NCBI GenBank assembly: GCA_025454855.1
Contig: JALONS010000007.1
Span: 1-41,907 of the forward strand
From: Arcicella sp.
Lineage (GTDB): Bacteria > Bacteroidota > Bacteroidia > Cytophagales > Spirosomataceae
Direction: 5' to 3'
DNA: 41,907 nt
The position numbers and the translations under genes are program-made. Positions 1-41,907 of this stretch are shown here, in pieces. How positions within the stretch are numbered: position 1 is the stretch's first letter; every line of letters starts with the position of its first letter. The notes under the pieces were generated by a model that made no database searches, was not told where the DNA came from, and saw only the letters and a program-made list of their open reading frames with translations.

Positions 1-7
1 TCATAAC

Positions 8-967
8 ATGAACCGAATAGACCGTCTTTCCGCCATTTTGATTCAGCTTCAATCTAAAAGAATTGTAAAAGCTCAGGAAATTGCCGAGCGATTCGAGATG
101 TCCCTCCGAACGGTTTATCGAGACATTCGGGCTTTAGAGGAGGCTGGTGTTCCTGTGGTGGGTGAAGCAGGTTTGGGATATTCACTGATGGATGGCTACC
201 GTTTACCTCCTGTAATGTTCACGAAAGAAGAAGCTACTGCTTTTTTGACGGCAGAAAAACTCATTGAAAAATTAGCAGATAATACTACCGACCAGCATTT
301 CAAATCAGCAATGTACAAATTGAGGGCAGTATTGAAAACCACTGAAAAAGATTTATTAGAAGACCTCCACGAACGTATTGAAATCATCGGACACCCCAGC
401 ATTGTGGAAACAAAACCGCAAAACGATGTCTTGCAGGTGATTCTGAAGGCTCTCGCTGAAAAAAGAATCTTAAACCTTCAATATTTTTCTCGCTTAGGCG
501 AAGAACATTCAGAACGCCACATTGAACCCATCGGTATTTGTTACATCAATAACCACTGGCACTTGATTGCTTTTTGCCAACTCCGAAACGATTATCGTGA
601 TTTCAGAGTGGATAGAATTATATCGTTAATGCCTACGAATAAGACGTTTAGAAGCAACACACATCCTTCCCTACAAGATTATCTACAACAAATAGCTTTA
701 CAGCAAAAATTGATTAATATCAAGCTATTGGTTCGTAAATCGGTACTGCGACACATCCAAGAACAAAAATATTTCTATGGTTTTTTCCAAAAGGAATCAT
801 TTGATAATGAACGAGTTACTTTGCATTTCTTAAATACTTCTACCGAAGCCTTTAGCCGTTGGATGCTCATGTTCGGTGATTTTATTGATACTATTTCTCC
901 CGATTCACTCGCCGATGAATTTAAAGGATTGGTCAATAAGCTCCATCAAAAATACGGCAACGCTTAA
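8..967 (+). CDS. HTH/WYL-domain transcriptional regulator (YafY-like)
   Basis: N-terminal HTH 'RIVKAQEIAERFEMSLRTVYRDIRALEEAGVPVVGEAGLGYSL' followed by WYL-type region. Confidence 0.93.
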   Translation: MNRIDRLSAILIQLQSKRIVKAQEIAERFEMSLRTVYRDIRALEEAGVPVVGEAGLGYSLMDGYRLPPVMFTKEEATAFLTAEKLIEKLADNTTDQHFKSAMYKLRAVLKTTEKDLLEDLHERIEIIGHPSIVETKPQNDVLQVILKALAEKRILNLQYFSRLGEEHSERHIEPIGICYINNHWHLIAFCQLRNDYRDFRVDRIISLMPTNKTFRSNTHPSLQDYLQQIALQQKLINIKLLVRKSVLRHIQEQKYFYGFFQKESFDNERVTLHFLNTSTEAFSRWMLMFGDFIDTISPDSLADEFKGLVNKLHQKYGNA

Positions 968-1041
968 ATTTCCGAACCCTACTGACATACTGTTGTCATT
1001 GTGCATTGGTAGCTTTACCGAAAATAAAACTATCAATCATT

Positions 1042-1389
1042 ATGGAAATCAAAACAATTATTTTCTGGATTTTAGTAGCTCTTTTTGTAGCCCCATCCTT
1101 TTATTTTGGCTCAATAAAGATAATGGCACAAAAAGCCAAAATTGAGCAATTTACCGCTTGGGGTTTTCCAATGTGGTTTATGCGTGGCTTGGGCTTCATC
1201 GAAATTGTAGCGGCGGTAGCCATTATTTTTCCGTCCACTCGTCTCTACGGAATCATTACTTGGGCAGTAATCTTGACGGGGGCTATTTACGTAAACCTCA
1301 AAAACCGTGAACCTCGTTCTGAAGTCATTGCTGCGTTAGTCGTATCTGTCCAAGTTATTTTTATTTATCTTTTAGCTTATCATTTCTAA
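1042..1389 (+). CDS. DoxX-like small membrane protein
   Basis: 4 TM-like segments; ATG at 1042 preferred over the non-ATG ORF start at 1006. Confidence 0.75.
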   Translation: MEIKTIIFWILVALFVAPSFYFGSIKIMAQKAKIEQFTAWGFPMWFMRGLGFIEIVAAVAIIFPSTRLYGIITWAVILTGAIYVNLKNREPRSEVIAALVVSVQVIFIYLLAYHF

Positions 1390-1396
1390 GAAAATC

Positions 1397-1849
1397 ATGC
1401 AAAACATCTCATTATCAGAATTTTACATTATCGGTATCTCTCGTCGTACCAACAACCAAAAAGCCAGCGAAGACCTACAACAATTGTGGGGAAAATTCAT
1501 TGGAGAGAATATTATGAATAAAATTCCCGACAAAATTTCATCGGATATTTACGCTATCTACACCGACTACGCAAGCGACCATACTGGCGACTATACTACA
1601 ATTTTAGGTTGTCGGGTAAATTCTTTGGAAGTCATTCCAGATGATATGATTGGCAGAACAATTCCTCCCGACACCTATCAGTTATTCACTGCCAAAGGAA
1701 CGATTCCAGCGAGTGTAGTGAAAACATGGGAAATAATTTGGTCAGAGCCAAATCTAAACCGAAGCTACTCATTTGATTTTGAAGTATATGGCGAAAAATC
1801 TCAACACCCCGAAAGCCCCGAAGTTGATATTTATATTGCAGTAAAGTAA
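1397..1849 (+). CDS. GyrI-like / effector-binding domain protein
   Basis: 150 aa with 'YAIYTDYASDHTGDYTTILGCRV' typical of the AraC_E_bind/GyrI-like fold. Confidence 0.75.
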   Translation: MQNISLSEFYIIGISRRTNNQKASEDLQQLWGKFIGENIMNKIPDKISSDIYAIYTDYASDHTGDYTTILGCRVNSLEVIPDDMIGRTIPPDTYQLFTAKGTIPASVVKTWEIIWSEPNLNRSYSFDFEVYGEKSQHPESPEVDIYIAVK

Positions 1850-1878
1850 GCGAGAGATAACTAAACCACTGGCAATTA

Positions 1879-2391
1879 TCAGAACAAACTTGCTTGATAA
1901 TTGCCTGTATTCTTGGCTTCGTGTTCCAAAAGCCATTTTTTACGCCACAAATCACCACCGTAACCCACCAAAGAACCATTCGACCCAATCACCCGATGAC
2001 AGGGAACAATGATGTTAAATTTATTATTCCCGTTGGTTGTACCTACGGCTCGGATAGCTTTTTCATTACCAATTCTTCGGGAAAGTTCCAGATAGGATAT
2101 AGTTTTACCATAAGGAATATTCTCTAATTCTTTCCAGGCAAGTTTCTGAAAATCAGTACCTTCATGATGAATTTTCAAATCAAAATCACGTCGCTCACCC
2201 TCAAAATATTCATTAATTTGCCGAAGATAATCGTGTATTACTGCGGGTATATACTCGGTTTCTATTTTGCGAGGACTTGGTTTTTTCTGAGCATCCACAA
2301 ACAAAACGGAGGTCAGATATTCTTCAGTAGCCGATATTTCTAATTCTCCCAATGGAGAATCTATGTACTTGGTGAAAATAGTTGTTTGCAT
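1879..2391 (-). CDS. ogt: methylated-DNA--[protein]-cysteine S-methyltransferase
   Basis: active-site motif 'NIIVPCHRVIGSNGSLVGYGGDLWRKKWLLEHE'. Confidence 0.95.
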   Translation of the reverse strand: MQTTIFTKYIDSPLGELEISATEEYLTSVLFVDAQKKPSPRKIETEYIPAVIHDYLRQINEYFEGERRDFDLKIHHEGTDFQKLAWKELENIPYGKTISYLELSRRIGNEKAIRAVGTTNGNNKFNIIVPCHRVIGSNGSLVGYGGDLWRKKWLLEHEAKNTGNYQASLF

Positions 2392-2520
2392 AAAAAACAG
2401 ATTTGGCGGCTACTTGTATAAAATACGAATTCGGAGGTTCTTGTCACATTTCACGCAATTTGCAGATTTTTTTACAGATTTCTATTCCGTATCTTGCGAA
2501 ATACAAATCGAAACGCAAAA

Positions 2521-3401
2521 TGACTTATCATTTACCCACTCCTACTCACTTTTCTTTTCAAGAATGCCTTTGGTTTTTAGACAGAAATTATGATGATTGC
2601 CTGCACGAAGTAACAGCAGATTCCGTCAGGAAATTAATTTTGGTTCAGAATAAACCTACCCTAATTGAAATCAAAAACAGTAACAATCATTTGACTATCA
2701 ACACCTTAACTGGAGAAAACAAACAAGATTTGATTATTGATTTTGTAAAAGAATGGTTCGATATTGACCGAGACCTACGCCCCTTTTATGAGTTGCTAAA
2801 TACTGACCCAACCTTGTCTTACATGACAACCGATTATCATGGTTTACGTCTGTTAGGAATTCCCGATATGTTTGAAGCTCTGTGTTGGTCTATCATTGGT
2901 CAGCAAATAAATTTGACTTTTGCGTACAAACTAAAACGCAGATTTACAGAACATTACGGCTCAAAACTCACCTACGAAGCCAAAGATTACTTTCTATTTC
3001 CCAGTCCAGAAATAGTAGCTTCTCTCAAAGTAGAAGACCTACAACCTTTACAATTTTCCACTCGCAAAGCTGAGTACCTTATTGAGATTGCCCAGCAATT
3101 TATTAAAGGTAATATCTCGAAAGAAAAACTTTCAGCCATGACCACCCCTGAAGCTATAAAGGCGTTAGTGAGTGTGCGAGGTATTGGTGAGTGGACAGCC
3201 AATTATGCTTTGATGAAGTCTCTGAAAAGATTGGAATGTATCACTTACGGCGACGTTGGGTTGTATAATGCCCTCCATCAATTAAAAGGATTTCCCAAAC
3301 GCCCGAGTCGTGAGCAATTGAACGATTTTTTCCAACAGTTTCAACGTTGGGAAGCCTACACAGTATTTTATCTTTGGCGAAGTTTGGCAGTAAAAAAATG
3401 A
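2521..3401 (+). CDS. alkA: DNA-3-methyladenine glycosylase (AlkA-like)
   Basis: HhH-GPD signature 'GIGEWTANYALMKSLKRLECITYGDVGLYNAL'; ATG at 2521 preferred. Confidence 0.9.
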
Positions 3402-3415
3402 TTTCTCAAAAAGTT

Positions 3416-3430
3416 TGGCACGGCATTTGT
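3416..3430 (+). promoter_or_regulatory. sigma54-like -24/-12 promoter (copy 1)
   Basis: TGGCACG-N4-TTGT, compared with consensus TGGCACG-N4-TTGC. Confidence 0.5.
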
Positions 3431-3517
3431 AATACCTAAAATATCCACGCAATGCCGCCACAAAGTGAGGAGTCGAAAGACAAAATTTTAAAAATTCATT
3501 TACCCGTTCCGAAAGTT

Positions 3518-3532
3518 TGGCACGGTAATTGA
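3518..3532 (+). promoter_or_regulatory. sigma54-like -24/-12 promoter (copy 2)
   Basis: TGGCACG-N4-TTGA, 102 bp downstream of copy 1. Confidence 0.5.
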
Positions 3533-3542
3533 AAATCAAAAA

Positions 3543-4176
3543 AGAGGAAGTCTAAACGAAGATTTCTATTATTAACTGACAAAAATCCAATCTTTTTGCC
3601 GCCACGAGAAGTATTTGGGTAAAGCTAATGAGTTTGAGTTTTGGTGATAACTCGCCAAAACTCAAACGAAAAGCCTCGATATAGCTGAACCGAATCTTTG
3701 AAAAATTACCGTGGCGGAATTCATCACACAATTCCTTTCTCGCAGAAATTTTCTGCCTAATTTACCACATTTTTTCAAGTAAAAGTTTCATCAGATATTA
3801 GTTCATCATTGGTTCATTTTAAGAATCAACCGTTGATTACTAATTGTTAAAGCATTCCCCGAAGAAAGCAAAAATTTAAAAATGTTGGCGGACGTTTTTA
3901 GAGGGCAATCTTCGGGAAAGACCTTACGGGGAGGAAAGTTTTGCACGCTGCAATGTGTTGGCGGACGCAAAACGGATGTTGCAAAACGATCAATTCCAAA
4001 TCCGTATTAGCAAAGGACGTGGAGTAAGTTGATTTAAGAAGTTGGCGGACTTTTTGGTCAATCCTCCACCAAACCTTTGTATTTTAGAAGTGTATAATCC
4101 TTACTTTATAAAATTTTTATAATCCAACCCATAATACGAACCCTGTTGAGTTTTACACTTTTCAGGGTTTTTTTAT
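3543..4176 (+). ncRNA. candidate structured non-coding RNA with three UUGGCGGA-loop domains
   Basis: No credible ORF; nested perfect stems 3599-3717; three stem domains 3858-3916, 3938-3987, 4019-4069 each with loop TTGGCGGA; terminator-like hairpin 4140-4170; next gene has its own -7 box. Confidence 0.6.
4138..4176 (+). terminator. Rho-independent-like terminator
   Basis: AACCCTG ... CAGGGTT followed by TTTTTT. Confidence 0.65.
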
Positions 4177-4212
4177 TGTTCATTTCTCTGAAAATTCATC
4201 TCTGAAAACCCG

Positions 4213-4220
4213 TAACTTTG
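4213..4220 (+). promoter_or_regulatory. Bacteroidota -7 box for the TonB receptor gene
   Basis: TAACTTTG matches TAnnTTTG, 19 bp upstream of ATG 4239. Confidence 0.65.
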
Positions 4221-4238
4221 CTGGAAATAATCAACAAA

Positions 4239-6275
4239 ATGTCTAAATCATATCTATTATTCTTTTTCTTACTTTCAGTATCCACTTTTGCCCAAACCGA
4301 CTCTACGCTAAAATCTACCGAGTTACAAGCCATCACGGTGTCGTCTTCACGATTTTCTGCTAAAGACATTCAAACGCCGATGTCCATTACGGTCATTGAC
4401 CAAGCCCGTTTACAGGTTGGACAATCAAAAATCTCTATTTTTGAATCACTGGGAGCAGTTTCGGGAGTTTTTGCCATGAATTCCGAAAATTTTGCTCAAG
4501 ATTTACGCATTTCCATTCGTGGTTTTGGTGCAAGAGCCGCTTTTGGTATCAGAGGATTGAAAATAATTATGGATGGTATTCCAGAATCTATCCCCGATGG
4601 TACTACCAAAGTAGGTAATTTAGATGTTGGCACGATGGAACGCATGGAAGTTATCAAGGGACCCGCATCAGGGTTATACGGAAATGCTTCTGGGGGAGTA
4701 ATCAGTATGTTTTCGGAAACGCCTACGCAACATTTTGCCGAAATACAAGCTAATTTCGGAAGCTATGGCTTACAAAGATACCAATTCAAAACGGGGCAGG
4801 AAGTGGGTAAATTCAGCTACTTTTTTAGTGCTTCTCGCCTGCAAAGTATAGGTTACAGAAAACACAGCGGTTTAGAACGTAATTTTTTAAACGGGAAGTT
4901 TGTTTATAAGTTTTCCGATAAAAATAAATTAACCTTTTTAGCTAATTACATTGATAGCCCCAGAGCCGAAGATGCAGGGGCATTAACTCAAGCCGAAATT
5001 GACACCGACCGCCAACAAGCACGCAGTCAAAATGTTACTTTTGATGCCTCGGAAACCTTTAAACAACAACGAATTGCCCTTATTTATGACCACGCTTTTA
5101 ATGATAAACACCAAATTAACGCACGAATTTTCTATCTGAACCGAGATTTTGCCAACAAACAAGCATTTCAAGCAAGCGGACAAATTGCTTTTCAACGGGA
5201 TTTTGCTGGCGGAGGTTTCAACTACCAATTTTCTACAAAAAGATACCGTTTGAAAACTGGATTAGACCTTGATAATCAACAAGATAATCGCCAGCGATAC
5301 GATAATATCAACAAAGAAAGAGGAACAAAACGCCTTGACCAAGTAGAGACTTTTAATAGTACTGGCGTTTTTCTTTTACAAGAATTTTTATGGAATGATA
5401 AATTAAGATTTTCATTAAATACCCGTTTCGATGATGTTCGATTAGAAATCAACGACCTTTTTTTATCCGATGGCAATCAGTCGGCTACACAATCATTCCA
5501 ACGATTTAGTCCGATGGTTGGAATATCGTACTCTCCTACCGCCAACCAATCTATTTTTACCAACTTTTCAACCAATTTTGAGACCCCATCTCTCAACGAA
5601 TTATCCAATAATCCGAATGGTACTGGCGGTTTTAATCCAAATTTAAACCCGCAGAAATCAAAGAATTTTGAAATAGGTTACAAAGGAATTTTAGGCAAAA
5701 AGTTTAGAGCAGACTTGTCTGTTTTTTACATTGAAGTAGAAGATGAAATAGTACCTTATCAATTACCGAATCAAGTAGGCAGAAACTTTTTCAGAAATGC
5801 GGGTTTATCAGAAAGAAAAGGTATTGAATTAGGACTTACCTATAAAATTCGGGCGGGACTCACCAGTTATTTTAATTACACTTTTTCTGATTTTAAGTAC
5901 CAATCATACCAAACTACCGCAGGGAAATTTGACGGCAATACACTTCCCGGAATTCCTAAACATAATATTTATGGGGAAATTAGATTCTTTCCGAGCAATG
6001 GACTGTTTGCAATCGCCCAAATACGGAGTATCAGTAACATCTACGCCGATGACGCTAATACAACCTTTAACTCAGGCTATACAACGGTCAATGTAAGAGT
6101 TGGTTACAAGAAAAAAACAAGCATTTTTAATGTTGAGCCATTTATAGGAATCAATAATTTATTCAATGAAATTTATAATGCCAATGTGCAAATAAATGCC
6201 ACTGGAAATCGATATTTTGAGCCAGCAGCAGGAAGTTTTATTTTTGGTGGCTTAACGATAGGATTAGGGAAATGA
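4239..6275 (+). CDS. TonB-dependent outer-membrane receptor
   Basis: signal peptide, plug domain ('MSITVIDQARL...SIRGFGARAAFGIRGLKIIMDGIP'), C-terminal beta-barrel; start at MSKSYLL. Confidence 0.93.
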   Translation: MSKSYLLFFFLLSVSTFAQTDSTLKSTELQAITVSSSRFSAKDIQTPMSITVIDQARLQVGQSKISIFESLGAVSGVFAMNSENFAQDLRISIRGFGARAAFGIRGLKIIMDGIPESIPDGTTKVGNLDVGTMERMEVIKGPASGLYGNASGGVISMFSETPTQHFAEIQANFGSYGLQRYQFKTGQEVGKFSYFFSASRLQSIGYRKHSGLERNFLNGKFVYKFSDKNKLTFLANYIDSPRAEDAGALTQAEIDTDRQQARSQNVTFDASETFKQQRIALIYDHAFNDKHQINARIFYLNRDFANKQAFQASGQIAFQRDFAGGGFNYQFSTKRYRLKTGLDLDNQQDNRQRYDNINKERGTKRLDQVETFNSTGVFLLQEFLWNDKLRFSLNTRFDDVRLEINDLFLSDGNQSATQSFQRFSPMVGISYSPTANQSIFTNFSTNFETPSLNELSNNPNGTGGFNPNLNPQKSKNFEIGYKGILGKKFRADLSVFYIEVEDEIVPYQLPNQVGRNFFRNAGLSERKGIELGLTYKIRAGLTSYFNYTFSDFKYQSYQTTAGKFDGNTLPGIPKHNIYGEIRFFPSNGLFAIAQIRSISNIYADDANTTFNSGYTTVNVRVGYKKKTSIFNVEPFIGINNLFNEIYNANVQINATGNRYFEPAAGSFIFGGLTIGLGK

Positions 6276-6511
6276 GTTTTTTGAATTTAATACTTCTTAT
6301 AATCTTTCTGATTGATTAAATAGAGTTTAAGATGTGATAATCAGTGAAAAGATAACAATTGTGAGTAACTATTGAGAATCAGACAATTACCTTAAAAAGG
6401 TATTCCAAGAATATCATCAACTAATTTTAAGTAAATAACTTGCTTTTAATCAGATTAATATGTCCATTCATCCCAATAAAGAATATACTCGTCATAAAAA
6501 TAGGGTATTTT

Positions 6512-6556
6512 TTTAAAATTATAATACATCGTTATACATTGTATTATAATTTTAAA
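6512..6556. promoter_or_regulatory. PadR operator candidate (17-bp perfect inverted repeat, 11-bp spacer)
   Basis: tttaaaattataataca (6512-6528) / tgtattataattttaaa (6540-6556), just upstream of -7 box TATATTTG and the padR ATG. Confidence 0.65.
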
Positions 6557-6568
6557 TATATTTGTTTC

Positions 6569-6892
6569 ATGAAAAATGATTTTTTAAAAAACTGGGACAC
6601 CCAGTTAAAGAAAGGAATGCTATCCTTTTTTGTGTTACAGGCACTCGAACACAAGGAGTGTTACGGGTACGAGCTGATTCAAAATCTGAAGACTTCCATG
6701 GAAATAGAAGTAACAGAAAGCACTATTTACCCACTTTTGATTCGGTTAATGAAAGAAGAGTTGCTGGTGCATCAGTGGGTAGAACAAACCTCTGGAATTC
6801 CAAGGAAGTATTATTTTATTACAGAAGAAGGGAAAAGTAATTTGGTAGAAATGAAGAAAAACATAAGCGTAATCCTTTCAAAAATTAAATAA
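6569..6892 (+). CDS. PadR family transcriptional regulator
   Basis: 'KKGMLSFFVLQALEHKECYGYELIQNL...STIYPLLIRLMKEELL'; ATG at 6569. Confidence 0.93.
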   Translation: MKNDFLKNWDTQLKKGMLSFFVLQALEHKECYGYELIQNLKTSMEIEVTESTIYPLLIRLMKEELLVHQWVEQTSGIPRKYYFITEEGKSNLVEMKKNISVILSKIK

Positions 6893-6894
6893 AA

Positions 6895-7473
6895 ATGAAA
6901 TTAATCGAATTTAAAAATACTGATACACAAAGAATTTACAACGACTATATCAATCGTAGTAAACGGGCTATAAAAATTTTAGCTCCCGAAGACCAAGAAG
7001 ATTGTTTGATGGAAATCAATAGTTACATCTATGAGTATATTCAAAACAATCCACAAGAACAGGAATTGACTGCTATGTTGAATATCTTGGAAAGGTTAGG
7101 AGACCCTGAAATTACGCTTAAAGAGGTAGTGGCAACCAAAAAAATTGACCAAGCCGTTAGGACTTTCAACATCAAGCATTTGATGCAAGCACTTTTGCTA
7201 AATCTACGAAATGGAGTCGTTTATATCATCCTATTTTTAATGGTTTTGTTTGGGGTATGTTTCCCCGTCTTAATCGTTCTCAAATTAATTTATCCAGAAA
7301 AAACAGGATTATACATTGGTGAGCATACTTTTTTCTTCGGCATTGCTACGTCAAAAGAGGGGGTTTCGGAGGTATTAGGTAATTGGTTCATTCCCGTTGT
7401 TATCCTTCTTAGTGTATTATTCTATTTCATTATCATATTTTTACTCAAACTTGTTAAAACCAAAAAACCATGA
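6895..7473 (+). CDS. HAAS/DUF1700-like signaling membrane protein
   Basis: adjacent to padR; alpha-helical N-terminus and C-terminal TM segments. Confidence 0.65.
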   Translation: MKLIEFKNTDTQRIYNDYINRSKRAIKILAPEDQEDCLMEINSYIYEYIQNNPQEQELTAMLNILERLGDPEITLKEVVATKKIDQAVRTFNIKHLMQALLLNLRNGVVYIILFLMVLFGVCFPVLIVLKLIYPEKTGLYIGEHTFFFGIATSKEGVSEVLGNWFIPVVILLSVLFYFIIIFLLKLVKTKKP

Positions 7474-8870
7474 AGAAATTACTTCTAAACATTATTTTCA
7501 GCATTCTCATTGCTACGCCCATTTTCTCCCAAGACATTACTGGACCTTGGAACGGTACTTTGAATGTAGGAGCTGCCAAATTACGAGTTGTACTTAATCT
7601 AACAAAAAATGATAGTGTGTACAAAGCTACTCTCGACAGCCCCGACCAAGGTGCAAAAGGAATTCCTGTACAAACCGTTGATTTTCAAAATTCAAAACTT
7701 CGTTTGGCAATTGCAGCAGCGGGTATAGAGTATTTAGGGGAATTGCAAGGGGAAAAAATCATAGGTACTTTCAAACAAGGTGGTAAAGAATTCCCACTGG
7801 ATTTGAGTAAAGGAAGTATAATTTCCGAAGCACCCAAACGCCCCCAAGAACCCCAAAAGCCTTATCCATATTATTCAGAAGATGTTATTTTTGAGAATAA
7901 CAATGCCCATATTTCTTTAGCGGGTACTCTTACATTACCTACTAAAGAGGGGGTTTTTCCTGCCGTGATTCTGATTTCGGGAAGCGGTCCGCAAAATCGT
8001 GATGAGGAATTATTAGGACACAAACCTTTTTTAGTGATTTCAGATTACTTAACTCGCCGAGGGATTGCTGTCTTGAGATTTGATGACCGAGGTGTAGGAC
8101 AGTCGAAAGGAGTATTCAAAACAGCCACTTCCGCTGACAACGCCAGTGATGTAGAAGCGGGAGTAGCCTATTTGAAAACTCGAAAAGAAATAAAAGAAAT
8201 CGGGTTGATAGGGCATAGTGAAGGTGGCTTGATTGCTCCGATGGTGGCTGCTCAAAACAAAAATGTATCGTTCATTGTAATGCTGGCAGGCACAGGTATC
8301 AGGGGAGATAAGTTATTGTTGATGCAAGAAGAGCTAATCTCACGAGCAAATGGCGTGTCAGAAAAAGACATTCAAACTTCACAAAAAGCTAACAGCAAGG
8401 TATTTGAGATGATTATTAAGTCTGATAATGATGAGCAATTAAAAAGTAATATGACGAAATATTTACAGGAATTTCTTAAAGAAAATCCAGGGGCTGAAAA
8501 ACCTAAAGATATGAAAGATGAAGATTTTATAGCAATGCAAATAAAACAAATGGTGACTCCATGGATGATTTTTTTTATGAAATACGACCCCGTGAACAAT
8601 TTGTCTCTTGTGAAATGTCCAGTGCTGGCACTAAACGGTGAAAAGGATTTGCAAGTACCTCCACAAGAGAACCTAACCGCCATTAAAAACAGCCTAAAAC
8701 AAGCTGGTAATCAAGATATTACTACTAAAATGTATCCTAATTTGAATCACTTATTTCAGGAATGTAAGACTGGAAGTCCAATTGAATACCCAAGCATTGA
8801 GCAGACCTTTTCACCTTTAGTGATGGAAGATTTCACTAACTGGATTAAGGCAAGAACTGGATTAAAGTGA
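7470..8870 (+). CDS. secreted alpha/beta hydrolase
   Basis: signal peptide; 'GLIGHSEGGLIAPMVA' nucleophile elbow. Confidence 0.88.
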   Translation: MKKLLLNIIFSILIATPIFSQDITGPWNGTLNVGAAKLRVVLNLTKNDSVYKATLDSPDQGAKGIPVQTVDFQNSKLRLAIAAAGIEYLGELQGEKIIGTFKQGGKEFPLDLSKGSIISEAPKRPQEPQKPYPYYSEDVIFENNNAHISLAGTLTLPTKEGVFPAVILISGSGPQNRDEELLGHKPFLVISDYLTRRGIAVLRFDDRGVGQSKGVFKTATSADNASDVEAGVAYLKTRKEIKEIGLIGHSEGGLIAPMVAAQNKNVSFIVMLAGTGIRGDKLLLMQEELISRANGVSEKDIQTSQKANSKVFEMIIKSDNDEQLKSNMTKYLQEFLKENPGAEKPKDMKDEDFIAMQIKQMVTPWMIFFMKYDPVNNLSLVKCPVLALNGEKDLQVPPQENLTAIKNSLKQAGNQDITTKMYPNLNHLFQECKTGSPIEYPSIEQTFSPLVMEDFTNWIKARTGLK

Positions 8871-8988
8871 AGTACAGCTTGGTCAGCTCATGAAATAATA
8901 TATAGAAATCGGAGCATTGTTTTTTGATAAAATTGTCCAGATATACTAAACGAATACTTCTGGACCAATATAGTATTTGTACTAAAGT

Positions 8989-9042
8989 GTGGCACGGCTA
9001 AAATTAATGGCTCAAAATTAATAAGTTATTGAGCCGTGCCAC
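8989..9042. terminator. bidirectional hairpin between convergent genes
   Basis: GTGGCACGGCT (8989-8999) / AGCCGTGCCAC (9032-9042), 11-bp perfect. Confidence 0.5.
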
Positions 9043-9078
9043 TGTTTCATCAACACTCCCCCGATTAATTATTAAAAA

Positions 9079-10305
9079 TTATCTCATAGCAAACTTTTTC
9101 ACCTCCCCTGCCCCTAAAAAGCTAATTCTTGAACCCACTATTTGCCCTAAGCTGTGTTTTAAACCACCCTCATAGGCTATATTATTGTTAATCAGAATGT
9201 TTATTCGTTGATTTTTGATAATACATTTCACTGTAATCCAATCGTCAGTATTTATACCAAAAGCAGACAGATTTGTTGTTTTGCCACTGATTCTTTCTTC
9301 GCCGATAAACATTTCTAATTCTCCTACACAACCTTTGATACTTAAAGGTAAAACGATGATTCCATTGGTACTAAACAAAATAATTTTTATTTGCTTACAC
9401 GCTCCTCCTTTTCCTTTAAAGGTATTTCGGAGTATAGTCTCCATCTCAAAACTTTGAGATGAGTATTGCCTTTGTTTTGATACATTAAAAAGACTCACCC
9501 ATGGCAATTCTTTATTAAAATCTACTTTATTTTTCAATAAATCGTCATCCGTAATATTGAGAATATCATTCTTTTCAAATGATAATTTTGATAGATAAAT
9601 TGGTTGAGGTTTGGTATCAATTGTTCTCAACCAACCATCCGACTCTATTAATAAATCATGCTCCTTGACGATGGAATCATTTAAAATTAGTTTTGCTCTG
9701 AAATAACCCGGAGTATAGTACGTGCTGGCATATTCGTGAAGGTGTTTAGCTACTTTGTATCTTCTTTTAATATCCCAGCTTTGTTGAATAAAAACACTAT
9801 CAGCATTTGACTTAGTAACATCGTAATTGAAAATCACTGTATTAGGAACGCCAAAAGTAACGGGTTTTGAAGTAAAAACTATCTGCTCGAAAGTAAGTAC
9901 TTTACTAATTTTGAAAAAAGCCCCAAAGGTTATCAGTACACCCAAAAATAACGTAATTGCCAACCACCAATAGGTTTGAACAACAGTCTTTTTAGGTTTA
10001 ACTAAACTGATGGTTTCTTGATTAATAGCAGGCGGTAATCCGTTGGAAGTAAACGCTCGCCAATTTTCATAATCAAGAAATTGTGCTAAGGCATTGAGCG
10101 TAGAGATATTAGGCAAGCCAGTATAATGTACTTTTCCCCAAATTCTTTTGAGTGTACTACTACTTAAAGATACTTTGGTTTTCTCAAAAATTCGCTCACT
10201 CAGATTCTCAAAATCTTGATTCTGCCACTCGCCACTATTTCCCCACGCCAGTTTTGTCTCTATCAACTGACGACATCTTTCTATGTAAAAAATCTCTGTT
10301 TTCAT
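9079..10305 (-). CDS. HTH-TM one-component-like membrane protein
   Basis: N-terminal helical DNA-binding-like domain ('LSSSTLKRIWGKVHYTGLPNISTLNALAQFLDYENWRAF'), single TM, large extracytoplasmic C-terminus. Confidence 0.6.
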   Translation of the reverse strand: MKTEIFYIERCRQLIETKLAWGNSGEWQNQDFENLSERIFEKTKVSLSSSTLKRIWGKVHYTGLPNISTLNALAQFLDYENWRAFTSNGLPPAINQETISLVKPKKTVVQTYWWLAITLFLGVLITFGAFFKISKVLTFEQIVFTSKPVTFGVPNTVIFNYDVTKSNADSVFIQQSWDIKRRYKVAKHLHEYASTYYTPGYFRAKLILNDSIVKEHDLLIESDGWLRTIDTKPQPIYLSKLSFEKNDILNITDDDLLKNKVDFNKELPWVSLFNVSKQRQYSSQSFEMETILRNTFKGKGGACKQIKIILFSTNGIIVLPLSIKGCVGELEMFIGEERISGKTTNLSAFGINTDDWITVKCIIKNQRINILINNNIAYEGGLKHSLGQIVGSRISFLGAGEVKKFAMR

Positions 10306-10512
10306 CTGTTTATAATCTCTGTTATTTTCAATGGCAATGGAAAAACGCACAGGTGGAGTACCTATATTTTTGATTATTAAAGTTTATAAGGCAGGCGTTT
10401 CATCCAAAACCATTTTGAACTGCTTTTGCACAATTTTGAACAAGGCTTGATTAGTCATTAACCGTTCTAACTTTCAATTTTGTCAAAATTATTAATTTAA
10501 AATCACAAAATT

Positions 10513-11547
10513 ATGAAACAACTGATGAGCATATGGCTATTTTTATTAGCCTTTCATTGTTACACACAAACTCTTTATGTAAGTGGTGCTTTGGGTAAAG
10601 ATTCTAATATTGGCACAAAAGAACTACCCATCAAAACCTTATCAGAAGCAGCTAAGCGAGGTAATTTAGATACCACAGAAATTGAAACTACCATCATTTT
10701 ATTAGAGGGCGTACATATTATTACTGAGACAGCCCTTTTTAATAATCTCAAATATACGGAAACCAATAGGCTAACAATTAGAGCGGAAATATTGCCCGAT
10801 GATACCAACTGGCATCCACAACAAATGCCTACTGTCTTGACGGCCGCTCAAATGCTGAAAGATGAAAATGGTGAAAAAGCAATTGGGATTCAGATAGAAA
10901 CTAATCATGCTACGATTCAAGGCATTCGCTTTACGGGTAGCGTAGATTATCCAGTTAAAAGTGAGACTCAAATCCGAAGAAGCTATCCAATATGGCGTGA
11001 AGGACTGGATTTGAATGATTTAATGGTATCGCAATGTGTATTCATTGGTAATTCTGATGTGATGCCTCTGCACGTAGGAGTCATTGCGAACGGGCATGGC
11101 TTGGTATTAGAGCATTGTGTATTCTTTAATTGTAAAAATCCTGTTGTTTTCTGGAAAGCCAAAGGGAACAGCAAAGGAAATGCCATGATAAATTGTTTAG
11201 TTTATGGTTCAACTTTCAGTGGAATTTGGACAGTTGAAACTGATGGTGATGATTTTGAATTTCGTAATAACATTATTACCAATTCTAAGGTGGCATGGAT
11301 TAGGGAGCGAAATGGCACGAGAAACTACTGGCTCAACAACTGTATCATCAGCAATAACATGGTTATGTCGGGCTATGCGGGCGGGGCAGTAACAGGACTG
11401 ACCGAAACAAAATCTGATTTTATGAATATGAAAAATGTACAAACATCAGGCACAATCCTATTAGAAATGAATCCTATCAAACGCAATTATTTACACATTC
11501 AAACAGGGGCTTTTGGTAGTGATTTAAAAGCAGGCTTGTTTAGATAG
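10513..11547 (+). CDS. secreted right-handed beta-helix-like protein
   Basis: signal peptide; 'TLYVSGALGKDSNIGTKELPIKTLSEA' and recurring beta-helix rungs. Confidence 0.7.
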   Translation: MKQLMSIWLFLLAFHCYTQTLYVSGALGKDSNIGTKELPIKTLSEAAKRGNLDTTEIETTIILLEGVHIITETALFNNLKYTETNRLTIRAEILPDDTNWHPQQMPTVLTAAQMLKDENGEKAIGIQIETNHATIQGIRFTGSVDYPVKSETQIRRSYPIWREGLDLNDLMVSQCVFIGNSDVMPLHVGVIANGHGLVLEHCVFFNCKNPVVFWKAKGNSKGNAMINCLVYGSTFSGIWTVETDGDDFEFRNNIITNSKVAWIRERNGTRNYWLNNCIISNNMVMSGYAGGAVTGLTETKSDFMNMKNVQTSGTILLEMNPIKRNYLHIQTGAFGSDLKAGLFR

Positions 11548-11617
11548 GCATGAATATACGTAAAAAAGTTTTTGCGGAGGTAATAAACATTAGAATATAA
11601 ATTCTAATAATGAATTT

Positions 11618-11681
11618 TGCAGATAAAAATCCTCTTTTTGCATAATAGATTTTTCAAATACAAAATAATAAGAGACCTTTG
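11618..11681 (+). promoter_or_regulatory. LytTR-type operator/promoter module (copy C)
   Basis: TGCAGA-N13-TTTGCATAAT, with GACCTTTG (-7-like) 37 bp downstream of the second box. Confidence 0.6.
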
Positions 11682-11698
11682 ATTATAATTTGTTCAAA

Positions 11699-12748
11699 AT
11701 GAAACGGTCTTTTATTGTCTTAACTCACATTGGATTCTGGCTCTGCTACCTAATTTTGGTCATCATTGTTTTGGCAATGCGGTTTGGCGGTGAAAGCAAT
11801 GTTGCAGAAGCCCGAATCCTTTCATCAGTCCAGATTATTATTTTTTTTGCTCTTACCCCTTCTTTTATTGCCTTTTATGGTTTCTACTTTTTTGTATTTC
11901 CCAAAGGTTTTCAAAAGAAAAACTTATTACTATCTTCTCTTTATGGGCTTTTGATTTCCTTAGTGGCTGGTTCGACTGGTTTTTCTATTCTGACATCAAG
12001 TATGGGAGGGAATTGTTTTGAGAATCAAAATGAAGTTACTCCTTCAGACATTATCATTTTCATGTCGTTTATTGGCTTCATCACAGGTGTAGTTGCATTG
12101 GTAATAAAGGGTTTTATCCAATGGTTTGAGGAATTGAGGCTCAAGGAAAGCCTCCAACAAAAAAATCATGAAGTAGAGATGGCATTGGTAAAATCGCAGT
12201 TAGACCCTCATTTTATGTTCAATACCATCAATAATATTGATATATTGATTTTGAAAGATGCCGCTTTAGCCTCTGATTATTTGAATAAATTATCTGAAAT
12301 TATGCGATTTATGCTTTTTGAGACTAAATCAGACACTATTCCACTGGCAAAAGAGATTCAGTACATTGAAAAATATATTGAATTGCAAAAAATAAGAACG
12401 TCTAACTTGAATTATGTATCTTTCTCAGTAACTGGCTCGCCCAGAAACTATCCGATTGCTCCGATGATATTCATTCCTTTTATTGAGAATGCTTTCAAGC
12501 ATACCACCAATAAAAAACTTGAAAATGCCATTACCATCAATATTTTAGTTACAAATGAAACTATGGAACTGGTGTGCATCAATAAGTACAATGCCCAAGC
12601 CCCTTTGAAACAAGAAAATGGTGGCGTAGGTAATGAGCTGATTAAAAGACGTTTGCAGCTTATTTATCAAGAAAATCATGTCTTAAAAATTACTAATCAG
12701 GATAATCTATATAGTGTTCTCTTAACAATCAAACATGGAAAAATATAG
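11699..12748 (+). CDS. LytS-type sensor histidine kinase
   Basis: 'KSQLDPHFMFNTINNIDILIL' and 'MIFIPFIENAFKH'; TM N-terminus. Confidence 0.93.
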   Translation: MKRSFIVLTHIGFWLCYLILVIIVLAMRFGGESNVAEARILSSVQIIIFFALTPSFIAFYGFYFFVFPKGFQKKNLLLSSLYGLLISLVAGSTGFSILTSSMGGNCFENQNEVTPSDIIIFMSFIGFITGVVALVIKGFIQWFEELRLKESLQQKNHEVEMALVKSQLDPHFMFNTINNIDILILKDAALASDYLNKLSEIMRFMLFETKSDTIPLAKEIQYIEKYIELQKIRTSNLNYVSFSVTGSPRNYPIAPMIFIPFIENAFKHTTNKKLENAITINILVTNETMELVCINKYNAQAPLKQENGGVGNELIKRRLQLIYQENHVLKITNQDNLYSVLLTIKHGKI

Positions 12749-13430
12749 TTGTGTCATTATAGAAGATGAACCTTTGGCTTTGGAAAGAACCAAAGATTTC
12801 GTTAATAAAATACCTTTCCTGAACCTTTGTGCTTCATTTGACAATGCACTTAACGGGCTGGCATATTTGAATAGCCACGAAGTAGATTTGCTATTTTTAG
12901 ACATCAATATGGATGAATTATCAGGTATTGAGCTATTGGAAAACTCTAAAATTAATAGTCAGGTTATTATCACTACTGCCTACCAACAATATGCTTTGAA
13001 AGGTTATGAGCTTAGAGTAACAGACTATTTATTAAAACCTTTTACCTTCAACCGTTTCTTACAAGCAGTAAACACTGCCCAAGAAAACCTAAGCAAACGT
13101 ACGATGGAAGCACCCAAGAATTTTATTTTTGTAAAAACAGAAAATCGTCTTGAAAAAGTAATGCTTGATGAAATTATCTATATTGAAGGTATGAGGGATT
13201 ATCGGAGAATACACACCATTCATAAAAAGATAATGACACTCCAAAATTTTGGAGAATTAGAGCAAATTATTCCCGCCAGCATTGTTTGTAGAGTTCATAA
13301 ATCATTTATGGTGGGACTCAGTAAAATAGAATCCATTGAAAGAAGTAGGATAAAAATGGCAGACCAATTAATTCCGATTTCTGAAACCTACCGAGAGTTT
13401 TTCTTTCAGCAAATCAATACGAGTGTTTGA
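12735..13430 (+). CDS. LytTR-family response regulator
   Basis: receiver 'CVIIEDEPLALER...DLLFLDINMDELSGIELL' plus C-terminal LytTR domain. Confidence 0.95.
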   Translation: MEKYSCVIIEDEPLALERTKDFVNKIPFLNLCASFDNALNGLAYLNSHEVDLLFLDINMDELSGIELLENSKINSQVIITTAYQQYALKGYELRVTDYLLKPFTFNRFLQAVNTAQENLSKRTMEAPKNFIFVKTENRLEKVMLDEIIYIEGMRDYRRIHTIHKKIMTLQNFGELEQIIPASIVCRVHKSFMVGLSKIESIERSRIKMADQLIPISETYREFFFQQINTSV

Positions 13431-13484
13431 GGTAAAACATGGTCAGTATCTTTAAAAAGTAACAACAACCGTTTTTTTTTCACC

Positions 13485-13565
13485 GATAAATATCCTCAAT
13501 ATGCAGATGCTCCCCTACTCTTTGCATAATTGAATTTCCTCTCTTGATTCAATACTGCAATTTTG
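13485..13565 (+). promoter_or_regulatory. LytTR-type operator/promoter module (copy A)
   Basis: 81-bp ungapped match to copy B, about 62/81 identical by hand count. Confidence 0.7.
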
Positions 13566-13591
13566 TGTCAGTAATAATTTAACACAAAATC

Positions 13592-15964
13592 ATGCAAAAT
13601 TACTTATCAAAAGGATTTCTGGTGATGATATTGGTTTTTCTGGGTGGCAATCTCTATGCCCAAGAAAAACTGACCATCAGTGGTTATGTCAAAAATGCCA
13701 CTTCGGGCGAGGAGCAAATTGGAGCTTCAATATATGTGAAAGAATTAGGTAATGGCACAACAACTAATGCTTATGGGTTTTTCTCTATTACCTTACCCAA
13801 AGGTACATATACACTCGTTGCGACTTATGTAGGCTACGAGACACTCACAAAATCGGTTGAATTATCTGAAAGTGTAAAGTTGAATTTTGAGCTTGTTGAA
13901 AAGTCTAATCAACTAAAAGAGGTCATTGTGAAAGCCGACAAACCCGAAAATAATATAGAGAATATTGAAATGAGCGTAAATAAATTGGAGATAAAAACTA
14001 TCCAAAAAATGCCTGCACTTTTAGGAGAAGTAGATGTCGTCAAAAGCATTCAACTACTTCCGGGAGTAGCAACAGTTGGTGAAGGAGCGTCAGGATTCAA
14101 TGTTCGGGGTGGTGCAATTGACCAAAATTTAGTACTTCTGGACGAGGCTCCCGTTTATAATTCCTCACATTTATTCGGTTTTTTTTCGGTTTTTAATCCT
14201 GATGCCGTTAAAAACATCAGTTTAGTAAAAGGCGGAATTCCTGCCCAATTTGGCGGAAGACTATCGTCTATTTTGGATGTTAGGATGAAAGAAGGAAATG
14301 AAAAGGAATTCACAGCAAATGGCGGTATTGGTTTGATTTTCAGCAGACTATCCATTGAAGCACCCATCATAAAAGATAAAGCATCGTTTATTTTGGCAGG
14401 CAGAAGGTCATACATTGATGTTTTGGCAAAGCCCTTTTTGAAAAGAGAATTGAAAGACTCCAAACTTCATTTTTATGATTTAACAGCAAAAGTAAACTAT
14501 AAACTCAACGAAAATAATCGCCTGTTTTTATCAGGTTATTTTGGGAAAGATGCCTTCGGAGGTTCAGCCACTATACTTGGATTTGATTGGGGTAACTCAA
14601 CGGCAACTTTACGATGGAATCATATCTTTAATCAAAAGTTGTTTTTCAACTTCACGACATTTTATAGCAAATATGATTATTTCCTCCAGAATGGAAAATC
14701 AACCACCGACGGATTCGAGTGGAATTCGAGCATCATAAATTATAGTGTAAAACCTGAGTTTGTCTATTATCCCAACCCAAACAATACCATCAAATTTGGT
14801 GCTCAAAGTCTGTTTTATAACTTTACCCCTTTCGATGCAAAAGTTATCATTTTGGGTAAATCAAGCGATTTGAAATTGGCAGATAAATTTGCCTTAGAGT
14901 CTTCTGTATTTATCGAAAACGAACAGAAAATAAGTAATTCATTATCCATTAATTACGGTTTGCGATATTCAAATTATCGATATTTGGGTGCAGGAAAATC
15001 CTATCATTTCAGAGATGGAGTGGCAGGCGAGAGAAAGATTTTATCAGAAACGAATACGTATAAAAGTGGAGAGACTATTGAACAATATGGAAATTTTGAA
15101 CCCCGATTTGCCCTAAAATATCAGATCAATGAAAATAGTGCTGTAAAGGCAAGTTATAATAGAATGGCTCAATATATTCACTTGATTTCAAATACGGCGG
15201 CTTCTTTACCTGTGGACATTTGGACACCCAGCACCAATAACATCAAACCTCAAATAGCTAATCAAGTGGCTTTGGGTTATTTCAGAAATTTTGGAAAGGA
15301 AGAGAAAACGTTGGAAACCTCCGTAGAAATGTATTACAAAAAACTACAAAACCAAATTGATTACATTGATGGAGCTAATTTATTTTTAAATGAGCTTATA
15401 GAAGCAGATTTAATGAATGGTAACGGCAGAGCCTACGGGGTCGAGTTTCAAGTAAAGAAAAATTATGGAGCTTTGACGGGTTGGGTGGCTTACACAATTG
15501 CTCGTACAGAAAGACAGGTAGAGGGAATTAACAAAGGGCTGTGGTATCCTACTCGTTTTGACAAACTACATAATTTGAATATTACTGCTGCTTATCAAGT
15601 TAGCAATCGTTTGAGTTTTTCCGCCAATTTTATTTTTAATTCGGGAACGCCCGCCACTTTCCCGACTAACAGAATTGAGACGAATGGCTGGGTGATTCCA
15701 CATAATTCGGAAGAGCGAAGAAACAATTATCGTATTCCCGACTACCATCGTTTAGACATCTCCGTTACTTTACAACAAAAGCAAAAACAGCATAAAAAAT
15801 GGGATGGGAATTGGGTTTTTTCTTTGTATAACGTCTATAATCGACAAAATCCATTTTCGGTATTCTTCCAACCTAATAAAGATAATGCTCAGAAAACAGA
15901 GGCAATCAATTACTCAATTATTGGCTCTATTATTCCTGGGGTAACGTACAATTTTAAATTTTAA
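13592..15964 (+). CDS. TonB-dependent receptor with carboxypeptidase-regulatory-like N-terminus
   Basis: 'TISGYVKNATSGEEQIGASIYVKELGNGTTTNAYGFFSITLPKGTYTLVATYVGYE' then plug/barrel. Confidence 0.94.
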   Translation: MQNYLSKGFLVMILVFLGGNLYAQEKLTISGYVKNATSGEEQIGASIYVKELGNGTTTNAYGFFSITLPKGTYTLVATYVGYETLTKSVELSESVKLNFELVEKSNQLKEVIVKADKPENNIENIEMSVNKLEIKTIQKMPALLGEVDVVKSIQLLPGVATVGEGASGFNVRGGAIDQNLVLLDEAPVYNSSHLFGFFSVFNPDAVKNISLVKGGIPAQFGGRLSSILDVRMKEGNEKEFTANGGIGLIFSRLSIEAPIIKDKASFILAGRRSYIDVLAKPFLKRELKDSKLHFYDLTAKVNYKLNENNRLFLSGYFGKDAFGGSATILGFDWGNSTATLRWNHIFNQKLFFNFTTFYSKYDYFLQNGKSTTDGFEWNSSIINYSVKPEFVYYPNPNNTIKFGAQSLFYNFTPFDAKVIILGKSSDLKLADKFALESSVFIENEQKISNSLSINYGLRYSNYRYLGAGKSYHFRDGVAGERKILSETNTYKSGETIEQYGNFEPRFALKYQINENSAVKASYNRMAQYIHLISNTAASLPVDIWTPSTNNIKPQIANQVALGYFRNFGKEEKTLETSVEMYYKKLQNQIDYIDGANLFLNELIEADLMNGNGRAYGVEFQVKKNYGALTGWVAYTIARTERQVEGINKGLWYPTRFDKLHNLNITAAYQVSNRLSFSANFIFNSGTPATFPTNRIETNGWVIPHNSEERRNNYRIPDYHRLDISVTLQQKQKQHKKWDGNWVFSLYNVYNRQNPFSVFFQPNKDNAQKTEAINYSIIGSIIPGVTYNFKF

Positions 15965-15973
15965 ATCAATATA

Positions 15974-16861
15974 ATGATGAAAATTGGTAATCTTATTTTT
16001 TACTTTTTATGGTCAATTCTCTTATTGCTAACAAGTTGTGAAAAAGAAATTGACATAACGCTTGACGAAGGAAAATCACAAATAGTGGTTGATGCTTTCC
16101 TAACTGATGCCCCAAGCAAACAGACTATAAAACTCACTAACACATCATCTTATTTTAAAAACAGTGCCTCTCCTGCCGTTTTGGGGGCAAAAGTAACAGT
16201 TACGAATATTAATACGGGGGAGATATTCCCATTCGTAGATGCCACAAATACAGGTAATTATGTATGGTTGCCGAATGGGAACAATAAATTAGCTAAGCTG
16301 AATAGTACGTATGCCCTCTCAGTAATTTACAAAGGTGATACACTAATTTCGGAATCAAAACTAAATCCTGTCCCTGCGATTGACTCCCTCTCGTATGAAT
16401 ACAAAGAAGGTATTAATGACAGCCAAACTGGGTATATTGCAAGTTTCTGGGCTACAGACATACCCAAAAGGGCAGATTTTTATTGGATACGAACGACTCG
16501 AAATGATACCCTGATGAACGAGCCGAGATACTTAAACTTCGCATGGGATGCAGCTTTTGAAGGCTGGAATGCAGATGGAGTTCAATTTTTTGAGGGGGTT
16601 CGTAAAGCCATTACTCCCTTCGATAAATCCTTTAAAATTGGCGACAGATTGAAGGTACAATTGTATTCAATTAATGAAAAAACGTATCGCTATCTTTTCC
16701 AAGTGCAGTTCCAAATGACGAATAATGGGCTGTTTGCCCAACCTACTGCCAATATACCAACGAATATTACAAATAAGAATAAAAAGTCTGCCAATAAACC
16801 CCTTGGTTGGTTTTTAATGTCGGCTGTAGTGGAGAAAAGTATAACGATTAAGAAAAAATGA
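15974..16861 (+). CDS. DUF4249 lipoprotein
   Basis: lipobox 'LLLTSCEKEIDI'; typical partner of this receptor class. Confidence 0.85.
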   Translation: MMKIGNLIFYFLWSILLLLTSCEKEIDITLDEGKSQIVVDAFLTDAPSKQTIKLTNTSSYFKNSASPAVLGAKVTVTNINTGEIFPFVDATNTGNYVWLPNGNNKLAKLNSTYALSVIYKGDTLISESKLNPVPAIDSLSYEYKEGINDSQTGYIASFWATDIPKRADFYWIRTTRNDTLMNEPRYLNFAWDAAFEGWNADGVQFFEGVRKAITPFDKSFKIGDRLKVQLYSINEKTYRYLFQVQFQMTNNGLFAQPTANIPTNITNKNKKSANKPLGWFLMSAVVEKSITIKKK

Positions 16862-16907
16862 GAGCAAATAACACCACGAACTATTCAGTTTTTAAGTACA
16901 AGAAGCA

Positions 16908-16988
16908 GATAAATATCCTCAATATGCAGACAAACTGCTTTCATTTGCATAATTGAATTCCTTGTACCACTTCAAAACTGCAATTTTG
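16908..16988 (+). promoter_or_regulatory. LytTR-type operator/promoter module (copy B)
   Basis: see copy A. Confidence 0.7.
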
Positions 16989-17039
16989 AATAATTATTAA
17001 TCCAATTGAATGTTAAATAATACTTTAAATTACAATTTT

Positions 17040-17666
17040 ATGAAAAAACACATTAAGATTTGTCTGCTATTCTTGTTTATAACAAACACACTATCTTCCA
17101 CAACACTATTTGCCCAAGCCTTAGAACAAGACAGTACTTACAAAAAATGGTTTGTTGGTAGCACTTTATATTTGTTGGGTAACTTTACAGAAAAACACAA
17201 TCCTGAGTATATACAAATAAATTTTGGATATAGGATAACCCCTAAAGATGTTGTTCATTTTAGATTTAAAAAATCCGTTTACGACTGGCCTTTAGGTACG
17301 CCTTGGGGAAAAATCTTTGATGGAACGGAAGACTCCTATCCTGGGAAAGCACGTATCCTTGCACCTACAATAGGATACCAGCGGTTTTGGTGGAAAGGAG
17401 CCTATACATCAGTTTTTGCCTTGAATGCCTTTGAAAAATATATGGATAAGAATGGAAACAAAATCGGAAATGGATATACGTTATATCTGGACTTTTATTT
17501 GGGTTACCAGTTTAAGTTTTTCAAAAAGAGGCTCTTTTTTGAACCAGCTATTGGAGTTAGTTATTGGCCTATAAGAACTAATGTACCAGAATCCTTTAAG
17601 GCAGTAGAACAAAAATATCCTATCCACTTTATTCAACCTGGGTTTGATTTTGGGTTTAATTTTTAG
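17040..17666 (+). CDS. putative outer-membrane protein
   Basis: signal peptide; alternating aromatic beta-strands; ATG at 17040 or 17010. Confidence 0.6.
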   Translation: MKKHIKICLLFLFITNTLSSTTLFAQALEQDSTYKKWFVGSTLYLLGNFTEKHNPEYIQINFGYRITPKDVVHFRFKKSVYDWPLGTPWGKIFDGTEDSYPGKARILAPTIGYQRFWWKGAYTSVFALNAFEKYMDKNGNKIGNGYTLYLDFYLGYQFKFFKKRLFFEPAIGVSYWPIRTNVPESFKAVEQKYPIHFIQPGFDFGFNF

Positions 17667-17676
17667 ATGATAATTT

Positions 17677-18102
17677 ATGAACACTGAAAAAATAATGCAA
17701 AATGCAGTAGGAGACGATAAAATAAATGTAAAACTGAAGCTGGCTTCGTTGTGGACTGCTTTTATGTTTCTCTATATTTATGTGGATTACTTCCATTTAT
17801 ATATGCCAAATCAACTACAAGATATTTTGAAAGGGAAAGTGTTTACATTTGAAATTACACAAGGGTTTATCATGTTTGCACTCGGGATGGCAACCATCCC
17901 GATGCTTATGATTTTCCTTTCAATTGCCTTATCAGCTAAAATAAATCAGTGGACAAATATAATTGTAGCCACAATTCATGTTCCTTATATGTTGTTCAAT
18001 TTGGTAGGTGAGGTGTGGGCACACATGGTGTTTGCCGCTATTGTAGAAATCGTGCTGCTTGGTTTAATTATCGGTTATGCTTGGAAATGGAGGAGTTTGT
18101 AA
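17677..18102 (+). CDS. small 4-TM membrane protein (DUF6326-like)
   Basis: 'FLYIYVDYFHLYMPNQLQDILKGKVFTFEITQGFIMFALGMATIPM'. Confidence 0.6.
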   Translation: MNTEKIMQNAVGDDKINVKLKLASLWTAFMFLYIYVDYFHLYMPNQLQDILKGKVFTFEITQGFIMFALGMATIPMLMIFLSIALSAKINQWTNIIVATIHVPYMLFNLVGEVWAHMVFAAIVEIVLLGLIIGYAWKWRSL

Positions 18103-18136
18103 AATAATTGAATAATTGATAATATTGAATAAATAT

Positions 18137-18164
18137 GCCCCACCTTACAAAGTGGGGCGTTTTA
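18137..18164 (+). terminator. Rho-independent-like terminator
   Basis: GCCCCAC-cttacaaa-GTGGGGC then GTTTTATT. Confidence 0.6.
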
Positions 18165-18202
18165 TTGTGTATATACAAGGAATTTTGTTGAAAAAAATAA
18201 CC

Positions 18203-18799
18203 ATGAAAAACTTTTCACGAAATCTGATGATTTTCTTTGCCATCTTAACGGCTATCGTAATTCCTACTTCTTTTTTCTTAGCACCCCATGAGGGAATCCT
18301 TCAAGATAAAAACAAAGCCTTACTGGCAAACCAATTATATATAGACAGTTTCTATGTTCATGTAATACTGGGCGGAATTGCTTTATTGATTGGTTGGGTA
18401 GGATTTATTGACAAAATCAGAACTAAATACTTAACCTTTCATAAAATTGCAGGTAGGATTTATGTATTCTGTTTTTTGATAACCGGTCTGACAAGTATAT
18501 TAGTATCTTACCATGCTGAGGGTGGCTTAGTAAGTCAATCGGGTTTTATGGGCATAGGAATCATGGCAGTTTTTACAACCCTGAAAGGCTTTTCTGCTAT
18601 TGTAAACAAAGAAATTGTAGCACATCAAGCATGGATGCGATACAGTTATGCCTGCTGTCTGGCAAGTGTGACGCTAAGGCTTTGGAATATAGTTTTAGGC
18701 CCCGTAATTCATGATTTTATACTTAGTTATCAAATTGTGGCATGGTTGAGTTGGATACCAAACTTACTTTTTGTAAAATTTTATTTGAATAAAAAATAA
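18203..18799 (+). CDS. DUF2306-like membrane protein
   Basis: multi-TM with 'FHKIAGRIYVFCFLITG...HQAWMRYSYAC'. Confidence 0.75.
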   Translation: MKNFSRNLMIFFAILTAIVIPTSFFLAPHEGILQDKNKALLANQLYIDSFYVHVILGGIALLIGWVGFIDKIRTKYLTFHKIAGRIYVFCFLITGLTSILVSYHAEGGLVSQSGFMGIGIMAVFTTLKGFSAIVNKEIVAHQAWMRYSYACCLASVTLRLWNIVLGPVIHDFILSYQIVAWLSWIPNLLFVKFYLNKK

Positions 18800-18806
18800 C
18801 TTATTC

Positions 18807-19928
18807 ATGGAGTTAGCCATCATAGTTGGAATTATCATTACATTCTTCTTGTCATTTATTCTCTTTACCAAAAAGGGCAAAAACTTGGCGGACAAAATAC
18901 TGGCAACTTGGCTGGTATTTGTTGGAATACACCTATGGTTATTCTATGAACATATTCTTGTCCATAATTACCAATACCCAGCTTTATTGGGAGTTGAGCT
19001 CCCCATGCCATTTTTACAATGGCCCTTTTTGTATATCTACATTAAGGTACTAACCAACCAATACAATCCAGCAAAAAAATGGCTACTATTACTTCATTTC
19101 TTACCCGTTATTAGCATCTACATTTACCTTATAGATTTTTTTATTTTAAGCCCCGCAGAAAAGGTTTTTGTTTTTGAGCATGGCGGAAATGTACCAAAAT
19201 ATGCTTCTTTCACTGTTACTATGCTTGTTTTAATGTCCATCTCGGGGCTTTTATATTTTCTCATTACCTATCGTCTTATCAAACAACACCGTAGGAACAT
19301 TGTAAATCAGTTTTCATATCAAGAAAAAATCAACTTAGATTGGCTTCAATACCTTTTTGTAGGTATGGGGTTAATTTGGGTAGTTATTTGGTTACGAGGA
19401 AACGATAATCTGATATTTCTTTCGGTGGTAATCTTTGTGATTTTCTTGGGGTATTTTGGTATAAAACAAGTAGGTATTTTTACCAATAGATTTCCTACCG
19501 AAAAGGAATTAGAAGAAACAGAAATTGAGATTGAAAAAATAAAAAAATATGAAAAATCAAGTTTGACTGAGTCGGCTGCAGTACTAATACATACACAACT
19601 TAAAACCATAATGGAGTCTGAAAGATTGTACGAAAATCCAGAATTATCCTTGAATGATTTGGCTGTCTATCTCAATGTTCATCCTAACAGTCTATCGCAG
19701 GTTATCAATACGTTTGAGGGTAAAACTTTTTTCGACTACATCAATTATCATCGTGTTGAGGCTTTCAAAACAATGGTAAAACTCCCTCAAAACCAAAAAT
19801 ACACCCTTTTAGCCCTGGCTTATGACTGCGGTTTTAATTCTAAAACATCCTTTAACCGCAATTTTAAAAAAGCCACAGGCTTTGCTCCTTCTGAGTATTT
19901 GAAGCAATTAAATATTGTTTTGGACTAA
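18807..19928 (+). CDS. membrane-anchored AraC-family regulator
   Basis: N-terminal TM helices; C-terminal HTH 'LALAYDCGFNSKTSFNRNFKKATGFAPSEYLK'. Confidence 0.92.
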   Translation: MELAIIVGIIITFFLSFILFTKKGKNLADKILATWLVFVGIHLWLFYEHILVHNYQYPALLGVELPMPFLQWPFLYIYIKVLTNQYNPAKKWLLLLHFLPVISIYIYLIDFFILSPAEKVFVFEHGGNVPKYASFTVTMLVLMSISGLLYFLITYRLIKQHRRNIVNQFSYQEKINLDWLQYLFVGMGLIWVVIWLRGNDNLIFLSVVIFVIFLGYFGIKQVGIFTNRFPTEKELEETEIEIEKIKKYEKSSLTESAAVLIHTQLKTIMESERLYENPELSLNDLAVYLNVHPNSLSQVINTFEGKTFFDYINYHRVEAFKTMVKLPQNQKYTLLALAYDCGFNSKTSFNRNFKKATGFAPSEYLKQLNIVLD

Positions 19929-20024
19929 TCCATGAATCTTCTTCCCTAAGCGTTCCACCTTACATTCTGGGGCGTTTTAAGAGGTCTTTGTGTTGAATTT
20001 TGCAGAGAATTAAACACAAAAATT

Positions 20025-21020
20025 ATGAATAAAACAATAAAGTTATTTTTGATTATTACCTCTTTAAACTATGGTATTGTAGGATGTAAAGAGGGTGAAC
20101 TCAGCCCCAACAAAGCAGGTTTATTAGTTCCCAAAACGGTGGTAGAAGACCCTTCTCTTCCTTCCATAAAAATCAATAATGTTTTACTCCACGCAGAGGC
20201 TTTTGGAAATCCCAATAATCCTATCCTGTTGATTCTACATGGTGGTCCAGGCAATGATTATCGCTATCTACTCAACTGCAAAAAGTTTGTAGATGATGGT
20301 TTTTATGTGGTTTTCTATGATCAACGAGGTTCTGGGCTGTCGCAAAGGCTCAATAAAGAAACCTATAAAATCAATGACTTAGAAATAGAATTAGGTGGCG
20401 TTATTGATTACTATCGAAAATCTCCCAACCAAAAGGTTTTTATACTGGGACATTCATGGGGCGGTATGTTGGCAAGCATTTTTATCAATTCCAATCTTAC
20501 CAAAATCAATGGAGCAATCATAGCTGAACCGGGTGGACTTATTTGGCAAGATGTGAAAGACTATATTGGTAGAGCGTTCAGAATTAATTTTACCAGCGAA
20601 GCCCTTAATGATATAGCTTACCAAGACCAATTTTTAACAGGTGATGAAAACCAGCATGAACTTTTAGACTACAAATTCTCTCTTTTTGCGGCTGCCGAAA
20701 AAGATAGTCCTATTGGCAATGAAGTAAATACAAAATTTTGGCGATATGGCTCAGTTATAAACCGTGCTTTATTAGATTTGGGTGATAAGCAACAACCTAA
20801 CTGGACAACCAATTTGAGTCAATACAAAACCAAAATTCTCTTTGTATATAGCCAAAACAATACCGCTTATGGCGAAACTCACGCTAAGAAAGTATCATCC
20901 GCTTACCCAAATGTGCAATTAGAATTAATAAAAGATTCAGGACATAATATGATTTCTTTCGATAAAGGTTGGCAAAATTTTTATCCAGTAGCTAAGACCT
21001 ATTTAAACACTTTAAAGTAA
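20025..21020 (+). CDS. alpha/beta hydrolase (prolyl aminopeptidase-like), lipoprotein
   Basis: 'LILHGGPGNDYRYL' and 'VFILGHSWGGMLAS'; lipobox 'YGIVGCKEG'. Confidence 0.9.
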   Translation: MNKTIKLFLIITSLNYGIVGCKEGELSPNKAGLLVPKTVVEDPSLPSIKINNVLLHAEAFGNPNNPILLILHGGPGNDYRYLLNCKKFVDDGFYVVFYDQRGSGLSQRLNKETYKINDLEIELGGVIDYYRKSPNQKVFILGHSWGGMLASIFINSNLTKINGAIIAEPGGLIWQDVKDYIGRAFRINFTSEALNDIAYQDQFLTGDENQHELLDYKFSLFAAAEKDSPIGNEVNTKFWRYGSVINRALLDLGDKQQPNWTTNLSQYKTKILFVYSQNNTAYGETHAKKVSSAYPNVQLELIKDSGHNMISFDKGWQNFYPVAKTYLNTLK

Positions 21021-21027
21021 ACAATTT

Positions 21028-21693
21028 ATGAAAAATACAATCATCAAAATCCTATTATTACTCTTAATTCAACGAATCACAAATGCTCAAAATATCAATT
21101 GGAGGGCATTTAGTCAAGACCAAAAACATCTCATTGGTGTAAATACAGGTTTAGATTACGGTTTATCTTATGGCGTAAACTATGGCAGAAAATTGAATAC
21201 TAAATTATCAATGGTATTGAATGGTGAATTCAGTTTACCTTCTGGGAATAAAGTTTTAGAAGATTTCAAAGTAAAAATGGGCGTGCAACTGGAGTTAATA
21301 CACAGCGGAAATTTTTCAGCTACTGTCAAAGTGAATGGCATTTTCCGCCGTTTTGAAAATGACTATGCTCGCTTGCTCAATTTTGGAAGTGAGTTTGCCA
21401 CTGTCGCTGGCTATTACAAACCTCGTTGGTATATAGCAGGCGAAATCAGTTTTGATAAAGCCATCGTTACACATATCAAACACTTATCTGCTGCCCTCGA
21501 CAATAATCCAGACCTAACTACGGGTTGGTACATACCCACAGGCGGAAATTTTGCCTATGGCATACAGTCGGGCATGGCGTTGGGGCAAAAAAATGATTTG
21601 AATTTAAAAATTGGAAAGTTACTCAATCAAAATTTTAAGACAGAACCTACTTTGCCTTTTTACTTTCAGATTGGCTATAATCGCAGATTTTGA
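21028..21693 (+). CDS. putative outer-membrane beta-barrel protein
   Basis: signal peptide, beta-rich, terminal 'FYFQIGYNRRF'. Confidence 0.55.
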   Translation: MKNTIIKILLLLLIQRITNAQNINWRAFSQDQKHLIGVNTGLDYGLSYGVNYGRKLNTKLSMVLNGEFSLPSGNKVLEDFKVKMGVQLELIHSGNFSATVKVNGIFRRFENDYARLLNFGSEFATVAGYYKPRWYIAGEISFDKAIVTHIKHLSAALDNNPDLTTGWYIPTGGNFAYGIQSGMALGQKNDLNLKIGKLLNQNFKTEPTLPFYFQIGYNRRF

Positions 21694-21710
21694 GGAAGTT
21701 GGTCTAATAT

Positions 21711-21760
21711 TAGAAAACCTTTGGATAGAACATCCTATCCAAAGGTTTTCTATTTATTTT
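21711..21760 (+). terminator. strong Rho-independent-like terminator
   Basis: 16-bp perfect stem GAAAACCTTTGGATAG / CTATCCAAAGGTTTTC followed by T-rich tail. Confidence 0.85.
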
Positions 21761-21783
21761 ATTTAAACCACTCATCAAAATAG

Positions 21784-21793
21784 GACATTTGTC
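21784..21793 (+). promoter_or_regulatory. GACATTTGTC operator, site 1
   Basis: centre 30.5 bp before -7 box TATATTTG (21819-21826). Confidence 0.7.
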
Positions 21794-21867
21794 TTATTGA
21801 TAAATACCGCTATATGCCTATATTTGGGCTGTGAGACCATCGTAAAAATCAATTAATTATGTAAGTT

Positions 21868-22233
21868 ATGACACAGTTAGAACAAATAATTGAATGTGAA
21901 AATAAGCTATTAGATGCTTTGAAAATTGGAGACATTAATACACTTGACGAACTTCTGCATGATAGTCTAATTTTCAATATTCCAACAGGGCAGACAATCA
22001 CTAAGCAAATAGATATTGAAAATTATAAATCTGGAATGATGAAAATTTTCGAAATATCTGCAACTGATCAAATCATTAGCCCTATTGAAGAAACTTGTAT
22101 GGTAGCAGTAACGATTTATTTGAAAGCAAAATACGGTAATCAAAAAATTGATGGCAGATTTAGATATTTACGAGTTTGGAAATTATTTAACAATTCTTGG
22201 AAAATAATTGCAGGAAGTGGATTTCCAATGTAA
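21868..22233 (+). CDS. SnoaL/DUF4440-like NTF2-fold protein
   Basis: 121 aa; 'LHDSLIFNIPTGQTITKQ...FRYLRVWKLFNNSWKIIAGSG'. Confidence 0.8.
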   Translation: MTQLEQIIECENKLLDALKIGDINTLDELLHDSLIFNIPTGQTITKQIDIENYKSGMMKIFEISATDQIISPIEETCMVAVTIYLKAKYGNQKIDGRFRYLRVWKLFNNSWKIIAGSGFPM

Positions 22234-22355
22234 TTTTTACAGCCCAAAAAGAAAGTTAACGGGCTGTGGTACTATTTATTCAAATCAACTTGTCAAAAGG
22301 TTTTGAACATGAAATGTAGTTAAATTTGTAAACAATAATTTATTCCTCAAAAGTC

Positions 22356-23126
22356 ATGTCAGAGCAAAACAGCATAGAAACAATATTTTTAAAATTTCTT
22401 ACGCAATACCAATATGATGAGAAAAGTTTAGACTATTCAGTGGTAGAAAAACATTCGAGAGCTTTACAAACACTCTCTGATATTGGAAATTCAGGGACTG
22501 GAATCTTTGATTTTTGTAAACGAGAAATGATTTTCTATTCATCCAACTTTGGGAGTTTATTAGGTTATGCACAATCAGATTATCAAGAGCTTGGACAACA
22601 TTTTTTTGCCAGTAAAATCCACCCTGACGATGCCCTCAAATTAAGTATCAATGGTGTTACTATCTTGAAATTGATGAATAGTTTTTCGAGTGATGAAAAA
22701 TTAAATCATAAACATATCTACGAATATCGGATGCTGAATGCTCAGAACCAGTATGTCAGAGTTATTGAGCAGTATCAGGTGCTGGAGTTAGACCCTAAAG
22801 GGCAGGTCTGGTTGATGATAAATATCGTTGATATTTCACCAAGTCAAGATATCCACGAAGACTGTAGAAGTCAATTACTGAATTTTAGGACTGGAGAAAT
22901 CATTAATATCGAAACACCCCAAAAAATAGAGTTTGAACTGACTAAACGAGAAATTGAGATTCTGAAATTGGTGAGAGATGGTTTTTTAAGCAAGGAAATT
23001 TCGGGTAAATTAGCCATAAGTGTGCATACTGTAAACACCCATAGACAAAGGTTTTTAGAAAAATTAGGGGCAAATAATTCAATGGAAGCGGTAGTTTTTG
23101 CCTCGAAATACGGATTATTGAGCTGA
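22356..23126 (+). CDS. LuxR-family regulator with PAS-like N-terminus
   Basis: 'LTKREIEILKLVRDGFLSKEISGKLAISVHTVNTHRQRFLEKLGANNSMEAV'. Confidence 0.92.
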   Translation: MSEQNSIETIFLKFLTQYQYDEKSLDYSVVEKHSRALQTLSDIGNSGTGIFDFCKREMIFYSSNFGSLLGYAQSDYQELGQHFFASKIHPDDALKLSINGVTILKLMNSFSSDEKLNHKHIYEYRMLNAQNQYVRVIEQYQVLELDPKGQVWLMINIVDISPSQDIHEDCRSQLLNFRTGEIINIETPQKIEFELTKREIEILKLVRDGFLSKEISGKLAISVHTVNTHRQRFLEKLGANNSMEAVVFASKYGLLS

Positions 23127-23154
23127 TGAGTAATGATAAATCAGTATTGTAGCA

Positions 23155-23166
23155 CAATGTACATTG
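23155..23166. promoter_or_regulatory. 12-bp perfect palindrome in receptor promoter
   Basis: CAATGTACATTG immediately upstream of -7-like GAACTTTG (23170-23177). Confidence 0.45.
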
Positions 23167-23212
23167 AGGGAACTTTGTGATTATTTATTCATTCACAAAG
23201 CACAATATTTTT

Positions 23213-25531
23213 ATGTACTCAAAACTTATTTTTATTACTTTATTCTTGTTTTCATTCACATTTTTTGCCCAAAAACCAACTCAGACCCTCAGAGGTGTAA
23301 TTTTAGATAATGCTTCAAATCAGCCTATTTCGTTTGCCAGTATATCAGTCAATACTCTACACGTTGGCACAGTATCAGATTCATTAGGCAATTTCATTCT
23401 CTCAAAGATTCCAGTAGGTCATCACAATATTACCGTTTCGGTAATTGGTTTTGAACCTCTTACCCTAAATGAGATATTGGTCACATCAGCCAAAGAAGTT
23501 TTTCTGACGATTTTGCTCAAAGAAAAAATAGTCAGCTTAGCTGAGGTAATTGTGAAACCAAAGATGAATAAAGAAATCCCTCTAAATACAACAGCATCTG
23601 TCAGTGCCAAAATGCTAAGTGTAGAAGAAGTAAGGCGTTACGCAGGAGGATTTGATGACCCCGCTCGTTTGGTTTCGGCTTTTGCAGGGGTTAGTTCCAA
23701 TGTAGGCAACAATGGCATAAGTGTTAGGGGAAACAATCCTAATTCTTTACAATGGAAATTTGAGGGTATAGAAATACCTAATCCTAATCATTTTGCAGAC
23801 AATGCTATTTTCGGGGGTGGGGTTCTTTCGGCATTAAGTAGCCATAGTCTTGGCAATTCCGATTTTTTCTCAGGTGCTTTTCCTGCTGAATACAGTAATG
23901 CCTTGTCGGGGGTTTTCGACATGGCTATGCGTAAAGGAAATAATCTCAAACACGAACACACTATACAAATTGGTTTAACTGGGCTTGATTTTGCCTCGGA
24001 AGGTCCTTTTAAAAAAGATAGCAAATCCTCTTATTTATTTAATTACCGATATTCTACTCTGGCATTGCTCAAACCTCTATTACCAGAAGGAGGTGGCAAT
24101 GGTGTTGAATATCAAGACTTTTCTTTCAAACTCAATTTTCCGACCAAAAAAGCTGGTATATTTTCAGTTTGGGGGCTGGGTTTGAAAGATTATACAGGGA
24201 TAAAAGCCAAGACAGATAAAAAAGATTGGGATAATATTACCGATAAACAAGCACAAGACATAAGCCTGTTTATGGGAACACTGGGAGTTAGTCATAAGTT
24301 TTTTTTGAATGACAAAACTTATATCAAATCTACCTTGGCAAGCACAACTAATGGGTTTGATTTTTCAATTCAGAATTTACAAGATAATGGGATACTCAAA
24401 CCCGAAAGTAATGTAAAAAATACTTTAACAAATTTCATTTTTTCTTCTGTAATCAATACCAAATTCAATGCGAAGCATACGAACAAGACAGGCGTGATAC
24501 TAACGAATATGACTTATAGTTTTTCACTTAATAAAAATGCTCAATCTATCGTCGATGAAAAAGGAAACAGTTTTTTAGCTACGGCTTACAGTAATTCTAC
24601 CCTCAGTTTTTCGGAAAATCTAACCATGAACGTAGGGTTGAATTTCCAGCTTTTTACCCTTAATAATAATTATACGATTGAGCCACGAATTGGCTTAAAG
24701 TATCAATATAAAAGCAACCAATCTTTGAGTTTGGGGTATGGTTTGCATAGTCGTTTAGAGAAGCTAAATTATTATTTCGCTAAGAATAAAGAATTGGGAA
24801 ATATGGCAATCAATAAAAATATTGATTTCACAAAAGCCCATCATGCCGTACTGGGTTACGATTTAAATATTTCCGAAAATGTACATTTGAAAGTCGAAAC
24901 GTATTATCAACATTTATATGATATACCTGTGATAAAAGGCAGTTCTTTTTCTTTCCTCAACTTAATAAACGACTGGTTCTTTAATCAAAAATTAGAAAAT
25001 ACAGGCAATGGAAGAAACTATGGAATTGATATTAGTTTAGATAAATACTTAACCAATGGTTTTTATTATGCTACAACGGTATCAATCTTTAATTCTGAAT
25101 ACAGAGGAGGTGATAATATTTGGAGAAATACCCGCTTCAATAGGAACTATGTGCTTAATTTCTTAGTGGGTAAGGAGTGGACCTTCGGGAAGTCAAATCA
25201 AAAGAGTTTTGGTATTAATACCCGATTCAGCCATCAAGGCGGCGACAGATACTCGCCTATTGATACTGGTGCCTCTAATAATAGTCAAACGGTTGTTTTT
25301 GATGAAACACGAGCTTTTTCTAATCAATTATCACCATCATTTACTACTCATCTAACATTTGTATATCGCATAAATAAACTAAAATCTACCAGAGAATTAG
25401 CACTAAAAATACTCAATGCAGGTCGCTTTAATGAGTTTTATGATTTTCAGTATAACTACAAAACCCAAAGTGTAGTGGAACACAGAGAAGCTATAGTAAT
25501 TCCAAATTTGAGTTATAAAATTGAATTTTAG
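23213..25531 (+). CDS. TonB-dependent receptor with carboxypeptidase-regulatory-like N-terminus
   Basis: 'TLRGVILDNASNQPISFASISVNTLHVGTVSDSLGNFILSKIPVGHHNITVSVIGFE'; ATG at 23213. Confidence 0.92.
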   Translation: MYSKLIFITLFLFSFTFFAQKPTQTLRGVILDNASNQPISFASISVNTLHVGTVSDSLGNFILSKIPVGHHNITVSVIGFEPLTLNEILVTSAKEVFLTILLKEKIVSLAEVIVKPKMNKEIPLNTTASVSAKMLSVEEVRRYAGGFDDPARLVSAFAGVSSNVGNNGISVRGNNPNSLQWKFEGIEIPNPNHFADNAIFGGGVLSALSSHSLGNSDFFSGAFPAEYSNALSGVFDMAMRKGNNLKHEHTIQIGLTGLDFASEGPFKKDSKSSYLFNYRYSTLALLKPLLPEGGGNGVEYQDFSFKLNFPTKKAGIFSVWGLGLKDYTGIKAKTDKKDWDNITDKQAQDISLFMGTLGVSHKFFLNDKTYIKSTLASTTNGFDFSIQNLQDNGILKPESNVKNTLTNFIFSSVINTKFNAKHTNKTGVILTNMTYSFSLNKNAQSIVDEKGNSFLATAYSNSTLSFSENLTMNVGLNFQLFTLNNNYTIEPRIGLKYQYKSNQSLSLGYGLHSRLEKLNYYFAKNKELGNMAINKNIDFTKAHHAVLGYDLNISENVHLKVETYYQHLYDIPVIKGSSFSFLNLINDWFFNQKLENTGNGRNYGIDISLDKYLTNGFYYATTVSIFNSEYRGGDNIWRNTRFNRNYVLNFLVGKEWTFGKSNQKSFGINTRFSHQGGDRYSPIDTGASNNSQTVVFDETRAFSNQLSPSFTTHLTFVYRINKLKSTRELALKILNAGRFNEFYDFQYNYKTQSVVEHREAIVIPNLSYKIEF

Positions 25532-25680
25532 CAATTTACTACATTAGAAAATATGACGAAGGCAGGAAAATTGCCATTGAATACCCCCTTAAATAAAAAG
25601 GAAACTATTATTTGATTAAATACTTTGGAGACCCCATACTTCTACTTATGAATACTATCACAAGAACAAGACAAGGACAA

Positions 25681-26340
25681 ATGAATTCAGTACGGAAAAC
25701 TTCATTAATTGCAGGTGGACTTTACTTATTAACTTTTGTTTCAATTCCAACGATTACCCTTTATGAAGACGTAAAAAAAGCAAACTACCTAACCAGCACA
25801 GGTTCGGATAACGCTGCTATCGTAGGTGGAATTCTCGAAATTATCGTAGCTCTGGCGGGTATTTCTACTGCCGTTGTCCTATTTCCAGTACTAAAAAAAC
25901 ACAACGAAACAATGGCATTAGGTCTTGTTGCCGCTCGTATTCTGGAATCAGGCACTATCTTCGTTGGAGTGGCGTTTATTTTATCAATTGTTAGTTTGCG
26001 GCAGGAAGGTGCCGGTGCAGACACCTTGGCTACGAGCCATGCACTCGTTTCTCTTTATCACAGAATTTTCTTACTTGGTCAGAGCTTTATGCCAGCCGTA
26101 TGTGACTTGATATTGGGATTGTTACTGTACAAATCACGCCTTGTTCCTCGGATAATTGCCTTTATTGGAATCATCGGAGCACCAATACTTGTTGCTGGTT
26201 ACTTTACTGTGTTGTTTGGTATCTTTGAGCGACTCGACCCTGTGCCAGCACTATCAGCCGTTCCTGTTGCCTTATTCGAATTGTCACTTGGTATTTATCT
26301 GATTATCAAAGGATTGAAAAAATCACTAATTAAAATATAA
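25681..26340 (+). CDS. DUF4386 membrane protein
   Basis: 'RKTSLIAGGLYLLTFVSIPTITLYEDV'; multi-TM; ATG at 25681 preferred. Confidence 0.8.
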   Translation: MNSVRKTSLIAGGLYLLTFVSIPTITLYEDVKKANYLTSTGSDNAAIVGGILEIIVALAGISTAVVLFPVLKKHNETMALGLVAARILESGTIFVGVAFILSIVSLRQEGAGADTLATSHALVSLYHRIFLLGQSFMPAVCDLILGLLLYKSRLVPRIIAFIGIIGAPILVAGYFTVLFGIFERLDPVPALSAVPVALFELSLGIYLIIKGLKKSLIKI

Positions 26341-26346
26341 AATATC

Positions 26347-26733
26347 ATGCGTCTTCCCAATATCACAACACATCATTTTTACATATTTCTTTTAGATATG
26401 ACAGGAGCATTCATTTCGCTATCGCTACTTATTTTATTAATAATGCCCAACGAGAATTTCTTTGGACTTAGTAAGTCTGCAACAGTTGTTTTGTCAATCC
26501 CAATAACTACTCTATTGATTTTTTCCATGAGTTGTTTCCTCTTAAAACCTCAAAATTGGAAATTCTACATGAAATTTGTGATATTGGGTAATTTAGCTTA
26601 TTGTCTTTTTACAACAACCGTTATTATTCTCAAATTCAAGCAATTAACCCTTTGGGGAGTATCCTACTTTCTACTCGAAATCTTGGTTATCTTATTTATT
26701 GCAGGGGTTGAAATTATGACTCTTCGGAAGTAA
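26347..26733 (+). CDS. hypothetical 4-TM membrane protein
   Basis: ORF directly downstream of the DUF4386 gene, hydrophobic. Confidence 0.6.
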   Translation: MRLPNITTHHFYIFLLDMTGAFISLSLLILLIMPNENFFGLSKSATVVLSIPITTLLIFSMSCFLLKPQNWKFYMKFVILGNLAYCLFTTTVIILKFKQLTLWGVSYFLLEILVILFIAGVEIMTLRK

Positions 26734-27003
26734 GACTATTTTGAAATTAATGGCAATTTAGGGTTGGCTTTAGCTGAATATTATCTACTCATTTTTCGAA
26801 ATCCAAAACAAATAGGTATGAGTCAGGCTTACTAAAAGAGTTTTTACACCCTTTCAACATTACAGAAAGGGTATTTTGATTATTTCGCTTAAAACACATG
26901 AAGCAAGAAAAATTTCTGGTAGTTCTAACTTATAAGTTTACTGTAATCATTCAAACGTTGTAGGATAATAAGTAATCAGCATAAATTATTTACGATTAAT
27001 CTG

Positions 27004-27017
27004 AGTGGTTCGCCACT
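27004..27017. other. UUCG-tetraloop hairpin
   Basis: AGTGG-TTCG-CCACT flanked by TTAATC / GATTAA. Confidence 0.4.
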
Positions 27018-27158
27018 GCGATTAAGATTTACGATAAATCGTTGATAATCAGACGAATAATCACAAATCAAATCAATCGTAATTCTTAAATAATTGTGTC
27101 TTTGTACTTAACAGCAAGGGGTTGATATTTTATTCTCATAAACCATCCATCAAAATAG

Positions 27159-27168
27159 GACATTTGTC
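27159..27168 (+). promoter_or_regulatory. GACATTTGTC operator, site 2
   Basis: centre 29.5 bp before -7 box TACATTTG (27193-27200). Confidence 0.7.
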
Positions 27169-27225
27169 TTATTTGTTAAAATGGAATATCTCTACATTTG
27201 TAAATCAATACCAAACCGTACAAAA

Positions 27226-27855
27226 ATGACAGGTCCTGATAAAAACAAAACATTTCCATTAACTCACTACAACAGGCTTTGCTTTTTGAAAAACATCATC
27301 AAAAACCCTAATATCATTGTAGGTGATTACACTTATTATGATGATTTTGAAGATGTTATGAATTTCGAAAAGAATGTAAAATATCATTTTGATTTCACAG
27401 GAGACAAATTAATCATCGGTAAATTTTGTATGATTGCTTCAGATGTAACCTTTATCATGAATGGAGCAAATCACTTAACAGACGCTATTACAAGCTATCC
27501 TTTTGCCATTTTTGGAAATGGTTGGGAGAATGCAATGGAGGGTAAAAATTATCCGTCTAAAGGGAATCTTGTGATTGGCAATGATGTTTGGATTGGCTAT
27601 AACGCCACCATTATGGCTGGTGTGACCATTGGGGATGGAGCAATTATTGGTACAAATTCGGTTGTTACCAAAGACGTTGAACCCTATGCCATTGTGGGTG
27701 GAAATCCTGCCAAATTAATCAAAAAACGTTTTTCTGATATTGAAATAGCTGAATTAATGGAGATTAGATGGTGGGATTGGGACATAGAGAAAATAAGTCG
27801 TAACGTTCAGAATTTAACCAACAATGATATTCAATCCTTGAAAATTTTGAAATAA
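27226..27855 (+). CDS. Vat-like xenobiotic O-acetyltransferase (hexapeptide-repeat)
   Basis: 'GDKLIIGKFCMIASDVTFIMNGANH...NDVWIGYNATIMAGVTIGDGAIIGTNSVVTKDVEPYAIVGGNPAKLIKKRF'; promoter position favours ATG 27226. Confidence 0.9.
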   Translation: MTGPDKNKTFPLTHYNRLCFLKNIIKNPNIIVGDYTYYDDFEDVMNFEKNVKYHFDFTGDKLIIGKFCMIASDVTFIMNGANHLTDAITSYPFAIFGNGWENAMEGKNYPSKGNLVIGNDVWIGYNATIMAGVTIGDGAIIGTNSVVTKDVEPYAIVGGNPAKLIKKRFSDIEIAELMEIRWWDWDIEKISRNVQNLTNNDIQSLKILK

Positions 27856-27885
27856 AATAAAAGTTATAAGTATAAATTTATCTGT

Positions 27886-28488
27886 ATGAGAGTCATTTGC
27901 TTATTCATAACCATCTCATTATCAATTGTTTCAAACCAATCTATTGCCCAAGAAATAGGGTTAGATACAATCAGTAAAAATGAAAAAACGAAGGAATCTG
28001 CTAATCAATTACTTTTAGCTGCTGCTTTGCATGGCAACGTGCAAGATATTAAGAAAGCCATGTTGAAGGGAGCTGATGTGAATTGTAGAGATGAAAACGG
28101 AAACACACCTTTGAATATGGTAGCTAAGTTGAGCTACTTTCATTTAGTGAAATATTTTGTAGAAAAGGGAGCAGAAGTGAATACAAGTAATAACGAACAC
28201 ATAACGCCCTTGCACTACGGTGTAGAGTACAATAACGTAAAAATTGTAAAATTACTTTTGGAAAAAGGAGCAAATATTGATGCTCGTGATGGAATCTATG
28301 AAACGCCCCTTCATTGGGCAGGATGGACGGGGAATATAGAAGCAGCACGTTTGTTGCTTGATTATGGTGCCAATCCATACACACCCAATAACTCTGGGGT
28401 AACTCCGCTTTTCAATGCAATCCGACAAGAACATTGGAAACTGGAAAAGATTTTTAAGAAGTCAAAATATCTAAAATTTGTACAATAA
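27886..28488 (+). CDS. secreted ankyrin-repeat protein
   Basis: signal peptide; ANK repeats such as 'ITPLHYGVEYNNVKIVKLLLEKGANIDARDG'. Confidence 0.9.
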   Translation: MRVICLFITISLSIVSNQSIAQEIGLDTISKNEKTKESANQLLLAAALHGNVQDIKKAMLKGADVNCRDENGNTPLNMVAKLSYFHLVKYFVEKGAEVNTSNNEHITPLHYGVEYNNVKIVKLLLEKGANIDARDGIYETPLHWAGWTGNIEAARLLLDYGANPYTPNNSGVTPLFNAIRQEHWKLEKIFKKSKYLKFVQ

Positions 28489-28506
28489 CCCATCTCCAAA
28501 ATAACC

Positions 28507-28893
28507 ATGATACAAAACCTATCTTTTCTTCGTATTGCCCTAATTGTCATTTTTCTTGTTCATAGTATAGCAGGAATGTTCAACAATGGCATTAATAATT
28601 TTGGTAATTTATACCTAAATCAGGTTGGTTTTGCCCCTATTGGTTTACCGTTGGCTTGGGCAATTAAACTTTCTCATCTTGCTCTTGTATTTTCGCTACT
28701 TACCAATAAGTATTTAAAGACAAATTCTTTCATAACCATTTTTATACTGATTGCTGGTATTTTGATGATACATTTGAAAGATGGTTGGTTTGTAGTAGGG
28801 GGTGGCAGAAATGGCGTTGAATTTAATTTTCTTTTGATAATGGGCTTTTTATCAATTATTTACCCAAACGTATTTAATCGTTCAGTAAAATAA
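28507..28893 (+). CDS. DoxX-like membrane protein
   Basis: 4 TM-like segments, 'HLKDGWFVVGGGRNGVEF'. Confidence 0.75.
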   Translation: MIQNLSFLRIALIVIFLVHSIAGMFNNGINNFGNLYLNQVGFAPIGLPLAWAIKLSHLALVFSLLTNKYLKTNSFITIFILIAGILMIHLKDGWFVVGGGRNGVEFNFLLIMGFLSIIYPNVFNRSVK

Positions 28894-28949
28894 TTTCTCA
28901 TAAAAATCATTAGCTTCTCTTTTTGTAATGTCAAAAACCAAGTACCAAA

Positions 28950-29840
28950 ATGAAAAGTCTAACATACTACCTAACCGCTACTGTCATCAAATTAAAAGGT
29001 ATTAAAAGAATCTTTTCAAACCACCCTATTGATTACCAAACACTCAGAAAAGATGATATTCATACAATAAGCAGAAAGAATGTATTGAGCCTTGAATTTC
29101 AGTCATTTAATATAGAGAAAACAACCGTTACAGCGGTCTTCCCCAAATCAAAATCTTCCGAAAACATCATTCTTTATTGCCACGGAGGAGCATCTGTTTA
29201 TGGTCCGACAGAGTTGCATTGGAACAGTATTGCTCAAATTGTAAAACAAACAAATATCAAGGCTTTTTTGGTGAATTACCCCAAAGCACCTGAACATCAA
29301 ATTACAGAAATCAACCAGAACATTGATGCAGTTTACAATGATATTCTTACACAATATGCTCCTAAAAACATCATTCTTTTGGGCGATTCGATGGGAGCAA
29401 CATTATTACTTTTATTAGTTCAACGACTAATTAAACGAAATCAGCCTTTACCTAAAAGTATTGTTTTGCTTTCGCCTGTCTTGGATGCAAGTATGACCAA
29501 TCCAGCCATAGAAATCATCGATAAAGTGGATATAATGTTATCTCGAAAAGGAGTAATTTCTGCCAAAACAATGTGTGCAGGAAATATCAGCCTAAAAAGT
29601 GAAGAAATTTCTCCCTTATATGGTAGTTTTCAAAAATTCATTCCTACGTATCTTTTCATAGCCACACACGATGTTATGTATCCTGACGCTGAAATTTTCA
29701 TCCAAAAATTAAGAGCAGAAAATGTACCCGTCTATATCGTCAGAGGAGAAGAAATGCCTCATATTTGGGCTTTTTTGCCAGTAATGAGCGAGGCAAAAAA
29801 GGCTCTTAATCAGTTAGTTGATATTTTGAAAAATATGTAG
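28950..29840 (+). CDS. alpha/beta hydrolase (HSL/steryl-acetyl-hydrolase-like)
   Basis: 'LYCHGGASVYG' oxyanion motif and 'LLGDSMGATLLLLL'. Confidence 0.9.
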   Translation: MKSLTYYLTATVIKLKGIKRIFSNHPIDYQTLRKDDIHTISRKNVLSLEFQSFNIEKTTVTAVFPKSKSSENIILYCHGGASVYGPTELHWNSIAQIVKQTNIKAFLVNYPKAPEHQITEINQNIDAVYNDILTQYAPKNIILLGDSMGATLLLLLVQRLIKRNQPLPKSIVLLSPVLDASMTNPAIEIIDKVDIMLSRKGVISAKTMCAGNISLKSEEISPLYGSFQKFIPTYLFIATHDVMYPDAEIFIQKLRAENVPVYIVRGEEMPHIWAFLPVMSEAKKALNQLVDILKNM

Positions 29841-29859
29841 CCCTTTCCCCTTATCTTCT

Positions 29860-30441
29860 ATGAATTATCAGGAATCACTAAAGTCATTTTTTAAGCAATT
29901 TGATATTTTGACCGATACCGAAATTGGTATTATTATGGAAGGACTTACCCATAGGACAATCCGAAAAGGAGAATATTTCATTGGTGAAGGAGTAATTAGT
30001 AGAGAGTTTGCCTTTGTGAAAAATGGCTTTTTTAGACATTACATTCGAGAAGTTTCAGGCGAAGAGAAAACCTATCGTATCACATTTCCACATCAGATGA
30101 TTGCGGCTTATTCTTCTTTAGTTTCTGGTATAGAAACCAAAGAATGTATTGAGGCTATTACAGATGCCGACTTGATTGTGCTATCATTGGATTTTTTGGA
30201 AAATAATCTTGGTAATAATATCAACTGGGTGAAATTCAGTAAGGCAATGGTAAAAATAGAATACATAGAACTCGAAAAGCGAGTTTTTTCTTTACTCAAC
30301 GAAACTCCCAAGCAACGCTATTTAAACCTCCTTGAACAAAAACCTCATTACCTCCAACAGATTCCACTCAAGTATTTATCTTCATATTTAGGCATAAGCC
30401 AACGCCATTTGACTCGACTACGTAAGGAAGTTACATTATAG
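29860..30441 (+). CDS. Crp/Fnr-family regulator (paralog 1)
   Basis: cNMP-like N-domain; HTH 'QIPLKYLSSYLGISQRHLTRLRKE'. Confidence 0.92.
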   Translation: MNYQESLKSFFKQFDILTDTEIGIIMEGLTHRTIRKGEYFIGEGVISREFAFVKNGFFRHYIREVSGEEKTYRITFPHQMIAAYSSLVSGIETKECIEAITDADLIVLSLDFLENNLGNNINWVKFSKAMVKIEYIELEKRVFSLLNETPKQRYLNLLEQKPHYLQQIPLKYLSSYLGISQRHLTRLRKEVTL

Positions 30442-30451
30442 GACAAATGGC
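30442..30451 (+). promoter_or_regulatory. degenerate operator GACAAATGGC, site 3
   Basis: abuts the stop codon of Crp/Fnr paralog 1; -7-like TAATTTTA at +29.5. Confidence 0.4.
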
Positions 30452-30624
30452 TTATTTTTAAGTTTTAGACAGAACTAATTTTACATCAATTGGGGATTGG
30501 GAGCTGGAGCTGAACAAAAACAAGTGTAGTACTAACTGTTAATAATCAGACAGGTATTCTCAAAGTTCGTTCTGGAAATATCCTAAACCAATTATAAGCA
30601 AATACTTAAAAATTAAAATCAGCT

Positions 30625-31005
30625 ATGAAAAAAACCTATTGGATTCTTGCAATTCTACTGGCATCTTTTTTTGCCTTGAGTGGTTTTTGGGAAATCATTA
30701 AAAGCCCCGTTACTTATCCCAAAACTTTAAAAATGGGTTATCCTCCTTATTTTATCACAACACTTGGGATAGCCAAAATTTGTGGGTCGATATCTTTATT
30801 AATTCCTAAATTTAATCGACTCAAAGAATGGGTTTTTGCTGGATTCACCTTCGATGTGATTTTTGCGTTCATTTCAGGATTCGCAACTAATAGTTACGTT
30901 GATTGTGTAAAATCAGGTGTAGCTTTTTGTATAATCATACTTACTTATTTTTTGTTTTTAGCAAGCCAACCCAAATTCAAAACCAGACATTTGTCTAATA
31001 ATTAA
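30625..31005 (+). CDS. DoxX-like membrane protein
   Basis: 4 TM; 'SGFWEIIKSPVTYPKTLKMGYPPYFITTLGIAKICGSISLLIP'. Confidence 0.8.
   Translation: MKKTYWILAILLASFFALSGFWEIIKSPVTYPKTLKMGYPPYFITTLGIAKICGSISLLIPKFNRLKEWVFAGFTFDVIFAFISGFATNSYVDCVKSGVAFCIIILTYFLFLASQPKFKTRHLSNN
30986..30995 (+). promoter_or_regulatory. GACATTTGTC operator-like, site 7
   Basis: perfect core at the end of the DoxX-like gene, upstream of the Kazal gene; -7 spacing differs from the other sites. Confidence 0.4.
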
Positions 31006-31070
31006 AGTCTTTTCCAACCTTTTTTCGCCATCCTAAGTCTTTATTTTGTACGTTAAAACACACAAAATAA

Positions 31071-31301
31071 ATGAAAAAAATTATGTTGATTCTAATCATT
31101 GGAGCAATGATAGGGTGTGAGCAAAAATTAGTTGAAGAAGAAATAGTAGGTACTGATTGCGTAGAAAAAATCAATACGACTGTTGCTTGTACCGCACAAT
31201 ACGACCCTGTTTGTGGTTGCAATGGCAAAACTTATGGAAATGATTGCGTTGCCGCTGCAGCTGGCATTAGAGTAGTTTATAAAGGAGAATGTAAAAAGTA
31301 A
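31071..31301 (+). CDS. Kazal-type serine protease inhibitor lipoprotein
   Basis: lipobox 'GAMIGCEQ'; Kazal core 'CTAQYDPVCGCNGKTYGNDCVAAAAGIRVVYKGEC'. Confidence 0.9.
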   Translation: MKKIMLILIIGAMIGCEQKLVEEEIVGTDCVEKINTTVACTAQYDPVCGCNGKTYGNDCVAAAAGIRVVYKGECKK

Positions 31302-31327
31302 AATTACCATTTAAACAAAAACAAATT

Positions 31328-31852
31328 ATGAAAACAATCAAAAAGGAGTTCAAAATATTAGCAATGGTACTTTTATTGGGTTTGAATTTAATGAGTTGTC
31401 ACCAATCTGAACAACTTATTGACTCTCCAGCCAGTAATATTAAATCAGAAAAAAGTACTTCCGAATATGTAAAATTGCTTAATGCCAGAACCAACTTTAA
31501 AGGTTATCCATTTGATATTTTGGAGATTAAAAGAAATGATAACCTTCTCAAAATCACGGTTGAAGGCGGTTGTGATACGCAGGCATACCGTATTATTTGG
31601 GATGGTGTTATCAACTTCACAGAACCAGCCAATCCGAATATGGTTTTGAGTACTACGAATTTGATAATCTCACACGAGCCAGTTTCTCAGGTACAATGTT
31701 TAGCCGTAATGAAACACACTATTGAAGTTGATTTGAAATTATTGCTGGGAGCAGCCTATAAGCCTAATATCCATATTGTAGTCTCAAATGCGTCAAAAAT
31801 AGATGATAAATCTGTTGAACCGAATGGTAGTGTAACGACGATTAAGAAATAA
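31328..31852 (+). CDS. hypothetical lipoprotein
   Basis: lipobox 'LNLMSCHQ'. Confidence 0.6.
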   Translation: MKTIKKEFKILAMVLLLGLNLMSCHQSEQLIDSPASNIKSEKSTSEYVKLLNARTNFKGYPFDILEIKRNDNLLKITVEGGCDTQAYRIIWDGVINFTEPANPNMVLSTTNLIISHEPVSQVQCLAVMKHTIEVDLKLLLGAAYKPNIHIVVSNASKIDDKSVEPNGSVTTIKK

Positions 31853-32036
31853 ATGTGGATTCATTCTTAGGGATACTCCTATTAATGGGGTCTATCTTGC
31901 GAATATTTGCAATTAATCTCCTTCCACAGTTTCTCTATAAGAACATTAATGCCTTTATGAGTCAAATCCATTAGAAGAAATTTACCTATTTTCTGATGTA
32001 ATAAAGGTCATAATGAAACAATGCAAGTGAATTAGA

Positions 32037-32078
32037 AACCCCTTCTGAGCATATCAAAACTCGGAAGGGGTTTTTTAT
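32037..32078 (+). terminator. Rho-independent-like terminator
   Basis: ACCCCTTCTGAG ... CTCGGAAGGGGT then TTTTTT. Confidence 0.75.
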
Positions 32079-32087
32079 TAGCGTACA

Positions 32088-32135
32088 TTTATTAATAAAT
32101 AGTTAAAATTTATTAATAAACAATAAATTTTAACT
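32088..32135. promoter_or_regulatory. tandem palindromic operator of the DUF2975-XRE operon
   Basis: TTTATTAATAAA at 32088-32099 and 32109-32120 (21 bp apart); 14-bp inverted repeat 32101-32114/32122-32135 ending at -7 box TATCTTTG. Confidence 0.6.
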
Positions 32136-32168
32136 ATCTTTGTATTATAACAATTAAATATTAGCAAA

Positions 32169-32717
32169 ATGAATGCAAAAAGTAATTTAACCAAATACAT
32201 CTTGATCATTGTATCATGGGTAATTTTTGTGGGGCTTTGTATTGATGTTGGTGGTTTCCTGACGAATACCATTTATACCCTATTTTTCAATCCTGAATTA
32301 GCCAGAAAGTTTTGGAGTCATTTAGATTTATCCGCATTACATCAGTTTAGTGTAAGCCACTTTGCTATACTCACCTGTATTATGTCCATTGCGGCAATTA
32401 TGAAATCGATTTTGTTTTATTTGATTACCAGAATGTTCTATGAAAAAAAATTGGATATTTTAAAGCCGTTTTCAGAGAAATCTAAGCAATTCATACAAAT
32501 TGCTGGATGTATATCTCTTGGTATCGGATTAGTTTCATCATGGGGTGCAGACATGGTAGAAAAGATGCTAAATGAGGGCGTTAGCATACCTACTATTCAA
32601 AATTTAAAAATAGATGGTGCAAACGTTTGGTTATTTGTGGGAGTAATTTTATTAGTAATTGCCCATGTTTTCACCAGAGGAATTGAATTACAAAACGAAA
32701 ATGATTTAACCATATAA
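32169..32717 (+). CDS. DUF2975 membrane protein
   Basis: 4 TM; paired with a small XRE regulator. Confidence 0.8.
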   Translation: MNAKSNLTKYILIIVSWVIFVGLCIDVGGFLTNTIYTLFFNPELARKFWSHLDLSALHQFSVSHFAILTCIMSIAAIMKSILFYLITRMFYEKKLDILKPFSEKSKQFIQIAGCISLGIGLVSSWGADMVEKMLNEGVSIPTIQNLKIDGANVWLFVGVILLVIAHVFTRGIELQNENDLTI

Positions 32718-32720
32718 GCC

Positions 32721-32927
32721 ATGCCTATAGTTGTAAACCTTGATGTAATGATGGCAAAACGGAAAATGTCATTAAATGAACTATCCGAAAAAGTGGATTT
32801 AACACTTTCAAATCTGTCAATTTTAAAAACAGGAAAAGCAAAAGCCGTCCGCTTTAACACTCTGGAAGCGATTTGTGAAGCATTAGACTGCCAACCAGGT
32901 GATATACTTGAATTCCAAAAAAAATAA
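32721..32927 (+). CDS. XRE/Cro-type HTH regulator (YozG-like)
   Basis: 'MMAKRKMSLNELSEKVDLTLSNLSILKTGKAKAVRFNTLEAICEALDCQPGDILEF'. Confidence 0.95.
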   Translation: MPIVVNLDVMMAKRKMSLNELSEKVDLTLSNLSILKTGKAKAVRFNTLEAICEALDCQPGDILEFQKK

Positions 32928-33111
32928 CGGAACAATATATTTATTAATGCAAAACCGCAGATGGGATGTGAAACCGCCGTCTGCGGTTAATGTTGGTCAA
33001 ATTTGGCATTAGTAAGTACATACTTCCGAAAAATAAAATCCAAACAACTGTGATATTTCTCTATTCTAATCGAATCATAGAGCAGTAATAAATCTTTAAA
33101 ATATTCGGGAA

Positions 33112-33690
33112 ATGAAATCAAAATTCACATTCGGGCTAAAACAGTCCGCTGCTATGCTATTGCTTATTTTTAACCAAAACATGGCTTTCAGCTTCAATTG
33201 TACCAACATAAAATCTGCTTTTGTTAGATACCAATCCAAAGAAATTAATATCCATGAAGCAGTAATCAACAATAACATTGCCGCTGTAAAAAAATACATT
33301 TTAGCCAAAAAAAATATCAATGAAAAAGACCCATTAGGAGGTTCAAGTCCATTGATTACTGCTTGTTTGTATGAGAAAAAAGCAATAGCTCAATTATTGA
33401 TTCAAGCGGGTGCTGATATAAACTTTCAGAACAACGATGGCTCTACGGCACTTCATGTAGCTGCATTTTTCTGTAAACCTGAAATGGTGAAACTACTACT
33501 CAGTCATAAAGCCAATAAAACTATTAAAAACAAATATGGTAGCACTCCACTCGAAACCGTTTCTGCCCCATTCAGTACAGTTAAGAATATTTATGAGCCA
33601 ATGAAACAAATGTTCGAGCCAATGGGTGTAAAAATCGACCTCTCTTATATCGAAAAAACAAGACCTTTAATAGCCAAAATGTTGAAATAA
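33112..33690 (+). CDS. secreted ankyrin-repeat protein
   Basis: 'SSPLITACLYEKKAIAQLLIQAGADINFQNNDGSTALHVAAFFCKPEMVKLLLSHKANKTIKNKYGSTPLE'. Confidence 0.9.
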   Translation: MKSKFTFGLKQSAAMLLLIFNQNMAFSFNCTNIKSAFVRYQSKEINIHEAVINNNIAAVKKYILAKKNINEKDPLGGSSPLITACLYEKKAIAQLLIQAGADINFQNNDGSTALHVAAFFCKPEMVKLLLSHKANKTIKNKYGSTPLETVSAPFSTVKNIYEPMKQMFEPMGVKIDLSYIEKTRPLIAKMLK

Positions 33691-34781
33691 TGGAAAGACG
33701 ATATGACATTGATTGGGTCAGGATAATAGCTATACTTCTTTTAGTAATTTATCATACTGCAATAGGCTTTCAGCCTTGGGGTGGGTTTATTGGTTTTATT
33801 ACCAATACTGAATCATGGCAGCAATTATGGATACCCATGATGATGCTTAACATCTGGCGAATTCCCCTTTTATTTTACCTCTCAGGTATGGGATTATATT
33901 TAGCTCTTCAGAATAGAAATTGGAAACAGCTTTTAATAGAACGATTCCTACGAATCGGACTACCTTTGATGTTGGGAAGTGTACTTATTGTACCACTAAA
34001 TTGGTATTTATTACAATACTATTATAAGCGTGAAATTACTTATACGCCAAGTATGGGGCATTTATGGTTTTTGGGAAATATTCTGCTTTATGTAGTCATA
34101 TTGTCCCCTATATGCTTTTTTCTCAAAAATAAAGCGGCCGATTCATCCATAACCTTTATTAAAAAAATAATACATAAACCTTATTTTTTACTTTTCATTT
34201 TTGCACTCTTTCAACTGGAATTAGTAGTAACCAAACCTGCTATTTTTGAAATGTATGCTTTTAGTACACATGGTTTTTTGTTGGGTTTATTAGCCTTTTT
34301 TACAGGTTTTTTATCGATGTTGGGCGGTGCACCTGTTTGGAAAATGCTTCTGCAATGGCAGTGGCTTTTTACATTGATTGCAATCACATTATTTGTGTTG
34401 AGGGTTTTGCAAAAACCGACCATCCCAACTTCATATCTTTTAGCAATCGAGTCTAATTGTTGGGTATTTTCGGTAGTATCTTTTGCATACAAATATTTGA
34501 ATAAAGACAGTAAAACATTGAACTATTTAAAAGAAGCAGCTTATCCAGTTTATATCCTACACATGGTATTTTTGTTTTTAGGGTCAATTTTAATATTTCC
34601 TTTAAAAATTGGTGTAATTCTAAAATTTATATCACTTGTAATTTTTACGCTTGCAGGCAGTTTAATCCTATTTGAGCTAATTATAAGGCGTTTCAATATT
34701 TTAAGGGTAATTTTTGGCTTGAAAGTTTTGAAAAAAAATAATACAAGCCTTCAATCTGTATCACATTGTAACAAAAAATGA
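33690..34781 (+). CDS. acyltransferase 3 family membrane protein
   Basis: 'RRYDIDWVRIIAILLLVIYHTAIGF'; multi-TM. Confidence 0.92.
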   Translation: MERRYDIDWVRIIAILLLVIYHTAIGFQPWGGFIGFITNTESWQQLWIPMMMLNIWRIPLLFYLSGMGLYLALQNRNWKQLLIERFLRIGLPLMLGSVLIVPLNWYLLQYYYKREITYTPSMGHLWFLGNILLYVVILSPICFFLKNKAADSSITFIKKIIHKPYFLLFIFALFQLELVVTKPAIFEMYAFSTHGFLLGLLAFFTGFLSMLGGAPVWKMLLQWQWLFTLIAITLFVLRVLQKPTIPTSYLLAIESNCWVFSVVSFAYKYLNKDSKTLNYLKEAAYPVYILHMVFLFLGSILIFPLKIGVILKFISLVIFTLAGSLILFELIIRRFNILRVIFGLKVLKKNNTSLQSVSHCNKK

Positions 34782-34890
34782 TTACTATTTGTGAGTAACT
34801 GTGATATTTTAGCTGGTCATACGAATAATTGGTCAATCAAAACATTCACAATTACTAAAACCACATTACTGTGCTTCAACAGTTTAACAA

Positions 34891-35394
34891 ATGGATAAAT
34901 CAACTCAGAATAACTTGTTTGATATTATAGTGACCGAGCATAAAGGAATTTTTATCAAAGTTGCTAAAACATATTGCCAAGATGAAGAAGACCGAAAAGA
35001 CCTTTTGCAAGAAATGATGATACAAGTTTGGCAATCATTACCAAGATATAATAATGAATTCAAATTATCGACTTGGTTATATAGAGTGGTGCTAAATATA
35101 GCCATCTCTTACTACCGAAAGTACATGACAAAACAAAAACATAATCAAATAATTGATTTTGCCATTCAAGATTTTGCTGACATACCTACCAACGAGAATG
35201 ACCCCAATCTAATACTTTTAGAGAAGTTTATTTCAGAATTGAATGATTTAGATAAAGCCCTAATAATCTTGTATTTAGAAAACAAAAACCATATTGAAAT
35301 ATCAGAAATATTAGGAATTTCGGTCTCGAACGTCTCAACTAAAATACTAAGAATCAAAGAAAAATTAAAACAAAGATTTTCAAAACAATCCTAA
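34891..35394 (+). CDS. ECF-type RNA polymerase sigma factor
   Basis: 'DRKDLLQEMMIQVWQSLPRYNNEFKLSTWLYRVVLNIAISYYRK' and region 4 'EISEILGISVSNVSTKILRIKEKLKQ'. Confidence 0.93.
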   Translation: MDKSTQNNLFDIIVTEHKGIFIKVAKTYCQDEEDRKDLLQEMMIQVWQSLPRYNNEFKLSTWLYRVVLNIAISYYRKYMTKQKHNQIIDFAIQDFADIPTNENDPNLILLEKFISELNDLDKALIILYLENKNHIEISEILGISVSNVSTKILRIKEKLKQRFSKQS

Positions 35395-35396
35395 AA

Positions 35397-36044
35397 ATGG
35401 AAGATATAGAATTAAAACAAATGTGGGCTTCTCTTTATGAAAAGCAAGACACAAACTTGATAATCAATAAAAAAAACTTAGAGAATACGACTAATTTGAG
35501 CGTAATGTCTTTATTGAATTCCATGAAACCTACAAAAATTATTGCAATCATTGTGGGTATTCTTTGGGTATTTTTTTTAGATACAATCATCATTAATACC
35601 TTCGGAGTTGCCACTTGGTTTTTTACGGTATCGGCTTCTATTCAGTCAGTCATCACCAAATTAGCCATCGGCGTTTATCTTTATCAACTGATTACCATTC
35701 AACAGGTAGATAATAGCCAATCAGTTGTAATTACACAACAGAAACTATCTGAACTCAAAACCTCAACTCTTTGGGTTACTCGAATTCTATTTTTACAACT
35801 ACCCGTTTGGAGTACATTCTACTTAAACCCGTCTTTGTTCAAGGCAGACAACTTATTTTGGTTGGTATTTCAAGGAATAGTTACCTTATTATTGATTTAT
35901 GGTGCTATATGGTTGTTCATCAATATCAATCCTAAAAACAAGGACAAAAGATGGTTTAAGTTACTTTTTGAAGGAAAAGAGTGGAATCCAATAATTAAAT
36001 CAATGGAATTGATAGACGATTTGAAAGAATTTGAGAAGTTGTAA
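35397..36044 (+). CDS. membrane protein, candidate anti-sigma partner
   Basis: 'MEDIELKQMWASLYEKQ' N-terminus; directly downstream of the sigma factor; 4 TM. Confidence 0.6.
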   Translation: MEDIELKQMWASLYEKQDTNLIINKKNLENTTNLSVMSLLNSMKPTKIIAIIVGILWVFFLDTIIINTFGVATWFFTVSASIQSVITKLAIGVYLYQLITIQQVDNSQSVVITQQKLSELKTSTLWVTRILFLQLPVWSTFYLNPSLFKADNLFWLVFQGIVTLLLIYGAIWLFININPKNKDKRWFKLLFEGKEWNPIIKSMELIDDLKEFEKL

Positions 36045-36141
36045 TCTAACTATTAATACCTTCTGATTACTCGAAGGAAGTCTCATTTAATGAATTGATG
36101 ACATTAATTTTAAATGCAAATTCGACCGTCCATCACAACAG

Positions 36142-36151
36142 GACAAATGTC
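36142..36151 (+). promoter_or_regulatory. GACAAATGTC operator, site 4
   Basis: centre 30.5 bp before -7 box TAAATTTG (36177-36184). Confidence 0.7.
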
Positions 36152-36234
36152 TTATTGTGATAGATAAATGAAGAGGTAAATTTGACCTATCCAAAACTAT
36201 TAAAAATTCAAAGTTTCATGTAAAAAGTTTTTTT

Positions 36235-36640
36235 ATGTTATGGCATTTCGTGGGTTTTATCAATCTTTCAGCACAGGAAAAAGTAGTACCTCTTTATTCT
36301 GTTGAAATACCGAATTCAAAAAAACACCCATCAATTATCAGGAAACGAAGGATACTGTAAATGGTTACTTTACAAAAATTAGTATTCCTCCCTTGACTGT
36401 CTTTACCCCTAAAAAGGCACAGAAAATAGAACAGCCGTAACAATTTTTCCGAATGGTAGGTGTAGAGTTGCGGTAGATGAGGGAGATGATATTGTCAAGG
36501 CGTTTACCGACAAAGGAATAACAACATTTGTTCTAAAATATCATTTGTCAACTACCAGTTTTGCTCATGCTAAAGTGGAGGCAACAATAACCAAATTACT
36601 TAGAAGTAATCCCTCTGAAAACGCTTTATCACTTAGATAG
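36235..36640 (+). pseudogene. degraded alpha/beta-hydrolase (xylan-esterase/BD-FAE-like)
   Basis: split frames: 'MLWHFVGFINLSAQEKVVPLYSVEIPNS', 'NYQETKDTVNGYFTKISIPPLTVFTPKKAQ', 'NRTAVTIFPNGRCRVAVDEGDDIVKAFTDKGITTFVLKYHL'; truncated C-terminus. Confidence 0.75.
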
Positions 36641-36704
36641 TATCTGCCATAATTTTGTATCTGGTTTCAAGACTTTTAACTCATGCCAAAATCCACAATA
36701 AATT

Positions 36705-37223
36705 ATGTTTAAAACTAATATTGCTTTTCCCATTTTTTTCTCATTTTTATTTTGTTTTTCATCCAATGCTCAATCAACTGAATACCAAGCTAAAAAAGCT
36801 AAACAATTAGCAGAGGCTTCACTTTTTCAGGATGAAATAGATAGTAAAAATCCCGAACTCATCCTTTACGAGGATAAACAAATCGTTGCTTTCAAAAGTA
36901 ATTCTCCACAGCTACCCGTTCATGTGTTAATTGTGCCACGCAAGCGAATTGCAACACTCAATGACCTAGGTGCCAAAGATGAAAAAATCGTAGGAAAAAT
37001 GATTCTGATAGCCACAGGTTTAGCCAAAAAGTTGGGGGTCGCTGAAACAGGTTATCGTTTAGTATTTAACACCAACGAAGATGCAGGTCAATCGGTATTT
37101 CATATACATTTACACCTTTTAGGGGGGCATAAAACTGGTCCGATGGTAGAGCAAACTTGGAGAAAAGAGCAGCAAAATATTCAATCAGAAATCCATCAAA
37201 AGGAAATTAAAAACGATAAGTAG
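36705..37223 (+). CDS. HIT-family protein with signal peptide
   Basis: 'HVLIVPRKRIATLNDL' and 'QSVFHIHLHLLGG'; N-terminus 'MFKTNIAFPIFFSFLFCFSSNAQS'. Confidence 0.88.
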   Translation: MFKTNIAFPIFFSFLFCFSSNAQSTEYQAKKAKQLAEASLFQDEIDSKNPELILYEDKQIVAFKSNSPQLPVHVLIVPRKRIATLNDLGAKDEKIVGKMILIATGLAKKLGVAETGYRLVFNTNEDAGQSVFHIHLHLLGGHKTGPMVEQTWRKEQQNIQSEIHQKEIKNDK

Positions 37224-37382
37224 TTCGCCGCAAGTTTAATACAAAATCTAAGTTGTAACGTTCATAAAATTGTAAAAGCGAGTATAAAGAGTAGTATTTT
37301 TAACAAAAACCTCTGTTGAAGTCGCATGAATCTCAAATATAAAAGTACGATTAACGCTGACTATTATACGTTCTGGTTTTAA

Positions 37383-37425
37383 CGTTTCAAACTATGTCAT
37401 ATAGATTGAAACGCTTTTGTTTTAC
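37383..37425. terminator. hairpin between convergent genes
   Basis: CGTTTCAA ... TTGAAACG with inner CTAT/ATAG, then CTTTTGTTTT. Confidence 0.6.
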
Positions 37426-37505
37426 AGAACAGAAAATGTATTTTTGAGGAGACCTTTCGAGAGAAAATAAGGTGGATTTTGGAGGAGAGGTTTCTGTGGC
37501 ATTTT

Positions 37506-38165
37506 TTAAAAATTCCTAAAAGTATAACCCACACTGATATTCCCGAAGAATGGGGTGTTGCTTATGCCAATATTATTGGCTTGGTGTACTTCCATTTTAT
37601 TAGTAGTGGTGTTGAAATACTCAAATTTGTCATCTTTTAGCGTTGTATGCACATTGGGCCACCATCGTATGCTTGGGGCAACGGTTAATCCTTTGGCAAA
37701 TCCTTCTGTGTTTTTGAAAGGTAACCAACGATAGTATGCTCCTAAACCAAGTGTAAAAGTCGAATATTTTTTGATAATATCAGCTTCATCATAAGACTGA
37801 TTGGCGTAAGAAACCTCCCAAAGATGTATTTTGGGTTCAATTCGTAGATTAAATTCGGGGGTGATTCGATAGCCTATCCCGAAACCTAATGTATGTGGAA
37901 TCTTGAATTTCAAGTTTTGATTTTTTGCTTCACCATTCACCAAATTGTTTTTGAAATGAAGATTGAACCCATGAGAATAATCGAAAACAAAGTACTTTGT
38001 GTAGTAATTCAACTCTACATTAAAACCCTGAGTGATAATGGGCTGATTAAGACCGAAAAGTAAACTTACTTTGAACTGTTGGTCTGATACTTCAGGGCTA
38101 AGTTGTTGAGCAAATGAATAGTAAGTCAGAAGGGTAAGAATTAGAGATATTTTTGCTGTTTTCAT
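37506..38165 (-). CDS. putative outer-membrane beta-barrel protein
   Basis: signal peptide; terminal 'GNISVGYTFRNF'. Confidence 0.65.
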   Translation of the reverse strand: MKTAKISLILTLLTYYSFAQQLSPEVSDQQFKVSLLFGLNQPIITQGFNVELNYYTKYFVFDYSHGFNLHFKNNLVNGEAKNQNLKFKIPHTLGFGIGYRITPEFNLRIEPKIHLWEVSYANQSYDEADIIKKYSTFTLGLGAYYRWLPFKNTEGFAKGLTVAPSIRWWPNVHTTLKDDKFEYFNTTTNKMEVHQANNIGISNTPFFGNISVGYTFRNF

Positions 38166-38202
38166 AATATTTTTAACAAAAATACCTCTGTAAAATCCTG
38201 AA

Positions 38203-38778
38203 TCAGGAAGACAAATGCCTATTTTTCTGGTTTTTTAACCTACTCAAATGCCTGGGTGTAATTCCTAACATATCAGCTACATATTTATCGGGAACTTCTG
38301 ATAAAAATTCAGGTTTGAAGTCCAAAATCCATTGATAACGTTCATCAGCATTACGAGTAATGAACATCGTCACTCGCTTTTCCATGCCTAAATATTCTTC
38401 TTCTATTCGCTTCGTCCAAAGAGCTCTAATGAATATATTTTCAGCGTATAATAAATCCCAATCAGCTTTTTGAGCCAATAAAATTTCGGTAGGTTTAATA
38501 GCTTGAATGCTCTCAAAACTGGCTTGTCCCGTAATAAAACTTGAAAGCGAAGTAGTAAAATCATTTTCCAAGGCTACCCAACGAGTTATTTCATCACCGT
38601 TCGATGTATTGTGAAAATAGCGACAAGCTCCTTTGACGATAAGCCCCAAATAATTGGAAATTTGTCCTTCTTCCACAAAATACTCTCCACTTTTCAACTG
38701 GATTTTTTTAGTAAAAATGGAGTTGAATTTCTCAATTTGAGGTTCACTCAACCCTGCATTTGAAAGGTATTGGTACAT
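38203..38778 (-). CDS. Crp/Fnr-family regulator (paralog 2)
   Basis: cNMP-like domain; 'VPDKYVADMLGITPRHLSRLKNQ'. Confidence 0.92.
   Translation of the reverse strand: MYQYLSNAGLSEPQIEKFNSIFTKKIQLKSGEYFVEEGQISNYLGLIVKGACRYFHNTSNGDEITRWVALENDFTTSLSSFITGQASFESIQAIKPTEILLAQKADWDLLYAENIFIRALWTKRIEEEYLGMEKRVTMFITRNADERYQWILDFKPEFLSEVPDKYVADMLGITPRHLSRLKNQKNRHLSS
38210..38219 (-). promoter_or_regulatory. operator GACAAATGCC, site 8
   Basis: centre 30.5 bp upstream of the minus-strand -7 box TATTTTTG (38177-38184). Confidence 0.55.
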
Positions 38779-38840
38779 AAAAAGCTATTATAAATCTAAA
38801 TTCTTGATTCTACTCCTTGCTGAGTACTGTAAGTTTTTAT

Positions 38841-39233
38841 TTAAAAAACATAATATTTAGGGTTTAGCTGTATAATTCCACCACTTATGGCAGTGCCAGC
38901 CCCAGAGCTAACTTCTTTACCACCTATATAAACTTTGTAAGAGGCTTTCTGACCATCTCTTCCTCCTGTACCTGTGGCACTTGCTCCAACCTGAGTAACA
39001 GTTTTGGCGGCAGTAAACTCGTAAACCCAAGGGAGTTTTTTCACTTCAAAGGTTTCAAAACTGCCATTAGCAACTACTGCCGCTACAATAAAACTACCCG
39101 TAAAATCACCTGTAATTTCATATTTTACGGCACGACTTCCACTGGCGGTAACTTCGTCTTTTGAGCAAGACTGAAAAAATAATAACGCTAAAAAATTAAG
39201 GGCAATGAGCTTTAAAATGCTTGTTCTATTCAT
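38841..39233 (-). CDS. small lipoprotein (possibly MmpS-like)
   Basis: lipobox 'LLFFQSCSKDE'; beta-sandwich-like remainder. Confidence 0.6.
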   Translation of the reverse strand: MNRTSILKLIALNFLALLFFQSCSKDEVTASGSRAVKYEITGDFTGSFIVAAVVANGSFETFEVKKLPWVYEFTAAKTVTQVGASATGTGGRDGQKASYKVYIGGKEVSSGAGTAISGGIIQLNPKYYVF

Positions 39234-39358
39234 AATTGAGATGATTTATGGGTTTGTTTTATGGGTAAATTTAGAGTTAAGCAAAAAAGATTCTGAAATA
39301 ACAGTACCTCAATAAAATCCTTTTTACAAACTTAAATCATTAAAATCGCTCAAAAGAG

Positions 39359-39368
39359 GACATTTGTC
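39359..39368 (-). promoter_or_regulatory. GACATTTGTC operator, site 5
   Basis: centre 29.5 bp upstream of minus-strand -7 box TAAGTTTG (39327-39334). Confidence 0.65.
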
Positions 39369-39478
39369 TATAAATGATGAGTGCAAAAGAGTGGTATTAT
39401 TGTTCAATCCAAGTACGAAAAGCCGAAGTAGTGCTTTGGCTGGTTTGAAGTTGTTTTTTATAGCCTTTCAATTTTATA

Positions 39479-40096
39479 CTATTTCCCAATCAAAACATTG
39501 TAGTCCTTCGGTATTTCTACGCCTTGAAAGCCATTGGTCAGTCCATAAAATATGATTAAAACCAAGCAAACACCAACTATTAAAATGGTTTTTGCTTGCA
39601 TACTGGGTGTTAAACCTAATATATTTCGGCTCACTTTTTTGTTGTGAATGGCTGCAATATGCCCGAAGAAAGCAAAAATAGCCAGTCCATAATACGGAAT
39701 AAAAAACAAATTGAAAGGGAAAGTATTGAGACCAGCTACGCCAAAATAAAAATTGGTATCAAGGTGCAAAACAAGTCGCCCACCCAAAACTGCACTTAAA
39801 TGAATGATGAAAAAAATGGCTAAATACAGCCCAGAGTAGATATGTAGCTTTTCAAAATTAGAAATGGCGGTTTTTCGGTTTGCCCAAAATAGTTTTAATC
39901 CAGAAATTATTTGAACCAAAACTGCAATCAGTAAAATCGATTCGACAAAAATATTACGATAAAAAACTCGTAATAAATTCATTATTTCGATATGCTTGTT
40001 AGCCCCCAAAATGCTACAAAGATGATTGAACAAATGAAGTCCAACAAAAATAGCGATAGTAAGCCCCGAGATATAATGTAGCTTTTTTACAGTCAT
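39479..40096 (-). CDS. multi-TM membrane protein with conserved-looking TM histidines (cytochrome-b-like)
   Basis: 'VGLHLFNHLCS', 'KLHIYSGLYLAIFFIIHLSAV', 'FFGHIAAIH'. Confidence 0.55.
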   Translation of the reverse strand: MTVKKLHYISGLTIAIFVGLHLFNHLCSILGANKHIEIMNLLRVFYRNIFVESILLIAVLVQIISGLKLFWANRKTAISNFEKLHIYSGLYLAIFFIIHLSAVLGGRLVLHLDTNFYFGVAGLNTFPFNLFFIPYYGLAIFAFFGHIAAIHNKKVSRNILGLTPSMQAKTILIVGVCLVLIIFYGLTNGFQGVEIPKDYNVLIGK

Positions 40097-40145
40097 AAAG
40101 TATGAAGTTTTTCCGAAGTTAGTATTTAAAATAACTTGAAAACAA

Positions 40146-40155
40146 GACAAATGTC
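40146..40155 (-). promoter_or_regulatory. GACAAATGTC operator, site 6
   Basis: centre 29.5 bp upstream of minus-strand -7-like TAACTTCG (40114-40121). Confidence 0.6.
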
Positions 40156-40196
40156 TGATTGTGATGAGAGGTTGAGTTTTTGGCTTAACGGAATAA

Positions 40197-40964
40197 CTAA
40201 TCTCTCATCAATTTGGCTTTCAATTCCTCCGCCCGTTTTCGCCCGCCAGTATAATTTGGGTCAAGGGAAATAGCGTTATCTAAATATTTAATAGTCAGTG
40301 TTCTATCATTTTTTCCTTGATGCTGATTTGCCCACGCCCAATACACAAAACTCATGATTTTGTCGTTTGCATATTCTTTATTTTTTACCTGTTTATCAAT
40401 GATGGATTGCATATCCAATTTGGCAAATCTTCGTTTCTTGTAAAATATCCAAGGCAAGTTTTCGGCTACACTTCCTCTCAGAAATTCGGGTAAATAGCTC
40501 ACATCCGCATAATCTTTTACCGCTATTTCAAATAATCGAAAAGCATCTCCCAATAAACCTAACTTCTTGGTTTCAGCTCCTACTAATGAAATAGCTGATG
40601 CCCGATATGAGGTAATGAACGGTAATAGTTCAGGTGTGGTTTGTTTATTTTGAGCCATTTCCGTGAGAATATCATAACTTTTTTGAGCATACCCTTTGTA
40701 TCCAGTTTTCGATAAAAAGCCCAGATTCAAGGCTGTTTCATGGTAAATAATGCCTTTGCGGGCTTTATTAATTTCCGAAGGGTTTTGCTCAAAAGCCAAT
40801 TCTACGGCTTTGAGTTGCGTTTTCAGAAAGGTGGTGTCAATAATCTCCATCACATCCTCTAATTGATGTTCGATGCTATTCATCTTTGAGAGATTTAACT
40901 GAGCGAATGTGGCGTGCGTGGCAGTCATTGCGATGAATGTTAAAGTGGATAATTTTTGTCTCAT
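40197..40964 (-). CDS. secreted TPR-like protein
   Basis: signal peptide; helical repeats; 'KYLDNAISLDPNYTGGRKRAEELKAKL'. Confidence 0.65.
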   Translation of the reverse strand: MRQKLSTLTFIAMTATHATFAQLNLSKMNSIEHQLEDVMEIIDTTFLKTQLKAVELAFEQNPSEINKARKGIIYHETALNLGFLSKTGYKGYAQKSYDILTEMAQNKQTTPELLPFITSYRASAISLVGAETKKLGLLGDAFRLFEIAVKDYADVSYLPEFLRGSVAENLPWIFYKKRRFAKLDMQSIIDKQVKNKEYANDKIMSFVYWAWANQHQGKNDRTLTIKYLDNAISLDPNYTGGRKRAEELKAKLMRD

Positions 40965-41026
40965 TATTTGATTTATTTAATGAGACAAAATTACTTTTGC
41001 CAAAACCCGCAAAACGATGACTATTG

Positions 41027-41611
41027 TTAAGATTTTTCTTTGTGGAAAACCCTATTTCTTATTCTACTCAAACTTTCGGGACTAATGCCCAAAAAGTTGG
41101 CAATATATTTTTGTGGTACTCGCTGAAAAAGGTCGGGTTGCTTGGCAATAAGATTTTGGAAACGTTCTTCGGGCTTTTCAGAAGATAATGACATGGCAAT
41201 TTCTGTGGCTTTTTGGGCTACATTTTCAGCCATTATTCGCCCAAAAGTTTCGTACTTATTGTATTCTTTATAAAGTTTATACAGATTTTGTTTATGAATT
41301 AGCAAAACGGTAGTTTCTTCCAGAGCTTGTAAATTCATTTTACCGATGGTTTCGTAAGTAAAACTCTGAAAATCCGTTACCCAGCTATTTTCAAACGAAA
41401 TATCACAGGTTTTCTCATTTCCATCTTTGATATGAAAGTGTCTGATTGAACCTTTAGCAATAAAGGCAATGAAATTGCAAACGGTATTATCTTGCAACAA
41501 AAACTCTTTCTTTTTGAGCATTTTCATTTCAAAATAAACATCAATAAGTTCCAATTCAGCATCTGAAAGGGGAATCACATTTCGGCAGTAAGTTTTTAAT
41601 TGATTGAACAT
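41027..41611 (-). CDS. Crp/Fnr-family regulator (paralog 3)
   Basis: cNMP-like domain; 'VPQKYIANFLGISPESLSRIRNR'. Confidence 0.92.
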   Translation of the reverse strand: MFNQLKTYCRNVIPLSDAELELIDVYFEMKMLKKKEFLLQDNTVCNFIAFIAKGSIRHFHIKDGNEKTCDISFENSWVTDFQSFTYETIGKMNLQALEETTVLLIHKQNLYKLYKEYNKYETFGRIMAENVAQKATEIAMSLSSEKPEERFQNLIAKQPDLFQRVPQKYIANFLGISPESLSRIRNRVFHKEKS

Positions 41612-41653
41612 TGAAGTTTTATTTTTTCAAATTCAAAAGTAAACATAATAACC

Positions 41654-41902
41654 TCAATTCCTAATCCTTACTAATTTACTCACGATGTACGAACCATTTG
41701 CATAAACTGGATGAGCAATATTATCTGACGAAAATACACTTAAACCTCTCAAAATCAGTGTATCACCCACAAACGAACACTTGAATTTTGCTAAACCATT
41801 CGTAAACATTGGATTCATGGCAAAGGTGGCTTTGGTAGAGAGGATTGAGTCTTTAAACTCAAACGTTCCCGTATTGATGATGGATTGATTAAAGCGGCTC
41901 AA
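41654..41902 (-). CDS. C-terminal part of an unidentified protein, apparently truncated by the window edge
   Basis: ORF reaches the window end; no clear family. Confidence 0.4.
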   Translation of the reverse strand: MSRFNQSIINTGTFEFKDSILSTKATFAMNPMFTNGLAKFKCSFVGDTLILRGLSVFSSDNIAHPVYANGSYIVSKLVRIRN

Positions 41903-41907
41903 TTTTA

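Follow-up and report, generated by a model that had tools for sequence, protein, structure and literature searches.

Introduction

To our knowledge, RNA sponges offer one or a few pairing sites. The Qrr RNAs of Vibrio are small RNAs under sigma-54 control. They comprise several siblings that share a conserved core and are encoded at scattered genomic sites (PMC4211561), and the small RNAs described below can be likened to them in their conserved core and scattered loci, while sequences and hosts differ. The nearest precedent for the RNA reported here, which we call RNA1, is CrfA of Caulobacter crescentus, a stem-loop of which pairs with 5'-UUUCCUCCCU-3' of the sibling sRNAs SisA-D (PMC12559287). 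Like CrfA, RNA1 is complementary to a single-stranded core shared by a family of small RNAs. Unlike CrfA, it repeats one loop three times and has a candidate partner with several complementary loops, and its sequence and phylum are unrelated. Sponge action has been shown for CrfA, whereas for RNA1 we infer it. ROOL, GOLLD and OLE are large bacterial RNAs of unknown function that make intermolecular contacts, kissing loops included (PMC12286853). They are homo-oligomers, made of RNA alone in the case of ROOL and GOLLD, whereas RNA1 and its candidate partner RNA3 would form a hetero-complex through their complementary loops.

Extent, promoters and neighbors of RNA1

RNA1 is a predicted structured RNA at approximately 3440-4176 on the plus strand of the window (the whole 41.9-kb stretch of DNA that was analyzed). 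It is about 730-735 nt long when counted from its first promoter, P1, and contains no long ORF. The preliminary description had confined the structured RNA to 212 bases; that structured stretch is real, but it is too short, since RNA1 runs from about 3440 to a terminator near 4139-4175. The features are as follows.

3414-3429, plus strand: P1, sigma-54-type -24/-12 element TTTGGCACGGCATTTG; predicted RNA1 start near 3440
3440-4176, plus strand: RNA1, predicted whole transcript, from BLASTN homologues
3516-3531, plus strand: P2, second sigma-54-type element TTTGGCACGGTAATTG; predicted start near 3542
3592-3611, plus strand: conserved 5' hairpin CTTTTTGCCGCCACGAGAAG presenting CCGCCA (3599-3604)
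3632-3667, plus strand: long hairpin GTTTGAGTTTTGGTGA/TCGCCAAAACTCAAAC, arms 94% complementary
3712-3718, plus strand: fourth TGGCGGA motif (GTGGCGGAAT)
3858-3916, plus strand: Domain 1, outer stem CCCGAAGA/TCTTCGGG, inner hairpin loop TTGGCGGA (3885-3892)
3925-4006, plus strand: Domain 2, TACGG/CCGTA and GTTTTGCA/TGCAAAAC stems, hairpin TGTG-TTGGCGGA-CGCA (loop 3958-3965)
4019-4069, plus strand: Domain 3, outer stem GTGGAG/CTCCAC, inner loop TTGGCGGA (4042-4049)
4119-4134, plus strand: tail ATAATCCAACCCATAA, antisense of core TTATGGGTTAGGGTTAT, a core common to small sigma-54-linked RNAs
4139-4175, plus strand: intrinsic terminator from the fold, ACCCTG...CAGGGT followed by a T run

Within the window's family, RNA1 homologues were found in four genera, and their genomic location varies. 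BLASTN recovered the whole stretch in G007, G005 and G003 and shorter matches in G006, G035 and G012. Together, DNA and covariance-model searches placed RNA1 in six of the eight genomes of the window's genus, with degenerate copies in G002 and G006, and in two other genera, represented by G035 (the public MAG 'Cytophagales bacterium bin50') and G012. A further homologue, in G008, is described below. P1 lies at the same place in G007, G005, G003 (as TCTGGCACGG), G035, G012 and G008; the -24/-12 element is found upstream of all seven loop-intact homologues, G008 among them, and is absent from the degenerate G006. The motif TTTGGCACGNNNNTTG is rare (1-7 occurrences per genome), and its sole occurrence in G012 is the RNA1 promoter. 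P2 is kept in the window's genus and in G008 and is degenerate in G035 and G012. All five genomes tested encode RpoN, and G000, G007 and G012 each carry two genes for a sigma-54 DNA-binding domain (PF04552). RNA1 would thus be transcribed from sigma-54-type promoters, with start sites at the predicted positions. The terminator is conserved in the window's genus and in G008; a simple terminator scan left it unflagged, probably because its loop exceeds 8 nt.

The genes around RNA1 vary. Its neighbors in the window are an HhH-GPD DNA glycosylase gene and a downstream TonB receptor gene, and an orthologous receptor also lies downstream in G008. In G012 a tmRNA gene directly follows RNA1 (L008 1400-2172), and in G035 the neighbors are other genes. 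In G008 and the window's genus alike, RNA1 immediately precedes an orthologous TonB receptor gene, a position that a cis-acting leader (a riboswitch or attenuator) of that receptor would occupy; the terminator at 4139-4175 would then be the switch. This is very improbable in view of the location of RNA1 elsewhere in G035 and G012, where other genes follow it, and of the motif TAACTTTG, which we take to be a Bacteroidota-type -7 box, between terminator and receptor in the window (4213) and in G008. As read from its sequence, RNA1 is an independent gene, with variable neighbors across genera and its own sigma-54-type promoter and terminator.

RNA1 had no Rfam match at gathering score, and what scored below that threshold were hits to unrelated families at chance level; the covariance models of ROOL, GOLLD and OLE (Rfam 15) likewise gave no match at gathering score. 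A known family was rejected for RNA1; one match in L008 belongs to the neighboring tmRNA and one in L248 to a tRNA. Its proposal as a candidate undescribed structured ncRNA, to be checked against Rfam and by conservation and covariation in relatives, is borne out by the lack of an Rfam family, by the homologues in other genera and by covariation, with conservation seen in four genera of the family. A search of 85,000 species and viral contigs for the triple-loop pattern contained, among the matches listed, one true homologue, L035; the others, where inspected, are apparently repeat-rich or coding stretches. The covariance model R1 gave no convincing homologue outside the family among approximately 390 genomes of the order; because the model also failed to detect the G008 copy, absences based on it count as weak evidence. 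No plasmid match was found.

Conserved loops in covarying stems

The three stem domains with GTTGGCGGAC loops lie where the preliminary description had placed them, with every arm and loop accounted for. The loop TTGGCGGA occurs on the plus strand at 3885, 3958 and 4042, three copies within 165 nt, and six copies are present in the window against 0.9 expected from shuffling. The fold of 3850-4180 reaches -102 kcal/mol, compared with a shuffled mean of -75 (z -4.7), and its minimum-energy structure includes all three domains. In folds, pairing is possible between the outer U-U and G-A of the loop (U-A, U.G), which may leave fewer than 8 nt unpaired.

We aligned the structures manually, stem by stem, and all arms were verified in order in the loci. 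Domain 1 has 18 pairs, with 96.8% of cells paired across seven sequences and nine pairs changed on both sides. Domain 2 has 17 pairs (94.1% paired, eight sequences including G008), and with G008 it shows eight two-sided changes against 2.1 in shuffles. Of the 16 pairs of Domain 3, 12 are changed on both sides in seven sequences. Over all domains (51 pairs), 91% of 357 cells are paired, with 23 two-sided changes against 9.6 in shuffles, and pairing collapses in slid control alignments. While the stems differ by compensatory substitution, the loops are invariant UUGGCGGA, with the exception of loop 1 of G006, which reads TTTGCGAA; the Domain 1 loop is lost in G008. The earlier view of one recognition motif shown repeatedly, on stems that differ around an identical loop, is therefore well founded, given strong covariation with fixed loops.

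The 5' CCGCCA motif (3599) is kept in all aligned homologues, and the exact sequence TTTGCCGCCACGA occurs only inside RNA1 in G000, G005, G035 and G012; it is present in G008 too, and G007 has the variant TTTACCGCCATGA at the same place. At the position of the long hairpin, all six aligned genomes have a hairpin with altered sequence. The fourth TGGCGGA motif is kept in the window's genus and in G035 and reads TGGTGGCA in G012.

CsrA prefers A(N)GGA. The sponges CsrB, CsrC and RsmZ resemble RNA1 in that several hairpins show one short GGA-containing loop, and the preliminary description had drawn this likeness while noting that CsrA is not generally expected in Bacteroidota. In line with this, the CsrA domain (PF02599) was not found in any of five genomes tested, with E. 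coli and B. subtilis positive as controls. The likeness itself fails, because the hosts tested have no CsrA gene and the loop is not of the CsrA type, with GGA present in GCGGA without a preceding AN (GGCGGA, not ANGGA); RNA1 also differs from these sponges in having complementary RNA partners. With neither a CsrA gene in the five genomes nor A(N)GGA loops, a Csr/Rsm sponge RNA was rejected. A different protein could nonetheless read the GGCGGA loops and be titrated by RNA1 as CsrA is by CsrB; decoys of this kind usually repeat one loop on stems that differ. We consider this unlikely, as CsrA is absent from the five genomes tested and a protein decoy would not predict co-occurring RNAs with complementary loops. 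The new ligand foreseen earlier is thus correct in not being CsrA; it is likely to be an RNA with a complementary CCGCCA loop and not a GGA-reading protein.

RNA3, a candidate partner with complementary loops

We searched 223 genomes of the family for the pattern TGGCA, a gap, and CAT-N-CCGCCA-N-ATG, which gave 16 genomes. Nine lack a sigma-54-like -12 element, namely G088, G168 and seven of one genus whose matches are near-identical and apparently coding. The remaining seven, G008 and the six in which RNA1 is intact, carry an RNA that we call RNA3. It has a sigma-54-like TGGCA followed by a CAU[NCCGCCAN]AUG hairpin, and its length is predicted from sequence at about 380-580 nt. CCGCCA, the complement of UGGCGG, occurs five times in RNA3 of the window's genus and three times in that of G035 and G012, compared with 0.04-0.08 in shuffles. 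Since only the first CCGCCA was used to find RNA3, the remaining motifs are independent evidence. In unconstrained whole-RNA folds the motif is mostly in apical hairpin loops, with exact placement in six-base apical loops three times (G000, G007, G005), twice (G003, G035) or once (G012). The 5'-most CCGCCA tends to pair with a 3' GGCGGA in these folds, so the small 5' hairpin is only a local possibility. Covariation is seen in the RNA3 stems, where 8 of 20 pairs are changed on both sides against 2.2 in shuffles, and RNA3 loop 1, UCCGCCAA, is an 8/8 complement of UUGGCGGA. RNA3 had no Rfam match above chance.

The 3' end of RNA3 has a near-invariant stretch, AACTACTTAGGCGGATTGCGTAAAGGCTC, before the terminator; it contains GGCGGA and is kept across four genera, although most of RNA3 has diverged (loci L343, G000:C156, minus strand, and L344-L349). 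None of the viral contigs carries this RNA3 tail.

G008 had been missed by the RNA1 covariance model. Because it carries RNA3, its DNA was searched for RNA1, and RNA1 was found. A 380-kb sample of the main contig was scanned for the sigma-54 motif, and a tandem pair of sites, at L351:9654 and 9790, pointed to a locus with TTTTTGCCGCCACGA, the TACGG/CCGTA stem and two UUGGCGGA loops in new stems (AACUA/UAGUU); two loops survive and the third is lost. From the two RNA3 loops of G008 that read CCGCUA, which pairs with UGGCGG only through one G.U, the G008 RNA1 loops had been guessed as UUAGCGGA. That prediction failed, as they read UUGGCGGA. All six genomes with intact RNA1 encode RNA3, and co-occurrence of the two RNAs gives Fisher p values of 0.0006 at genus level and 0.03 within the genus, uncorrected for kinship; it is partly phylogenetic, four of the seven genomes being of one genus.

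RNA1 itself holds two CCGCCA motifs (3455 and 3599) that are complementary to its own loops, so the loops may pair in cis. The 5' CCGCCA hairpin would then kiss one UUGGCGGA loop and organize the tertiary fold. RNA1 would in that case have a structural or ligand-binding function, and its match to RNA3 would reflect a shared folding motif. The two motifs and the UGGCGGA at 3712 beside the three loops, the retention of the 3599 motif in all aligned homologues and the conserved GGCGGA in the 3' part of RNA3 are all consistent with such a fold. Yet one or two CCGCCA motifs leave three identical loops unexplained, and the complement also sits on separate transcripts, RNA3 and RNA2, that co-occur with RNA1. 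We therefore regard pairing in cis as a minority possibility, and trans pairing between RNA1 and its partners as well supported in silico.

RNA2, the RNA1 tail and sibling small RNAs

RNA2 was found by searching for CCGCCA downstream of a sigma-54 site. Its 5' end can form ACAU-[ACCGCCAG]-AUGU with one CCGCCA loop, which is kept in G000, G003, G005, G007 and G035; the RNA2 relative of G012 is without CCGCCA. G001, in which no RNA1 was detected, has lost the RNA2 promoter, and its homologous loop is UUCAGCAA. The RNA2 loci L282 (G005:C16), L283 (G003:C248) and L209 (G000:C153) have two to five tandem copies of core plus terminator with a period of approximately 100-130 nt.

Just 5' of its terminator, RNA1 has the tail AUAAUCCAACCCAUAA, antisense to UUAUGGGUUAGGGUUAU. 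The core UUAUGGGUUAGGGUUAU immediately precedes the terminator hairpin in RNA2 as well as in several small sigma-54-linked RNAs across the family. In the window's genome the tail and core form 15 pairs around one bulged A. The conserved tail is the best core duplex site in all four intact genomes of the genus, and in G035 and G012 it is so for three sibling cores out of four; in the degenerate G006 and G002 the best site is not in the RNA1 tail. Duplex energies among intact homologues are modest relative to shuffles (z -0.2 to -3.8). Conserved complementarity of RNA1 is thus present both to the shared sRNA core, through the tail, and to the CCGCCA loops of RNA3 and RNA2.

The siblings, each approximately 100 nt long, occur in several genera of the window's family. 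Their common features are a -24/-12 site of sigma-54-like type, a terminator and the core TT[AT]TGGGTTAGGGTTAT (or ...GGGTAAT). They include L289 (G000:C281), L284, L287, L290, L295, L305-L312 and L318-L320; five sibling loci scanned had no Rfam match. The sibling core was not found in the sampled G008 DNA (7% of the contig). In G005 (L281, C8:114500-115900), tandem repeats with a 97-nt period contain GTGGTTAGGATTATCAAATTTATGGGTTAGGATTAT, which merely resembles the core. At L269 (G007:C35), AACCAACCCATGAAA lies at the start codon of a sigma-54-linked mRNA and resembles the RNA1 tail. This mRNA is possibly a target of the sibling RNAs that RNA1 mimics, and from this single case, one sigma-54-linked mRNA of G007, comes the idea that siblings might pair at start codons (AACCAACCCAUG).

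Proposed role of RNA1

Complementary loops on co-occurring RNAs suggest that RNA1 and RNA3 probably grip each other to regulate genes. Our main reading, to which we assign a probability of roughly 70%, is that RNA1 is a multivalent base-pairing regulator or sponge/decoy, expressed from sigma-54 promoters, that forms kissing loops with RNA3 and RNA2. RNA1 would be made as an independent regulatory RNA, and its up to three identical UUGGCGGA loops would serve as kissing-loop hands for RNAs bearing the complement. These would be RNA3, with three to five CCGCCA motifs, mostly in hairpin loops, and its own sigma-54-like promoter, and RNA2, with one CCGCCA hairpin at its 5' end. The RNA1 tail would additionally pair with UUAUGGGUUAGGGUUAU of RNA2 and of the small sigma-54-linked RNAs. 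Either RNA1 would sequester its partners or the partners would sequester RNA1, thereby setting the level of free RNA acting on mRNAs. What the in silico analysis shows is structure, conservation, the anatomy of promoter and terminator, complementarity and co-occurrence; from there we infer transcription, cellular pairing, a sponge function and the direction in which it acts.

More tentatively, RNA1 and RNA3 might constitute a natural RNA fastener, in which the two RNAs, both under sigma-54 control and each bearing an array of identical loops complementary to that of the other, join in a hetero-multimeric complex that sets the free amount of each and of the small-RNA family. We found no precedent for RNA1-RNA3 pairing from Bacteroidota or from sigma-54 systems in the open-licence literature. 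In Flavobacterium psychrophilum, the sigma-54 regulon covers envelope stress and gliding motility (PMC9723704).

In conclusion, two separate RNAs have repeated, mutually complementary loops that are kept while their stems drift, in a phylum where post-transcriptional control has been little studied. If the proposed pairing is true, RNA1 and RNA3 would be a natural example in which multivalent RNA-RNA recognition can be tested directly, and would reveal an RNA layer within the sigma-54 regulon of Bacteroidota.
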